This document shows, one piece after another, positions 1-64,000 of a DNA stretch of 64,000 bases. The stretch spans positions 1 through 64,000 of the forward strand of contig JACREZ010000039.1 of the NCBI GenBank assembly GCA_016212665.1, written 5' to 3'. The position numbers were made by a program, and so were the translations under genes. Each line of letters begins with the position of its first letter. Positions within the stretch are counted from its first letter, which is position 1. The notes under the pieces were generated by a model. The model had not been told where the DNA came from. It did no database searches and was given only the letters and a program-made list of their open reading frames with translations. This DNA is from Ignavibacteriota bacterium. Lineage in GTDB: Bacteria > Bacteroidota > Ignavibacteria > UBA10030 > SZUA-254.

Positions 1-202
1 AGTTCTCTTTTTTTGAACATCGTTCGTTCTAATTCCTCTGTTTTATTTCCTCATCCACCATTTCATGGGTGTATCTAGTTCTTACTTTTCACGTATTTGT
101 TGGATTTGCCCCTCATAATTTTCCATGTCGGATTTTAGATTTGATGATACGTTGCATCTTACCTCCCTTTTCATTACTTTTTGCCTACAGGAATTTGAAA
201 CT

Positions 203-580
203 ATGTCAACAAATCATTCAATTTTAGTCGTGGACGATGAGGACGGGTTACGAACGCTCATCGCTTCAGAGTTAACAAGAATCGGTTACAAGGTAGAAAC
301 AGCAAACGATGGTGACATCGCTATCGCTCATCTTCGGCGCGCTCCGTTCGATGTTGCCATTCTTGATATTAAAATGCCCAAAGTGGACGGCATCGAAGTT
401 TTGAAATTTATCAACAGCAATTGCCCGACGACAAAAGCAATCATGCTGACCGGGTTCGCCGACCTTTCGTATGCTATGGAATGTAAGCGTTATGGAGCAT
501 ATGATTTTATCGGAAAACCATTTAGCTTTCAAGACCTGCTTTCTACAATTGAAACAACGATACAAGAGAAAACGACGTGA
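203..580 (+). CDS. CheY-like single-domain response regulator
   Basis: A stand-alone receiver domain of 125 residues with no output domain. The acidic pair follows the first beta strand (VVDDED, residues 9-14), the phospho-acceptor is Asp55 in AILDIKMP, and the conserved Lys is in FIGKPF near residue 105. I start at the ATG at 203 because the in-frame ATG at 125 would add 26 residues foreign to the family, and an AGGA lies about 10 bases upstream of 203. It is 34 bases ahead of a GspE/PilB-like ATPase on the same strand, so the two are probably co-transcribed and the receiver may control that ATPase. The kinase partner is not adjacent. Receiver identity is certain; the link to the ATPase is inference. 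Confidence 0.9.
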   Translation: MSTNHSILVVDDEDGLRTLIASELTRIGYKVETANDGDIAIAHLRRAPFDVAILDIKMPKVDGIEVLKFINSNCPTTKAIMLTGFADLSYAMECKRYGAYDFIGKPFSFQDLLSTIETTIQEKTT

Positions 581-614
581 AGAGCGTTCGACGCTTTTCC
601 GGTAAGGAGTCCCT

Positions 615-1883
615 ATGGCTGTTATGAAAACTGAAGAACTGAAAAAAATACCAAGTAAATTTAATCTCGAACAATTCGATGTCGCTGTGTTTGCGAAGGA
701 TAAAATCCGTGAGATGTTTCGCACGGGAAAACTTCCGACCGCGGATGCGATGGCGGAAGAAGTTATTCTTCGCGCGGTAAAAGAAGGCGCGTCCGACATT
801 CACTTCGAGCCGACCGACTTTGCTCTCCGCATCCGTCTTGGATATGAAGGCGTGATGAAAAAACTTGTCTCGCTCCCGAAAGATACGGCGGAAAATCTCG
901 CGAATGTTCTCAAAGCAAAAGCCGGGTTGAACGCGTTCGAAAAGAAGAAACCACAGGAAGGACGGTTCACGATCATTCTCGGAAACGTGCAACTTGATTT
1001 ACGCATCAGTACATTACCCGCCGTGACAGGAGAACGGATTGCACTTCGTATTTTAACGAAGGCAAGTCACATTACGAAGATTGAAGAGTTGGGCTTTTCG
1101 GAAGTAAATCTTGAACGGATGAAAAAATTATACAGCCGTCCTTCCGGTTTATTACTGATTACCGGTCCGGCAGGAAGCGGGAAAACAACGACAGCGTACG
1201 CAACGGTCAATAAACTCAACACACCGGAAAAAAATATTTTTACCGTCGAAAATCCCATCGAGTTCAAACTCGATTTTGCAACGCAGGTTCAGCCGAGCAC
1301 GGACAAAACATTCACCACGGTCGATGCGCTTCGTTCCATTCTTCGCCAGTCGCCCAATGTTATTTTAGTAGGGGATATTCGTGATGCAGAAGCGGGTAAT
1401 CTTACCGCCGAAGCCGCATTTATAGGAACGATGGTCATCAGCACAATGCTTTCAAGTGATGCAATCGGAACGGTTCCTCGCCTTTTGAACTTCGGTATTT
1501 CTCCGTATTGGTTAGCATCCAGTCTTGTAGGAATAGCACATCAGCAACTGGTGAGGAAAATATGTGAAGCATGTAAGGAAGAGTATCAGGCAGGACCGGA
1601 AGAACTTGAGCGGTTGGGAACCGGAACATGGGGACAAACACAGTATTACCGTGGGAAGGGCTGTGAAGCGTGTAACGGAACCGGGTATCATGAACGAACG
1701 GCGATTCAGGAAATTTTGGTTATCAACGACCAGATGAGGGATTTGATCTATGAACAGGCGCCAAGTGTGAAATTGAAAGAAGCCGCGTTCAATGCCGGAT
1801 TCGAGGAAATCCGGGCTGACGCAAAAAGTAAAGTCACTGATGGTACGACAACAATCGCGGAATTTGTCCGTTCATTGGGGTAA
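615..1883 (+). CDS. GspE/PilB-family secretion or pilus ATPase, divergent boxes
   Basis: A 422-residue type II secretion/type IV pilus ATPase-like protein. It has the N2-type domain (SDIHFEP, about 60-66), Walker A GPAGSGKTT (about 182-190), and a pair of CxxC zinc motifs (CEAC near 319 and 352). It lacks the extra N-terminal domain of full-length GspE/PilB (usually over 550 residues). Signature boxes are altered. The Asp box VEDPVE reads VENPIE, Walker B GEIRD reads GDIRD, and the His box TLHTNDA reads TMLSSDA, so the usual His is absent. The start has an AAGGAG five bases upstream. The preceding gene is a receiver. Family placement is firm; whether it is an active motor is open. Confidence 0.88.
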   Translation: MAVMKTEELKKIPSKFNLEQFDVAVFAKDKIREMFRTGKLPTADAMAEEVILRAVKEGASDIHFEPTDFALRIRLGYEGVMKKLVSLPKDTAENLANVLKAKAGLNAFEKKKPQEGRFTIILGNVQLDLRISTLPAVTGERIALRILTKASHITKIEELGFSEVNLERMKKLYSRPSGLLLITGPAGSGKTTTAYATVNKLNTPEKNIFTVENPIEFKLDFATQVQPSTDKTFTTVDALRSILRQSPNVILVGDIRDAEAGNLTAEAAFIGTMVISTMLSSDAIGTVPRLLNFGISPYWLASSLVGIAHQQLVRKICEACKEEYQAGPEELERLGTGTWGQTQYYRGKGCEACNGTGYHERTAIQEILVINDQMRDLIYEQAPSVKLKEAAFNAGFEEIRADAKSKVTDGTTTIAEFVRSLG

Positions 1884-2043
1884 GTTGGTGTTCCTGTTTG
1901 CTGTTTGATACAGTGAAAGAGTTTCGTATCTTACTACCGAACTCAACTCACGTTGCGTGTCGTACCGGGATATTGCCACTTCCGCGAGTCAATTTAGTCT
2001 CCCCAAACAGTAACCACCGTTGAGCATTATTTTATTATTACGA

Positions 2044-2067
2044 GCCATGTGCGCTGATGCGCGTGGC
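2044..2067 (+). promoter_or_regulatory. Hairpin in cold-shock gene leader
   Basis: A 9-bp stem (GCCATGTGC with GCGCGTGGC, two G-U pairs) around a six-base loop lies 18 bases ahead of the Shine-Dalgarno AAAAAGGA of the cold-shock gene. There is no T-run behind it, so it is not a simple terminator. Structured leaders are usual for cspA-type mRNAs, which makes a thermosensor or translational role plausible; this is inference from position. The rest of the 1884-2098 gap shows no gene. Confidence 0.35.
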
Positions 2068-2098
2068 ATTTTACTTACTACAAAAAAGGATAACCAAT

Positions 2099-2302
2099 AT
2101 GGAACAAGGAGTTGTTAAATTTTATAACGTGACGAAAGGATTTGGATTCATCACCATGCAGAGCGGCGAAGAGATATTTTTTCACAAGAGTAATGTTAAG
2201 AGCGTTGGCTTTCGTGATGTTTTGGTGCAGGGAGATAATGTTTCATTCGAAATCAAAAATGAATCAAAGGGAAAACGCGCGTTTAATATCAACAGGATTT
2301 AA
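2099..2302 (+). CDS. Cold-shock domain protein (CspA family)
   Basis: A 67-residue single cold-shock domain that binds single-stranded RNA/DNA and acts as an RNA chaperone. RNP1 appears as KGFGFIT (about 13-19) and RNP2 as EIFFHKSN (about 25-32). The start is the ATG at 2099, with AAAAAGGA eight bases upstream. The in-frame ATG at 2057 would translate the leader hairpin and is rejected. It stands alone between the GspE-like gene and a bidirectional terminator. Standard family length and composition; identity is secure. Confidence 0.93.
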   Translation: MEQGVVKFYNVTKGFGFITMQSGEEIFFHKSNVKSVGFRDVLVQGDNVSFEIKNESKGKRAFNINRI

Positions 2303-2375
2303 CCTTTCTCTCTCCGAACATTAGTCATTGCAGGTTGAGAGAATTCAAGTTCCTGTCAAATATCATCTAAAAAGA

Positions 2376-2413
2376 AAGTCCCGTTCAAGAATATTGAAAC
2401 GGGACTTTTTTTT
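2376..2413. terminator. Bidirectional rho-independent terminator
   Basis: A 10-bp perfect stem (AAGTCCCGTT / AACGGGACTT) with a 12-base loop, followed by a T-run on the plus strand and a T-rich tract on the minus strand. It separates the convergent cold-shock gene and the minus-strand FN3 lipoprotein, whose stop codon overlaps the T-run. Confidence 0.85.
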
Positions 2414-4502
2414 ATGGATGTTGGTAATAATATTTTAAGACATTCTCTCCGGGCGGACCATTCGGCATGGTAAAGTATCCCATGTCCGGTCGTTCGAGTA
2501 ATGTTCCTTCCACATCACCTGCTTTGAAGACGACAGAAAAATTCGTGTTGTATTGCTTGAGCATGTAAATTCCGCTTTGTCTCTGCACTCCTTTGTCATA
2601 ATAGAAGAATGACCCATCAGAGAAAAACCTGTAGCCCATGCTATCCACACCGTTATTATATTTCGCTTCCCAATAAGAAGAATATTTAAACTTTGTGATA
2701 ATTTTATAAATAGTCGGGTCTGTAAATCCGACAGAACCGCTTACGCTTTCTTGCTGAATGAATTGACCGGTATCAGCATACAGTACAACCGGTTGGAACC
2801 CGTCCCAGTAACCGTTCTTCATTGCGTACGTATGTCTGCCTGCCGCCAACGCCACCGGCATAAAACTCCCGACTGAAATTTCTTGTGGTGCAGTCAGATA
2901 TTGCACCCCGTCAACCACGAGTGAAACAATGACATGAGAAGAACCATTAATAAATTTGGTTTCCGTAGAACTCTTTGTCAATGCTGTTACCGTGTTCGCA
3001 TAATTCGACATTCCTGCAAGATTATATGCACGGATACGATAACTGTATCGGGTAGATTGTTGAACTTCGTGGTCGGTGTACTCCTTTGAATTAACCTCGG
3101 CTATTGCTATTTGAACAAAGTCCTGTGTTCCCGCCGGAGCCCGTTCGATATGAAAACCGTCTTCGTTTGCTGAACGGTCGGTCCATGTGAACCGAACCTG
3201 TTCATGTGTTAACTGGGCATTATCAATTTGCACCAAGGATGGTGCGGCAGGAACTCCTTGAATTTGCAACGTAGCACGGGTAATAACATTTGAGTATTCG
3301 GATTGACCATCAAGATTAAACGCCCGGACTCGAAAATTATACGACGTTGATGATGAGAGTCCTTTCATTTTATAAACAGAATCATTGGCATTTACGGTGG
3401 CTACAAGAACGTAATTAGTAGTTCCACCCGGACCTCGCTCAATATAAAATCCGTCTTCATTGTCTGAGTTATCTGTCCACTCAAGCCAGATTTGCGTCGC
3501 AGATTTGACTTGTGCTGTCAGACTTGTCGGTCCGACCGGCACGCCGTTTAATCCGGCTGTAAATGCGTCAGCCGTGTTGGAAAATCCGGAAAGACCAATA
3601 TTGTTAAAAGCCCGAACCCGGTACGTGTAACTTGTTCCCGGAACAAGATTTTTATCACGATAACTTGTGGTTCCGCGTTCAGGATTTGCAATTACAGAAA
3701 ATAGAGCAGTGGTGCCGGGAGCGCGTTCAATTCTGAAACCACCTTCGTTGGGTGAATTATCTTTCCATTGTAAGTGAATCTGTGTTCCTGAAATTGCCGT
3801 TGCGCTGAGTAGGGATGGAGCAAATGGCGGAATTACATTTGCACCGGCAATTACAGTCACTACATCAGAATAGCCTGAGGAACCAATTGGATTATACGCA
3901 TACACACGGTATTGGTACGAAGTCCCTGCAACTGCATTATCGTCTTCATAGTAATCAATATTTTCCGGTACAGTATCAAGTCCGAAGAAACTCGAAGTTC
4001 CTGTAGCGGCTCGTTCGATTCGGAATGCTTCTTCATTATTTGAATTATCCTGCCATGAGAGATACACACGTGTGTTGGAAACCGGAATCGCTCGTAACGT
4101 TAATGGTTGATTTGGCGGTGTCGGCGTACTTTGGGTCGTCCCGACCGTTATGGATGATGGAGCGGAATTTCCACCGACATTGTACGCAATAATCCGGTAC
4201 GCATAACTTGTTGTCGGGGTCAAATCTAAATCGGTAAACGAGGTCACTCCCGCTTCCACCGAAGCGACTGGTTTCATAAAATTCAATGAATCAATCGTTG
4301 TCCGTTCTACCCGGAAACCATCTTCATTATCGGAATTGTCTTTCCACGTAATGTTGATTTCTGTCGAAGAAACAGCAGACGCCCGAACATTTGTCGGACG
4401 GAGAGGAACCTTCATCGGTTCCTCTTCTTCCACACACGAAACGAAAACCATTCCAAGTATCGCGAGCAATATCCATGATAAAAATACAAGAGATTTCTTC
4501 AT
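2412..4502 (-). CDS. Fibronectin type III repeat lipoprotein
   Basis: A 696-residue exported protein. The N-terminus is an SPII signal peptide with lipobox FVSC (Cys about residue 23), so it is probably anchored in the outer membrane facing out. Five fibronectin-III domains follow at about 33-125, 130-222, 226-322, 325-420 and 424-515. Each has the W-x-D-x-S-x-NE-x-GF-x-IER core, so they are clear paralogues of one another. The last 180 residues are not recognised. I chose the second ATG (4502) because a GGAG sits six bases ahead of it. It is the last gene of the long minus-strand run. Likely a surface adhesion or carbohydrate-contact protein; the ligand is unknown. Confidence 0.85.
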   Translation of the reverse strand: MKKSLVFLSWILLAILGMVFVSCVEEEEPMKVPLRPTNVRASAVSSTEINITWKDNSDNEDGFRVERTTIDSLNFMKPVASVEAGVTSFTDLDLTPTTSYAYRIIAYNVGGNSAPSSITVGTTQSTPTPPNQPLTLRAIPVSNTRVYLSWQDNSNNEEAFRIERAATGTSSFFGLDTVPENIDYYEDDNAVAGTSYQYRVYAYNPIGSSGYSDVVTVIAGANVIPPFAPSLLSATAISGTQIHLQWKDNSPNEGGFRIERAPGTTALFSVIANPERGTTSYRDKNLVPGTSYTYRVRAFNNIGLSGFSNTADAFTAGLNGVPVGPTSLTAQVKSATQIWLEWTDNSDNEDGFYIERGPGGTTNYVLVATVNANDSVYKMKGLSSSTSYNFRVRAFNLDGQSEYSNVITRATLQIQGVPAAPSLVQIDNAQLTHEQVRFTWTDRSANEDGFHIERAPAGTQDFVQIAIAEVNSKEYTDHEVQQSTRYSYRIRAYNLAGMSNYANTVTALTKSSTETKFINGSSHVIVSLVVDGVQYLTAPQEISVGSFMPVALAAGRHTYAMKNGYWDGFQPVVLYADTGQFIQQESVSGSVGFTDPTIYKIITKFKYSSYWEAKYNNGVDSMGYRFFSDGSFFYYDKGVQRQSGIYMLKQYNTNFSVVFKAGDVEGTLLERPDMGYFTMPNGPPGENVLKYYYQHP

Positions 4503-4624
4503 AGCGAACTCCATTTTCCCAATTCAATAGTAATTATTTCTGTCATTCAGGCTTATACACTGCCGTCAAGATAGGAAATAACATGGATTAAATCAATGTT
4601 GAAAATCAAACCTATCGGTTCCCT

Positions 4625-5050
4625 TTATTCATTTTGAATGAGTTCCTGATTTGAAAAGAAAAAGGCAATTTCGATTTTCCCGTTTTCAACAGAATCAGAA
4701 CCATGAACGATGTTTTCGCCTTTGTTATCCGCATACAGTTTACGGATTGTTCCTTCTGCGGCATCTTTCGGGTCGGTAGCGCCAATTAAGGTACGGTAGT
4801 CGGCAATCGCATTTTCTTTTTCCAAAGCGATGGGGACACATGGTCCCGAACTCATAAACTCAACAAGACTGTCATAAAATGGTCTCCCTTTATGGACGGC
4901 ATAAAATCCGCCTGCGGTTTCTTTGGTCAAACGGGTTTTCTTCATGCCGAGAATTTTGAATCCCGCTTTTTCTATGTGTGCAATTACCTGACCGGTAAGA
5001 TTCTTTTTAACACAATCCGGTTTTAATATTGCTAATGTACGTTCTATCAA
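4625..5050 (-). CDS. ndk: Nucleoside diphosphate kinase
   Basis: A 141-residue enzyme that moves the gamma phosphate of ATP to other NDPs through a phospho-histidine. The active His is about residue 116 in NIVHGSDS, and the N-terminal [10 protein letters not shown] and the [14 protein letters not shown] stretch are typical. The start codon is TTG, supported by AAAGGA about nine bases upstream. It lies in the minus-strand housekeeping run after a rhodanese gene. Full family length. Confidence 0.95.
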
Positions 5051-5130
5051 TGTTGTATTCCTTTTAGTTTATTAATTTAATGTTGTTAAAATGATTTTGA
5101 TGAAAGATTTCTGATTGCTTATTTCCGAGT

Positions 5131-5502
5131 TCAAAAACTACTCACCGGATATCCAAGTTCATTCCACCGTCTCCAGCCGCCATCCATAGAGATGACGTTA
5201 GTGTAACCCATGCGCCGAAGATTATCTGCCGCCAGCGCAGTTCGATACCCGCCGCCGCAATAGAGAACAATTTCCGCATTGAAATCGGGGACGTGCAACT
5301 CAATGTCACGCTCGATAATTCCCTTGCCTATGTGAATTGCCCCGACGATATGTCCTTGTTCCCATTCGTTATCTTCGCGAACATCAACAAGCACAAACTT
5401 CTCGTCGTTGTCCATTTTCTGTTTGACTTCTTCCGGCGTTGTTTGTTTGATGCGAGTCTTTGCATCATCAACAAGCCGGAGAAATTGTGGAGAGTGAGTC
5501 AC
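5131..5502 (-). CDS. Rhodanese-like sulfurtransferase
   Basis: A single rhodanese domain of 123 residues. The catalytic Cys82 sits in the loop CGGGYRT, and VLVDVREDNEWEQGHI is the classical N-terminal half (CH2-A-like). Such proteins carry persulfide sulfur; the acceptor cannot be read from the sequence. The start is GTG at 5502, without a clear Shine-Dalgarno. It is between ndk and sucD on the same strand. Its upstream gap is filled by heptameric repeats. Confidence 0.9.
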   Translation of the reverse strand: MTHSPQFLRLVDDAKTRIKQTTPEEVKQKMDNDEKFVLVDVREDNEWEQGHIVGAIHIGKGIIERDIELHVPDFNAEIVLYCGGGYRTALAADNLRRMGYTNVISMDGGWRRWNELGYPVSSF

Positions 5503-5519
5503 TTGTAAGATAGTTTCCT

Positions 5520-5625
5520 GTTTTCAGTTTTCGGTTTCCAGTTTTTATTAATGATAGATACAAATAACGGATAACAGATAACCGAAACAATTTTTACTTT
5601 TTACTTTTGACTTTTGACTTGGTGA
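5520..5625. repeat. Heptameric tandem repeats running into sucD
   Basis: Fifteen 7-base words read in register, for example GTTTTCA, GTTTTCG, GTTTCCA, GTTTTTA, later GGATAAC, AGATAAC, then TTTTTAC twice and TTTTGAC twice. The words change along the block but the 7-bp step is kept. The stop codon of sucD (5594-5596) and about its last ten codons lie inside the block. Confidence 0.8.
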
Positions 5626-6574
5626 TAGTTTTCTTCTTTTTTGATTTTGCAACAGTCACAACGGTCTTCTTCGTTTTCTTTCCAAGAACCTTGACCACCG
5701 TCTCTCCAATCATCGCAGGACTTTCAACGACGTGAATTCCCGCCTTGCGCATCGCATCCATTTTCTCCGCGGCAGTTCCTTTGCCGCCGGAAATGATTGC
5801 GCCGGCGTGTCCCATTCTTCGTCCCGGAGGCGCAGTTCGACCTGCGATAAATCCAATCACAGGCTTCTTAAAATGTTGCTTCACATATTCAGCGGCGGTT
5901 TCTTCTGCTGTTCCGCCGATTTCTCCAATCATAATCACTGCGTCCGTGTTTTCGTCTTCATTGAAGAGTTTCAGCAAATCGGTAAAACTTGAACCAATCA
6001 CCGGGTCGCCGCCGATACCGATACAGGTTGATTGTCCAAGTCCAAGTTCGCTCACCTGCCACACCGCTTCGTAGGTCAATGTTCCACTACGCGAGATAAT
6101 TCCGATGCGTCCGGGATTGTGAATAAACCCCGGCATGATTCCGAGTTTACATTGCCCCGGCGTGATGATTCCCGGACAGTTCGGACCAATCATCCGAACC
6201 CCGGTGCGATTGAGATGGTCGTACACACCGACCATGTCCTTTGCCGGAATTCCTTCCGTGATGGCAACGATCAATTTCACTCCGGCATCAGCCGCTTCAA
6301 GAATCGCTTCGGCTGAGAACGATGCGGGGACAAAAATAATCGCAGCGTTCGCTCCTTCGTTCTTCACAGCATCGGCAACCGTGTTGAACACCGGCACCGC
6401 TTTCTTGAACGGGTATTGTTCGTTTCCGTTGTACTGCATGCCGCCTTTTCCCGGCGTTACGCCTGCAACGATTTTTGTTCCGTAGGCAATCATCTGCTGT
6501 GTATGGAATGTTCCTTCACCGCCGGTGATGCCCTGTACTACTACTCTTGTGTTTTTATCTACTAAAATGCTCAT
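5594..6574 (-). CDS. sucD: Succinyl-CoA ligase alpha subunit
   Basis: A 326-residue alpha subunit of the ADP/GDP-forming succinate-CoA ligase of the TCA cycle. It has the CoA-binding Rossmann fold ([14 protein letters not shown]), [11 protein letters not shown], and the phospho-His in MGHAGAI (about residue 255). The body ends near residue 295, the usual family length. The remaining 30 or so residues are a Lys/Ser/Thr-rich tail, partly encoded by heptameric DNA repeats. sucC is not in the window, so the two subunits are unlinked here. The start ATG has only a weak GAG upstream. Confidence 0.95.
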
Positions 6575-6719
6575 TTGCTCAATTCAAAATTAAAAATGAA
6601 AAAAATAAAATTTGTCCCGCAAAACGGGTAGGTGCTTTCAATGTTCAGTAACCGTTATTTGTTACCGGTTAATCGAACCGTAACTAAAAATCCGAAAAGA
6701 AAAACATATTCCCAAACAC

Positions 6720-6914
6720 TTACAATTCACCGCGTCTGAACTTTTGGAGGGTTTCCCACTTTTCAAGTGAGAGGGTTTTATACATAAATTCCTTTGCTTC
6801 CTCCAACCAACGTAAACGTTCAGAAATTGGAATCTTTTTGTACTCTGCTATTTGTTCATCAGTCACAGAATACGATAATGTCCCACGTAGAGTTTTTTCT
6901 TTATGCTTTTCCAT
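6720..6914 (-). CDS. Small protein paired with nucleotidyltransferase
   Basis: A 64-residue charged, soluble protein with no signal peptide. The pattern SYSVTDEQIAEYKKI-ERLRWLEE-KEF suggests a small helical fold, but I do not recognise a named family. Its ATG lies inside the end of the upstream nucleotidyltransferase gene (14-base overlap), so the two are translationally coupled. That layout is typical of toxin-antitoxin or addiction-like pairs. The 145 bases after it (6575-6719) hold no gene. Confidence 0.7.
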   Translation of the reverse strand: MEKHKEKTLRGTLSYSVTDEQIAEYKKIPISERLRWLEEAKEFMYKTLSLEKWETLQKFRRGEL

Positions 6915-7398
6915 CTACTCTTTTTAATTGTTGTAATGCTTCAATATCAGATTGGTCTATTGTTCTGTCGGCTTTTTCTTTTAAAAGTATTAAGTCGTCT
7001 CGCGAAATAGTTGGATAGGTGACTCCTTCAAAAAGAATATCTTCTCTATGTTTATAACATTCTTTGAAATTTAGTGGGTGTTCAACAAAAATATCAATAG
7101 TTTCGAATTGTTTCTCTGTTAGAAAAAAAGAAAAAACCAGCATATTCTTTTCTCTTTTCCAAAGGTGTCTTATCTCTTCACGAGCAAATTCCTCTGCGTT
7201 TACCGGCAAGCGTGGTATAAAATTCATCGACTTCAATACTTGCAATGCACGTAAAACGTTTTCTGTATCAAAATCAATCATGATATCAATATCATAAGTC
7301 ATACGCGGTATTCCATGAAGGTTCACCGCTACACCACCAACTATCAGATACCTGACTCCTGCGATGTTTAAGGCATGAACAACTTCTTTATAAAACAC
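6901..7398 (-). CDS. Nucleotidyltransferase-fold protein (AbiEii/MNT-like)
   Basis: A 165-residue minimal nucleotidyltransferase. The GG motif (residues 21-22) and the metal-binding D36-x-D38 in GGVAVNLHGIPRMTYDID match the pol-beta NTase core, and a further acidic residue is in IDIFVE. Proteins of this class transfer AMP or other nucleotides to proteins or tRNA and are often toxins or their neutralisers. The start is GTG at 7398, with AAGG seven bases upstream. It overlaps the small downstream gene by 14 bases and follows gatA by 21 bases, so it probably rides on the housekeeping transcript. Substrate unknown. Confidence 0.78.
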   Translation of the reverse strand: MFYKEVVHALNIAGVRYLIVGGVAVNLHGIPRMTYDIDIMIDFDTENVLRALQVLKSMNFIPRLPVNAEEFAREEIRHLWKREKNMLVFSFFLTEKQFETIDIFVEHPLNFKECYKHREDILFEGVTYPTISRDDLILLKEKADRTIDQSDIEALQQLKRVDGKA

Positions 7399-7430
7399 CT
7401 ATCACCTTTTACCTAAAACCTAACATCTCT
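7396..7430. repeat. Heptameric tandem repeats at gatA/NTase junction
   Basis: Five 7-base words in register (CACCTAT, CACCTTT, TACCTAA, AACCTAA, CATCTCT on the plus strand; AGGT-type words on the minus strand). The block covers the GTG start of the nucleotidyltransferase and the 3' end of gatA, and it supplies the AAGG ribosome-binding element. Confidence 0.6.
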
Positions 7431-8856
7431 CAAGAAAATCCCCGACCCTCAAAATTGTCCCTTCATCAAACTGCTTCCCAAGTAATTGCAATCCAATCGG
7501 TAATCCTTGATGGTCGTTGCCACAAGGAAGTGAGAGACCGGGAATACCTGCAAGATTTGCAGAGACGGTGTAAATATCCGAGAGATACATTTGCAACGGG
7601 TCTTCCATCTTCTCACCGAACTTGAATGCCGTAGTCGGTGAAACGGGAGTGAGCAAACAATCTACTTCTTTGAATGCGTTATCGAAATCTTGTTTGATGA
7701 GGCGACGAACCCGCTGTGCCTTCCGGTAGTACGCGTCATAATATCCGGCAGACAAAACATATGTGCCGAGCATGATGCGGCGCTTTACTTCCGAGCCGAA
7801 TCCTTCGCTTCGGGATTTTGTGTACATCGAAGTCAAATCCTTTGCGTTGGGAGAACGATAACCGTAGCGCGCTCCATCGTATCGTGCAAGATTAGAAGAT
7901 GCTTCTGCCGTTGTGAGAATATAATAGACTGCAATCGTGTATTCGGTGTGCGGCAGAGAAATTTCTTTTACTTCCGCACCGTGTTGTTTCAACAATTCAA
8001 CTTTTTGCATGATGGCGTTTCGGATTTCCGCATCAAGTTCATCGGCGAAATATTCTTTCGGAAGTCCGATGCGAAGTCCTTTGACATCGCCTGTCAGTTG
8101 TTCAAGATATTTCGGGACGGGAATATTTGCCGAGGTCGAATCGTGTTCATCATGTCCGGCAATTGTTTGAAGAATGTGTGCAACATCCCGCACGCAGGAA
8201 CCGAACGGACCGATTTGGTCGAACGAAGAAGCGAATGCGACAAGCCCGAAACGCGAAACACGACCGTACGTTGGTTTCAATCCGACAATACCGCAAAACG
8301 CCGCGGGCTGACGAATTGAACCGCCCGTGTCTGTGCCAAGCGATGTTCTGGAAAGATTCGCGGCAACTGCAACTGCCGAACCTCCGCTCGAACCGCCGGG
8401 AACACGCGTCTCATCAATAGGATTCAGTACGACACCGTACGCGGAATTTTCGGTTGAAGAACCCATCGCAAACTCATCCATATTTGTTTTGCCGATAATG
8501 ATTGCATCTGCATCGTGCAATTTCTTCACAATCATTGCATCATACGGTGAGACAAAATGTTCAAGAATCTTCGAACCGCAAGTCGTCACTTCATCCTTGA
8601 GATTGATGACATCTTTGATGGCGATGACCATTCCTGCAAGTGGTCCGGCAGAATTGTCGGAGAGTTTCTTATCAATTACACGTGCGCGTTCCATCGCTCT
8701 CTCAGAAAAGAGAGAACGGAAAACGTTCAAATGACGCTTCTGTTCAATTTGACGGAGATACGATTCGGTGATGCGTTCGCACGTCGTTTCTCTGTTACGT
8801 AGTTGTTGTTGGAGTGAGTCGAAGGTATTCAAAGGAGATGCAAAAATTCCTGCCAC
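7420..8856 (-). CDS. gatA: Asp/Glu-tRNA amidotransferase subunit A
   Basis: A 478-residue amidase-signature glutaminase. It frees ammonia from Gln so that the GatCAB complex can turn Glu-tRNA(Gln) or Asp-tRNA(Asn) into the amide. The Ser-cisSer-Lys triad is visible: Lys about 79 in AIKDVIN, Ser in GGSSGGSA (about 155), nucleophile Ser in TDTGGSIRQPAAF (about 179). The start appears to be GTG at 8856 (no in-frame ATG upstream, weak Shine-Dalgarno). gatB and gatC are not in the window. It is preceded by tatA and a strong intergenic hairpin. Confidence 0.95.
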   Translation of the reverse strand: MAGIFASPLNTFDSLQQQLRNRETTCERITESYLRQIEQKRHLNVFRSLFSERAMERARVIDKKLSDNSAGPLAGMVIAIKDVINLKDEVTTCGSKILEHFVSPYDAMIVKKLHDADAIIIGKTNMDEFAMGSSTENSAYGVVLNPIDETRVPGGSSGGSAVAVAANLSRTSLGTDTGGSIRQPAAFCGIVGLKPTYGRVSRFGLVAFASSFDQIGPFGSCVRDVAHILQTIAGHDEHDSTSANIPVPKYLEQLTGDVKGLRIGLPKEYFADELDAEIRNAIMQKVELLKQHGAEVKEISLPHTEYTIAVYYILTTAEASSNLARYDGARYGYRSPNAKDLTSMYTKSRSEGFGSEVKRRIMLGTYVLSAGYYDAYYRKAQRVRRLIKQDFDNAFKEVDCLLTPVSPTTAFKFGEKMEDPLQMYLSDIYTVSANLAGIPGLSLPCGNDHQGLPIGLQLLGKQFDEGTILRVGDFLERC

Positions 8857-8878
8857 AATTTCTGATTTGGTTTGATGC

Positions 8879-8910
8879 TGAAACGCGAACCGAGGTCGTG
8901 TCGCGTTTCA
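8879..8910. other. Perfect 10-bp hairpin between tatA and gatA
   Basis: TGAAACGCGA and TCGCGTTTCA pair perfectly around a 12-base loop in the 72-base gap between tatA and gatA. No T-run follows on the minus (transcribed) strand, so it is more likely an RNA-processing or stability element than a terminator. Confidence 0.5.
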
Positions 8911-8928
8911 ACATGTGTACGTTATGAT

Positions 8929-9129
8929 TTATCCGGCGTTCTTATCTTCTATCTTCTTCGAGTCGGTCGCGGGTTTTTCCAATTCATCCTGAACTTCGCG
9001 GGATGCTTTCCGGAATTCGCGGATTCCTTTTCCAAGTCCCTGAGCGAGTTCTGGAATTTTCTTCGCGCCGAAGAAAATCAAAACAATAAGAAGAATTAAT
9101 ATTATTTCACCGGTTCCAATGTTTGGCAT
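8929..9129 (-). CDS. tatA: Twin-arginine translocase TatA/E-type subunit
   Basis: A 66-residue protein with the TatA layout: a short N-terminal transmembrane helix (about 7-21), the [20 protein letters not shown] hinge and amphipathic helix (about 20-38), and a charged soluble tail. TatA oligomers form the size-adjustable pore for folded twin-arginine substrates. tatC is not in the window. The ATG follows purQ by two bases, so it is co-transcribed with the purine genes. Confidence 0.92.
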
Positions 9130-9131
9130 TG

Positions 9132-9869
9132 TTATATCCTTTCAGCAAATTCAAGTTGTTGAGTCGCTTCGTTGACGCCAAGATGGGCAAGCAACGAAGC
9201 AAAAATTTTTTGTCCGTCGGTCGGACCTAATGCCGGGTCGGCGGCACGTTCGGGGTGCGGCATCATTCCCATAACGTTTCCAAGTTTGTTGACAATCCCT
9301 GCAATGTTCGAGCGTGAGCCATTCGGATTGGCTTGTTGTGTGAGCGTTCCATCCGGTTCGCAATAGCGAAAAAGAATTTGCCGGTTCGCTACTAATTCCT
9401 GCAAGATTGCGTCATCAACATAATAATTTCCCTCGCCATGTGCAATTGGGATGCTGAGAACTTCGCCTGCTTTGCATTGATTGGTAAACATCGTTTCTGT
9501 TGTTTCCACGCGTAAATTCACAAATTTGCAGGCGAACGTAAGTTGTTCATTCCGAAGCAATGCGCCGGGAAGAAGCCCCGCTTCACATAATATTTGAAAA
9601 CCGTTGCAAATCCCAATGACCGTTCCGCCGCGTTCTGCAAACCGTACAACTTCTTTCATGATTGGAGAGAACCGTGCAATCGCTCCGCACCGGAGATAAT
9701 CACCGTACGAAAATCCGCCCGGAAGAATGACAACATCAACATCTTCAAGTGATGAGTTCTTATGCCAGAGAAATACCGTCTCCTGATTGTAAATATGCTT
9801 GAGCGTGTGGTACGCGTCGTGGTCGCAGTTTGAGCCGGGGAAAACGACGACGCCGAATTTTGACTTCAT
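9132..9869 (-). CDS. purQ: Phosphoribosylformylglycinamidine synthase, glutaminase subunit
   Basis: A 245-residue class I glutamine amidotransferase of the PurLQS complex (fourth step of de novo purine synthesis). It has [11 protein letters not shown] at the N-terminus, the nucleophile Cys in [10 protein letters not shown] (about 88), and the His-Glu pair in MPHPERAA. The start is the ATG at 9869. The in-frame start at 9959 would translate 30 residues of heptameric DNA repeats (Asn/Lys/Thr/Gln-rich) and is rejected. purS lies upstream across the repeat-filled gap; purL is not in the window. Confidence 0.95.
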
Positions 9870-9870
9870 G

Positions 9871-10017
9871 GTTGACGGTTCGTGGTTGTTAGTTCTTTGT
9901 ACTTTGTTCTTTGTACTTTGTTCTTTGTACTTTGTTCGTTGTACTTTGTTCGTTGTCATTTGTCAATAGTCATTCGTCATTCGTATAACGTATAACAGAT
10001 AACAGATAACTAATAGC
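9871..10017. repeat. Array of 21 heptameric tandem repeats
   Basis: Twenty-one consecutive 7-base words without a slip: GTTGACG, GTTCGTG, GTTGTTA, then GTTCTTT/GTACTTT alternating, GTTCGTT, GTCATTT, GTCAATA, GTCATTC twice, GTATAAC twice, AGATAAC twice, TAATAGC. Looser T-rich words continue to about 10050. It fills the purS-purQ gap and stops one base before the purQ start codon. Confidence 0.92.
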
Positions 10018-10054
10018 TTTTTTTACTTTTTATTTTTGATTTGTTACTTGATAT

Positions 10055-10303
10055 TCATATCGCTTCAACAACGAAATGAAAATCCTCCATCACCGGATTT
10101 GCAAGTAACTTCTTGCACGCCTGTTCAACGGTTTGTTCTGCTTCCTGTTTTGTAGGACTGTTCAGGGTCATCTCAACAAACTTTCCGATGCGGACTTCGG
10201 AAACATTGTTCATCGAAAGACTTTCGAGCGCGTGATGAATTGCTTTCCCTTGCGGGTCGAGAATGGATTGACGGAGTGTTATTGATATTTTCGCTTTGAA
10301 CAC
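10055..10303 (-). CDS. purS: Phosphoribosylformylglycinamidine synthase subunit PurS
   Basis: A small (82-residue) dimeric subunit that bridges PurQ and PurL. FKAKISITLRQSILDPQGKAIHHAL is the typical N-terminal pattern. I choose the GTG at 10303 because GAGGG lies six bases upstream of it; a TTG at 10309 would start on that spacer. It is directly downstream of pssA and upstream of purQ. Confidence 0.9.
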   Translation of the reverse strand: MFKAKISITLRQSILDPQGKAIHHALESLSMNNVSEVRIGKFVEMTLNSPTKQEAEQTVEQACKKLLANPVMEDFHFVVEAI

Positions 10304-10312
10304 GTTCAACCC

Positions 10313-11077
10313 TCAAACATCAATACTTGTTAAATCGTTTTCGTCCGCTTCGTGTTGTGCGGCAGGGCGAAGCACGGTGCGAAGTGCCTGAACAACAAAT
10401 CGTATGGGACCGGTTATTACAAACGCCACAAAAATCGGGAAGATTGCTTGTCCGAGCGAAGAAATCATCGCAGAGAGTGCAAGCATGGAAAGTGCGAACC
10501 GCCAAGGGTGCTGTGAAATTCCGCGACGGGAAAATTTCGGAGCCGCATCATACTTGAATGTACTGACCATCAAAAGTGAAAGCCCGACCGAGAGCGGTGC
10601 GAGAATCTCCGCGCTGAATCCGGTTAATCCGTTCGTGCCTTTGTAATAAGTGAGAATAAATGAAGCAATCATAATTGCTGTTGCGGGAGTTGGCAAGCCG
10701 CGGAAATAATCTTTATCGTATCCAACGAGTTGAACGTTGAACCGCGCAAGTCGCATTGCCGCCATCACCATCGGCATCGCACTGATGAGAATTCCCCAAC
10801 TGCCGAGTGATTTCAAATGTAAATTATAGATGAGAAACGAAGGAGCAACTCCGAAGGAGACAACATCGGCGAGTGAATCAAGTTCGACGCCGAAGTCACT
10901 TGAAGATTTGGTGAGGCGCGCCATTAAACCGTCGAGACTATCGAAGATGGCGGCGATGATAATGAACCATGCGGCATTGGTATAATTTCCTTCAAGCGTA
11001 AAAATCAAAGAAAGAAAACCGCAAAACATGTTCAACGTGGTGAACAAACTTGGAACGACTGCTCGTGTTATTCTCAT
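10313..11077 (-). CDS. pssA: CDP-diacylglycerol-serine O-phosphatidyltransferase
   Basis: A 254-residue membrane enzyme that makes phosphatidylserine from CDP-diacylglycerol and serine. The CDP-alcohol phosphotransferase motif is complete: D46-x2-D49-G50-x2-A53-R54-x8-G63-x3-D67-x3-D71. Several transmembrane helices follow. It lies 32 bases after psd on the same strand, so both steps of phosphatidylethanolamine synthesis are co-transcribed. Confidence 0.95.
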   Translation of the reverse strand: MRITRAVVPSLFTTLNMFCGFLSLIFTLEGNYTNAAWFIIIAAIFDSLDGLMARLTKSSSDFGVELDSLADVVSFGVAPSFLIYNLHLKSLGSWGILISAMPMVMAAMRLARFNVQLVGYDKDYFRGLPTPATAIMIASFILTYYKGTNGLTGFSAEILAPLSVGLSLLMVSTFKYDAAPKFSRRGISQHPWRFALSMLALSAMISSLGQAIFPIFVAFVITGPIRFVVQALRTVLRPAAQHEADENDLTSIDV

Positions 11078-11109
11078 GCTAAACCTTGTTCTTGTTGTAC
11101 AACTGTTTG

Positions 11110-11781
11110 TTATTGTTCCGAAGTTGGCTTCGGAGTAAAGGTTGCAAGCACCGATTCGCCTGCAACAACATGTTCGTTCAACTTTACATTGATGTGTGTG
11201 CCTTTGGGCATGATGACATCAACGCGGGAGCCGAACTTAATCATGCCGAACCGCTCGCCCATGACCGCCAACTGACCGACTGTAATCGGGGCGACAATTC
11301 TGCGGGCAACTGCTCCGGCAATCTGCTTAAAAAGTACTTTGTATCCGTTGCTTTCAACACCGATATGCGTTCGTTCGTTCCGTTCAGAGGATTTATCTTC
11401 AAACGCTACAAGGTACTCGCCCTGAATATACCGAAAATATCCGACTTGACCGGAAATGGGAAACCTGTTCACATGAACATTCAGCGGCGACATAAACACA
11501 CTCACCTGTACTGCATCGCACTTCAGATATTCATCTTCATAAAATTCTTTGATGAGAACGACTTTTCCGTCGGCAGGAGAAACAACGATGTTATTTCCGG
11601 GAGGTGTTGTCCGGTCGGGGTCGCGGAAAAAATTCAAGACAAAAATTGTGGCAAGCCCGACTATGGAGAAAATGATATAACGAATCGCACCGCTCTGCGT
11701 GAAGAAGAATGTCGCGGCAACAATCAGCACCGCGATGATAAAGAACTTGACAACGACATCAAGGCCGTAGTGTGTAATCAC
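11110..11781 (-). CDS. psd: Phosphatidylserine decarboxylase proenzyme, short form
   Basis: A 223-residue decarboxylase that turns phosphatidylserine into phosphatidylethanolamine with a pyruvoyl group. Self-cleavage is expected at Gly184-Ser185 (IKFGSRVDV). Two N-terminal transmembrane helices (about 12-27 and 33-50) anchor it, and SPADGKV and MSPLNVHVNR are conserved. The length fits the short bacterial type rather than the E. coli form. The start is GTG at 11781. It lies between purC and pssA. Confidence 0.94.
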   Translation of the reverse strand: MITHYGLDVVVKFFIIAVLIVAATFFFTQSGAIRYIIFSIVGLATIFVLNFFRDPDRTTPPGNNIVVSPADGKVVLIKEFYEDEYLKCDAVQVSVFMSPLNVHVNRFPISGQVGYFRYIQGEYLVAFEDKSSERNERTHIGVESNGYKVLFKQIAGAVARRIVAPITVGQLAVMGERFGMIKFGSRVDVIMPKGTHINVKLNEHVVAGESVLATFTPKPTSEQ

Positions 11782-11789
11782 GGTGCGCG

Positions 11790-12548
11790 TCAGATTTTCA
11801 ATGAGAGACGGTCGAGTAGTTCCGCATAGACACCTTCTGCATCATCGCCGTTTACTATGTACTTGTTGATGTCCACAACTTTTTCAGCCGATGTATCGCC
11901 GAAGCGACACGTGCGCGGGGAAAGGTCGTCTCCCAAATAAATTTGTCCTTTGAATCTGCCGAACTCGAGTTGCAACTCGACAAGAGAGAGTTTTCTTCTG
12001 AGACACAAGGCGCGAAGGACTGCGTTAATTTTTGAAGAGAGACGGTTGATTTGTTTACACTCATCGGGTGTTGCAATTCCCATCGCATACAAATGATGCT
12101 CGTTCACCCACGTTGCTTGTCCGTTCGGAGAGTGGTAGTAGTATTCAAAAATCGGAAAATCAAGTTGCGCGCCTTCCTTCAATCCGAAACGTTCGGGAAT
12201 AGAACCGACACAATAATTATAAACACGAACATGTATCGGAATCATGTCCAACTTCCGAACCATTATTTCTGTTTCGGAAAGCCGCTTCACATAGTGCGTC
12301 GGGATGTGAAACCCGTCGAGATGTTCAAACAAATAGCCGGAAATACTGCTACGAAGCGCCGACATGACTTTCTTTTTTGTCGTTCGCTTGCCGTTTGTTT
12401 GTCCGTTAGAGATAAATTCCTGAATGAGATATTCAGCATCGGGAGTGTGGTAAAAATTTGTTTCGTGTCCTTCAAGAAAGAGCTCTCTCTTCCCCTCTTG
12501 TGCTATGGATTGATTCGCGTCGGGAGAAGATTGCGATTGGTGTTTCAT
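11790..12548 (-). CDS. purC: SAICAR synthetase
   Basis: About 252 residues; it ligates aspartate to CAIR in purine synthesis. Visible blocks are RTTKKKVMSALRSSISGYLFEHL, the ATP-site VRKLDMIPIHVRVYNYCVGSI, LVELQLEFGRFKG and YLGDDLSPRTCRF. The N-terminal strand (KRELFLEGHETNFYH) differs from the usual YEGKAKKVY form, so it is a divergent member. The ATG at 12548 is preferred to 12611, whose extension looks unlike the family. It is the first gene of the minus-strand run and is divergent from the peptidase at 12696. Confidence 0.88.
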   Translation of the reverse strand: MKHQSQSSPDANQSIAQEGKRELFLEGHETNFYHTPDAEYLIQEFISNGQTNGKRTTKKKVMSALRSSISGYLFEHLDGFHIPTHYVKRLSETEIMVRKLDMIPIHVRVYNYCVGSIPERFGLKEGAQLDFPIFEYYYHSPNGQATWVNEHHLYAMGIATPDECKQINRLSSKINAVLRALCLRRKLSLVELQLEFGRFKGQIYLGDDLSPRTCRFGDTSAEKVVDINKYIVNGDDAEGVYAELLDRLSLKI

Positions 12549-12695
12549 AATCACTATGTTGATGTTAATTGCGGAGGCATGATAGCAAAAATGAGAAGAA
12601 AAAACAAACACTCCTTTCGCGCGTGTAACGTGAAGAAGTGGTTAGTATCAAAGTAAAAGTTTTTCTTATATTTCCTCCCGAAAAAAAAGAAAGAG

Positions 12696-13838
12696 ATGAT
12701 GCTGCAAAATTTTGCCCGACAACTTTTCCATACGTACGATTCATTCCGAGTGAACTTGTTCTCAAGCAGAAAATTTTCTTCCGAGGAATTTCATCAGGCA
12801 CTTGAAGATATTATTATTCCAACTTCGATTGTCAGAACGCGGAGTGTTGGTGAATCTCTTGAAGGAAGAAGGATAAAATTGTATTCTGTCGGAAATGGAA
12901 ACACGAACGTGCTACTGTGGTCTCAAATGCACGGCGATGAATCAACGGCAACGATGGCAATTGCTGATATTCTCAATTTCTTCAAGCAAACGGTTGATGA
13001 AGAATCAATAAAAAAAAATCTTGCGTCGCTATCAATTCATTTTCTTCCGATGTTGAATCCTGATGGAGCGGCGCGTTGTCAAAGAAGAACAGCGCAGGGA
13101 ATTGATATGAACCGCGATGCACTTGCACTCCGAACACCGGAAGCGAATATCCTCCGACGACTTCAGCAGGAATTGAAACCGCAATTCGGTTTTAATTTAC
13201 ACGACCAGGAACTCAGCACGGTTTCAAATTCAAAGGAATTGACAGCGATTGCGTTGCTCGCCCCCGCTTTCAATGAAGCAAAAGATGATAACGATGTACG
13301 GCTTCGTGCAAAACATCTTGCCGCAACGTTCACTGAAACGATGAATCTTTTTATTCCAAACAGAATTGCCCGCTACGATGATGCGTTCGAGCCGCGCGCA
13401 TTCGGTGATAACATGCAGAAATGGGGAACAAGCACACTCTTAGTCGAATCGGGACACGATTTCAATGACCCGAATAAATGGAATATCCGGAAATTGAACG
13501 CGGTGGGAATCCTCACGTGCCTTTTTTCCATCGCAACAGAAGAGTTTAAACACTCAAACATTTCATTGTACGATTCGTTGCCGTTTAACGGAAAGAAGGC
13601 GTACGATGTTATTATCCGTAACATCATCATCAAACATGAAACTCTACAAGCCGTTGGAGGAAAAGAAACTCCTGCTGATCTTGCAATTTCTTATCAGGTC
13701 GACACGCACTCAGAAGAAACACCGTTACTTGTGGATATTGGAGACTTACACACATTTATCGGGCTAAAAGAAATTGATGGGAAGGGAAAATTATTCTCTT
13801 CTTCTCGGTTACAAATGGGAAAGCCGTTTTCGATGTAA
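12696..13838 (+). CDS. M14-family zinc carboxypeptidase-like protein
   Basis: A 380-residue zinc peptidase or amidase. The metal ligands fit HGDES (His about 79, Glu about 82) and NLHDQE (about 168). NPDGAARCQRRTAQGIDMNRD is the conserved substrate-binding stretch, and LLVESGHDFNDPN may carry the catalytic Glu. No signal peptide is evident, so it probably acts in the cytoplasm. M14 members remove C-terminal residues or trim peptidoglycan peptides; the substrate cannot be told. The start is the first of two adjacent ATGs behind AAAGAAAGAGA. Confidence 0.85.
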   Translation: MMLQNFARQLFHTYDSFRVNLFSSRKFSSEEFHQALEDIIIPTSIVRTRSVGESLEGRRIKLYSVGNGNTNVLLWSQMHGDESTATMAIADILNFFKQTVDEESIKKNLASLSIHFLPMLNPDGAARCQRRTAQGIDMNRDALALRTPEANILRRLQQELKPQFGFNLHDQELSTVSNSKELTAIALLAPAFNEAKDDNDVRLRAKHLAATFTETMNLFIPNRIARYDDAFEPRAFGDNMQKWGTSTLLVESGHDFNDPNKWNIRKLNAVGILTCLFSIATEEFKHSNISLYDSLPFNGKKAYDVIIRNIIIKHETLQAVGGKETPADLAISYQVDTHSEETPLLVDIGDLHTFIGLKEIDGKGKLFSSSRLQMGKPFSM

Positions 13839-14059
13839 GAGAAAATATATTGCTTAGAATGAGTATTTTCACACAAAATACTGACTTACGAGCATGATAT
13901 ATGTGAGAATTGTGTAGAAAGTTAATCAATAATGGGAGGTTGGTTGGACTGATTTCTCATATGTGACATATTTAAGTGACATAATTGTAGATTCCTGTGT
14001 CAGTTAATAATGAACTTGGTGTTGCTTTTCGTATTAGAGGAGGATTTCATTTGCGAAAC

Positions 14060-14098
14060 GACTAATGCATTTGTTCAATTTCTGCACAAATATTAGTC
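14060..14098. promoter_or_regulatory. Long inverted repeat, possible enhancer site
   Basis: GACTAAT-GC-ATTTGT pairs with ACAAAT-ATTAGTC: 13 pairs with one 2-base bulge around an 11-base centre. It is centred about 128 bases upstream of the start point predicted for the sigma-54-like promoter at 14181. That is the usual distance of an upstream activator site for NtrC-type proteins. The rest of the 13839-14180 gap has no gene, only A+T-rich sequence and a small hairpin (13862-13882). Confidence 0.45.
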
Positions 14099-14180
14099 TC
14101 ATTTTGAGTGAGCATCTCATAATGAAACCTTGATTTTATTAAAATAATTTAAAAATGAATTGCGTTTCCCTTATTTAGCG

Positions 14181-14196
14181 TGGCATATTAATTGCC
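14181..14196 (+). promoter_or_regulatory. Sigma-54 type -24/-12 promoter
   Basis: TGGCAT-N5-TTGCC, with GG at 14182-14183 and GC at 14194-14195 exactly ten bases apart, matches the RpoN consensus. Transcription would start near 14207 and give a leader of about 105 bases to the giant surface-protein gene. The same 11 bases occur at 38985 and 43852. Confidence 0.7.
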
Positions 14197-14211
14197 AATT
14201 AGTCTGATGGA

Positions 14212-14279
14212 AAACTGTCTTTTGATGATTCCATTTCTTGACATCATCAATCTTTTTTAAGTATATTGAAAGGCAGTTT
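14212..14279 (+). promoter_or_regulatory. Nested stem-loop in surface-protein leader
   Basis: The outer stem AAACTGTCTTT / AAAGGCAGTTT (11 pairs, one G-U) encloses an inner stem TGATGAT / ATCATCA (7 pairs, 13-base loop). It lies between the predicted start point and the ribosome-binding site AAAGG (14301-14305). It could control stability or translation of the very long mRNA. Confidence 0.45.
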
Positions 14280-14311
14280 GACCCTTTTAGGATTTTAATA
14301 AAAGGTACATT

Positions 14312-17300
14312 ATGAATATTATGTCGCAATTCAGAAACAACAGTTTGAAGAGAACATTATTACGTTCTCTTCTTGTAATTTTTTCATTTTTTGTTTTTTT
14401 CAATTTCTCGCTTGCCGGAAACAGTCCGCTTGGTGATACAGCCGCGGCGTGGCCAAGCAACAGCAGTTTTTCCATTTACCATAAGGCAGATGGTTCCCAA
14501 ATAAAAGACGATGATGGAGACCAGAATCCCGGCTATGCTGATATATCAAGCGGCGCGACGAGTGGCGTCGGTTCATTACCTTCAGTGTATTTGGCATACG
14601 ATGGAAAGAATGTATTCTTCAGACTAAGAATTCATGACGACCCGAGCGATGCAAGTCATGGTGGCTTCAAGAGTTTTGCATATTCGGTTGTTGTAGGAGT
14701 TGGCGGGACCCAAACAGCCGTTATAGGTGTGAATGGTAAATCTGCTTCCGTTGATGAAGTATATATTGCAAATGGAGACGGTTCGCAAACAAGTATTATT
14801 TACACATATCCGTTTACCGGCATAAGTACAGGCGCTCGAACAATAAGCGATGGTAGCGGGCATTTCTATGTTGATTTTCAAGTCCCGTTATCAAGAATAA
14901 CGCAACGTGTTCCATCTATTACTGCCTCGACACCGGTTCAATTATTTTATGGAACTTCGACTGCGGGTAATCTTTCTGTCATCAATAAAGATTATATGAC
15001 AGGAAATACTGTTTCATTCACAGGACTTGCTACAGTTTATTTTTCTTCACCGTCAATTCCAATACTGACAAAAAGCTCCTCGCTAATTTCGGGTTCGAAT
15101 CCTCCGACTACCGGACAGACATCGACATATAATCTGACGTTATCGTTAGTCGCAACAGGGGCGAACGCGTTGTCCGGCACATTGGTGTATGATACAATTC
15201 CTTCGGGTGTTACTATTGTTAGTTCTTCAACAACGACTGGAACAATAGTTACAAACGGGCAAGTAGTGTCGTGGAATCCCGGTACGATTCAACCCGGAGT
15301 TAGTGTTTCGGCAACGATTCGCGTTTCGGTAACGCCAACGGTTTCACAGTACGGTTCGACATTAACTCTTAATCCCGGTGCATACAGTAGCGGAACGGAT
15401 GTTCAAAAAAATGTTCTAACCAAGGATACTTCAAATGCTATTACTGTTGGTCCGGTTCGAGGGACTCCGCAAATTACAATCAGTGGAGGGGAAAGTGTTC
15501 TAACAAACGATAACACCCCGACCATTTCAGGAACGACCAATGCAAACACCGGTTCCGTTGTTACCGTTACAATCAATGGTATTTCTCAAACAGCGACTGT
15601 GCAGAGTGGTGGGACATGGACGCTTACATGGACGACCGCACTTTCTAATACGACGCATACGGTTAATGCAAGTGTCACCGCAGAAGGAACTGGAACCGAT
15701 ACTCAATCAATTACAATTGATACGACGGCACCCGCAGTTGCAGTTTCTTCACCGACAAACGGAAGTTCAACAACAGATAACACTCCGCTCGTGACCGGAA
15801 CTGTTGAAGCGAACAGCACCGTCAGAGTTTATATTGACAATACGTTAGTCTCAACCATTACTTCGACTCCGCTTGGAACATGGAGTTACACAAGCGGAAT
15901 ACTTGCAGAAGGCGCGCACTCAGTTTATGCAACTGCAACAGATGCAGCGGGAAATCTCGCGACTTCTTCAGTCAATTCATTTACAGTTGATATGACTCCG
16001 CCGACGATTGTCATTAACAACGGCAATCCGATCATTACGAATGACCAAACACCAACGATTTCCGGTACGTGTTCAGAACCAAACGGAACAACTGTTTCGA
16101 TTACTGTCAACGGTCAAACAAATACAACGACGGTAAGTAGCGGAACGTGGACAATCAATTGGTCCACAACACTATCACAAGGTTCGTACACTGCAAGCGC
16201 ATCAGTGACAGATGCGGCAGGAAATTCTTCATCAACCTCTCAGCCGTTAACAATTGATACTACTGCACCGGCTGTTGCAATCAGCACACCAACCAACGGA
16301 AGCACAACCAATGATAATACAGTTCTCGTAACAGGTACTGCCGAAGCAGGAAGCGTTGTACGTGTTTCTATTGATGGTGTGTTGGATACAACGATGACTG
16401 TCCCCGGTTCCGGTGTTTGGAGTTACACAACTGACCCGTTGAGCGACGGTTCGCACACGGTTTCTGCTACTGCAACCGATGCCGCGGGAAATGTAGGAAC
16501 GGCGACCTCAAAGACTTTTACAATTGATACCGTTGCACCAACAATTACAATCAACGGTGGCGCCTCACGACTTACGACCGATACAACTCCGACAATAAGC
16601 GGAACAAGTTCTGAACCGAATGGTAGAACAATTTCGATTACAATCAACGGGCAAACGAATACGACCACTGTTTCCGGTGGAACATATACGTTAGATTGGC
16701 CCGTAACATTGGCAGAAGCAACATATACGGTTACAGCAAGTGTTGCTGACTTGGCTGGAAATTCTGCATCCGCAACTCAACAACTTTCAATTGATACAAC
16801 ACCTCCAGCATTAACAGTTACAGCGCCGACAAATGGTCAAACAACGAATGATAACACACCGCTCATCTCCGGTACTACCGACCCGGGCAATACGGTGAAA
16901 GTGTATGTTGATGGAAACTTAGTTGCAACATTAATTGGCGATGGAAGCGGGAACTGGAGCACAACAAGCGCACCGTTATTAGATGGTTCTCATTCCGTTG
17001 TCGTTACTGCAACAGAACCATCGGGTACTACAACAACGAGTCCCACAATTACATTTACTGTTGATACCGTTGCACCGACGATTCAAATCAACAATGGAAA
17101 TGCAATCATAACGAACGATGTAACACCGGCAATTCCCGGAACATCTTCGGAACCGAACGGGACGACAATAAGCGTAACGATAAACGGACAAACAAACACA
17201 ACAACAATGAGCGGCGGTTCGTGGTCAATTAGTAATTGGTCTCCTGCACTCGCTGAAGGGACGTATCTTGTTTCTGCATCGGTGATTGATGCGGCGGGAA

Positions 17301-20300
17301 ATACCGCTTCAACTTCCGTGAGTTTAACAGTTGATGCAACAGCGCCTTCGGTCGCAGTTACATCGCCTGCGAACGGTTCAACAACAAGCGATAACACTCC
17401 GCTGTTGACCGGAACAGCAGAGACTGGAACAACTGTTCGTGTGTATGTTGATGCAAGTCTTGTCACAACAATTTCTGTGAACGGTTCAGGCACGTGGAGT
17501 TACACTTCTGCAACACTTGTTGACGGTTCACATACTGTCTCGGCTACGGCGACAGATAACGCGGGGAATCTCGGAACATCTGCTACGAATACATTTACCG
17601 TATTCGGAACTGCACCGACTATTACAATCAACAGCGGCAACCCGATTCGAACAAACGATAACACGCCAACGATAACAGGAACATCGAATACTCCGGCAGG
17701 AACAACAGTTTCTGTTACCATCAATGGTTCGACAAATACAACAACGGTTCAATCAGGTGGAACATGGTCGATCAATTGGCCAACGACATTAAGCGATGGA
17801 AATTATCCTGTTACTGCAAGCGTGACGTACGCAAGTCAGACTGCAACCGATACGCAGACATTAACAATTGATACTGCCGCGCCGGCAGTTACGGTTGATA
17901 GCCCCGCAAACGGAAGTGCAACAAACGATAACACGCCGTTGATTGCTTCGGGAAATACGGAACCCGGCGTAAGTGTCGTGGTCTCAGTTGACGGAACACC
18001 TGTTGATACTGTCACAGCAGACAACAATGGCGACTGGAGTACGACTTCACCGACACTTGGCGATGGCTCACATACAGTCTCCGCAACAGCAACTGATGTT
18101 GTCGGAAATACTTCAACAGCAAGTTCGACCTTCACAGTTGATACGACTGTTCCAACGATTACGATTACCGGTGGCGCTTCTGTAACAACAAATGACAGAA
18201 CCCCAACCATCAGCGGAACGACTTCCGAGGCAAACGGGACAACGATTTCTATTACGCTCAACAGTCAAACATTTACTACGACTGCATCCGGCGGAACGTG
18301 GACAATCAATTGGCCCACAACTTTATCTGACGGAACATATCCGACAACCGCAAGTGTCACCGATGCAGCTGGAAACTCTGCATCAGCAAATCAAAGCATA
18401 CTTGTTGACGGCACCGCTCCTTCGGTTGCAATCAGTTCCCCCACGAACGGCTCAACGACGAGCGATAATACTCCATTGATTAACGGTACCGCAGAAACAG
18501 GAACAACCGTACGTGTGTATGTTGATGGAAACTTAGTTACAACAATTCCTGTGAATGGTTCGGGAACGTGGAGTTATACTTCCGCAACACTTACCGATGG
18601 TTCTCATACAGTTCAGGCAACCGCTACCGATAATGCAGGAAATGTCGGAACATCTTCAACGAATACGTTTACCGTTTCTTCTGTTTCACCGACAGTTACT
18701 ATCAACAACGGAAGTCCGATTCAAACGAACGATAATACTCCGACAATTACCGGAACCTCCAACACTCCGGCGGGGACAACTGTTTCCTTAACTATCAACG
18801 GAACAACCAATACAACGACTGTTCAGGCAAACGGAACATGGTCTATTACGTGGACGAATCTTGCAGACGGTAATTACCCGATGACCGCAAGTGTAACGTA
18901 TTTAAGTCAGACAGGAACCGATACACAAACATTAACAATTGATACTGCCGCACCGACCGTAACAATTGATAGTCCGGCGAACGGAAGTTCAACAAATGAT
19001 AACACGCCATTGATTGCTTCTGGAAGTACTGAGCCCGGCGTAACTGTTATTGTCAAAGTTGACGGAACTCCGGTTGATACAGTTACAGCAGATAACAACG
19101 GCGATTGGAGTACAACATCACCTACATTAAGCGATGGCTCACATACGGTTTCGGCAACTGCAACCGATGTTGTGGGAAATACATCAACAGTCAGTTCAAC
19201 CTTTACTGTTGATACAGTCGTTCCGACGATTACGATTAATGGCGGAGCCACTATTATTACCAATGACAGAACGCCAACCATCAGTGGTACAACATCCGAA
19301 CCGAACGGTACTACGATTTCCATTACGTTAAACAGTGAAACCTTTACAACCACTGCATCCGCCGGAACATGGACGATTGATTGGCCCACAACGTTATCTG
19401 ATGCAACATATCCTGTCTCAGCAAGCGTCACCGATGCGGCTGGAAATTCAGTCTCCACGAGTAAGAATATCATTGTTGATGCAACCGCGCCATCTGTCGC
19501 AATTACTTCTCCGACAAATGGTTCAACAACAACCGACAACACGCCGCTCATAACCGGAACTGCCGCAACGGGAACAACTGTTCGCTTATACATTGATGGC
19601 AGTCTTGCAACGACAATTTCTGTGAATGGTTCAGGTACGTGGAGTTTCACTTCTTCAACTCTTGTTGATGGAGTCCATACCGTTCAGGCGACTGCAACCG
19701 ATAATGCAGGAAACGTCGGAACATCTTCGACAAATTCGTTTACGGTTGCAGGCACAGCGCCGACTGTTACCATCAATAACGGAAACCCGATTCGCACGAA
19801 CGATAATACACCAACAATTACAGGAACATCAAACACACCGGCAGGAACAACCGTCTCAATTACAATTAACGGTGTCACAAATACTACAACAGTTCAATCA
19901 GGCGGGACATGGTCTATCACGTGGACGAATCTCGCAGATGGAAATTATCCTGTCTCGGCAAGTGTAACGTATCTGACTCTGACTGCAACCGATACACAAA
20001 CATTAACAATTGATACAACCGCGCCGACCGTTACTATTGACAGTCCTGCAAACGGAAGCGCGACGAATGATAACACGCCGGTTATTTTCTCAGGAAATAC
20101 CGAACCCGGAATTACGGTAGTTATTGCAGTTGATGGAACTCCGATTGATACTGTCATTGCGGATAACAATGGAGATTGGAGTACAACTTCACCATTGTTA
20201 AGCGATGGTCCTCATACCATTACAGCGACGGGAACGGACGTAGTCGGAAATTCTTCTGTGGCATCTGTGACAGTTACAATAGATACGGTTCTGCCTACCA

Positions 20301-23300
20301 TAACAATCAATGGCGGTTCTTCTGTGTATACCAATGACCAAACACCGACCATCACGGGAACAACTTCGGAACCAAACGGCACGACAATTTCTGTTACCAT
20401 CAATGGACAAACATTTACCACCACAGCATCCGGCGGAACATGGAGTATTGATTGGCCCACAACTCTTTCTGATGCAACATATCCTGTTACAGCATCTGTT
20501 ACCGATGGAACCGGAAATACTGCAACGGCTTCACAATCTCTCATAGTTGATATTACTGTTCCTGTCGTAACGATTACTTCACCAACCAACGGCGGCGCAA
20601 CAAATGATAATACACCGACTGTGACCGGAACATCAGAGCCGGGAAGTCAGGTCATTGTTTTTGTTGATGGCGTTCCGGTTGATACTGTTCCTGCAAACGG
20701 TTCGGGCGCGTGGACTTATACAAGTCCGACTCTTGCAGATGGAAATCATACCGTCTCTGCTACCTCGACCGACCCGGCAGGAAATATCGGCTCTAGCCCA
20801 ACCGTAACATTTACGATTGATTCAATTCCCCCGGCAATTGTCATCAACAGCGGAAATGCAATTGTAACGAATGATAACACGCCGCGCATTCCCGGAACAA
20901 GTTCGGAACCGAATGGGACAAACGTGAGCGTGACGCTCAATGGACAAACAAATGTAACACCGATGTCCGGCGGTTCATGGTTTATTGATTGGCCCGCGAC
21001 ATTGGCTGATGGTTCATACATTGTTGCAGCACAGGTTACTGACTTGGCAGGAAATTCAACAGCAACATCTCAAACAGTAACAATTGACAGAACCGCGCCT
21101 GCCGTTGCTATTTCTGCGCCGACAAGCGGCAGTACATTAGCGGATAATACTCCCATCATTTCCGGAACTGCCGAACCTGCAAGCACGGTAAAAGTATATG
21201 TTGATGGTGTCCTAATCGGAACTGTAACTGCGGATGGCGTTGGGAATTGGGGAATCGTCAGCCCCGCATTAACTGATGGAAATCATAATGTCTATGCCAC
21301 CGCAACAGATGGTTCAGGCAATGTCGGGACTTCTCCGACAAAAACATTTACCGTTGACTCAAGTCTTCCAACGGTTGTCATCAACAATGGCAATCCCATT
21401 TTTACCAATGACAATACTCCGACAATTTCCGGTTCAACATCAGAACCGACCGGTACAACAATTACCATTATCGTTAACGGAACAACACGAACTGCAACAG
21501 CATCAGGCGGAACATGGACAATTAATTGGCCCGTTTCTCTTTCAACGGGAACATACGTTGTCAATGCAAGCGTAACCGATGTTGCCGGAAATTCTGCAAC
21601 AACCGCACAACCGCTAACGCTCGATGCAACAGCGCCTGCAGTTGACATCTCTTCTCCAATTGCAGGAAGTAAAATCAATGATAATACTCCTTTGATTGAA
21701 GGTACTGCAGAACCAAGCGCAACAGTGAAGGTATATGTTGACGGAGTTCTTATCGGAACAGTAACAGCAAACAACACAGGATATTGGAGTATTACAAGTC
21801 CGACATTGACGGAAGGGAATCACAATGTGTATGCCCGTGCGAACGATGATGCGGGCAATGCCGCGTTCACTCCAACGCGAACATTTACCGTAGATGCAGT
21901 CCCGCCGACAGTGACAATTGATGGCGGCAGTTTCCGTACAACGAATGATAACACGCCGACAATTTCAGGAACCTGCTCAGAACCGAATGGAACAGTGGTA
22001 ACAATTTCATTGAACGGACAGCAAGGAACAACGACAGTTACCGACCATGCTTGGTCAATCAACTGGCCCTTTGTGTTGGCTGATAGCACATACATTATCA
22101 ATGCAAGTGCGACAGATGCAACCAATAATACAGGTACAGCCAGTCAGGCGTTGACCGTTGATAGCACACCTCCGAACGTTTCTGTTACAAAGCCGACTTC
22201 CGGTGAAATAACAGATGACAACACACCGGAAACCAGCGGAACAACTGAACCGGATGCAACTGTTGCAGTGTATGTTGATGGCACTCTTCGTGGCACGGTT
22301 ATCGCGGACGGAGTTGGCACATGGACGTTAGAATCTCCGTTGCTTTCCGATGGTAATCATACGGTGTACGCGGTTGCAACGGATGCCGGAGGAAATTCCA
22401 CAACATCAGCATCGGTTCCATTCACCGTTGCTGCGTTACCGCAAATCATCAGCATTGACCCGTCCGAACGATACATTGGAACCGGGGCATTCACGATGAC
22501 TGTAACGGGAAAGAGTTTCAATCCGAATTCGATTGTTAAACTCAACGGCTCGGCACGAACAACTCGCTACGTCAGTCCCACACAATTGGAAGCCGACATC
22601 AATAGTACAGATGTGTTGAATCTCGGAACTCTTCCCGTGACGGTGTATAACCCGGCGCCGGCAAATGTTACTTCACAACCATTTACATTTACTGTACTTG
22701 GTTCTAACATCAGTGGAATCATCTTTTTCGATGCAAACTCGAACGGAGTGAAAGACGCGAATGAATTAGGAATGTCGAACGTTACGGTAAACGCCGTCGC
22801 TTCCAATCCATCATACACTACAAGCACAACTACGGAAATCGGTGGAACATATACATTGTCGAATTTACAGGCATCAACGTATACGATCTCTCCGGCGCTC
22901 AGTTCAACATGGACAATGGTTACTCCTGCATCCGGTTCGTATGTACTGAACCTGACAGCTGGGAAAGATACATCCGGTCTTGATTTTGCAAGTATTACTT
23001 CCTCCGATACAGGAACATATCGCACATTTACTCCTGTTGATTTGACAATCAAAAAAGCAATCAGCAGAAAAAAGTGTAACGGATTCCGCTTTGCATTCAA
23101 TTTCAAAAACAACTCCGGGCGTGTTGCGAACGGTATCTATGTTGAATTCAACAATGTCGTTACTCAATTCACAACCATTGAACCGTTTACGGAGATTCAG
23201 GACTTAGGTCAGAATGCTCAGGACTACAAATTTATTGGTCCCGATATTGACACGGGTGTAACAATTCAGGTGAGCGGATTCTCCGCTGTTACACCATGCC

Positions 23301-24358
23301 GAATTAAAATCAACAAATGGTGGTGGTTGTATAATGATGTGAACATCTCCGTCAAGAGAAGTGAAGGACCGATGAAGGCGGCATTCTTTACAACAACCCT
23401 GCCGATGCCGAACGCGGCAAACGCTCGCGACGAAGTCATGAGCAACGGGCAGATTATTTCGTATGGTTTGATTGCGGGCATTCCTCAATCATCTGCCGAT
23501 GCAAAGAAATACGGATGGGTTGATATTCGTAAGAGCGCAGACTTGATGAATACCATGTTCGATAAAAGGGGTTTGCACACCGGCGCGCCGCGAGGCTTTA
23601 CCAACGGCATCGGTCAGATTGTAAATAAGCAAAAGAAACTTCCGCCAAGCAAGCACAATAATAGATTGATGGCTGAAGTGCTTGCACTGAAGTTCAATAT
23701 TTGGGCGAGTGCGCTTGCAGTCACACCGGTCGGCTTCGGAGAATTAGTCTACGAAGAAGTTGACAATCCTCTTAGCGGGTTGATGATTAAACAAATTGGT
23801 ATGCGTGCAGATACATTCTTAACATACTGGAAGAACGTTGATACTTCTGTTTATAATAACCTTGACACGACAATACGAAAACTGAATCTTGCGTTCAATG
23901 GGGATATTGATTCTACACAGTTTGCAGTTAAAACAACTCTGAAGGGCTTCCGCTCAGTTGCAGATGTCGCATTCTTACGACCGAATCCAAGCATCGAACC
24001 GACTATCTATACCGATGACCGTTCGTTAGAGAATATTTTCAACAACGAAATTCCTGAAGCATTCTCCTTGCATCAGAATTATCCGAATCCGTTTAACCCG
24101 GCAACAACGTTATCGTTTGATTTGCCGGTTGATGGCTTCGTGAACTTGACGATCTATGATATGCTGGGGAAAGAAATCGTAACACTGTTGAACAACGAAC
24201 TACTTGATGCCGGCACCCAATATTATGAGTTTGATGCTTCATCACTCCCATCCGGAATTTATTATTACCGTATCAACGTGACCGCTTCGACAGATGATGA
24301 TGAATACGTCGGTGAAAGAAATTTCGTCAGCACAAAGAAGATGATGCTGGTGAAATAA
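14312..24358 (+). CDS. Giant Ig-repeat surface protein, type IX secretion substrate
   Basis: A 3348-residue exported protein. Parts in order: signal peptide (1-36, ending SLAG); an N-terminal beta domain resembling CBM9/DOMON (about 42-245); a DUF11-like domain (about 255-375); 26 bacterial Ig-like domains of about 89 residues (384-2709) in 13 alternating A/B pairs (A: TNDNTPTISGTSSEPNGTT; B: SPTNGSTTNDNTPLITGTAE); an IPT/TIG domain (2710-2797); an SdrD-B-like domain (2798-2895); an unrecognised region (2905-3240); and a type A T9SS sorting domain (3250-3348, NYPNPFNP and SGIYYYRI). The repeat block probably forms a long stalk for adhesion or a sheath. The start at 14312 has AAAGG six bases upstream. 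It follows the sigma-54-like promoter at 14181. Confidence 0.92.
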   Translation: MNIMSQFRNNSLKRTLLRSLLVIFSFFVFFNFSLAGNSPLGDTAAAWPSNSSFSIYHKADGSQIKDDDGDQNPGYADISSGATSGVGSLPSVYLAYDGKNVFFRLRIHDDPSDASHGGFKSFAYSVVVGVGGTQTAVIGVNGKSASVDEVYIANGDGSQTSIIYTYPFTGISTGARTISDGSGHFYVDFQVPLSRITQRVPSITASTPVQLFYGTSTAGNLSVINKDYMTGNTVSFTGLATVYFSSPSIPILTKSSSLISGSNPPTTGQTSTYNLTLSLVATGANALSGTLVYDTIPSGVTIVSSSTTTGTIVTNGQVVSWNPGTIQPGVSVSATIRVSVTPTVSQYGSTLTLNPGAYSSGTDVQKNVLTKDTSNAITVGPVRGTPQITISGGESVLTNDNTPTISGTTNANTGSVVTVTINGISQTATVQSGGTWTLTWTTALSNTTHTVNASVTAEGTGTDTQSITIDTTAPAVAVSSPTNGSSTTDNTPLVTGTVEANSTVRVYIDNTLVSTITSTPLGTWSYTSGILAEGAHSVYATATDAAGNLATSSVNSFTVDMTPPTIVINNGNPIITNDQTPTISGTCSEPNGTTVSITVNGQTNTTTVSSGTWTINWSTTLSQGSYTASASVTDAAGNSSSTSQPLTIDTTAPAVAISTPTNGSTTNDNTVLVTGTAEAGSVVRVSIDGVLDTTMTVPGSGVWSYTTDPLSDGSHTVSATATDAAGNVGTATSKTFTIDTVAPTITINGGASRLTTDTTPTISGTSSEPNGRTISITINGQTNTTTVSGGTYTLDWPVTLAEATYTVTASVADLAGNSASATQQLSIDTTPPALTVTAPTNGQTTNDNTPLISGTTDPGNTVKVYVDGNLVATLIGDGSGNWSTTSAPLLDGSHSVVVTATEPSGTTTTSPTITFTVDTVAPTIQINNGNAIITNDVTPAIPGTSSEPNGTTISVTINGQTNTTTMSGGSWSISNWSPALAEGTYLVSASVIDAAGNTASTSVSLTVDATAPSVAVTSPANGSTTSDNTPLLTGTAETGTTVRVYVDASLVTTISVNGSGTWSYTSATLVDGSHTVSATATDNAGNLGTSATNTFTVFGTAPTITINSGNPIRTNDNTPTITGTSNTPAGTTVSVTINGSTNTTTVQSGGTWSINWPTTLSDGNYPVTASVTYASQTATDTQTLTIDTAAPAVTVDSPANGSATNDNTPLIASGNTEPGVSVVVSVDGTPVDTVTADNNGDWSTTSPTLGDGSHTVSATATDVVGNTSTASSTFTVDTTVPTITITGGASVTTNDRTPTISGTTSEANGTTISITLNSQTFTTTASGGTWTINWPTTLSDGTYPTTASVTDAAGNSASANQSILVDGTAPSVAISSPTNGSTTSDNTPLINGTAETGTTVRVYVDGNLVTTIPVNGSGTWSYTSATLTDGSHTVQATATDNAGNVGTSSTNTFTVSSVSPTVTINNGSPIQTNDNTPTITGTSNTPAGTTVSLTINGTTNTTTVQANGTWSITWTNLADGNYPMTASVTYLSQTGTDTQTLTIDTAAPTVTIDSPANGSSTNDNTPLIASGSTEPGVTVIVKVDGTPVDTVTADNNGDWSTTSPTLSDGSHTVSATATDVVGNTSTVSSTFTVDTVVPTITINGGATIITNDRTPTISGTTSEPNGTTISITLNSETFTTTASAGTWTIDWPTTLSDATYPVSASVTDAAGNSVSTSKNIIVDATAPSVAITSPTNGSTTTDNTPLITGTAATGTTVRLYIDGSLATTISVNGSGTWSFTSSTLVDGVHTVQATATDNAGNVGTSSTNSFTVAGTAPTVTINNGNPIRTNDNTPTITGTSNTPAGTTVSITINGVTNTTTVQSGGTWSITWTNLADGNYPVSASVTYLTLTATDTQTLTIDTTAPTVTIDSPANGSATNDNTPVIFSGNTEPGITVVIAVDGTPIDTVIADNNGDWSTTSPLLSDGPHTITATGTDVVGNSSVASVTVTIDTVLPTITINGGSSVYTNDQTPTITGTTSEPNGTTISVTINGQTFTTTASGGTWSIDWPTTLSDATYPVTASVTDGTGNTATASQSLIVDITVPVVTITSPTNGGATNDNTPTVTGTSEPGSQVIVFVDGVPVDTVPANGSGAWTYTSPTLADGNHTVSATSTDPAGNIGSSPTVTFTIDSIPPAIVINSGNAIVTNDNTPRIPGTSSEPNGTNVSVTLNGQTNVTPMSGGSWFIDWPATLADGSYIVAAQVTDLAGNSTATSQTVTIDRTAPAVAISAPTSGSTLADNTPIISGTAEPASTVKVYVDGVLIGTVTADGVGNWGIVSPALTDGNHNVYATATDGSGNVGTSPTKTFTVDSSLPTVVINNGNPIFTNDNTPTISGSTSEPTGTTITIIVNGTTRTATASGGTWTINWPVSLSTGTYVVNASVTDVAGNSATTAQPLTLDATAPAVDISSPIAGSKINDNTPLIEGTAEPSATVKVYVDGVLIGTVTANNTGYWSITSPTLTEGNHNVYARANDDAGNAAFTPTRTFTVDAVPPTVTIDGGSFRTTNDNTPTISGTCSEPNGTVVTISLNGQQGTTTVTDHAWSINWPFVLADSTYIINASATDATNNTGTASQALTVDSTPPNVSVTKPTSGEITDDNTPETSGTTEPDATVAVYVDGTLRGTVIADGVGTWTLESPLLSDGNHTVYAVATDAGGNSTTSASVPFTVAALPQIISIDPSERYIGTGAFTMTVTGKSFNPNSIVKLNGSARTTRYVSPTQLEADINSTDVLNLGTLPVTVYNPAPANVTSQPFTFTVLGSNISGIIFFDANSNGVKDANELGMSNVTVNAVASNPSYTTSTTTEIGGTYTLSNLQASTYTISPALSSTWTMVTPASGSYVLNLTAGKDTSGLDFASITSSDTGTYRTFTPVDLTIKKAISRKKCNGFRFAFNFKNNSGRVANGIYVEFNNVVTQFTTIEPFTEIQDLGQNAQDYKFIGPDIDTGVTIQVSGFSAVTPCRIKINKWWWLYNDVNISVKRSEGPMKAAFFTTTLPMPNAANARDEVMSNGQIISYGLIAGIPQSSADAKKYGWVDIRKSADLMNTMFDKRGLHTGAPRGFTNGIGQIVNKQKKLPPSKHNNRLMAEVLALKFNIWASALAVTPVGFGELVYEEVDNPLSGLMIKQIGMRADTFLTYWKNVDTSVYNNLDTTIRKLNLAFNGDIDSTQFAVKTTLKGFRSVADVAFLRPNPSIEPTIYTDDRSLENIFNNEIPEAFSLHQNYPNPFNPATTLSFDLPVDGFVNLTIYDMLGKEIVTLLNNELLDAGTQYYEFDASSLPSGIYYYRINVTASTDDDEYVGERNFVSTKKMMLVK

Positions 24359-24396
24359 GTATTGAGGAAAAGTACACAGTATTTCCAACTGTAACA

Positions 24397-24437
24397 GAAA
24401 GCCCATCGTTGTCTAACCAAAACGATGGGCTTTCTTG
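24397..24437. terminator. Bidirectional terminator, 14-bp stem
   Basis: GAAAGCCCATCGTT pairs perfectly with AACGATGGGCTTTC around a 10-base loop, with T-rich tracts on both sides. It ends the convergent giant-protein gene and the MFS gene. Confidence 0.88.
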
Positions 24438-24502
24438 TTTGATAGTAAATTGCTGTTAGAAAAGCAGTTCGATGATAGAGTTAGACAACGAGAGAAATTG
24501 TA

Positions 24503-25741
24503 TTATTCCACCTTCCTTGGTTCCTTTACCTTCACGATTAACATCGTAATTCCAATCACCGAAAATGTCAGCCCAAGTGCGAACAGGGTTTGATGTCCGA
24601 ACATATCGCTGATGACGCCGCCGAGTAATCCTGAAAGATAGAGAGGAGCGAGAAGCGTGTTCATCAAGCCGATGTAGGTGGCGCGTTGTTCGTTTGGCCC
24701 GTACTCAATGGCGAGATTGTAGCGTGTCATCACTTCCGAGCCGATAAAAATTCCCATGAACACAAAGATGACGCTGAACCACTCGATAGAGGGAGCGAAC
24801 AATGCCAGGAGTGTTGCAGAGAAAAATGAGAGTGATGCGGAAATAAGCGCGGCTTTGTTTCCGAAATGGTCGGCTAAGTAGCCGTTCACGAGTGCGCCGA
24901 TGATTTGTCCGCCGACCGTTATCATTGTGAATGTTCCGACCATACTATCGCTTGCGTGAAATTCCTTGAGCGCATAGACGGTGAAGAAACTCATCGGCAT
25001 GGTTGCGAGAATCAAGAACGCAGATGTCCAGAGAAATTGTTGGAACGGCTTGTTTTCTTGCAGGATGCTTTTGAGTTGAGTAAAATATTCCCGCACTGAT
25101 TTCCGTGGAAGAACGTTGCTTGGGTATGCTTCGATAATCTGAAATTGAAACGCAATAGCAACCATCTGCAAGAAAAATGTTGTCGCAAATGCGAGAGAAT
25201 AGTTCAGTGGAAAATCAAACGTTGTGAGAAGCCATGTCAGGTACATTCCGCTCAGAATGGATAGTCCGCCGGCGAGAGCGTTACGAAAACCGGTAAGTCG
25301 CCCGCGACGTTGTAACGGAGTCAACTTCACGTAAAAATCAAACCACCACGGGGTAACAATTCCGAGAATGAGTTGATTAATGGCAAAGAGGGAAAGAAAA
25401 AGCCATAACACTAATGTCGGGTGAGACGCGCTGAGGAAAAACACGACGAGTGTGTTGATGAAGACCGCGCCCCGCTGTGCAATTCCGTAACCGACAACAA
25501 CAGGTTTTTTCCAAGCAACTGATTGTGCATACCGTGCAGAAAAAATTTGTGGCAGGAACAAGGGAACGAACAGCACGACGCCCAACACTCCGACTTCAAG
25601 ATTTCCGCCACCCAACCGCGTGATTAACGCCGGCATGACTGTCTGCGGAGAAATAAGTAACGCACCTGTTACCCAGAGGGCTCCTTCAATAATATTGTAG
25701 AAGAAATTTCGTTTGTCGTGTTGTTCGGGGTTTGAAGTCAC
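24503..25741 (-). CDS. MFS transporter
   Basis: A 412-residue major facilitator with about 12 hydrophobic helices; the two halves meet near the cytoplasmic loop at about 200-220. PLQRRGRLTGFRNA and DHFGNKAALIS resemble the loop 2-3 and loop 8-9 motifs. The substrate is unknown. The start is GTG at 25741. It is monocistronic and divergent from the AsmA-like gene. Confidence 0.85.
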   Translation of the reverse strand: MTSNPEQHDKRNFFYNIIEGALWVTGALLISPQTVMPALITRLGGGNLEVGVLGVVLFVPLFLPQIFSARYAQSVAWKKPVVVGYGIAQRGAVFINTLVVFFLSASHPTLVLWLFLSLFAINQLILGIVTPWWFDFYVKLTPLQRRGRLTGFRNALAGGLSILSGMYLTWLLTTFDFPLNYSLAFATTFFLQMVAIAFQFQIIEAYPSNVLPRKSVREYFTQLKSILQENKPFQQFLWTSAFLILATMPMSFFTVYALKEFHASDSMVGTFTMITVGGQIIGALVNGYLADHFGNKAALISASLSFFSATLLALFAPSIEWFSVIFVFMGIFIGSEVMTRYNLAIEYGPNEQRATYIGLMNTLLAPLYLSGLLGGVISDMFGHQTLFALGLTFSVIGITMLIVKVKEPRKVE

Positions 25742-25854
25742 GGGTGCAAATATAGGTATTTCTCATCAATCGTGAGAATCATTTCATCCCTTGTCATTCG
25801 CACCGAGTTTCGGTATATTTTCTCTGCACGTATTCATATTTCAGAAACACGATT

Positions 25855-28389
25855 ATGGCTCTCAGCAGAACATCAAAAATTTGGATTGGCATTCTTTCGA
25901 TTCCTCTCATTATTCTTTTTGTAGGAATTCTCGCACTCAATTTATATTTCACCAGCGAACGGCTCAAGGAACTCATCATTCCGGAAATCGAGGCGTCAAC
26001 GCATCGAACAGTAACGGTGCGGGATGCTTCGTTCTCCATTCTTCCAAGATTTTCCATTAGAATCGAAGGATTGAAAATCTCAAACAAGGAAGGGGAAACG
26101 TTTGACCGGGACGAATTTCTTTCTGTTGAAACGATTGACCTTGAAGTGAAAATCATGGAACTTCTGCGCAGCCGGTTGGAGATGACGCATTTGCTGATTG
26201 ATAAACCGAAGCTCTATCTCGAAGTAACAAGTGAAGGAATGACAAACTACTCCGACGAGCAACCGGAAGAACAAAGCACCGGTGAAGTGAAAGTAACGAG
26301 CGATAAGAGCGGTACGCTTCTTCTTTCAAACTTTGATGTACGCGACGGTGAAATCATTTTTATAGATAAGAAGGGGGATTCTCGGATGTTCATTTCCGGA
26401 TACAACCAAACTGCCTCGGCGACGAAGATGCCAACGCAGAGTTCTATCGAACTGAAGGCAGAAGCGTCAATGAGCAAATTCAGTTACGGTTCGCTCGAAA
26501 TGTTTTTTGTGAAAGATATTCCCATCAAAGCGCGCGGTACGATGACATTTCATGAAGACCGTCAATCACTTTCGCTCGACGATGTCGAAATGACAATGGG
26601 TGAACTTCCCGCGAAGATTACAGGAAAAATCATAAATGTATTCAACGACAGAAGTTTCGACCTTACCATCACCGCAACGAACGGAGAGATGAAGCAGGTT
26701 CTCTCGCTCATTCCTCCCGATTTTCTCAAAGCAACGAGCGGACTTTCGAGCAGCGGTAAGGTTGAAGGCGTTATCACGATGAAGGGCGAATCAAATTATG
26801 ATGTGCAACCGGAAGTGAAGGGAGATTTCTCCGTCGAGAACGGAACGGTGCAATACGCTTCATTACCGAAATCAATTTCAAACCTGAATGTTGTTGGCTC
26901 GTTCATTCGTCCGGCGGGTCTACGACCTCGTAGAGGGGAGAGAAAGAATCCGCCCCCCGGAAGTTTTGAGATGAGCAAACTTTCCGCATCGCTTGGCGGG
27001 AACAACATCGGCGGAAGCATGAAAGTGGTTGATTTCAATGACCCGTATGTCACGGCATCGTTTAACGGCTCGCTCAATCTGAATCAGGTAAAAGAATTTT
27101 ATCCGCTCGAAGCGGGAACGGAACTGACCGGAACGATGAAAGGAAATCTCTCGCTCGATGGAAAAGCAAAAACTCCGGAAAGTATCAAAGCAATCGGCGC
27201 GATTGAATTTCAAAACGCAACCATCAGAACAGCAACTTCGAAATCTCCCGTCAGCAATTTGAACGGAATGATTACGTTCAACAATCAAAATATCGAATCG
27301 AAAAAACTGAGCATGATGATGGGCGAATCTGATTTGACGCTTTCGTTTCTTATGAAAAACTATCTCGGCATGGTGATGAAAGAAGCGGCGAAGGCGGGAA
27401 AGCCGACTGCATCGGTTTCGCTCACTTCAAAACAGTTGCGCACTGTTGATTTGATGTCGGATGAAACAGAATCTGCCGGAACTTCTGAGAATAAAAAAGA
27501 AGGACCAAAGAAAGCGATGATGCTACCGGGGATGGACGTGGATGCAAACGTGAACATCGGGAAGTTGGTGACGGAAAAATTCGAATTCACGAATGCGAAA
27601 GGCGTGTTGTCTATCAAAGAAGGAATTGTCAAACTCAACAACTTTTCGGTGAATGCGTTTGAGGGAAATGTAGTTTCCAAAGGGACGCTCGATTTGCGGG
27701 ATGAAAAGAAACGCCCGTTCGATTTCGACCTCGACATCAAAGGCGTGCAATCCAATTCGATGCTCTCGAAATTCACTTCGTTTGGAAAGAATTTGTACGG
27801 GAAACTGACGATGAAAACTAAACTGACCGGTGAACTTGACGACACGCTTGGTCTTGTTCGTCAGGCATTAACGGGCGACGGAAACGTGAGCGTGACCGAT
27901 GGAAAACTTCTTGGTTTCGCGCTAACGACGTCGCTTGCGGAGTTTACTGGTCTTGATGAACTGAAAGTCGTGAACATCAACAATTGGTCAAACATCTTTT
28001 CGATTTCTAACGGCAAAGTGAACATCAATGATTTGAAAATTAAAAGCGGACAGACGGATTTTATCGTGAACGGCGCACAAGGATTGGATGGCTCGCTCGA
28101 TTACAATTTAAATATCAAACTTCCCGGCTCCGTTTCCGACCGGTTAAAACTCCCCGGCGTTGGCGATCAACTTGTGCAGTTTTTCAAAGATGAATCAGGG
28201 AGAATCAGTTTGAGTTTTCTCGTCGGTGGAATGCACACAAGTCCGACTTTGAAACTTGACACGAAGCCGCAGGAAGAAATGGCAAAACAAGCGTTACAGA
28301 AAAAAGTGGATGAAGGAAAAAAGAAAGTTGAAGATGAGTTGAAAAAGAAACTGGGTGAGGGGTTGAATAAGTTGTTGAAGAAACCGTAA
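25855..28389 (+). CDS. AsmA-like envelope protein
   Basis: An 844-residue protein with one N-terminal transmembrane anchor (about 12-32) and a long beta-rich periplasmic part of the AsmA/TamB/YhdP group (RIEGLKISNKEG at the N-terminus, AsmA_2-type C-terminal region LTGDGNVSVTDGKLLGFAL near 670). Known members are bridge-like lipid carriers or affect outer-membrane assembly. The last 45 residues are a Lys/Glu-rich helix, probably coiled coil. It is followed 11 bases later by rsmA. Confidence 0.85.
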   Translation: MALSRTSKIWIGILSIPLIILFVGILALNLYFTSERLKELIIPEIEASTHRTVTVRDASFSILPRFSIRIEGLKISNKEGETFDRDEFLSVETIDLEVKIMELLRSRLEMTHLLIDKPKLYLEVTSEGMTNYSDEQPEEQSTGEVKVTSDKSGTLLLSNFDVRDGEIIFIDKKGDSRMFISGYNQTASATKMPTQSSIELKAEASMSKFSYGSLEMFFVKDIPIKARGTMTFHEDRQSLSLDDVEMTMGELPAKITGKIINVFNDRSFDLTITATNGEMKQVLSLIPPDFLKATSGLSSSGKVEGVITMKGESNYDVQPEVKGDFSVENGTVQYASLPKSISNLNVVGSFIRPAGLRPRRGERKNPPPGSFEMSKLSASLGGNNIGGSMKVVDFNDPYVTASFNGSLNLNQVKEFYPLEAGTELTGTMKGNLSLDGKAKTPESIKAIGAIEFQNATIRTATSKSPVSNLNGMITFNNQNIESKKLSMMMGESDLTLSFLMKNYLGMVMKEAAKAGKPTASVSLTSKQLRTVDLMSDETESAGTSENKKEGPKKAMMLPGMDVDANVNIGKLVTEKFEFTNAKGVLSIKEGIVKLNNFSVNAFEGNVVSKGTLDLRDEKKRPFDFDLDIKGVQSNSMLSKFTSFGKNLYGKLTMKTKLTGELDDTLGLVRQALTGDGNVSVTDGKLLGFALTTSLAEFTGLDELKVVNINNWSNIFSISNGKVNINDLKIKSGQTDFIVNGAQGLDGSLDYNLNIKLPGSVSDRLKLPGVGDQLVQFFKDESGRISLSFLVGGMHTSPTLKLDTKPQEEMAKQALQKKVDEGKKKVEDELKKKLGEGLNKLLKKP

Positions 28390-28400
28390 TCTCCAACCAC

Positions 28401-29204
28401 ATGTATGTTAAACCCAAACAATCTCTCGGTCAAAACTTTCTTGTTGATGATAACATCGCCAGAAAAATTGCTACTTCCATCAATCCCAAATCGGATGATG
28501 TTGTTGTAGAAATCGGACCGGGACAGGGAGCGCTGACGAAACAACTCTTCAGTAGTTCATGTCGGCTTATCGCGTATGAAGTTGACGGACGCGTTGTTGA
28601 ATCGTTAAAACAGAAATTTGAATCAGAGCAAGTCAGCATCATTCATCAGGATTTTCTTCAGACGGATTTACGGAAACTCAGTTCACAATTCAAACAAAAA
28701 CTTCGCGTGGTCGGGAATATTCCGTACCATCTCACCAGCGAAATATTTTTTAAAGTTTTGGATGAACGGGAGGCAGTCAGCGACCTAACGATGATGATTC
28801 AAAAAGAAGTAGCACAGAGATTTATAGCCAAGCCGGGGACGAAGGCGTACGGAATTCTTTCCGTCTTATGCCAGTTCTATGGAAAAGCGAAATTAATGTT
28901 CGCCGTCTCACCAAACTGCTTCTACCCGAAGCCGAAAGTAATATCGAACGTCATACAATTTTCTCTGTTTGATGAACTACCGTTCCGTGCGAATGAATCA
29001 CTCTTTCGTACTGTCGTAAAGACGGCGTTTGGTAAAAGAAGAAAAACATTACGCAACAGTTTGAAGTATTTACCGTTTGAAGAAACAAAAGTTGTTCGTA
29101 TCTTAGCCCGCATTTCGGTTGATACAACATTACGCGCCGAACAACTTTCACCCGAACAATTCACAGAACTGACAAACGAAATAGAACAAGCGCTTCAGGA
29201 ATGA
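28401..29204 (+). CDS. rsmA: 16S rRNA dimethyladenosine transferase
   Basis: A 267-residue KsgA/RsmA methyltransferase that dimethylates two adjacent adenines near the 3' end of 16S rRNA. QSLGQNFLVDDNIARKI, the SAM site VVEIGPGQGALTKQL (about 35-49) and the catalytic NIPYHLTSE (about 107-115) are present. Its TGA overlaps the mgtE ATG (ATGA). Confidence 0.96.
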   Translation: MYVKPKQSLGQNFLVDDNIARKIATSINPKSDDVVVEIGPGQGALTKQLFSSSCRLIAYEVDGRVVESLKQKFESEQVSIIHQDFLQTDLRKLSSQFKQKLRVVGNIPYHLTSEIFFKVLDEREAVSDLTMMIQKEVAQRFIAKPGTKAYGILSVLCQFYGKAKLMFAVSPNCFYPKPKVISNVIQFSLFDELPFRANESLFRTVVKTAFGKRRKTLRNSLKYLPFEETKVVRILARISVDTTLRAEQLSPEQFTELTNEIEQALQE

Positions 29205-30634
29205 GCCAACAAGCACGAGATATTGAACAGACCGTCGTGACGGAAGATGCTATCATCATTCCCCGACGTCGAGGCGTGAAGACCATCGAGGTGGACGAAG
29301 AACTGCTTCAGGATATTCGTGAACTGATTCACGAACGCGCCGGGGCGATGTTGCTCAACATTCTCTTCGACCTTCACGCGGCTGATATCGGCGACCTTCT
29401 CAACCGGCTTGAAGCGGAAGACCGCGAGTTTGTCTTCAATCTGCTTGATAAAGAAACTGCCGGCGAGGTCATCCTCGAACTTGACCCTGCAATCCGTGAA
29501 CAACTACTCGACGTACTCTCTTCAGATAAAATTACAAGTTTTGTCGGCGAACTTGCCTCTGACGATGCTACCGATGTTGTTTCAGAACTTTCTCCACAGG
29601 TTGCAGAAAAAGTTCTTGAGGCGATGCCCGCCGAAGATTCTGCTGACGTTAAAGAACTTCTTCGTTATGCGGAAGATACTGCCGGCGGAATCATGGGAAC
29701 GGAATTCGTTTCCGTTCATCGTCGGGAAACAGTTCACAAAGCAATCCGCGGAGTACGCGAGCAGGCAAAAGAAAATCAAACAATTTACCACGTCTATGTA
29801 GTTGATGATGAAGGAGTGCTCGTCGGGGTGATGCCGTTGCAATCGCTTGTATTAAGTTCACCCCACAAACGCGTCTATAAAGTGATGGACACGAATGTGA
29901 AAAGCGTAAAAACGGATGTTGACCAGGAAGAAGTAGCCGCAACATTTCGAAAATATGATTTGGTTACGCTTCCTGTTGTGGATGACATCGGCAAATTGGT
30001 CGGCGTCATTACCATTGACGACATCGTGGACGTTATCGAGCAGGAACACAGCGAAGACGTTGCCCGTATGGTCGGTTCTGATGCTGAAGAACTTGAGCAT
30101 CGTTCCCCCGCTCAGATTGCTATGCTACGACTGCCGTGGGTTCTCATCACACTCTTGCTTGAATTTTTTGCAGGAATGGTCGTTCACTATTTTGACCAAA
30201 CACTTAGCCGGGTAATTCTTCTCGCTTCGTTTATGCCGATAATTTCCGCTCTCTCGGGAAATACAGGACTTCAATCCGCTGCGTTAGTTGTTCGCGGTAT
30301 TGCAACGGGACATATTTCACTTGACCACTGGTGGCATCCGGTCGTCCGACAATTTCAGACGACACTCATTCTCGGAAGCGTTTGCGGCGCGGCGCTGGGA
30401 ATTGTTGCGGGAATCTGGCAGGGGAATGCCGTCTTCGGATTTGTCGTCGGTCTCTCAATGATGATTTCGATTAATATTTCCGGATTTGTCGGAACGGTAA
30501 CACCGATGCTTTCAAAGCGATTGGGGTTTGACCCGGCAATAACAGCAGGTCCGTTTGAAACTGCATTTCAGGACGTCGTTGGCATTACGATTTTCCTCGG
30601 TATGGCAACTTCAATGTTGCATTGGATTGTCTAA
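29201..30634 (+). CDS. mgtE: Magnesium transporter MgtE
   Basis: A 477-residue Mg2+ channel. It has an N-terminal superhelical MgtE_N domain (about 20-150), two CBS domains (about 155-275) that gate by Mg2+ binding, and a C-terminal five-helix pore (about 300-477) with the family blocks SALSGNTGLQS and ISGFVGTVTPML. It is translationally coupled to rsmA by a four-base overlap. Confidence 0.95.
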   Translation: MSQQARDIEQTVVTEDAIIIPRRRGVKTIEVDEELLQDIRELIHERAGAMLLNILFDLHAADIGDLLNRLEAEDREFVFNLLDKETAGEVILELDPAIREQLLDVLSSDKITSFVGELASDDATDVVSELSPQVAEKVLEAMPAEDSADVKELLRYAEDTAGGIMGTEFVSVHRRETVHKAIRGVREQAKENQTIYHVYVVDDEGVLVGVMPLQSLVLSSPHKRVYKVMDTNVKSVKTDVDQEEVAATFRKYDLVTLPVVDDIGKLVGVITIDDIVDVIEQEHSEDVARMVGSDAEELEHRSPAQIAMLRLPWVLITLLLEFFAGMVVHYFDQTLSRVILLASFMPIISALSGNTGLQSAALVVRGIATGHISLDHWWHPVVRQFQTTLILGSVCGAALGIVAGIWQGNAVFGFVVGLSMMISINISGFVGTVTPMLSKRLGFDPAITAGPFETAFQDVVGITIFLGMATSMLHWIV

Positions 30635-30647
30635 CGGTTCGCGCTGA

Positions 30648-31565
30648 ATGAACATCTCGCGTTTCATCGAACCATTGCGTCCGGTAGATGCTCTGGTGAT
30701 TTTCTTTGCAATTTTTCTTTCTGTTCTCGATGTTTTCTTTGTTCCCTTTGAAACTGCTTCTTGGCTGATAGCCGCGAATATTGTTGCAAGCATCGTCATT
30801 GTTGCATTTTCCTCCTACCGTGCACATCACCCGTCTATCAGTTGGTTGCATGATTGGTATCCCGTTCCAATCATTTTCTTCACATTCAAAGAAATTCATG
30901 TCATTATTCAATCCATCGCCCGGCCGGATATTGACGTCGCGTTGATTGAAATTGACCGATGGATGTTTGGAGGAGATCCGACAGTGTTTCTTGCACAGTT
31001 CATTCATCCGGCATTGACAGAAATCTTGCAGATTGCATACACAAGTTTCTATTTCATCATGCTGACGCTCGGCATTGAACTGTACATGAGAAAAGATTTC
31101 AAAAAATTTACATTCTCTACATTCACCATGTCGTACGGATTTTATCTTTCCTACATCGGATACTTGTTGTTTCCCGGAGTGGGTCCGCGGTTCACACTTC
31201 ATGATTTTTACTTGCTCGATACAGAACTATCAGGATTGTGGCTGACGCAGATAACCCGTGACATTATCAACGCAGGCGAATCCATTCCACCGGGAATATC
31301 CGACGCGTTCAAACATGCACAGCGCGATGTCTTCCCGAGCGGACACACCCAGATGACTCTCATTGTATTGTATTTTGCTAACAAGTATAAACTCAAATCG
31401 CGTTATGTTTTGTATTTCTTCGGTTCGTTATTGATAGTTGCAACGGTGTATCTCCGGTATCATTATGTGATTGATTTACTTGCCGGAGCGCTCTTCATGT
31501 TGTTCACAGTCTGGACAGCGCCGAAGATTGCACGATGGTGGGATACGCTTCGGGAGAAAGTTTGA
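30648..31565 (+). CDS. PAP2-superfamily membrane phosphatase
   Basis: A 305-residue protein with about six transmembrane helices and the PAP2 phosphatase motifs: a GPR-type first motif (FPGVGPRF, about 173-180), FPSGHTQMT (about 226-234) and YLRYHYVIDLLAG (about 268-280). The arrangement resembles the inositolphosphotransferase/Aur1-like PAP2_3 branch more than undecaprenyl phosphatases, so lipid head-group transfer or phosphatidate hydrolysis are both possible. It lies 13 bases after mgtE. Confidence 0.85.
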   Translation: MNISRFIEPLRPVDALVIFFAIFLSVLDVFFVPFETASWLIAANIVASIVIVAFSSYRAHHPSISWLHDWYPVPIIFFTFKEIHVIIQSIARPDIDVALIEIDRWMFGGDPTVFLAQFIHPALTEILQIAYTSFYFIMLTLGIELYMRKDFKKFTFSTFTMSYGFYLSYIGYLLFPGVGPRFTLHDFYLLDTELSGLWLTQITRDIINAGESIPPGISDAFKHAQRDVFPSGHTQMTLIVLYFANKYKLKSRYVLYFFGSLLIVATVYLRYHYVIDLLAGALFMLFTVWTAPKIARWWDTLREKV

Positions 31566-31566
31566 A

Positions 31567-32439
31567 ATGATTCCTGAAAGATATTTGATGATGGATGCTC
31601 GATGCTGGATGCTTGATGCAATTTTTTCTTGCCGTTCACCACTCATATCTCACATCTCACATCTTTTGTTACTTTTTATTTTTTATTTTTTACTTTACTC
31701 ACCGCTTTCACCCGCCGAAGGCGGGCAAGCCGCTCAAACCACGAAAGAAACTCGGCTCTCAAACGAACCACTGAATCTTGTAGATATGCCAACTGCAGGA
31801 ATGTTGTACCATCGAAATTTTTCTGCCACACTTGAATTTTATGAAGAAAGTGGAATGTTGGCAAGCGCGAATGTCGGATTGTTCAATCGTTTAATGCTCG
31901 GAGTTGCGTACGGAGGAGCGAATGTCATTGGTGTGCAAAGAGCGCAGTTCAATCCGCATCTCGGAGTAGCAGTGAAAGTTCGTGCGGTAGAGGAAACGTA
32001 CTATGTCCCGGCAATTGTTCTCGGTTTCAATTCTCAGGGGAAAGGGAAATTCATTGATTCATCAAACAGGTACACGACAAAATCTGTCGGAGTCTATGCT
32101 GTGGCAAGTAAGAATTTCAATTTGCTTGGCTACTTGAGTATTCACGCGGGAATGCATTACAGCCTTGAAGATACCGATTACCGGACGTTTAACCTTTTTG
32201 TTGGATTCGAAAAAACATTTGCTTCCATTTTTTCAGGAACTCTTGAGTATGACAACGGCTTTTCTGTTGCACAATCAAACAGAATAGATAGGGGACGCGG
32301 CTTGCTGAACATCGGGCTTCGGGCAAGTCTGACAAGAGAGTTTTCGCTCGGAGTGAACCTGAAGGATGTCATTCAAAATCAACAGGATTTTTCAGCCGGT
32401 ATCAGGACAATTCAGATAGAGTACACCAAATCCTTCTGA
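31567..32439 (+). CDS. Outer-membrane beta-barrel-like protein
   Basis: About 290 residues. A hydrophobic export signal is followed by a repeating pattern of aromatic/alternating strands (LMLGVAYGG, VAVKVRAVE, YYVPAIVLGF, SLGVNLKDVI) ending in Phe, as in outer-membrane barrels; it resembles YjbH-type proteins. The start is uncertain: ATG 31567 (one base after the previous stop) or the ATGs at 31588/31591. The whole N-terminal region (31587-31697) is made of heptameric DNA repeats, so the signal peptide is encoded by repeats. A GC-rich palindrome (CCCGCC-GAA-GGCGGG) follows in frame at the expected cleavage region. Confidence 0.65.
   Translation: MIPERYLMMDARCWMLDAIFSCRSPLISHISHLLLLFIFYFLLYSPLSPAEGGQAAQTTKETRLSNEPLNLVDMPTAGMLYHRNFSATLEFYEESGMLASANVGLFNRLMLGVAYGGANVIGVQRAQFNPHLGVAVKVRAVEETYYVPAIVLGFNSQGKGKFIDSSNRYTTKSVGVYAVASKNFNLLGYLSIHAGMHYSLEDTDYRTFNLFVGFEKTFASIFSGTLEYDNGFSVAQSNRIDRGRGLLNIGLRASLTREFSLGVNLKDVIQNQQDFSAGIRTIQIEYTKSF
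31587..31697. repeat. Heptameric repeats inside a signal-peptide coding region
   Basis: Two runs: GATGATG, GATGCTC, GATGCTG, GATGCTT (31587-31614) and CTCATAT, CTCACAT twice, CTTTTGT, TACTTTT, TATTTTT twice, TACTTTA (31642-31697). All keep a 7-bp step, and both are within the open reading frame. Confidence 0.8.
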
Positions 32440-32570
32440 TTTGTAGAGAATAAGCAACACGGTTGTTTTCAATAAACAACACATTGCGTCAATCATCTAA
32501 TAAAACAGAAAAAAGAGTTGTTTTTGAACTCGTTTTCGACTACATTTCTTTCAGCCATGAAGAACCGTAA

Positions 32571-32586
32571 TGGCATCACAGTTGTT
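32571..32586 (+). promoter_or_regulatory. Weak sigma-54-like promoter
   Basis: TGGCAT-N5-TTGTT has the same first half and spacing as the three strong sites, but GT replaces GC at -12. It is 33 bases upstream of a lipoprotein start. Low confidence. Confidence 0.25.
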
Positions 32587-32619
32587 ACTTAACAAACGTT
32601 ATTATAACGAGGGTTTATT

Positions 32620-33606
32620 ATGAAATCATCATTTACAATTTACTTAGCAATTTTCAGTTTACTCGCCTTACTGCTCTCTGGTTGTTATACGCAGTTGAGC
32701 ACTTCCCGCGATTACGATGACTACGACCGTAGCGACTATTCTTCATCAGAGCAGGAGTATGACCGGGATAAAGAATCGGGAGATTCCCAGGAATCTTCTG
32801 AGTACGATGACGATGATTATGCGTACTCTCATGACAATGATTACAACTGGCATGCAGGTATCGGCTTTTCCTATTACTATCCTTCATCCTATTGGCCTTC
32901 CACTGCATTCAGCGCCGCGTACAGTAATCCATGGTACTATGACAGATATTGGAATTCCGGTTACTACGGATACAATAGTTACTACGGAGGATATTATGGC
33001 GGCTGGTGCGGAACACCTTATATTTGTTACCCGGCTTATTCGTATGGCTGGTATCCGAATTATTATTACCGCTATCCTGCCGATAAATATTCCTGGGGAA
33101 GACGTGATTTCGGAACAGACCGTGGAAAAACTACGCGTGATGATTTTGACGGAGGCGGAAGAGATGGATATTATTCCCCCTCAAGTATCGGTACGCCAAG
33201 TCCGGGAAATTCGGTAAACACTACCGGCGGTTCAAGAAGAGAATCATACAAACCGACAGAGCGTAATGTTCGCAGCGAAGGAACAAAAAGAAATGCAACC
33301 GTGGATCGCGGTCGTTCGAATGACAGAACACGCGAAGGTCGCGGAACAGATTCACGCGTCGGAACTTCACGCGGACGTGACCGCGGGAATACAAATGTTC
33401 CGAAATACACACCGACCTATCGAGGCAACAATGATGGCGGTTCTCGTCGTGGAAATGACCAGGGAAATACTACGCCTTCATACACACCGCCTCCTGCATC
33501 ATCAACAACGCCAAGCGCGCCCCGTTCTACTCCGCCGCCAAGCGGCAACCAGAACACCGGTGGAAATCGCGGAAGTAACACACGAGGCGGCGGCGGTCGC
33601 CCATAG
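32620..33606 (+). CDS. Tyr/Gly- and Ser/Arg-rich low-complexity lipoprotein
   Basis: A 328-residue SPII lipoprotein (lipobox LLSGC, Cys about 22). It has three compositional blocks: an acidic DDYD/SSE region (about 29-75), a Tyr/Trp/Gly-rich region (about 78-160, SYYYPSSYW and GGYYGGW), and a Gly/Arg/Ser/Pro-rich tail (about 165-328). It contains no recognised fold. The composition suggests an extended surface or matrix protein. The start has GAGGG six bases upstream. Confidence 0.75.
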   Translation: MKSSFTIYLAIFSLLALLLSGCYTQLSTSRDYDDYDRSDYSSSEQEYDRDKESGDSQESSEYDDDDYAYSHDNDYNWHAGIGFSYYYPSSYWPSTAFSAAYSNPWYYDRYWNSGYYGYNSYYGGYYGGWCGTPYICYPAYSYGWYPNYYYRYPADKYSWGRRDFGTDRGKTTRDDFDGGGRDGYYSPSSIGTPSPGNSVNTTGGSRRESYKPTERNVRSEGTKRNATVDRGRSNDRTREGRGTDSRVGTSRGRDRGNTNVPKYTPTYRGNNDGGSRRGNDQGNTTPSYTPPPASSTTPSAPRSTPPPSGNQNTGGNRGSNTRGGGGRP

Positions 33607-33643
33607 TTTTTAGATTTATTTTTTCAAAGGGAATACATTGGTT

Positions 33644-35068
33644 ATGAAAACCATAACAAGAATAGTTTTGTCATTGTTCATGATTTCGTTTGCGGTAGTA
33701 AACACTTTCAGTCAGTACCCGGAAGATGCGCTTCGACTTTCCACGATGGGTTCCGGGTTCGGCGCCCGCTCGCTTGGTTTGGGAATGACCTACACCGGAG
33801 TTGCCAGCGATTATTCCGCTGCGTACTGGAATCCCGCCGGACTTGGACAAATCAAACGGAATGAAATGTCTGTCGGATTATCCCACTTTACGTACGGGAA
33901 CGATGCAACATTTCAGGGAAACGCTTCCTCGTTTACCAACAGCACAACCAGTCTGAATAATTTAGGACTCGTCTATTCCTTCCCGACAAAACAGGGAAGT
34001 TTAGTTCTGGCGTTTGGGTACGGTAGAAATGTTGATTTTACAACCGGGTTGTCGTTTAAAGGTTTTAACCCATACAGTAGCATGGTTCCTTCGTTAGATG
34101 GTGACTTAGCCTATGAATTGTATCTCGTTGATTCAGTTGGAAACACTCCGCTTCAGGATAGTCTTGAACAACGCGCAAGAGTACTGGAGGATGGCGGACT
34201 TAACAATTGGATGGTTAGCGGAGCGGTTGAAGCGGCAGAAAATTTATTTCTCGGCGGTACATTGAATTTTGTCTCCGGTTCTTACACTTATAATAGAGAT
34301 TTTGCCGAATCGGATACACACTATAAATATGAGTACAATCGCTACGGCGCTGATTACGCTCTGAGTCGTTGGAATGTTATCAACACGGTCGATGGTGAAA
34401 TTTCTGGTTTTACGATGCGTATGGGAATGTTGTATAAGTTTACCACTCGCTCTCGTATCGGATTTAATATTAAACTGCCTACGTCATATACTATTCGGGA
34501 AGAATACGCAAGTGATGGAACGAGCGTGTTTGATGTACCCGATACGCACGGGAATTATTCGTACAATTACCGAATTGCCGGAAAAACTGAATACGATGTA
34601 ACAACGCCGTTTGTCTTCAGTGGTGGTATTTCTCTTGCAGGAGAGGATATCATGCTTGCAGCGGATATTGAATATACCGATTGGACACAGATGAAATTCT
34701 CGAATGCCGACCCGTACCTTGAACAATTCAACAGCGACATTAAAGAAATTTTCCATCCAACGCTTAATCTACATGGTGGACTGGAATTCAGCGTACCGGA
34801 AACTTCATTGAGACTTCGGGGCGGATTTGCATACATTCCCTCGCCGTACAAAAACGACCCGACTTCGTTCAATCAAAAATTTGTTACCGGCGGTTTGGGA
34901 GTGTTGTTGGCTGACGTGATTATGGTTGATATCGGCTTCTCCCATGGTTTCTGGGAAACCTCACACATCAACTACCGGCATGATGATGTTTATGGTAATC
35001 CTCTTTCGGAAACGAAAGAAAAAATCACTACCAACAATTTGATGACAACCTTAAGTTACAGATTCTGA
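33644..35068 (+). CDS. FadL/PorV-type outer-membrane barrel protein
   Basis: 474 residues with signal peptide (about 1-23, cleaving before QYPED). LRLSTMGSGFGARSLGLGMTYTGVASDYSAAYWNPAGL is the N-terminal hallmark of OMPP1/FadL and PorV-like barrels, and the protein ends in a terminal aromatic (LSYRF). PorV is part of the type IX secretion attachment machinery, but FadL-like uptake of hydrophobic compounds is equally possible. The ATG at 33644 has AAAGGGAA upstream; a TTG at 33638 is less likely. Confidence 0.82.
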   Translation: MKTITRIVLSLFMISFAVVNTFSQYPEDALRLSTMGSGFGARSLGLGMTYTGVASDYSAAYWNPAGLGQIKRNEMSVGLSHFTYGNDATFQGNASSFTNSTTSLNNLGLVYSFPTKQGSLVLAFGYGRNVDFTTGLSFKGFNPYSSMVPSLDGDLAYELYLVDSVGNTPLQDSLEQRARVLEDGGLNNWMVSGAVEAAENLFLGGTLNFVSGSYTYNRDFAESDTHYKYEYNRYGADYALSRWNVINTVDGEISGFTMRMGMLYKFTTRSRIGFNIKLPTSYTIREEYASDGTSVFDVPDTHGNYSYNYRIAGKTEYDVTTPFVFSGGISLAGEDIMLAADIEYTDWTQMKFSNADPYLEQFNSDIKEIFHPTLNLHGGLEFSVPETSLRLRGGFAYIPSPYKNDPTSFNQKFVTGGLGVLLADVIMVDIGFSHGFWETSHINYRHDDVYGNPLSETKEKITTNNLMTTLSYRF

Positions 35069-35099
35069 TTACGTAAACCCTCAAATGTACATCTTAGAT

Positions 35100-35138
35100 A
35101 ATCCCGTCCCGATACATTTCAGGACGGGATTTTTTTTC
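35100..35138 (+). terminator. Rho-independent terminator
   Basis: A perfect 10-bp stem AATCCCGTCC / GGACGGGATT with a 12-base loop, then eight T. It ends the barrel gene and sits 32 bases before the penicillin-acylase start, so that gene is read through or has its own promoter inside the hairpin. Confidence 0.9.
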
Positions 35139-35169
35139 TTTTTGAGAAAGTTTGATACTTTCCAACCGC

Positions 35170-37593
35170 ATGTCCAAATTATCAAAAATATTATTCGGCG
35201 GCGCCGTTGCACTTCTTATTATCGGCATCGCGCTGTTTTTCTTTTTCTACTATCTGGTTACCAAATCCTTCCCGCAAACAGGCGGAACCATTGAACTTCC
35301 ATCTCTCCAAAAACCGGTGGAGATTGTTCATGACGAATGGGGAGTTCCGCATATCTCTGCTCAAACCGAACATGATTTGATGGTTGCGGTCGGATTTGTA
35401 CACGCACAAAACCGGCTTTGGCAAATGGAATTGGCGCGGCGTGCCGGTTCCGGCAGGCTTTCCGAGTTGCTTGATACAGCAACGGTGAAGTACGATAAAC
35501 TTTTCCGCACACTCGGTTTTGCACGGCTTGCGGAAAAACTTGAACGGAATCTCCATCCCGACTCGCGACGATTGCTCGAAGATTACGCAGAAGGAATCAA
35601 CGCGTACATTCAGGTGAACAAGGGAAAATATCCTGTCGAGTTTGATATGTTGAATTTCGAGCCCGAGCCATGGACTGTTCAACACAGTTTGCTGGTTGCC
35701 CGGTTAATGGCGTGGGAATTGAACTTCGCATGGTGGACAGATTTAACGTACGCGGAAATTGCAAGCCGGGTTTCACCGGAAAAATTTCAGGACATCATAC
35801 CGGGAACATCTGAATCGTTCCCAAGTACGGTCTCTTTTTCTATGCTTGATGAATCAGACGTGACGGATTTTCTCGATGTCAACCGTTCATACAGAAATTA
35901 TTTCAATCTTGGAAATTTATCGGGAGCGAGCAATGCATGGGTTGTCGGCAGTGAAAAATCAATGAGCGGGAAACCGCTTCTCGCGAACGACCCGCACCTT
36001 CGTGTTACTGCGCCGAATTGGTGGTACGAAATTCATCTCACCGCTCCGGGATGGAATGTGGCGGGTGTTTCAATTCCCGGCTCGCCGTTCGTTATCATCG
36101 GCCACAACGATTCGCTTGCATGGGGTTTTACGAATGCAATGCTCGATGATGCTGATTTTTACATCGAACGGGAAGATTCGTTGAAGCCGTATTTTTATCA
36201 CTACAAAAACTCGTTGCTTCCGATGGAAGTGCGGGAGGAAATTATCAAAACAAAATCGGGAGATAGTTTGACGCTGACCGTACGTTCGACTCATCACGGA
36301 CCGATTATCAACGATGTTAATCTCCCGATTCAACATGGCGACTCCATAAAAAAGAATCCCGTCGCAATTCGCTGGACGGGCTACGAGATGAGCGATGAGT
36401 TCCACGGTTTTTATCTGATGAACCGCTCGACGAACATTACCGAGTTCGAACATGGATTGAAGGAACTTACTGTTCCCGGGCAAACAGCTGTCTATGCTGA
36501 TGTAGAAGGGAACATTGCTTTCTGGACAGCCGCTGCAGTTCCTCTACGTACGAAAGGAAACGCTATGCTTCCGTTTGAAGGCTGGACAGGAATAACAGAA
36601 TGGGAAGGATTTCTGCCGTTTGAAAAGTTGCCGCATGAAATAAATCCGTCGTGCGGATACATTGTTTGTGCAAACCATAAACTCGGAGATGAAACCTATC
36701 CGTACTATCTCTCAACCCTCTGGGAACCGCCATCACGTTACCAACGCATTGAAGAGTTGTTGAGAGAGGCAGAAAAATCTTCGTCCGAAGATTTCAAGTT
36801 GATACAGCAAGATGTATTTTCATATTATCACCGCGAGATTTGCCAACACATTCTTTCTGCATTTCCGGACGATTCGACGACAACGACACAAATACAAGCC
36901 GCCCTGGAGTATCTTCACAACTGGGATTACAGAAGTACGGCGAACGATATTGCAACGACTATCGTCAACGAATTTTTTGTGCAACTTCTTCACAACACGT
37001 TTGATGATGAACTTGGCAGTGATGTGTTCAGTGATTTCGTTTTCTTCTCGGCGATTCCTTATCGTGTCAGCAGTCAGTTATTAGCGGCTGATAGTTCGCG
37101 TTGGTTCGACAATATTTCAACAGAACAAATCGAAACAAAAAATGAAATACTCCGGCTCAGTTTCCAACAAGCGCTTGATACGTTGCAAGAACTTCTCGGC
37201 GCAGAGATGAAACACTGGCAATGGGGAAACATTCACCGGGTCGAGTTTGCTCATACATTTGGAGCGAGGAAGCCGCTCGATGTCATCTTCAATGTCGGAC
37301 CGTTTCCTGTGGGTGGTTCGGCAACGACAATCAACAAGGGAGATTATAAACTCACCCGGCAGTTCAATGTTTTTTCCGCTCCGTCAATGCGACAGATTGT
37401 TGACCTCGCACAACCGGCACGAGCGTTGATGGTCAATCAACTGGGGCAATCGGGCCAGCCGCTCCACGAGCACTACGACGACCAAACTCCGCTCTGGCTC
37501 AACGGTGGGTACCGAACGGTAACGCTCGATTGGAGCGTGATTCGCTCGGCGCAAATGAAACGGCTTGAGTTGGTTCCTAACATTCGTGAGTAG
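35170..37593 (+). CDS. Penicillin acylase-family N-terminal nucleophile hydrolase
   Basis: An 807-residue Ntn hydrolase that is made as one chain and self-cleaves. It has an N-terminal membrane segment (about 7-28), EIVHDEWGVPHISA, GFVHAQNRLWQMELARR, and then the cleavage/nucleophile Ser in SGASNAWVVGSEKSMSGKPLLANDPHL (about 258). Family members hydrolyse penicillins, acyl-homoserine lactones or other amides; the substrate cannot be read. The ATG at 35170 is used rather than an upstream TTG. Its stop codon lies within heptameric repeats. Confidence 0.9.
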   Translation: MSKLSKILFGGAVALLIIGIALFFFFYYLVTKSFPQTGGTIELPSLQKPVEIVHDEWGVPHISAQTEHDLMVAVGFVHAQNRLWQMELARRAGSGRLSELLDTATVKYDKLFRTLGFARLAEKLERNLHPDSRRLLEDYAEGINAYIQVNKGKYPVEFDMLNFEPEPWTVQHSLLVARLMAWELNFAWWTDLTYAEIASRVSPEKFQDIIPGTSESFPSTVSFSMLDESDVTDFLDVNRSYRNYFNLGNLSGASNAWVVGSEKSMSGKPLLANDPHLRVTAPNWWYEIHLTAPGWNVAGVSIPGSPFVIIGHNDSLAWGFTNAMLDDADFYIEREDSLKPYFYHYKNSLLPMEVREEIIKTKSGDSLTLTVRSTHHGPIINDVNLPIQHGDSIKKNPVAIRWTGYEMSDEFHGFYLMNRSTNITEFEHGLKELTVPGQTAVYADVEGNIAFWTAAAVPLRTKGNAMLPFEGWTGITEWEGFLPFEKLPHEINPSCGYIVCANHKLGDETYPYYLSTLWEPPSRYQRIEELLREAEKSSSEDFKLIQQDVFSYYHREICQHILSAFPDDSTTTTQIQAALEYLHNWDYRSTANDIATTIVNEFFVQLLHNTFDDELGSDVFSDFVFFSAIPYRVSSQLLAADSSRWFDNISTEQIETKNEILRLSFQQALDTLQELLGAEMKHWQWGNIHRVEFAHTFGARKPLDVIFNVGPFPVGGSATTINKGDYKLTRQFNVFSAPSMRQIVDLAQPARALMVNQLGQSGQPLHEHYDDQTPLWLNGGYRTVTLDWSVIRSAQMKRLELVPNIRE

Positions 37594-37697
37594 TGAATGG
37601 TGAGTGGTGAGGAGATTTCTGAATGCTGATTGCTAATTAGATTTTTGCAGTTAAATAAAGTACGAATGACAAATGACTATTGACCAATGACAATCTC
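37586..37697. repeat. Heptameric repeats from acylase stop to sirtuin start
   Basis: GTGAGTA, GTGAATG, GTGAGTG, GTGAGGA (37586-37613), TGAATGC, TGATTGC, TAATTAG (37620-37640), then CGAATGA, CAAATGA, CTATTGA, CCAATGA, CAATCTC (37663-37697). The acylase stop (37591-37593) and the sirtuin ATG (37687-37689) both lie inside repeat words. Confidence 0.8.
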
Positions 37698-38439
37698 ACC
37701 AAAACTTGAAAACAAATTGCAATTCGCTGAGAGCGTTGTCGTATTCACCGGCGCGGGTATTTCGGCAGAAAGTGGAGTGCCGACATTTCGCGGCGAAGAT
37801 GGCATCTGGAAAAAGATGAAGCCGGAGGAACTTGCAAACTTCGATGCGTTCATGCGCAACACGGAACTTGTATGGGATTGGTACAAACACCGCAAACGCA
37901 TCATGCAAAACATTCTGCCGAATGCGGGACATTATGCAATTGTGGAGATGGAACAGTTGTTCAAGAGCGTTGAAGTCATCACACAGAATATTGATAATCT
38001 TCATCGCCGCGCGGGAAGTACGATTGTGCATGAACTTCATGGAAATATCGAACGGAACTATTGTATCGGTTGCGGGAGAAACTACTCCAACGAAGAAATA
38101 TTTTTGCATGAACCTACGCCTCGTTGTACAACATGCAATGGTTTGATTCGTCCCGACGTAGTGTGGTTTGGTGAGAACCTTCCGGCGGATGCGTGGAACG
38201 CAAGCGTCAATGCCGCAGAGTTTGCCGATGTCTTCTTCGTCGTGGGGACATCAGCAGTTGTTTACCCCGCCGCCTCGCTCCCGACTCTTGCCCGTCGCTC
38301 AGGCGCATTCGTTGTTGAAATCAATATCGAACCGACGGAGTTAAGCAATTTCGCTCATGAAGTGTTACTTGGAAAATCCGGGGAAATTCTTCCGGCAATT
38401 GTTGAACTCCTCAGGAAGTTGCAGTTCCCTTCAGCATAA
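37687..38439 (+). CDS. cobB: NAD-dependent protein deacylase (sirtuin)
   Basis: A 250-residue class III sirtuin that removes acetyl or other acyl groups from lysines using NAD+. TGAGISAESGVPTFRG (NAD site, about 19-34), TQNIDNLH and the catalytic His in ELHGN (about 118) are present. The zinc is held by CIGC and CTTC. It is preceded by repeat-filled DNA with no clear Shine-Dalgarno. Confidence 0.95.
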   Translation: MTISPKLENKLQFAESVVVFTGAGISAESGVPTFRGEDGIWKKMKPEELANFDAFMRNTELVWDWYKHRKRIMQNILPNAGHYAIVEMEQLFKSVEVITQNIDNLHRRAGSTIVHELHGNIERNYCIGCGRNYSNEEIFLHEPTPRCTTCNGLIRPDVVWFGENLPADAWNASVNAAEFADVFFVVGTSAVVYPAASLPTLARRSGAFVVEINIEPTELSNFAHEVLLGKSGEILPAIVELLRKLQFPSA

Positions 38440-38462
38440 ACGGGTTGAAAGCATTATTGAAC

Positions 38463-38581
38463 CGGGGCAGTCTCAAAAGTTAGATTTCACCGTAGGCGCA
38501 ACCTTAATGGTTGCGTTTCCACATCAAAAACGCAGACGTATAGTCTGCGGCTACACGCCAATCGGTCTTTTTGGATAGCCC
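38463..38581. repeat. Palindromic element with twin hairpins
   Basis: Two perfect 7-bp hairpins, CGCAACC/GGTTGCG (38497-38515) and CGCAGAC/GTCTGCG (38531-38549), lie between imperfect inverted ends (GGGGCAGTCTCAAAAG and CTTTTTGGATAGCCCC). This is the form of REP/MITE-type intergenic elements. It carries no protein. Confidence 0.6.
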
Positions 38582-38611
38582 CTACATTTTGTCGTTTTTG
38601 AGCCATTTTAC

Positions 38612-38833
38612 TGAATCAGTTCACAAATTTTGTGAACCGGTTCAGTAATTTGATGAACCGGTTCATCAGTTTTGTGAATTAATTCAGTAGTTTTGTGAAT
38701 TAGTTCACCGGATTAGTGAACTGGTTCAGTGATTTGATGATTTAGTTCACCTGTTTTATGAACTATTTCAGCACACTAATGAACTGATTCACAAGCGGAG
38801 TGAAGTAGTTCACAAGATTAGTGAATCAATAAA
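38612..38833. repeat. Eleven palindromic 21-bp tandem repeats
   Basis: A TGAA-N4-TTCA core (ideal TGAACCGGTTCA) begins at 38612, 38633, 38654, 38675, 38696, 38717, 38738, 38759, 38780, 38801 and 38822, a pitch of exactly 21 with no slip. The unit at 38738 reads TGAT and the last one is partial. The nine-base spacers vary, often ending TTTG or TTAG. All reading frames contain stops. It ends about 150 bases before the sigma-54-like promoter. Confidence 0.95.
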
Positions 38834-38871
38834 ATAGAGGATGTGATGTTTTCAAACAAACATGACCGAAG

Positions 38872-38887
38872 TTCTCGAAATTGAGAA
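38872..38887. promoter_or_regulatory. Inverted repeat at enhancer distance
   Basis: TTCTC-N6-GAGAA, centred about 131 bases upstream of the start predicted for the 38985 promoter. A possible activator site; short, so weak alone. Confidence 0.3.
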
Positions 38888-38984
38888 GAAATCATCCTGA
38901 ATATTCAAACATGATAGGGAGAGGATGTTGGGAGTACGGGTTTACTCTTTTCTGATAATATCACGGTCTATTCCGGTTTTCTTA

Positions 38985-39000
38985 TGGCATAGCCTTTGCC
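38985..39000 (+). promoter_or_regulatory. Sigma-54 type -24/-12 promoter before hemN
   Basis: TGGCAT-N5-TTGCC with GG-N10-GC spacing, identical in its 11 fixed bases to the sites at 14181 and 43852. Start expected near 39011, giving a leader of about 213 bases to hemN that contains a palindromic element and heptameric repeats. Confidence 0.68.
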
Positions 39001-39030
39001 CTTCGATGGAGAGCAATTTCATCCATAGAT

Positions 39031-39171
39031 GAGATTGCTTCGAGGTTGTCCGAATAGTCCTTCATCATTCGACATTCATTGTTCGACATTTGATATTTGA
39101 GTAAATAACGAATATCGAATGACGAATTCTGAACTCCGAAGTTGCTTTTTTGGGACAGCCTCTCGCAATGA
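39031..39171. repeat. Inverted-repeat element holding heptameric repeats
   Basis: The left end GATTGCTTCGAGGTTGTCC and the right end GGACAGCCTCTCGCAATG are imperfect inverted copies. The right end resembles those of the elements at 38463 and 60608. The interior (39066-39142) is eleven 7-base words (CATTCGA, CATTCAT, TGTTCGA, CATTTGA, and so on). It lies in the hemN leader. Confidence 0.5.
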
Positions 39172-39223
39172 AGAAAAATCACCTAATCAGAAAAAACCCG
39201 TTCTACTGAAAGTATCTATTGAT

Positions 39224-40603
39224 ATGGATAGTCATTTAATCACATTGATTAAGAAATACGAGACCAGCGGTCCTCGCTACACAAGTTACCCCCCCGCGCC
39301 GGTGTTCAAACCGGAGTTCTCCGCCGCACAATACCAATCCGAAATATTTCAGGTAGAAAAGCAACCCGACGGGACAGGCGTTTCTCTCTATTTCCATATT
39401 CCGTTTTGTGATACGCTCTGCTATTTCTGCGGTTGTACGACGATGATTACGCGTAACCGCGAACATCTCGACGAGTATCTTGTTCATCTGAAACAAGAAA
39501 TAAACCTCCTTGCTCCGTTGCTCAATGATGAACGAAAGGTTGTACAACTCCACTGGGGCGGAGGAACACCGACGTATCTGGCGCCGATGCAAATTCAGGA
39601 GTTGGGAAATCATATCATGAAGTCGTTTCACTATGATGTGGATGCGGAAATCAGCGTCGAGGTTGACCCGCGTGAACTGACATTCAATCATCTTCAGGCG
39701 TTGCGTAATGTCGGTTTCAATCGCATCAGTCTGGGTGTGCAGGATTTCAATCCGAAGGTGCAGAGAGCAGTGAACAGAAATCAGAGCGAGTTTATTACGC
39801 GGCAAGCAATTGCATGGAGCCGTGAGTTGGGATTCTCCAGTTTAAATGTTGATTTGATATACGGACTTCCGTTGCAAACGGTCGAATCATTTTCCGAGAC
39901 GCTCGACAAGTTGATTGAAATTTCTCCCGAACGGGTTGCCGTTTATAATTTTGCCTATGTTCCCTGGCTGAAGAAACAACAGAAACTTATTCACACCGAA
40001 GATTTGCCTTCGCCCGAAACGAAGTTGGGAATTCTCGCATTAACAATTGATAAACTGAGCGATGCAGGGTACGTGTATATCGGGATGGATCACTTTGCAA
40101 AACCGGATGATGAATTGACGCTCGCTCAGAAATCGAAAACGCTCCGGAGAAATTTTCAGGGATACTCGACTCGTGCCGGTTCGGCTCTGTACGGACTCGG
40201 AATGTCCTCTATCAGTCACTTCGGAACGTGCTACGCGCAAAATGCAAAAACGCTCGACGAGTATTATCAGGCAATCGGCAACGGAGAATTTGCAACGCAT
40301 GTCGGTTACAAGATGACAACGGATGATGTGATTCGAAAACATGTCATTATGAAACTCATGTGTGATTTATCGCTACAGAAAGCGGAAGTGGAATCGCAGT
40401 TCGGAATTTTGTTCGATTCGTATTTTGCTTCTTCGTTGCTCAAGTTGGATCCATTGATAGAAGATGGTTTGCTCATTGCCACACCGGATGCGCTCATCAT
40501 TACGAATGACGGGCGATTGTTCCTGAGAAACATCGCCATGTGTTTTGATGCGTATCTTTCGGAGAAGCCGAAATCGCAACCGCTTTATTCGAAAACTGTT
40601 TGA
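39224..40603 (+). CDS. hemN: Oxygen-independent coproporphyrinogen III oxidase
   Basis: A 459-residue radical SAM enzyme that decarboxylates coproporphyrinogen III without oxygen in haem synthesis. The cluster-binding C62-x3-C66-x2-C69-x-C71 (CDTLCYFCGC) is the HemN form, and GPRYTSYPPA at the N-terminus separates it from HemW. The ATG at 39224 gives the family N-terminus; the open frame from 39119 would translate repeats. The sigma-54-like promoter and the 21-bp array upstream suggest regulated expression, perhaps at low oxygen (inference). Confidence 0.95.
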   Translation: MDSHLITLIKKYETSGPRYTSYPPAPVFKPEFSAAQYQSEIFQVEKQPDGTGVSLYFHIPFCDTLCYFCGCTTMITRNREHLDEYLVHLKQEINLLAPLLNDERKVVQLHWGGGTPTYLAPMQIQELGNHIMKSFHYDVDAEISVEVDPRELTFNHLQALRNVGFNRISLGVQDFNPKVQRAVNRNQSEFITRQAIAWSRELGFSSLNVDLIYGLPLQTVESFSETLDKLIEISPERVAVYNFAYVPWLKKQQKLIHTEDLPSPETKLGILALTIDKLSDAGYVYIGMDHFAKPDDELTLAQKSKTLRRNFQGYSTRAGSALYGLGMSSISHFGTCYAQNAKTLDEYYQAIGNGEFATHVGYKMTTDDVIRKHVIMKLMCDLSLQKAEVESQFGILFDSYFASSLLKLDPLIEDGLLIATPDALIITNDGRLFLRNIAMCFDAYLSEKPKSQPLYSKTV

Positions 40604-40701
40604 TAAGTTTACGCGGATTGTGTAGATTAACAACGCAAATCAATAGTATAGGTCGGATTTGAGCAAATCAAGCCGAAACGATACAAGAAACGATAATCTA
40701 C

Positions 40702-42219
40702 ATGACTGAATCAAAGACACAAGGTTCTTCTCTCCATCAGCGAACGAAAGCCCGGCGCGTGACCATGCGGGAAATAATTCCGCGCGAACTGCTTGACTTA
40801 ACTCCGAATATTATTCTTATCGTCTCTTCAGATGGAACAGTATGCGAGGCAAATCTTCACGCCTGTTCAACATTCAAAAAAGAAGAAAAGCAATTGCTTG
40901 ATTTTTCTTTTTATGAATTGTGTTGCTCTGATGAGCAGACAAAATTGCGCGGTCTCGTAGAGGAATGTTTCGCTACGGGAAAGACAATTAAAACGCAAAC
41001 GCAGTTGATTTCCTGCGACGGAGTGACCATTGATGTTGACATGACATTGCGCCGTTACCCGACGAACAGGCGTTCGAGAAAATATTATTGTGTGTTGATT
41101 GCCCGGGATATTTCCGAAGAGAAACGCCGGGAACTCGACCTCTTGCGGTTCTCCAATATTGCACACTACACGGTAAATCCAGTCGAAATTACAGACCAGG
41201 ATGGGAAGATGATTTATGTCAACCCGGCGTTTGAAAAAGCGTCGGGTTATTCGAAAGAAGAATTACTCGGACGGAACCCGAAAATTTTCGGAAGCGGAAA
41301 ACACCCGAAGGCTTTCTGGGATAAAATGTGGAAGACTATCAGGTCGGGAAAAGTCTGGGTAGGGGAAATTGAAAACCGGAGACGAAACGGCGACTCGATG
41401 TTTACGCAATTGTTGATTTCTCCCATCATTGACAATGATGGAAAGATTGTCGGGTACTTCGGTGTTCACCGAGACATAACAGAGCAGAAACAATTGGAGC
41501 AACAACTCATTCATGCACAGAAGATGGAAAGTATCGGGTTGCTTGCGGCAGGAATTGCGCACGAAGTCGGAAATCCTCTGACTTCGATTTCTTCTCTTGT
41601 GCAGGTGATTCAACGGACGACGCAGGATGAGTTCACGCAGGAAAAGTTGGAACTGATTAAGAGCCAAATTACGCGCATCTCCCGCATCATCCGCGATTTG
41701 GTTGATTTCTCGCGCCGTTCATCCTACGAAGTGCAGATGACGGACATTAACAAAGGTTTGCACGAAGCGGTCGAGATTGTGCGCGTTGGGAGAAAAGCGA
41801 AAGAAGTTTCGTTCAAGGTTTCGCTCGATACAAATCTTCCGCAATTACCGCTCGTCCCCGACCAGATTGAGCAGGTGTTCATCAATATCATCATCAATGC
41901 GGTTGATGCAATTAACTCGGAAGCGCCGGAGCGATTCGGGAAAATCAAACAAAAAGAAATTGTCGTCGCCTCATTTGTCCGTAACGAACATGTCGTGGTG
42001 ACAATCAAAGATACAGGAAAAGGAATTTCGGAAGATTTACTTCCGAAAATATTCGAGCCGTTTTTCACAACAAAAAAAGTGGGCGAAGGAACAGGGCTCG
42101 GTTTGTGGGTCAGTTACGGAATTATTAAAAGTTTTCAGGGAAATATCAGCGTGGAAAGCACTGCGGGCGAAGGGACAACTTTCACTATAGCGCTTCCGCT
42201 TCATTCAGATTTAGGTTAA
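40702..42219 (+). CDS. PAS-containing sensor histidine kinase (NtrB-like)
   Basis: A 505-residue soluble kinase with two PAS domains (about 27-140 and 150-265), HisKA with phospho-His about 286 in GIAHEVGNPLTSI, and HATPase (about 390-505; DTGKGISEDLLPKIFEPFFTTK and GTGLGLWVS). There is no transmembrane segment, so it senses a cytoplasmic signal. It lies 12 bases before the NtrC-type regulator, its obvious partner. The ligand of the PAS domains is unknown. Confidence 0.92.
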   Translation: MTESKTQGSSLHQRTKARRVTMREIIPRELLDLTPNIILIVSSDGTVCEANLHACSTFKKEEKQLLDFSFYELCCSDEQTKLRGLVEECFATGKTIKTQTQLISCDGVTIDVDMTLRRYPTNRRSRKYYCVLIARDISEEKRRELDLLRFSNIAHYTVNPVEITDQDGKMIYVNPAFEKASGYSKEELLGRNPKIFGSGKHPKAFWDKMWKTIRSGKVWVGEIENRRRNGDSMFTQLLISPIIDNDGKIVGYFGVHRDITEQKQLEQQLIHAQKMESIGLLAAGIAHEVGNPLTSISSLVQVIQRTTQDEFTQEKLELIKSQITRISRIIRDLVDFSRRSSYEVQMTDINKGLHEAVEIVRVGRKAKEVSFKVSLDTNLPQLPLVPDQIEQVFINIIINAVDAINSEAPERFGKIKQKEIVVASFVRNEHVVVTIKDTGKGISEDLLPKIFEPFFTTKKVGEGTGLGLWVSYGIIKSFQGNISVESTAGEGTTFTIALPLHSDLG

Positions 42220-42231
42220 ACAGGAAAAACA

Positions 42232-43590
42232 ATGGCAGACAAAATTTTAGTTGTTGACGATGAAAAAATCATACGCGAATCCATCTCATTTATTTTGAAG
42301 AAGGAAGGATTTACTGTCACCGAAGCGGCGAACGGAAAAGAAGCATACAACAAGTTGCTTTCCGAGTCGTACGATTTGGTTATTACCGATTTGGAAATGC
42401 CGGAGATGAAAGGAATCGAATTGCTCGACCATGTTCTGCACATCAATCCGCAGGCATTGGTTGTTATTATCACTGCGTACGGTTCGCTCGAAACAGCAAT
42501 TGCCGCGCTGAGAAAAGGAGCAAGCGATTACATTCTGAAGCCCATTGAGTTTGATGAGTTGTTGGTGAAAATTCATCGCCTGTTAGAACACAAAAAACTC
42601 GCGCAGGAAAATCAATATCTGAGAAAAGAACTGAACAGGGACTATGATTTTTCGAAGATTGTAGGTAAAAGCCCGGAGATGACGAAAGTGTTCGATATTA
42701 TTCAGAAAGTTTCTCAGACGGATAGCACGGTATTAATTTCCGGGAAAAGCGGAACGGGAAAGGAACTTGTTGCGCGGGCAATTCATTATACAAGCAGGAG
42801 AAATGAAAAGCCCTTTATTGCTGTCAATGCCGGGGCGATTCCGGAAACGTTGATTGAAAGCGAGTTATTCGGACATAAAAAAGGTTCGTTTACCGGCGCG
42901 GTGGCTGATAAAATCGGATATTTCAAAGCGGCGGATGGAGGAACATTGTTGCTGGATGAAATCAGCGAGATGCCATTTATTCTTCAGGTAAAATTACTTC
43001 GTGCAATTGAACAGAGGGAGATAACTCCCGTTGGAACGTCAACCCCGGTTTCGATAGATGTCCGGATCATCGCATCAACAAATCGCGAACTTCATAAAGA
43101 AGTGGAAGCGGGAAGATTCAGACAAGACCTGTATTACCGGTTGAATGTAGTTGAAATTCACCTTCCCTCTCTTTCCGAACGTCGTGCTGATGTGCCACTT
43201 CTCGTCGAGCATTTTGTGGATAAATACAAAAAGGAAATGAGGAAAAATATCAAAGGAGTTAACAATGAAGTGATGCGTTTGTTGATGCAACACGATTGGA
43301 AAGGGGAAATCCGAGAACTTGAAAACATCATCGAGCGCGCCGTTATTTTCTGTTCCGGTGATTTCATCACCATGAACGACTTGCCGGAGTTTTTACACGT
43401 GGAGACTGAGGTCACGGCTCATGGAGAAAAAGCTTCCTTGCAAGCTGCGCTTAGTGATTTTGAACGGCAATACATTCTTACTGTTTTGCGGAAGTATCGT
43501 TTCGATAAAGACCAAACTGCGATGGAACTGAAAATCAGTTTACCGACGTTGTATCGGCGTATTAAGGACTTGAATATCAGTCAGACTTAA
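42232..43590 (+). CDS. NtrC-family sigma-54 activator
   Basis: A 452-residue response regulator. The receiver has Asp53 in LVITDLEMP. The AAA+ domain has Walker A GKSGTGKE (about 172-179), the sigma-54 contact loop GSFTGA (about 217-222, a known variant of GAFTGA) and Walker B LLLDEIS. The C-terminal Fis-type helix-turn-helix is at about 410-448 (DQTAMELKISLPTLYRRIKDL). It should activate sigma-54 promoters from upstream palindromic sites. Three such promoters lie in this window, two of them flanking this gene's neighbourhood. AGGAAAA lies upstream of its ATG. Confidence 0.95.
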   Translation: MADKILVVDDEKIIRESISFILKKEGFTVTEAANGKEAYNKLLSESYDLVITDLEMPEMKGIELLDHVLHINPQALVVIITAYGSLETAIAALRKGASDYILKPIEFDELLVKIHRLLEHKKLAQENQYLRKELNRDYDFSKIVGKSPEMTKVFDIIQKVSQTDSTVLISGKSGTGKELVARAIHYTSRRNEKPFIAVNAGAIPETLIESELFGHKKGSFTGAVADKIGYFKAADGGTLLLDEISEMPFILQVKLLRAIEQREITPVGTSTPVSIDVRIIASTNRELHKEVEAGRFRQDLYYRLNVVEIHLPSLSERRADVPLLVEHFVDKYKKEMRKNIKGVNNEVMRLLMQHDWKGEIRELENIIERAVIFCSGDFITMNDLPEFLHVETEVTAHGEKASLQAALSDFERQYILTVLRKYRFDKDQTAMELKISLPTLYRRIKDLNISQT

Positions 43591-43770
43591 CTGTTATCTG
43601 ATACTGTTTTACTTGGGAGGCGTTCGAAGATTCATTCGTATGGAGATAGGAAAAGGATTTCTATCCTACCAAATGTTGTACAGAGCGCATTCAACTACAT
43701 TCATTTCTCAAAAGTGAAGCCCTCTAAACCTCTCCCTTTCATAACTGATAAGTAATAATCTCATAGTAGT

Positions 43771-43789
43771 TTGTTTGATAGATAAACAA
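43771..43789. promoter_or_regulatory. Inverted repeat upstream of 43852 promoter
   Basis: TTGTTT-N7-AAACAA centred about 98 bases before the expected start point. A candidate activator site. The remaining 43591-43851 stretch shows no gene, only a small imperfect hairpin near 43643-43663. Confidence 0.3.
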
Positions 43790-43851
43790 TTTAGAAGTGC
43801 ATTATTTTTTGCAAATATCGGTAAATCGTATGGTTGAGGGGGATATTGTGA

Positions 43852-43867
43852 TGGCATAATGATTGCC
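43852..43867 (+). promoter_or_regulatory. Sigma-54 type -24/-12 promoter before receiver gene
   Basis: TGGCAT-N5-TTGCC with exact GG-N10-GC spacing. Start expected near 43878, 27 bases ahead of the receiver ATG. It lies just downstream of the sigma-54 activator gene. Confidence 0.72.
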
Positions 43868-43904
43868 ATTATATGGAGTAGTTAGAAGCAGATTGGGTAT
43901 TACA

Positions 43905-44306
43905 ATGAGTTTAAGAATACGAACCAAGAAAAAAAACGAAGCGAAAAGGACAATAGTTCTGTACAGCCCCGACATGGATTTGTGCTTAAGTTTGAGAATG
44001 TTATTTCAGGAACAGTATAACATCGTCACGACGACGGAACCGGAAATCATGATGATGATGGTGAAAAGTTTCAAGCCGGAATTAGTAATTGTTGATGCAC
44101 CGCCGACCGACCGAATGAGATTTCGTTTTGCACAAATGCGGAAAGAAAATCCCCGTGTTCATATTATGATTTTTTATGCCTCCTTTTTCGATAACCCGCG
44201 ACTGCACGATTTTATTCGCCAGTCGGTGGATGCAGCGTTTTCCAAACCGATTGATTTGACCGAAGTAACAAAGCAAATCAATGAGTTTACGATGAATACG
44301 CATTAA
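43905..44306 (+). CDS. Divergent receiver-like protein
   Basis: A 133-residue CheY-like domain after a basic N-terminus (RIRTKKKNEAKR). The likely phospho-acceptor is Asp64 (LVIVDAPP), with an acidic residue at about 23 (YSPDMD) and Lys about 115 (FSKPID). The loop after Asp lacks the usual MP and the acidic pair is incomplete, so phosphorylation is uncertain. The ATG at 43905 is used because a TTG at 43863 overlaps the promoter. It follows the kinase/activator pair and precedes a hemerythrin. Confidence 0.78.
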   Translation: MSLRIRTKKKNEAKRTIVLYSPDMDLCLSLRMLFQEQYNIVTTTEPEIMMMMVKSFKPELVIVDAPPTDRMRFRFAQMRKENPRVHIMIFYASFFDNPRLHDFIRQSVDAAFSKPIDLTEVTKQINEFTMNTH

Positions 44307-44376
44307 GCGATGTTTTATCAACCATCCGTTCTGAATAACCATCAAAAGCAACAACGAGTTACCTACAGGGGAAATT

Positions 44377-44877
44377 ATGCACATCAATGACCCACTCGAA
44401 ATATTTGTTAAAGAACATGAAGAAGGGGTGCACTATCTTCATCAACTCCAAACTGCAACGAAGTATATCAGTCAATCCGGTTTTTCCTTTGATGCATTTA
44501 TGAAGTTGGGTGAAGCAATCCGGTTTATTGATAACGAACTGCGTGCGCATAACGAGAAGGAGGAAAAATATTTGTTTCCGTTGCTCGAACATCATGCGGG
44601 AAATCCAGTCCGTATCATGCTTGAAGAACACCGTGAATTGTGGAAACTCTTTGCACGAATCCGGCAATGTGTGGAAGATATTGAAGAAGGAAGAATTTAC
44701 GCGACAACCGTAAAGGAATTAGTTCAGGCATCCGACCAATTGTACGAGTTGCTTCTGAACCATATCAAGAAAGAAGATGAAGTACTGTTCCCGATGGCAA
44801 AAAAGGTACTGACTCAGGAAGAATACGAACAGTTGAGAGAATCATTGCTGAACGTACCAACAAGTGTGGCAGGTTAG
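44377..44877 (+). CDS. Hemerythrin-like HHE domain protein
   Basis: A 166-residue four-helix protein with the di-iron ligand pattern: H-EE near the N-terminus (KEHEEGVHYLH), HNEKEEKYLFPLLEHH, EEHRELW and NHIKKEDEVLFP. Such domains bind O2 or NO, or help repair iron-sulfur centres. AGGGGA lies upstream of its ATG. It is 70 bases after the receiver gene, so it probably shares the sigma-54-type promoter. Confidence 0.9.
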   Translation: MHINDPLEIFVKEHEEGVHYLHQLQTATKYISQSGFSFDAFMKLGEAIRFIDNELRAHNEKEEKYLFPLLEHHAGNPVRIMLEEHRELWKLFARIRQCVEDIEEGRIYATTVKELVQASDQLYELLLNHIKKEDEVLFPMAKKVLTQEEYEQLRESLLNVPTSVAG

Positions 44878-44917
44878 ATTTTATTTCCGACAATAATCAC
44901 TATCGAACACAAACTCT

Positions 44918-45769
44918 ATGTATCCAATTATTCATAAGGAATTTCTTGCCCCGACGTTAGGCAAGTTTATTATCAAAGCGCCGTTCATCGCGCGAAAACG
45001 TCAGCCCGGAAATTTCGTTATTCTCAGGGTTGCAGAAACAGGCGAACGAATTCCGTTGACGCTTGTTGATAGCGACCCGGCAAACGGAACTATTACGCTG
45101 ATTGTACAGGCAATCGGAAAAACTACCAAACTCCTGCTGACAAAAAATGCAGGCGATGTTCTCACGGATGTTGCCGGTCCCCTTGGCTCACCGACACCGA
45201 TTGAAAATCATGGCGCGGTAGCGTGTGTGGGCGGCGGAGTTGGAACGGCAGAACTTCTCCCGATTACCCGCGCACTGAAGGAAGCAGGAAATGTTGTGTA
45301 CTCCATCGTCGGTGCAAGAAATAAAGAACTTATTATTCTCGAAAAAGAGATGTATGAAATTTCCGACCGGTTGTTCGTTACGACTGATGACGGAACATAC
45401 GGAAGAAAAGGATTTGTCACTGACCAACTGAAAGATTTGATTGAAGGTGGTTTCGGAATTAAAGCGGTGTATGCAATCGGTCCGCTTCCGATGATGAAAG
45501 CAGTTTCCAACCTTACAAAAAATTATGGAGTTCACACGCTTGTCAGTCTCAATGCTATCATGGTTGACGGAACCGGCATGTGCGGCGGGTGCCGCGTAAC
45601 CATTGACGGGCAAATGAAATTCGCCTGCGTTGATGGACCGGAGTTTGATGCACACCAAGTTGATTTTGATGAGTTGATTATGAGAAACAGAACGTATCTT
45701 GATTTAGAGAAAATTTCTATTGAACGATTTGAGCAAGACCAAGTACGCTTGCAGGAGGCATTGTCATGA
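44918..45769 (+). CDS. Ferredoxin-NADP reductase subunit, NfnA/SudB-like
   Basis: A 283-residue FAD/NAD-binding protein with a [2Fe-2S] site (MCGGCRVTIDGQMKFACVDGP, about 220-240). A FAD-binding barrel (about 5-95) and a NAD half (CVGGGVGTAELLP, about 104-116) precede it. Its stop overlaps the next start (ATGA), so it is made together with the larger partner. Together they match the NADH-dependent reduced ferredoxin:NADP oxidoreductase, or the related sulfide dehydrogenase. Confidence 0.9.
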   Translation: MYPIIHKEFLAPTLGKFIIKAPFIARKRQPGNFVILRVAETGERIPLTLVDSDPANGTITLIVQAIGKTTKLLLTKNAGDVLTDVAGPLGSPTPIENHGAVACVGGGVGTAELLPITRALKEAGNVVYSIVGARNKELIILEKEMYEISDRLFVTTDDGTYGRKGFVTDQLKDLIEGGFGIKAVYAIGPLPMMKAVSNLTKNYGVHTLVSLNAIMVDGTGMCGGCRVTIDGQMKFACVDGPEFDAHQVDFDELIMRNRTYLDLEKISIERFEQDQVRLQEALS

Positions 45770-47241
45770 ACTACGTGAATCCGATGAAACCATCCGAGCG
45801 GATGAAACTGCCGCGTCAACATTCCATCGAGCAGGATGCGGAAGCGCGCTCACATAATTTCAAAGAAGTTTCCTACGGCGTGAATGAAGAACTTGCCATG
45901 CAGGAAGTTCAACGTTGTCTTGAATGTAAGGACCCTGTGTGTATGACCGGTTGCCCGGTCAGCATTGACATCAAGAGTTTTATTCAATTCATTTTGAAAA
46001 AAGATTTTGTCGGTGCAGTGAACAAGATTCGTGAATCGAATTATCTCCCCGCAATTTGCGGGCGTGTGTGTCCGCAGGAATCGCAGTGCGAAGAAATCTG
46101 TACGCTCGGAAAGAAACATGAACCGGTTGCTATCGGGAAACTCGAACGGTTCGTTGCCGATTATGAAATGCAACACAACCTGTTTGTTCCGCCAGTGATA
46201 AAAGATAGTCGTGAGGAGAAGGTTGCTATTGTTGGTTCCGGTCCTTCCGGATTAACGTGCGCGGCGGAACTTGCTAAACTCGGTTATAAAGTGACAGTGT
46301 TTGAAGCGCTTCATGCCGTTGGAGGAGTTCTGCGCTACGGGATTCCGGAGTTTCGTTTGCCGCGAAATATTCTCGACATGGAAGCGGAGCGCATCAAAGC
46401 CCTCGGTGTGGAAATTATTACCAACTTCCTTGTGGGAAGGACGGCAACGATTGATGAACTCTTCGATGAGTGGGGATTCAAGGCGGTGTTTCTCGGTACA
46501 GGCGCAGGAACACCGACGTTCATGGGAATTCCGGGTGAAAGTTTAAGCGGTGTTTATTCTGCAAATGAATTTCTCACAAGAGTCAATTTGATGAAAGCAT
46601 ACGATTTCCCGAACCATGATACGCCAATCAAATATGGCAAAGCGGTTGCTGTCATCGGTGGCGGGAACACAGCGATGGATGCTGTGCGAACATCGAAGCG
46701 GCTCGGAGCAGAGAAAGCGTATTTGATTTATCGCCGCTCGCGCAAAGAAATGCCTGCACGTGAAGAAGAAATTCATCACGCGGAAGAAGAAGGAATCGAA
46801 TTCGTTCTGCTCACGAACCCGATTCGAATTGTTTCCGATACAAATAATTGGGTGTGCGGAATCGAATGTCAGAAAATGGAACTCGGAGAGCCGGATGAAT
46901 CGGGTCGTCGTAAACCTGTAGCAGTAAAAGGTTCGGAATATATAATTCCCGTGCAGACGGTGATTGAAGCAATCGGACAGAAACCGAATCCGATAATTCA
47001 ACAAACGACACAGGGATTGGATGTCAGCAAGCGCGGAACAGTCGTCGTGAACGAAGTTCAGGCGACAAGCCGCGAAGGAATTTTCGCCGGCGGCGATTTG
47101 GCGCGCGGCGGTGCAACTGTTATCCTCGCAATGCGCGATGGAAAAACAGCCGCGGCGGCAATTCACGAATACTTGCTTTCGAAGCATAACGGACAGAAAC
47201 AAGCAGTTCCTGAGCCGCACGCTGAATTAGCAGTTGCCTGA
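45766..47241 (+). CDS. NfnB/GltD-like NADPH oxidoreductase
   Basis: A 491-residue flavoprotein. The N-terminal cysteine clusters CLECKDPVCMTGCPV and CGRVCPQESQCEEIC bind two [4Fe-4S]. The FAD site is VAIVGSGPSGLTCAAELA (about 150-167), the NADPH site AVAVIGGGNTAMDAVRTS (about 295-312), and the C-terminal FAD closing motif GIFAGGDLARGGATVILAM. It is coupled to the smaller flavoprotein by a four-base overlap. NfnAB balances NADH, NADPH and ferredoxin by electron bifurcation; a glutamate synthase small subunit or SudA role cannot be excluded, but no large GOGAT subunit is present. Confidence 0.9.
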   Translation: MNYVNPMKPSERMKLPRQHSIEQDAEARSHNFKEVSYGVNEELAMQEVQRCLECKDPVCMTGCPVSIDIKSFIQFILKKDFVGAVNKIRESNYLPAICGRVCPQESQCEEICTLGKKHEPVAIGKLERFVADYEMQHNLFVPPVIKDSREEKVAIVGSGPSGLTCAAELAKLGYKVTVFEALHAVGGVLRYGIPEFRLPRNILDMEAERIKALGVEIITNFLVGRTATIDELFDEWGFKAVFLGTGAGTPTFMGIPGESLSGVYSANEFLTRVNLMKAYDFPNHDTPIKYGKAVAVIGGGNTAMDAVRTSKRLGAEKAYLIYRRSRKEMPAREEEIHHAEEEGIEFVLLTNPIRIVSDTNNWVCGIECQKMELGEPDESGRRKPVAVKGSEYIIPVQTVIEAIGQKPNPIIQQTTQGLDVSKRGTVVVNEVQATSREGIFAGGDLARGGATVILAMRDGKTAAAAIHEYLLSKHNGQKQAVPEPHAELAVA

Positions 47242-47259
47242 CGAACAACGGTAAACTGA

Positions 47260-48321
47260 ATGTCATCAACGCACTCAGTTCTCATCATCAATCCCGGTTC
47301 CACTTCGACAAAAGTGGCAATCGTTGAAGATGAACGTCTTATCGAAAGTGAAACCTTTCGACATTCAGCAGAACAACTGCAACAGTTCTCACACGTGTGG
47401 GAACAATTTGAGTTTCGATTAGAAACTTGCAAACAATGGACAGCAGAACATGTACAAGCATGTTCTGCTGTCGTCGCGATTGGTGGGTTGCTTCGACCGT
47501 TGCAGGGTGGCGTGTATCGTGTCAATCAAAAAATGCTCGATGATGCGCGCTCGAATTTTCAAGGTGAGCATGCTTCGAATCTTGGTTGCGCGCTTGCTTT
47601 CGAGATTGCAAAACAGTACAACATTCCTGCCTTCGTCGTTGACCCGGTCTCTGTGGATGAATTTGAACCTCTCGCATATTACTCCGGTCATGCCCGCATC
47701 AAACGAAGAAGTCTTTCGCACGCGCTGAACATTCATGCCGCCGCACGCCGCGCTTCGGAACAATTGAACATTTCGTTGAGTCAATCGTCATTTGTCGTCG
47801 GACATTTGGGCGGTGGAATTTCCATCGCTCCCGTTCGCAACGGAAAAATTGTTGATGTCAATGATGCATCGAGCGACGGACCGTTTTCCCCGGAACGGAC
47901 GGGCGGGCTTCCGCTTCAGCCGTTCATTTCACTTTTGTACTCAGAGAAATTCACTGAACAGGAACTCCGGCAACTTGTGATGGGAAAAGGTGGATTGGTT
48001 TCGTATCTTGGGACGAACTCAGTCGTTGAAGCGGAACAGCGAGCGAACGCCGGTGATGCTACTGCAAGAGAAGCATTGCAGGCGATGGCGTATCAAATAG
48101 CAAAAGAAATCGGCGCTATGGCAACAGTGTTAAACGGCAATCTCGATGCAATCATTCTGACGGGCGGGATTGCAACTTCTGAATTAGTGACTTCATGGAT
48201 TGTAGAACGGGTGAAATTTATTGCTCCTGTTCTCATCTTCCCGGGTGAAGATGAAATGGTATCACTTGCGCTTGGTGCGTTCCGGGTTCTGCGCGGTGAA
48301 GAACAACTAAAGGAATACTAA
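47260..48321 (+). CDS. buk: Butyrate kinase
   Basis: A 353-residue acetokinase-superfamily enzyme that makes ATP from butyryl phosphate (or branched-chain acyl phosphates). LIINPGSTSTKVAI, VVGHLGGGISIAP, DGPFSPERTGGLP and ILTGGIA are the diagnostic blocks. It is 18 bases after the NfnB-like gene and overlaps the transferase start by one base. Confidence 0.95.
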   Translation: MSSTHSVLIINPGSTSTKVAIVEDERLIESETFRHSAEQLQQFSHVWEQFEFRLETCKQWTAEHVQACSAVVAIGGLLRPLQGGVYRVNQKMLDDARSNFQGEHASNLGCALAFEIAKQYNIPAFVVDPVSVDEFEPLAYYSGHARIKRRSLSHALNIHAAARRASEQLNISLSQSSFVVGHLGGGISIAPVRNGKIVDVNDASSDGPFSPERTGGLPLQPFISLLYSEKFTEQELRQLVMGKGGLVSYLGTNSVVEAEQRANAGDATAREALQAMAYQIAKEIGAMATVLNGNLDAIILTGGIATSELVTSWIVERVKFIAPVLIFPGEDEMVSLALGAFRVLRGEEQLKEY

Positions 48322-49235
48322 TGCTCCATAATTTCAATGAATTGCTTGAACATGCATTAACAATTACCGGCAAACGTGTCGTCGTAGTTTTTCCGAACAA
48401 CGAAGAAACGTTTTCTGCCATAGAAGATGCGTGCAAACTCAACCTGACGGAATTTCTTCTTGTCGGTGATGAAGCAGTTATCCGTAAATATATTCCCGGT
48501 ACGCTGCACACGGGAATCAAGATTGTTCATCAACCGACAGTAATGAAGGCGTTACTCCGTTCGATTGAACTTGTAAAAGAAGGGAATGCCGATATTCTCA
48601 TGAAAGGCGGTGTTGATACCTCAACGATGATGAAGGAAGTGTTGGGCGAGAGCGCCGGAATGAGAACGGGCAGACTTCTTTCCGATATTTTCATCGTAGA
48701 GTTTTCACAACGGCGACCGAATCAACTCCTTATGATAACCGATGGTGGAATAACCCTTGCACCGGATTTGAAAAACAAAATCGAATTGATTCGTAATGCT
48801 GTTGAGGTTGCCCATGCACTCGGAAATAGTGTTCCGAAAGTTGCCATACTTTCTGCAACAGAATTTGTTTTGCCGAATCTCCAATCAACACTCGATGCCG
48901 CTGCACTTTCGAAGATGAACGAACGGGGACAAATCAAAGGATGTATTGTGGACGGACCGTTTGCGTTGGATAATGCACTCTCCGAAGAAGCGGCGGCAGA
49001 GAAGCGTCTCAGTTCACCCGTTGCAGGGAAGGCGGAAATTCTCATTGCCGACAATATTGAAGTTGCAAACAGCCTTGCAAAAAGTACAACGTACTTTGCC
49101 GGGCTCCGCCTTGCGCATGTCATCATAGGCGCAAACGTCCCGATTCTCATTCCTTCACGAGCAGATAAGAGCGATGCGAAATTGCTCTCCATCGCGCTTG
49201 GTGTGTTGATGAGCGATTATTACTCGAACACATAA
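48321..49235 (+). CDS. ptb: Phosphate butyryltransferase
   Basis: A 304-residue PTA_PTB-family enzyme that converts acyl-CoA and phosphate to acyl phosphate. NADILMKGGVDTSTMMKEVL, ITDGGITLAPDLKNKIELI and PILIPSRADKSDAKLLSIALG are typical. The ATG shares one base with the buk stop, and the pair forms the usual acyl-CoA to ATP module, here next to NfnAB. Confidence 0.93.
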   Translation: MLHNFNELLEHALTITGKRVVVVFPNNEETFSAIEDACKLNLTEFLLVGDEAVIRKYIPGTLHTGIKIVHQPTVMKALLRSIELVKEGNADILMKGGVDTSTMMKEVLGESAGMRTGRLLSDIFIVEFSQRRPNQLLMITDGGITLAPDLKNKIELIRNAVEVAHALGNSVPKVAILSATEFVLPNLQSTLDAAALSKMNERGQIKGCIVDGPFALDNALSEEAAAEKRLSSPVAGKAEILIADNIEVANSLAKSTTYFAGLRLAHVIIGANVPILIPSRADKSDAKLLSIALGVLMSDYYSNT

Positions 49236-49302
49236 CCTTGCAAAGGTTTCCCCTTTTTGAGGGACTTTCCGTTTTATTAGGTTTTTGATTTTCTATATTG
49301 TA

Positions 49303-49336
49303 AACCTTCCATGCCTGCGCAGGCAGGCGCAAGGTT
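49303..49336. other. Imperfect GC-rich stem-loop
   Basis: AACCTT and AAGGTT enclose the 12-base palindrome GCCTGCGCAGGC. Together with a small AACCTT/AAGGTT hairpin at 49234-49248 it may help end the ptb transcript; the T-run is poor. Confidence 0.35.
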
Positions 49337-49350
49337 ATTTGCAGGTAAGG

Positions 49351-49390
49351 TTGCATTGATTGCCTAAACCTGCTATATTCAGGCAATCAA
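49351..49390 (+). promoter_or_regulatory. Candidate promoter overlapped by perfect operator-like palindrome
   Basis: TTGCAT-N17-TATATT (49351-49379) resembles a housekeeping promoter. A perfect 10-bp inverted repeat TTGATTGCCT / AGGCAATCAA (49356-49365 and 49381-49390) brackets the -10 region. This is the layout of a repressor operator controlling the radical SAM gene 165 bases downstream. Confidence 0.5.
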
Positions 49391-49461
49391 CTCTCTCACT
49401 CTCGCGGGCAATGATCAGGCTCGCCGGTTCTTATCTCAACGTTAACACGTGAAACCGTAGT

Positions 49462-49495
49462 GTCCGATAGCATGGCGTTGCCATTCGCATCGGAC
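49462..49495 (+). promoter_or_regulatory. Strong leader hairpin before radical SAM gene
   Basis: GTCCGAT / ATCGGAC (7 bp) and, inside it, ATGGC / GCCAT (5 bp) form a two-part stem with small internal loops and a 3-base tip. It lies in the leader, about 45 bases before the AAGGAG of the radical SAM gene. There is no T-run. Possible RNA regulator or protein-binding site. Confidence 0.5.
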
Positions 49496-49555
49496 AAAAG
49501 TAATAGACATTTTCCGTCAAGAATATTTTTTAATCACTAATGAAGGAGTATTGTT

Positions 49556-50797
49556 ATGACTGCAACTGCTGTTATTAATCATCGCGAATTATATCGTTTG
49601 CCATGGACTCTTCCCGATAATGCCATCTCGTGGTTAGAGCCAACCTCTGCGTGCAATCTCGCCTGCGACGGATGCTACCGGGAGAACGTGAAGGACAGCC
49701 ACAAGCCGCTCGATGTTGTTAAACAGGAATTGGAACTGTTTCAACGTATGCGAAATGCGGACGGAATTTCCATTGCCGGCGGCGACCCGCTCATGCACCC
49801 GCATATCGTTGATATCGTACGAACTGTTTCGGAGATGGGACTCAAACCAATTATCAACACGAACGGCAACGTGTTGACGAAAGAGTTACTCCAAGATTTG
49901 AAACGAGCCGGAGTCTATGGCTTCACGTTTCACGTGGATAGCAAACAAGGACGACCGAAATGGAAAAACAAAAATGAAGTTGAACTGAACGAACTGCGCT
50001 TGCAGTATGCAGAAATGCTTGCTGAAGTCGGCGGAATTTCCTGCGCGTTCAACTCGACTGTGTATGAAGACACGCTCGAATATGTCCCCGAACTTGTGGA
50101 TTGGGCGGCGAAACATATTGATATTGTGCAAGTGATGGTGTTTATTCTCTACCGTGCCGCCGTACCGAATCTTCCGTTCGATTGGTACGCAGGTGGAAAA
50201 AAGATTGACATGGGTCCGCTTGTCTATTCATACATTGAGCAGAAGAAAGTGGATTTGAAAGCGCCGGAAATTGTTGGTAAAATCCGCGAACGGTTTCCTG
50301 AGTTCACTCCATGTGCATATCTCAACGGAACCGAGAAAGCGGATTCGTTCAAGTGGTTGCTTTCGGGAAGAATTGGAACGAGAGAGGACATTTTCGGTTA
50401 CGTCGGTCCGAAGTTCCTCGAAATCATGCAGACGTTTCATCATCTCTTCAAAGGGAGATACCTTGCGTACGCGAAGCCGCAATTGACACGGCTTGGGAAA
50501 TCTATGCTTCTCCTTTCTCCGCTTGATAAAAAACTCAGGAAGGTTGCAAAGAACTACCTCGGTTCTGTGTTTGCCAATCCGTTCAGCATCTTCAAACGGT
50601 TGCATTACCAATCGGTGATGATTATTCAGCCGGTAGATTTTATGCCGGGCGGTGGACAAAATATGTGCGACGGTTGTCCCGACATCACCATCTACAACGG
50701 CGAACTTGTCTGGTCGTGCCGTATGGAAGAGTTAAAGCATTTCGGTTGCTGGGTGAGGACGGTACCGAAGGATGGCGAAATGATGCAGACAGTGTGA
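49556..50797 (+). CDS. Radical SAM protein with C-terminal cysteine cluster
   Basis: A 413-residue radical SAM enzyme. The cluster motif is C33-x3-C37-x2-C40 (CNLACDGC), followed by AGGDPLMHP, the GGE-like SAM site. The C-terminus has further cysteines (MCDGCPD, SCRMEEL, FGCW, about 372-402), as in SPASM/auxiliary-cluster members, which bind a second iron-sulfur cluster. I do not recognise the exact subfamily, and no peptide substrate gene is adjacent. AAGGAG lies eight bases upstream. The structured leader and the operator-like palindrome suggest tight control. Confidence 0.88.
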   Translation: MTATAVINHRELYRLPWTLPDNAISWLEPTSACNLACDGCYRENVKDSHKPLDVVKQELELFQRMRNADGISIAGGDPLMHPHIVDIVRTVSEMGLKPIINTNGNVLTKELLQDLKRAGVYGFTFHVDSKQGRPKWKNKNEVELNELRLQYAEMLAEVGGISCAFNSTVYEDTLEYVPELVDWAAKHIDIVQVMVFILYRAAVPNLPFDWYAGGKKIDMGPLVYSYIEQKKVDLKAPEIVGKIRERFPEFTPCAYLNGTEKADSFKWLLSGRIGTREDIFGYVGPKFLEIMQTFHHLFKGRYLAYAKPQLTRLGKSMLLLSPLDKKLRKVAKNYLGSVFANPFSIFKRLHYQSVMIIQPVDFMPGGGQNMCDGCPDITIYNGELVWSCRMEELKHFGCWVRTVPKDGEMMQTV

Positions 50798-50897
50798 GTG
50801 AATTTGATTACTCCCTTTTCATTTGAAAACTGACGTTGTGTATTTTGAATAGTATAAAAGAGAGATTACATTGTTCTTACTATTGAAAATGTAGATA

Positions 50898-51776
50898 ATG
50901 AAGTACAATAGTTTTTTTCTGATAGCTCTAATAGCAATGGGCTCCTTTTCCTGTCATGGCGTAACAGATGAAATGTTACGGACGGAAGTAGTGCCGAAAA
51001 TTGTTTATTGGATGAATGGAGGAGTTTCGGGGAGAACCGACACAGTGTTGATTGTTAATTCAAACGGTGTTGCTACAAGCAGGTTTGGTTATCCAACCAT
51101 TGACAGAGTGTTAGCAGATAGTGAGTACCAGTCAATCATTTCTTTATTTAACGGTTTTGACACTTTGTCAGAATCAGATTTTTACATCAAAGCAAGATGC
51201 AGAGATCAGCAGTATGATCATATAGTGCTCATAAATGATACCTCTGCAAAAATGGTATCAATCGATCTCTGTTCTTTTGGCATGGATTCAACATCTGTAG
51301 CGGTTAATAGAATACGAAACCTACGTAATGTTTTGTGGAATTTATCTAAAACTATTTACAAAGAAGATAACCCATGGCGAGGTGTTACCGTTCAGTATTC
51401 AACCAACAAAAGTGTTTATCATCTGAACGAACCTATTCAAATAAATATTCTAATTAAAAATCCAACAGACGTAGTTAGGACATTATACTTTTTCTATCAC
51501 CAAAGATTTACTTTTTCGATAGGTGGTACAACTCCGCCTTATTTTTTATTTCATTACCCAAAGCCTGGTTCGATTGACGAGACGAAGTCTACGTTAATTC
51601 TCCAACCTAATAGTCAGCATGAAATTACGTATGAGTGGGATTATGAAAGTGATACATCTATAACTCTTGCCCCGACAAAATACAGAATATCTCTTGATCT
51701 TCTAGCAGGTCAATACAATTATGAATTCAGGCTTGATGAGCCACTCATGATTGAAATTACTGAAAGAATGAAATAA
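50898..51776 (+). CDS. Lipoprotein with BsuPI-like domain
   Basis: A 292-residue putative SPII lipoprotein (lipobox GSFSC, Cys about 19). The C-terminal half (about 165-290) looks like the Ig-like BsuPI/intracellular protease-inhibitor fold (YHLNEPIQINILIKNPTD, then LQPNSQHEITYEWDY). The N-terminal part is unrecognised. Its A+T content and codon choice (ATA, AGA, TTA) differ from the neighbours, a hint of transfer. It has no partner genes and is convergent with hypE. Confidence 0.7.
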   Translation: MKYNSFFLIALIAMGSFSCHGVTDEMLRTEVVPKIVYWMNGGVSGRTDTVLIVNSNGVATSRFGYPTIDRVLADSEYQSIISLFNGFDTLSESDFYIKARCRDQQYDHIVLINDTSAKMVSIDLCSFGMDSTSVAVNRIRNLRNVLWNLSKTIYKEDNPWRGVTVQYSTNKSVYHLNEPIQINILIKNPTDVVRTLYFFYHQRFTFSIGGTTPPYFLFHYPKPGSIDETKSTLILQPNSQHEITYEWDYESDTSITLAPTKYRISLDLLAGQYNYEFRLDEPLMIEITERMK

Positions 51777-51796
51777 TGTAGCAGGATAGAGGGATT

Positions 51797-52855
51797 CTAA
51801 CATATCCTCGGCAATTGCTCACCCGTAAGCATATCCACAATCCGTGTCCCGCCGATGCGGCTGTTCATCACGACAAGTCCGGCATGGTCGGTAACTACTT
51901 CGCCAATGATGACACTTTCTTTTCCAAGCGTATTCTTTTTCATCGTTTCTAGAACTCGTTCTGCATGAAAGGGAGGAACAAACGCGAGGAGTTTTCCTTC
52001 GTTGGCGATGTACAGTGGGTCAAGTCCAAGGATTTCGCACGCGCCTTGAACTCCTTCGGGAACGGGAATATCGTTTTCGTTGATGACGATTCCGACTTTA
52101 GCAGTTCCGGCAATTTCATTCAGCGCGCTTGCAACGCCGCCGCGTGTCGGGTCTCGCAGAACGTGAATATCGTTGCACGTGTTTAGCATTTCGGAAACTA
52201 ATCCGTTCAACGGCGCTGTATCGCTGATGACGGGAGATGAAAATTCTAATCCTTCCCGTACCGACATGATTGCGATACCATGCATTCCAATCGCTCCGCT
52301 CAAAATAATTTTATCTCCCACTGCTGCACGTTTCGGATTGATGTTCACTCCATTTTCAATCACACCAATGCCGGAGGTATTTATAAAAATCTTATCCCCC
52401 TTACCGCGTTCAACCACTTTCGTATCGCCTGTTACCAAAGTGACTCCGGCGTTCGTAGCAGCGTTCTTCATCGAACAGACAACTTGCCAGAGTTCTTCCA
52501 TCGAAAATCCTTCTTCGATAATAAATCCGGCAGAAAGATAGAGTGGTTTCGCGCCGCACATTGCCAAATCATTTACTGTCCCATAGATGGCGAGTTCGCC
52601 GATGTTTCCTCCCGGAAAAAATATCGGGTTGACGACATACGAATCCGTCGAGAAAGCCAATCGAGTTCCTTCAACCGAAAGTATCGCTCCGTCATGAAGC
52701 GGTTCCAGTAATTCATTGTTGAACTGTGAAAGAAAGAAACTGTGAATCAACCGTTGAGAGAGTTTTCCTCCGCCACCGTGAGCAAGTAATACATGTTTGT
52801 ATTCACCGATGGGTACGGGACAGGACAAATTTATTTCTGTTTGTTGCACATTCAT
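51797..52855 (-). CDS. hypE: Hydrogenase maturation protein HypE
   Basis: A 352-residue AIR-synthase-fold protein that dehydrates the thiocarboxamide on its C-terminal Cys to a thiocyanate, the source of CN for NiFe hydrogenase. The protein ends in PRIC, with Cys352 as the last residue. LLAHGGGGKLSQRLI and ATPase blocks such as FSTDSYVVNPIFFPGG are present. It starts one base after the stop of the giant hybrid kinase, so the two are co-transcribed. No other hyp or hydrogenase genes are in the window. Confidence 0.95.
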   Translation of the reverse strand: MNVQQTEINLSCPVPIGEYKHVLLAHGGGGKLSQRLIHSFFLSQFNNELLEPLHDGAILSVEGTRLAFSTDSYVVNPIFFPGGNIGELAIYGTVNDLAMCGAKPLYLSAGFIIEEGFSMEELWQVVCSMKNAATNAGVTLVTGDTKVVERGKGDKIFINTSGIGVIENGVNINPKRAAVGDKIILSGAIGMHGIAIMSVREGLEFSSPVISDTAPLNGLVSEMLNTCNDIHVLRDPTRGGVASALNEIAGTAKVGIVINENDIPVPEGVQGACEILGLDPLYIANEGKLLAFVPPFHAERVLETMKKNTLGKESVIIGEVVTDHAGLVVMNSRIGGTRIVDMLTGEQLPRIC

Positions 52856-52856
52856 T

Positions 52857-55800
52857 TCACGATTTCAAACTTTGTATTTTTTTGAGAACTTTATTAATAG
52901 CAGAAACAAGATGGTCTGCGCTGAACGGTTTCGGTAAGAATGATTCAACGATGATTCCTTCGGACAAAAGGAACTGCGCGTCTGTTTCCTGACCGCTTGC
53001 GGCGATAATCTTCACGTCGGGATTGATCTGCTTCAGTGAACGAGACAACGCTATTCCATCCATGAACGGCATGAGAATATCGGTGACAACGATTTGTATT
53101 TCTTCCCGGTGTTGCACGTAGAGATTAATCGCTTCAGTTCCGTCGTGTGCAGTAAGAATTCTGTAACCGGATGATTCCAATGTTTGAGAGGCAATATCGA
53201 GAATTGCTTCTTCATCATCCACCACCAAAATTAACTCACCGTTTCCGTGAATAAATTCAGGTCCGGGTTCAATTGGCTTCGGTGTGACCAGAGTATTTGA
53301 AGATGGAAGATAAACGGTAAATGTTGAACCGGCGCCAACGGAACTTTGTACGGTAACGAATCCGTTGTGTCCTTTCACAATTGCGTGAACAGTGGAAAGT
53401 CCCAACCCCGTACCCTTGCCAACTTCCTTTGTTGTAAAGAATGGGTCGAAAATAATATCGCGCAATTCCGAAGGAATGCCGATTCCGGTGTCCGTAACCC
53501 TGAACGCAACAAACGGACCGGGGTGCGCTTCGATATGGGTACGTCTGAATTCTTCATCAATAACAACGTTGAAAGCGGAAAGCGAGAGGATGCCTCCTTG
53601 CGGCATTGCATCGCGTGCATTGACACAGAGATTCAACAGCACCTGATGAAGTTGTGTCGGGTCTCCGGTGATTGTCCACAACTCTGTTGGAATATCAAGC
53701 ACAAGCCGGAGTGTTTTCGGGAAGGTTTCCCTGATGATGTGTTCCATCTCTTTGATAACGTGCTTCGGTTGTAGCGTAAACCGTTCGCCGGAAATACCTC
53801 GAGCGAATGTCAGAACTTGTTTAATAATTTCTTTGCCGCGGTTCGCGCTTGATTCTAATGTGGTAAGAATGTTCCGGGTTTGTTCGCCGGGAAATTTTGC
53901 TTTGAGCAGTTCCACCGATAACAGAATCGGGGAGAGAACATTATTCAAATCGTGAGCGATGCCGCCGGCGAGTGTCCCGATACTTTCCAATCGTTGCATC
54001 CGTAGGAACTGAGATTCCAACAACTTCTTCTCGGAAATATCGGTGCAGACAATTAAAATCGCGGATGGCTGTTGTTGTTCATCTTTCATCAACACTAAGC
54101 GGCTATAGACGGTGATTGGTTTTCCTTCTTTTGTGAACTGTGTTCCTTCTCCCTGCCATTCACCCCGTTGCATCACATCCTTGAAAGAACTTTCTGTTAC
54201 CGATTGATACTCACGGAAAATATAGGGACGCATATCTTTTCCGCGAACTTCTTTTGAATCCCACCCGTACATTTTTTCTGCGCCTTTATTCCAAAACAGC
54301 ACGATGCCTTGAAGGGAGATAACGATGATAGCGTCCGTTGTAATATCCAATAAAGCGGCTTGTTCCTGCAATCGTTTTTCTACTAATTTACTTTGCGTGA
54401 TGTCTGTAGCCACACCAATCAAAGCAATCTGGTTGCCGAGTTCATCGCGTACTGCTGAGGTGGAAAGATAAATCGGGAATTCTGTCCCGTCCTTTTTTCT
54501 GTTGAGGAGTTCTCCGTGCCAGCCGTTTTCATGTGTCGCCTTTAAAATTATAGAAGTCGGAACTACGGCGTTGTCTGAACGGACGATACTAATGTTTTGT
54601 CCAATGAGTTCTTCAGAAGTATAACCGTATGTTTTCAAAAAAGCATCGTTCACGAACAGGATGTAGTTTTCGTTATCGGTAATCGAGACACATTCACCGA
54701 TGCTCTTGATAGCATGAGCGAGCATGTTGACGGTTTTCTCCCGCTCTTTTCGTTCGATGGCTGTTCCGAAGATATTGGCGGCGGATTTCAATGCCTCCAA
54801 TTCGGCAAACGACCAATCGCGTTCCGTATAACAATCATCGAAGCCAATGAACCCCCACCATTGATGATTGACGGAAATAGGAACAACACAAATGGAACGA
54901 ATCTGTTGCTGCTGAAGAATATCGCGCTCGGATTGAGGAAACTCCCTGATGTGTCCGTACACGTAGTTATCACTCGAGAGAAGTTTTATCCACCGCTCGA
55001 AACCTGCCTCCATGAGTGGAAGATTTTGTAATTCCGGGTTATCAATCTGAGGTTCGGTCTCTGCTGAAACCCATTCAAATTTCTGACTGGTAAGGAGCGT
55101 ATTGTTTTCACCAACATGATTTTCAAAAATATAGACACGACTGACAGCAGTGGCTTTGCCCAATCTGGCAAGAATATTTTGAACGCTTTGTTTGAACGAT
55201 TCTCCCTGCATAAAATGTTCTGTTGCAAAACTCAGCGCTTCGAGAATTGCCTCGCGACGATACAGTCCAAGTTCTGCAAGTTTTTGCTTTGTGATGTCTC
55301 TGCCGACCGACTGTACTTCGATGAGAGTTTCGTTGTTGTCGAAGATTGCACGGTCAACCCACGATTGCCATCGTATTTCTCCGGTGGGAAATAACAATTC
55401 AAGTTCCAACGATGATGTCGGGTTTTCCGGTTTGAGTATTTTCAACGCTTCGACATGATGCTGTAATATTTTCTTGATAGATGGAAATACAACTTCATAT
55501 AAGTTTTTGTCTTTTAGATTTTCCGGTTCCTGGTTGACCATTCTGCTAAAGGCATCGTTGACGAACGTGAGTTTTCCATCAGGTGAAAACCGGATGATAA
55601 ATTCTGTTTGGTCGTGAACGATTGCACGGTACCGTTCTTCGTTCAACTTTAATAATATATCTTGTTTTCTTTTTCTCCTGTTGTATATGAACCCAAAAAT
55701 GAACAAAACTGTAGCCAACGTTATTATTGGTACGTAGAACAGCGGCTTCAAGTAGTATGGGGAATCAACAGCAAAAGTAAATGAGTAACCCTCGGCAGAA

Positions 55801-57923
55801 AAATTCCCGAACAAACCTTTTGCCTGGACAGCGAATGTATGATTTCCCGGTCGAAGGTCAACAAACATTTGCTGGTGTTCCATACTCCAGGTTGACCACG
55901 AATGTTCATCTAACCGGTATCGTGTTTCAATTTTTTTTGATGGCAATTCTCCCCAGAAACTGTACGCATTCCATTTCAGATGGAAGGAATTGTTCACGCG
56001 TGCGGGCTGTTCGATAATTGCAACGGGCGGTAATTTATTTGCGTGGTCCAAATTCAGGATTGCAGTACCGCCCCCCATTGTTCCGACAAATAATTTGTTT
56101 CCAACCTGAAGAAGGGGCCAGAGTCGAAGCGGATTGAGTCCGGTTGTAGCATCAAACCGCGACCAAATTCCGTTATTATAACAGGAAAGTCCGTTTGCTG
56201 TTGCAATCCAAATTCTGCTCAGTGAATCAATGTGAATTTCCCAAATTACATCACTAATCAAACCGTCGGCAACAGTAAAATAATGAGGGGCATCATCTTT
56301 CAAATATCCCAATCCTGTCATCTGGTCGCTGAACCAAAGAGTGTTCTGATGATCAAGCGCGAGAGTGAAAGTTCTATTTTGCCTCAATCCTTCATTCATC
56401 GTCCAATGTTTCCAACTTCCATCCTTCCGGCGACTGATTCCTCCGCTCGTTCCAAACCAGAGCGCTCCGTCTGTCCCTTCTGCGAACGCATAGACACGAT
56501 TATTAATCAATCCCTGTTTTGTTGACCACTGAGAAAATTTTCCGTTTTCAAAAAGGAAAGCCCCGGGTTCGTTTTTTTCATCCGCATAATATTTAGCCAT
56601 GCCGAGAAACCACAAACGATTTTTCTTGTCCTTTTTTATTTTATGAAAAAATCCCGATAAGCCTTCGTTTCGTCCGAAATGTTTCCACTGTGAACCGTCC
56701 CAGCGATACGCGCCTTCAAACGAAGAGCCACTGGAAACCCAGATGTTTCCTTGTTCATCTTCAGCCAATCCTGTTAATGATAGTGCCCTGCTTCCGGCAA
56801 TTGTAGTAATATTTTCGGTTGATCCGTCGGGTTTTCGGATTTCAATCCCCTCATCAGTTGCAATCCAAAATGAACCATCGTGCGCACTGAGCAATTCTGA
56901 AATCCTATTTGACCTGCTGACCTGAGGTTTTTTCCAATAGTTCCATAACGCCGTAGTGGTAGTGTAGAGAAATAATCCCGATTCTGTGCCAACCCACAAT
57001 CCGCCGGATGTTCGGTATTTCAGGAACAATATGTTGATGAGTTGTTCGGGAAGATTTTCAAGAGAGTTCCAACTGTTTTCCACTTGAACCCGAATTTCTC
57101 CTGACATGTACGAATAGAGTGGATGTGCTTTATCTAAGACATCGAGCGACTGGATGAAATCAATTCTTCCTTCTTTAGAATGACGAGGTGGTTCATTCGG
57201 TTTCCACTCCCAGAGTCCGCGTTGTTCTGCCGGATAGATTACTCCCATGATTCCACCTGTCAATGTATCTTCGGCAAGAGTTGTAACAGTCAACCCGAAC
57301 GAAGGTGTTTCAATTTGTTTTGTTAGGACGGAGTCCCGAAGAGAATACACTCCTTTATCTGTTGCTATCCAGATGTTGCCGCTTCGCGTATTCCAGACTT
57401 TTCGCACACTGCCGGAATGTTGAAGTTGTGTAAATGGAGTAGCGTGGGAAAAGTTGTAATCCCAAACGTGCAAAGAAAAGTCTTCATGGATTGCAAGAAA
57501 CTTGTTATTGTTGTATTGAGCAAGTTCCATTACCAATAATTGTTTTTGATGCAGGAGAAGTTTATGCAAAGTGAATCCACGCTCGTTTCCGATGTAGATA
57601 TTTCCATTACTGAGTGCAAGTACTCTGCCTGTTGAATCAATAAAAAATGAATTGATTTGTTTCTGATGCAATCCGAGAGGTTTTCCAACAGGAGTCCAGA
57701 AATATCCATTGTAAAATGCCAAGCCTGAACTGGTCAATGCCCAGACAGTACCGTTCGGCGCTTCAGCGACATCGAGTACCCTGTTCGATGGCAATCCTTC
57801 ATCGGTAGAAAAGCGAACCCACTGTGAGGGATTTTGAAATGGAAAGGAAAGAGAAACTACAGGAGTGAATAAAAAACAAAGAACAATAATAATGATGCAC
57901 GCAGTTCGATATGCCGGTCCCAT
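52857..57923 (-). CDS. Giant beta-propeller hybrid sensor kinase
   Basis: A 1688-residue two-component hybrid. It has a signal/anchor (about 8-28), periplasmic reg_prop beta-propeller repeats (about 35-640; [27 protein letters not shown]), Y_Y_Y (about 655-720), a transmembrane helix (about 728-750), PAS (about 762-885), GAF (about 895-1060), two PAS (about 1070-1310), HisKA with His in [14 protein letters not shown] (about 1323), HATPase (to about 1545), and a receiver with Asp about 1612 (VVTDILMP). The periplasmic half is that of Bacteroidota polysaccharide sensors, but there is no AraC output and no SusCD genes nearby. AAGGGGA precedes the ATG. It is co-transcribed with hypE. Confidence 0.92.
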
Positions 57924-58106
57924 GGTCAGGTCCCCTTTTTCTTGTTACTCATTAAATGAATATGAACTTCTTGCATTTGGCTTTTCAGCAATAAGAATTG
58001 CTTTGCCGTAATATAGATGTTCTGCATTTGAGAAGCAATGTAACGGCAGGGAAATATGACGTTTTTGTGTTCCTCAAAATAAGCAAAAGTCGAATAAAGT
58101 CGGAGT

Positions 58107-59261
58107 TCAGTGTTTCCTTTTTACTTCATTTACCATAGATAACATTCCAAGCGAAAGAAGTGTCAGGACGATGGCAAGGATGAGCGGTGTTGTTTTATCA
58201 ATATATTGCCATAACAATCCTGCAAGAAATGATGAAGGAAACGCACATAGCCCGATAACCATCTGAAATCCCCCGAGCGTACTTGCTCGGAGTTCCGGCG
58301 GTGCAAGTTCACTGACAAGAGTTTTCTGCACAGGTTCAATCGCCGCTTTGTGTAAACCATAGAGGATGAAACATCCGATGATTCCCCAGTATGTTTTCAG
58401 AAACAACAATCCGGTGCAACACAAAGTCCAAAAGCAAAACGAAACGAAGAGGATATTTTTTCTGCCGAACCTGTCAGATAATTTTCCGAACGGCATGGAG
58501 AAGGATGCCGCTACGACAGTGAAAATTAAATACAAAATCGGAAGTCCCCCTTTTTCAAATCCGGCATCAAAGGTGTAGAGAAGGAGAAATGAATAACTGA
58601 ACGAGCCGATGGAAAAGAGCGCACTCAAAACAAGAAACAGGCGGAAATTTGAATCGAGTTGTTTGAAGGAAAGTCCTTTGAATGTTGTTGTTCTCGCTTT
58701 GGGGACTTCCTTAATGGACTTCACGACAAGCAACGAACCGAGAACGGAGGGAATGGCGGCAAGAAGAAAAAGATTTGAGTAACCGATTTCAATAAAGAGT
58801 AGACAGAACACGATTCCCAACACAGCGCCGAGATTGTCCATCATCTTCAGGTAGCCGAAGTTTTTTCCACGATTGGTTTCGTCGGAGACATCGGCGACGA
58901 TTGCATCGCGCGGTGCGCTCCGAATTTTTCCTGCACGGTCAAGAACGCGAATCGGTAACAACATCTGCCACGATACAGTGAACGCGTATCCGACTCTTGA
59001 AACTGCGCCGAACAAATATCCGACCCAGACAAAAACTTTTCGCTTTTGTAATTTGTCCGAATAATATCCGGCAAATGCCTGAGAGAGTGAAACGATTGCA
59101 TCGCCCAGACCATCAATGAAGCCAAGCATTGCCATGTTTGCGCCAAGCGCCGACGTTACAAAGAGGGGCCAAATGGGATAAATGATGTCGGAACCGAAAT
59201 CATTCAGGAATGAAGCGATACCGAATGTTCGAATTGTCTTTTTTGATTCAGGTTCCTGCAT
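58107..59261 (-). CDS. MFS transporter
   Basis: A 384-residue major facilitator with about 12 helices. GYYSDKLQKRKVFVWVGY and KLSDRFGRKNILFV are the two symmetric cytoplasmic-loop motifs. Substrate unknown. The 183-base gap upstream (57924-58106) holds only a small AGCAAT/ATTGCT hairpin. It is 18 bases after the kinase-like gene and co-directional with it. Confidence 0.85.
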   Translation of the reverse strand: MQEPESKKTIRTFGIASFLNDFGSDIIYPIWPLFVTSALGANMAMLGFIDGLGDAIVSLSQAFAGYYSDKLQKRKVFVWVGYLFGAVSRVGYAFTVSWQMLLPIRVLDRAGKIRSAPRDAIVADVSDETNRGKNFGYLKMMDNLGAVLGIVFCLLFIEIGYSNLFLLAAIPSVLGSLLVVKSIKEVPKARTTTFKGLSFKQLDSNFRLFLVLSALFSIGSFSYSFLLLYTFDAGFEKGGLPILYLIFTVVAASFSMPFGKLSDRFGRKNILFVSFCFWTLCCTGLLFLKTYWGIIGCFILYGLHKAAIEPVQKTLVSELAPPELRASTLGGFQMVIGLCAFPSSFLAGLLWQYIDKTTPLILAIVLTLLSLGMLSMVNEVKRKH

Positions 59262-59279
59262 GAGTTGATTATTGATGAA

Positions 59280-59909
59280 TTACTTTGACCACAACCCGCC
59301 GGTTGATGTCATCCAATCGGCAATAGTTTCGGTAGCATGGTGAATATTGTTGTCGGAAATATCCAACTCCAATTTCGGGAGAATGGACTCATTCACAAGT
59401 TGCCGCATCATTTCTTGTTCACTGATGAATACTTCGAGATTGTCGTACTGAGACGGCTTGCCGGAAACTTTCAGACGTTGTTCACGCGCTTCACGGAACG
59501 ATTCATCAGAGCGCGTGCAGAAGACAAGATGAAACCCAAGCGGGAGAAGTCGTTCTTCGAGCCATCGGAAATCATACTGCTTTCCGTACCGCTGATGTTG
59601 ATACGCTTTTGTAGAAAGATGAAAGCGGTCAACAATCCATGAATAATATCGTTGCAGTTCGAACAATCGTAACCACGTTGCGTACGTTTCCATCGCAAGC
59701 GATTCTTCATGCGGCTCAAAATTGATGAGACCGCGTCCCCACGGGAAGTTCGTGAACGCGCACCACTCAGCGGAAACAAGAGGCGAATGGTATCGGTATT
59801 TTCTCGGTCCGACGATACGAGGGTGTTCGTTCAGCGCAAATGCGATTTCTGTTTTCAGCGTGAGCCGTGTTCCTTCGAGAATTATTTTTGGTGTAAGTTT
59901 CGACGACAT
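59280..59909 (-). CDS. Thymidylate-kinase-like protein with altered P-loop
   Basis: A 209-residue P-loop kinase-like protein. DRFHLST (about 94-100) is the substrate/base motif of deoxynucleoside or thymidylate kinase-type enzymes, and the LID-like stretch REAREQRLKVSGKPSQYDN follows. The expected Walker A GxxxxGK[ST] reads EGTRLTLKT (about 12-20), with Leu in place of the second Gly. This may lower or abolish ATP binding. It lies between an MFS gene and a CoA-binding protein. The substrate is unknown. Confidence 0.65.
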   Translation of the reverse strand: MSSKLTPKIILEGTRLTLKTEIAFALNEHPRIVGPRKYRYHSPLVSAEWCAFTNFPWGRGLINFEPHEESLAMETYATWLRLFELQRYYSWIVDRFHLSTKAYQHQRYGKQYDFRWLEERLLPLGFHLVFCTRSDESFREAREQRLKVSGKPSQYDNLEVFISEQEMMRQLVNESILPKLELDISDNNIHHATETIADWMTSTGGLWSK

Positions 59910-59967
59910 GTGGTTGAATGTACTTCAAAGAATTGAAAGAACAAATTCAATCGTTAGTCAAAAAAAA

Positions 59968-60432
59968 TTATTGTGGATATTTTCCAAGTACCTTCCACAC
60001 CGTGCCGTGCAAACGATGGAAGAACGAAGCAGACGGGAGAAACATGAACGGGCAGTATCCTGCAATATGATTGATTCCAAGTTGTTGGCAAGAGCGTATC
60101 GCATCAGGATGGACATCTTTTATTCCTGAAATACCATAGAACCAAACCAATGAGATACCGCTCTCCGCACATTCTTGGAGGAGCGGCAATGTTCCGCCTT
60201 TTGGTGTCATGAATAACGCGGCGGCGACAGGAGGTTGAATTTCAGAAATGCGTGCATAACATTTTTTCCCATCAATTTCTGTCGCTAATGGATTGACGGG
60301 AAGAACTTCGTACCCGCGTGTGAGGAATTCTTTGTACAACATTCTGCTAAAATGTTTTGAGTCGCGGGAAACGCCGGGCATTGCAAAGCGTTTACCTTCA
60401 AGAAATTCACGGATAAGTGTTTGTGTGTTCAT
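59968..60432 (-). CDS. CoA-binding domain protein (YccU-like)
   Basis: A 154-residue Rossmann-type CoA_binding_2 protein. FAMPGVSRDSKHFSRMLYKEF (about 16-36) and EVLPVNPLATEIDGKKCY (about 42-59) are the hallmark segments; a late IAGYCPFMFL resembles the family C-terminus. The cellular role of this family is unclear. It is monocistronic or first in a short minus-strand run. Confidence 0.85.
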   Translation of the reverse strand: MNTQTLIREFLEGKRFAMPGVSRDSKHFSRMLYKEFLTRGYEVLPVNPLATEIDGKKCYARISEIQPPVAAALFMTPKGGTLPLLQECAESGISLVWFYGISGIKDVHPDAIRSCQQLGINHIAGYCPFMFLPSASFFHRLHGTVWKVLGKYPQ

Positions 60433-60607
60433 GGTGATTTTTTCAAAAAAATGTTCACATACGAGTTACAAGGTCATGCCATTGGCTATTTGTGCCTATG
60501 TTCGTACAGGATGGGGGATAATTATTTTGAGTTTTTAAGTCGAGTTGTTTCATGGTTTCCTTCGGTATTGTGATACGGGATGAAAACTTTCCTTCTCTTA
60601 TGAGTGT

Positions 60608-60730
60608 GTTGCCAAATGGTCATTGCGAGCGAAGCGAAGCAATCTCGCTATCGAAAGTAAAACGGAATGTGGGATTGCTTCGTCGCTTCGCTCCTCGCAA
60701 TGACACTTTTCGGTATTCGGCAACACGCTC
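60608..60730. mobile_element. MITE-like insertion with flanking direct repeats
   Basis: A long imperfect inverted repeat: outer ends GTGTTGCC / GGCAACAC, inner arms CATTGCGAGCGAAGCGAAGC (60621-60640) and the partly matching arm at 60673-60702 (GCTTCG twice, CTCGCAATG). Both sides carry CTTATGAGTGT (60597-60607 and 60731-60741), which looks like an 11-bp target duplication. The right copy covers the stop codon of the hybrid kinase gene. No protein is encoded. The rest of 60433-60596 shows nothing. Confidence 0.7.
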
Positions 60731-60731
60731 C

Positions 60732-63700
60732 TTATGAGTGTAAAATGGTATGAACAGTTTTCAGGAGCATTTCTGCAGTGTAGGGTTTTTGCAGGAACGA
60801 GTTCACATGTCCGCCGAGTGTATCACTGCCGGGAACATCGGTGAGCAAACCACTGGAAGCGATAATTTTTACCTCCGGGTTAATTTTTCTGATTGCGCGG
60901 ATTGTTGACGACCCATCCATAACCGGCATCATCATATCAACAAGAAGAAGGTGGACTTGTCCGTTCATCTGGTTGAAGAGTGTCAGTGCATCTGCGCCGT
61001 CGTTGGCTGTGATGGCGATGTAATTATACAGGTTCAGTATTTGTTGTGTCACTTCACGAATTGAACGTTCATCATCTACGATGAGAATAATTTCGCCGTT
61101 TCCCTGTGGTAATTCTGAACGTGTTTCCTGAACTTCAGAAGATGTCACACATTCTGCCGGGAAATAGACGTTGAACGTAGTTCCTTTTCCTACCTCACTC
61201 TTGAGTGTGAGAAAACCTTTATGGTTTTGAATAATGGAATGAGCGGTGGAGAGTCCAAGCCCGGTTCCTTTGCCGACTTCTTTCGTGGTGAAGAACGGGT
61301 CGAAAATTTTATCAATGATTGCAGATGGGATTCCTGTGCCGGTATCCCGTACGGTGACCATAACATAATTTCCACTGCTTGCACCGAAATTTGCATGAGC
61401 GAGGGCTTCATCTACCACAACATTTTCTGCTTTCAAAGAAAGTGAACCACCGTCCGGCATAGCATCGCGGGCATTGACACAGAGATTCATCAACACCTGA
61501 TGAATTTGTGTGACATCAGCCTGAATCATCCATAAATCTTTTGGAACGTCCGATTTGATTTCAATGAGACGGGGGAACGTTTCTTTCATCATGTCGAATA
61601 AATCACGGAGGACATGCTTTATTTGTATTGAACCGTATTTACCACCGACTCCGCGAGCGAACGTGAGAATTTGTTTGACGATTTCCCCGCCGCGTTGGGA
61701 ACTCGTAGCTATCGTATCGATGATTTGCTGGTGTTCCGGTTCCTTAAAACGGTAACGCATCAGTTCCGTCGCCATTGAGATAGGCGCGAAGATATTATTT
61801 AAATCGTGTGCTATGCCGCCGGCTAACATGCCCAGACTTTCCAATCGTTGAGTGCGGAGAAATTGTTGTTCGAGTGATTTTCGCCCCGTGATATCGCGCT
61901 GCAACGCCAGGAACCCGAGTAAAGAGTTGTTTTCATCAAGTATCGGGCTAATGGATACTTCCAGAGTTACAAGGGTTCCATCTTTTGCTTGGTTGACCAT
62001 TTCTCTTTTGACTATTTGTTTATTTAACAGTGTCAACCAAAAATCGCGATACTCGGCATCTTGCAGTTTTCCGCTTTTCAGTATCCGGGGGGTGGTTTTT
62101 CCAATTACTTCTTCCTGTTGATAGCCATAGAGTTTTGTAAATGCCGGATTGATGAACGTAATGATTCCCTTAACATCGGTAATGAAAACAACGTCTTCAG
62201 AATTTTCAACTGCTTTGCGGAGTTTGACAAGTTCGGATTCCGACCGCTTTCGTTCTGAAATATCACGCAGGATAAGCACCCAGCCGATTGCTTCCTGTTT
62301 GGTATTATAAATCACTTCCGCATTTGCTTCTACATCAAAAATTGTCCCGTCTGCTCTTCTTGCCTGGAGTTCACCGGGACCGGAATACAATTTCCTCAGA
62401 GTCCCGATAAGACTACTCCGGACAATATGATGTTCACTTGACGGGAGAAAATCGAACAAACTTTTACCGGTAATGACAAAATCGAATGGGTACCCGAACA
62501 CTGTAAACGCTTTCGGCGACGCGAACGTGAGCATGAAATTCAAATCCACAATCACAATAGCATCGGGCGAAGCGCTGACCATTGAGCGGTAGAGTTCTTC
62601 CGATTCCCTCAGAGCGGCTTCCGTTCTTTGTCGTTCCGTGAGATTACGAACGATATGGAGATACTGAATATCAAAATCTACATAGAGAGGAGCGGAACTG
62701 ATTTCAACAGGGAGGATTGTTCCGTCTTTTTTTACATTGAATGTTTCCCACCGGACACCTCCTTGCTGTGTCGTGGTTCTCATCATCGCAATGCTATGTT
62801 GGCGTGTTTCTTCTGAACAGAGGTCCCACAAATTCTTTTTCAGGAGTTCTTTTTCCTGGTATCCGTACAAATGGCAAGCAAGTTCGTTGCACGCAATGAC
62901 ATCGAATCGTTTATCGAGAAGAAGAATTGCCTCGTTTGCCGTAGTAAACATTGCTTTCCATCGGTTTTCAGATTTTCTTGATTCTTCTTCCGCGATGCGC
63001 AATTCCGTTATGTCAAGACTTACATTCCCGATAGCATCTATTTCGCCGAACTGATTGACGAGAGGAAATTTATACACGTGATAAAATTTCCGTCCCGAAC
63101 TTATCAGAACGGAACGGTCATACGCAAGGAACGTTTTTGCAATGACAACTTCTTGGTTTGAGAGGAGGAATTCCTCGGCGAACGCTGTCGGCAGGAGTTG
63201 CGTAATATGCTTTCCGACAACATGTGGTTCTTCAACTCCGAATGCTATTTTCCATGCTGTGTTTGCTAACTGGACGATTCCATCTATGCCGGTAACACAA
63301 ATCGGTGTTACTGCATGTTCTATCAGCGTATGAAGCAATCCTTCTGTTTTTTGAAGGGTTGCTTCGGTCTGTTTTCGCTTGGTAATATCTCTGATAACGA
63401 CCTGCATGGTTTTCTGTCCCTCAAGTATGAAGGGAATCCCGATAACTTCGACCGGCAGGAGAGAGCCATCGAAACAAATAAATTCTTCTTCAATGACGGG
63501 AGCGATAATTCCCTGGTCGAGTGCGGCTTCGACCCGTTGTGCGACACGTTCGCGGTATTCGGGATGAATCACCTGTTGAATCGGTGTTCCGATAAGTGCA
63601 TTGGCAGAGGGCGCCTTCAACATTTTCACGAACGATTCGTTCACATACAAAAATTTTCCGTCACGGTGAATTGCAATTCCATCCGCAGAACGTTCTACCA

Positions 63701-64000
63701 ACGTCCGGTATTTTTGTTCGCTTTCAAGAAGTTCATGCTCGATTCTCTGTTGATATGACACATCACGGAAGTTTGTAACAATTGCGCGCACGCTCGGTTC
63801 ATGAAGAAGGTTGGTGACGTTTGCCTCTATCCACACGTACTCCCCGTTTTTGCATTTGAAGCGATACCGCGTGGTGAGATACCCGCCGGTCTGAGTAAGG
63901 AGTTCATGAAGCAGTTTAAGATTTCTTGGAACATCTTCAGGATGAAATAAATCAAATGCAAGAGTGTTCAGAAGTTCTGCCGGTTTGTAACCTGTTATTG
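60732..64000 (-). CDS. Multi-PAS hybrid sensor kinase (5' end outside window)
   Basis: The open frame reaches base 64000 without a stop or a fitting start, so the gene begins beyond the window; an internal GTG at 63836 is not the start, as the residues before it complete a PAS domain (LFHPEDVP, then [12 protein letters not shown]). At least six PAS domains are visible, then HisKA (His in [14 protein letters not shown], plus-strand about 61810), HATPase ([23 protein letters not shown]) and a C-terminal receiver with Asp in LLLVDMMMP (about 60950). There is no transmembrane segment in the visible part. The catalytic end is close to that of the giant sensor at 52857 and is probably a paralogue. 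Confidence 0.92.

Follow-up and report, generated by a model that had tools for sequence, protein, structure and literature searches.

In the centromere of the F plasmid (sopC, or parS-F), a 43-bp unit with ParB sites is repeated twelve times in tandem (PMC8465637). The arrays described here are like it in that sites on the DNA follow one another in tandem, about four helical turns apart, beside a linked gene, and several of those linked to a protein family that we call X also have a period of 43 bp. However, the array in the window (the whole stretch of DNA that was analyzed, 64,000 nucleotides) is chromosomal and has a unit about half as long, no ParA or ParB relation was found for X or for two other linked families, Y and Z, and there are tens of arrays per genome, each with a private unit. 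ParA/ParB-type genes are also not found beside the window array, whose neighbors are Sir2 and HemN. In plasmid pSM19035, parS is made of contiguous 7-bp heptad sites (PMC9499535). These sites too are short and gapless, and parS function needs several of them in a row, but they are only 7 bp long, follow one consensus, have no 21-bp dyad unit and belong to a plasmid partition context.

For GTAG REP elements and RAYT transposases we follow the published REP definition (PMC3733652). REP elements share with our arrays that they are intergenic, dispersed and palindromic, and REP-like palindromes adjoin several 21-bp arrays. However, a REP element is one hairpin or a pair of them from a single sequence family and not a 21-bp tandem array with private units, and the GTAG tag of REP and BIME elements is absent from the units of the window array, which REP-like palindromes only adjoin. 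Intergenic TAACTGA heptamer repeats are known from Beggiatoaceae, Cyanobacteria and Bacteroidetes (PMC4679880). As here, a genome carries numerous direct-repeat arrays between its genes, often on the 5' side of one, and the two periods are related by a factor of three. Their sequence is one fixed heptamer, whereas in the present arrays the units vary by locus and only the pitch is shared. The known repeats of type III toxin-antitoxin systems are longer and act as RNA. They too form, at several loci per genome, a tandem array that is specific to the locus and lies 5' of a small gene, but X-type arrays lie 3' of the gene, a PADLOC search with X, Y, Z and three other linked proteins gave no match, and no recognized toxin gene was found among the neighbors of the window array. 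No known family tested matches the array class, and the open-access full-text literature yielded no account of arrays of this kind. This does not prove that none exists, and an older description is possible.

The window array and its homologs

The array lies at 38612..38833 and consists of eleven units with the core TGAA-N4-TTCA, the last of them degenerate. The sequence-only reading had described eleven palindromes at an exact 21-bp pitch. The eleven units stand, as does the pitch, which is exact from 38612 with zero indels, but the core is perfect in only nine of them: the unit at 38738 contains TGAT, and that at 38822 has TAAA at its end (two changes). The motif TGAAN4TTCA occurs 15 times in the 64-kb window against about 1.4 expected from base composition, nine of the 15 being inside the array, and the lag-21 autocorrelation of the array has a z of 10.8. 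The minus-strand frame of ELIHKxx heptads with several stops, noticed earlier, exists and is interrupted by stops, as is every other frame (16, 3, 6, 12, 4 and 6 stops in the six frames, at least three in each). The array is intergenic. To its left a Sir2-family gene (PF02146; 37687..38439, plus strand) ends at 38439, and to its right a HemN-type radical SAM gene (PF04055, PF06969; 39221..40603, plus strand) starts at about 39221, with an alternative in-frame start possible upstream at 39119.

A GTAG-type REP-like palindrome pair at 38492..38554 (GTAGGCGCAACC.. on the plus strand, GTAGCCGCAGAC.. on the minus strand) recurs as a pair elsewhere in the genome. We treat it as a neighboring feature, not shown to be a member of the array. 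The two palindromes are about 51 bp apart, and similar pairs are found at L183 6825-6887, L237 1986-2048 and L239 9430-9492; such recurring pairs lie near several 21-bp arrays of this genome. On the other side, a dispersed repeat rich in TTCGACATTC is present at 39061-39140 of the window, between a sigma-54-like site (see below) and hemN. It is also found at L223 ~3707 and other loci, and the corresponding spacing is shorter in the congener G002.

The search for the array in this genome and in related ones, the latter proposed earlier as a check, yielded two homologs. One, of the window-type unit, is in the same genome (C16:320101-320301); the other, in G002, lies 97 bp after a gene of family X that encodes about 160 aa. 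Both are placed between convergent genes. The three arrays share a 34-bp left flank, CCCTACATwTTGyCGTTTTTGAGyCrTTTTA, which in the window is at 38578..38611, and their first two units are alignable. When units 3-10 are compared among the three arrays, core identity is 0.91-0.97 and that of the other 13 positions 0.30-0.42, with no indels. The same contrast is seen within the window array, where identity is 0.93 in the core and 0.43 outside it, so that the earlier statement that cores are kept while spacers vary applies both within and between arrays. Loss of the palindromic core at constant length had been named as evidence against a binding array; the core is instead retained between the homologs. 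Because neutral decay would hit core and spacers alike, the simplest reading is that selection acts on the half-sites and the 21-bp pitch.

A class of arrays and its linked proteins

The period of 21 bp is not confined to these arrays. In a census of periods that covered 1.26 Mb, or roughly one third of the genome, in 20-kb stretches at lags 10-65, about 25 loci had a 21-, 42- or 63-bp period, nearly all of them intergenic, which extrapolates to some 80 arrays per genome if the 1.26 Mb are representative. Each array has a unit of its own; units differ from locus to locus and the pitch is common. Some arrays of the wider class have periods of 41, 43 or 44 bp, which are not multiples of three and are near four helical turns. 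The other periodic loci of the census had repeats of 7/14 bp or, in a few cases, of 15, 16 or 24 bp, or were runs of N. The sequence-only reading had proposed a multi-site array facing one side of the helix, and the retention of core and pitch, together with the dominance of 21, 42 and 63 bp in the genome-wide class, supports this. Dyad symmetry (P<=0.05 by column permutation) was found in 24 of 28 arrays from many taxa (Fisher 3e-28), part of this set having been picked through a palindromic pattern; the symmetric arrays include ones that were reached via X without a palindrome filter. Among the arrays of this genome about half are significantly symmetric, indicating that pitch, not symmetry, defines the class, and that dimer binding is not general. 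Many of the genomes examined are MAGs.

Many arrays of the census lie 60-360 bp 5' of genes for small proteins without known function, among them Y and Z, a second Fn3-tailed family and an AARIIRDIGG family. About ten arrays have no such neighbor, and the window array, which has no X, Y or Z gene beside it, is one of these. Being intergenic and non-coding, with a 21-bp period over at least five units, it is an orphan member of the class. At L204, the gene of a Y1 transposase (PF01797, RAYT-like; 18461-19078, plus strand) is separated by 242 bp from a 21-bp array, which in turn lies 5' of a family Z gene at a distance of 125 bp.

X is a family of about 160 aa and of no known function that adjoins arrays in three genera. 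A profile search found 37 matches in 21 of the 245 genomes of the taxonomic class, and in about 17 of these 21 an array accompanies X. Of 30 regions downstream of X, 16 have z>=5 at lag 21, 17 at lag 42 and 13 at lag 63; lags 22 and 43 pass this threshold in 3 each and lag 44 in 2, the rest never in more than 1, and upstream of X no lag does so. Counted as arrays at lag 21 or 42, the ratio is 21/33 downstream versus 0/32 upstream. In a second sample of 20 new X loci from other classes of the phylum, scored at the same threshold, 11 have a downstream array at 21 or 42 bp and three more at 43, 44 or 64 (14/20). No real upstream array was found at these loci, the single counted case being a run of N. 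In family Y, with a helical N-terminus and an Fn3-like C-terminus, 16 of 17 loci have the array upstream, among them all three of this genome's copies and nine of the ten of G145; in family Z, which has a Pfam fn3 domain, six of seven do. Against the background rate of arrays in this genome, about 1.7% per 650 bp, the binomial P values for linkage to X, Y and Z are 3e-29, 1e-27 and 2e-10, respectively, with loci treated as independent although paralogs are not, and with the rate of one genome applied to others. The polarity is fixed in this phylum: arrays are 3' of X and 5' of Y and Z.

X is predicted to be helical, with a 55-residue helix and a basic tail. Comparison of X with Pfam, NCBIfam, PADLOC, PHROGs and PDB sequences produced no usable match, and a fold search against the PDB gave no structural match; for Y only the Fn3 half was matched. 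No known DNA-binding fold was found in X or Y, nor a ParA/ParB-type Pfam match. X was not found in phages, and the one plasmid case, in Candidatus Thiodictyon syntrophicum (L159 4001-4468), has polyamine and acetate genes as neighbors and no array.

Readings of the arrays

The reading that we favor, with modest confidence, is that the window array is a non-coding DNA-level platform of phased protein-binding sites, an orphan of the genome-wide 21-bp class. It is based on the retention of the pitch and the TGAA/TTCA half-sites, on the same pitch in arrays of other units, and on the fixed polarity relative to X, Y and Z. Counting against it are X loci that have no array, including the plasmid copy in another phylum, the lack of a known DNA-binding fold in X and Y, the symmetry of only about half of the arrays in this genome, the opposite polarity at X and at Y and Z, and the orphan state of the window array. 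Two helical turns per unit, dyad half-sites and the lack of indels fit touching dimers on one helix face. A dimeric protein would bind each dyad, and adjacent dimers, stacked along the same side of the helix, would build up a cooperative filament or cluster. Each array may have a recognition sequence of its own, matched by its own binder, and could serve the linked gene as a local switch, insulator or anchor. Protein docking on the window array is thus proposed from the arrangement of its sites. The flank and the first two units match the X-linked array of the congener, suggesting that the window copy may have arisen when an X-linked array was dispersed or lost its X.

A broader proposal, which we put forward tentatively as less probable than the platform itself, is a modular system in which phased, locus-specific arrays are each paired with a small protein (X 3', Y or Z 5'), and the protein, or a partner that it specifies, forms a nucleoprotein filament on its own array. 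If so, genomes throughout the phylum would each have tens of addressable sites, with the window array as an orphan address. A constant 21-bp pitch over unrelated sequences, combined with polar linkage, suggests an overlooked DNA-organizing or regulatory system in the phylum. The arrays also give X, Y and Z a testable context, namely whether the protein, or what it recruits, coats the neighboring array.

The fixed polarity would also be expected if the arrays were transcribed with their neighbors, as the 3' UTR of X or the 5' leader of Y and Z, and acted as strings of small hairpins. These might, e.g., shield mRNA, titrate a protein that binds RNA, or work like the RNA antitoxin of type III toxin-antitoxin systems. 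Compared with dinucleotide shuffles, the window array indeed folds far better on either strand (z about -10 and -11). However, it folds no better than when unit order or spacers are permuted, so the fold follows from the repeated dyads, and unit permutation also rules out a long-range RNA hairpin by design. The dyad arms do not covary consistently (mean z +0.55 for dyad 1, a value inflated because this dyad was chosen for best pairing, and -0.76 for dyad 2), and no Rfam family reaches its gathering score over the array, the low-scoring miRNA-like matches being far below the cut-offs and taken as noise. With the PADLOC result for the linked proteins and the location of the two homologs between convergent genes, an RNA element appears unlikely, and RNA structure as the basis of the arrays is not supported. 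We give still less weight to a neutral or selfish minisatellite, that is, tandem repeats that spread and expand without host function, perhaps with REP via a tyrosine transposase. The flank shared by the window, C16 and G002 arrays at different sites would suit such spread, as would the REP-like GTAG palindromes near several arrays and the Y1 transposase gene near one, but the core is kept while spacers are lost, unlike in neutral drift, one period dominates, and the linkage to X, Y and Z is strongly polar.

Two further readings had been raised from the sequence. One was an array of NtrC-type enhancers ending about 150 bp before a sigma-54-like promoter. The promoter part holds: the site TGGCATAGCCTTTGC (38985..38999, plus strand) begins 152 bp after the array, and in G002, G004 and G009 TGGCATA-N4-TTGC likewise precedes hemN, by about 88-101 bp. 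Matches to the strict sigma-54 consensus are no more frequent in the genome than matches to its reversed control (2+0 vs 2+4), so the argument rests on this conservation, from which the site is probably genuine. The gene at 42232 codes for a sigma-54 activator with a Fis-type HTH, and this or another regulator might bind the array to drive the promoter and hemN. However, no periodic array was found in the 1.5 kb upstream of hemN in the same three relatives, which means that the window array is not needed for the promoter; the two are probably independent. As the homologous arrays also sit between convergent genes, and the arrays of the wider class, each with a unit of its own, are found at unrelated genes, the enhancer role is very improbable. 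The other reading, a decayed coding repeat whose units once encoded coiled-coil heptads, had been the main alternative and is now rejected as barely credible. It draws on the equality of 21 bp and 7 codons, on genuine-looking (MKDFKDE)n coding repeats that match the same DNA pattern in many phyla, and on one 21-bp array of this genome that looks coding, at L239 2368-3156 on the minus strand, where a 262-aa ORF with heptads (LNEAYRSFNESNRLLNEAYRNW) overlaps the array. Against it are the stops in all frames of the window array, the periods that are not multiples of three, and the absence of a codon-phase pattern of variability from the 28 arrays (P 0.97) and from 22 arrays of this genome (P 0.97). 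An intact coding version in relatives, which had been named as evidence against a binding array, was not seen in the genus. Thus, repeats of 21 bp need not be coding heptads.

Sites of the sigma-54 type, TGGCATA-N4-TTGCC, occur three times on the plus strand of the window, at 14181, 38985 and 43852. The last is just before an ORF at 43863, beside the sigma-54 activator gene.

Similar patterns in other genomes

A pattern of four exact units matched 43 stretches in a collection of 84,980 genomes. About two thirds of them resemble coding coiled-coil heptads, e.g., MKDFKDE, and constitute a false-positive class. The remaining stretches look non-coding, a call made from stops and unit variation and not gene by gene; they come from Zoogloea, a Planctomycetaceae MAG (six loci), Pyrinomonadaceae, a Chloroherpeton MAG and others. 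The core TGAACCGGTTCA or close variants are found at 21-bp pitch in unrelated phyla (L284, L060, L071, L077 and the window at 38633), and in L284 the array of this type is located downstream of X. In a genome of the same order, a short 21-bp array of GTGAATCACTTCACATGCCAC-type units is present near a secreted protease-like gene (L034 ~2010-2120). The six arrays of the Planctomycetaceae MAG (L045, L055, L056, L061, L062 and L066) have TGAAGAACTTCA units, and four of them have a common right end, TGAAGAACGTTAwTGTAC, followed by T-rich sequence.
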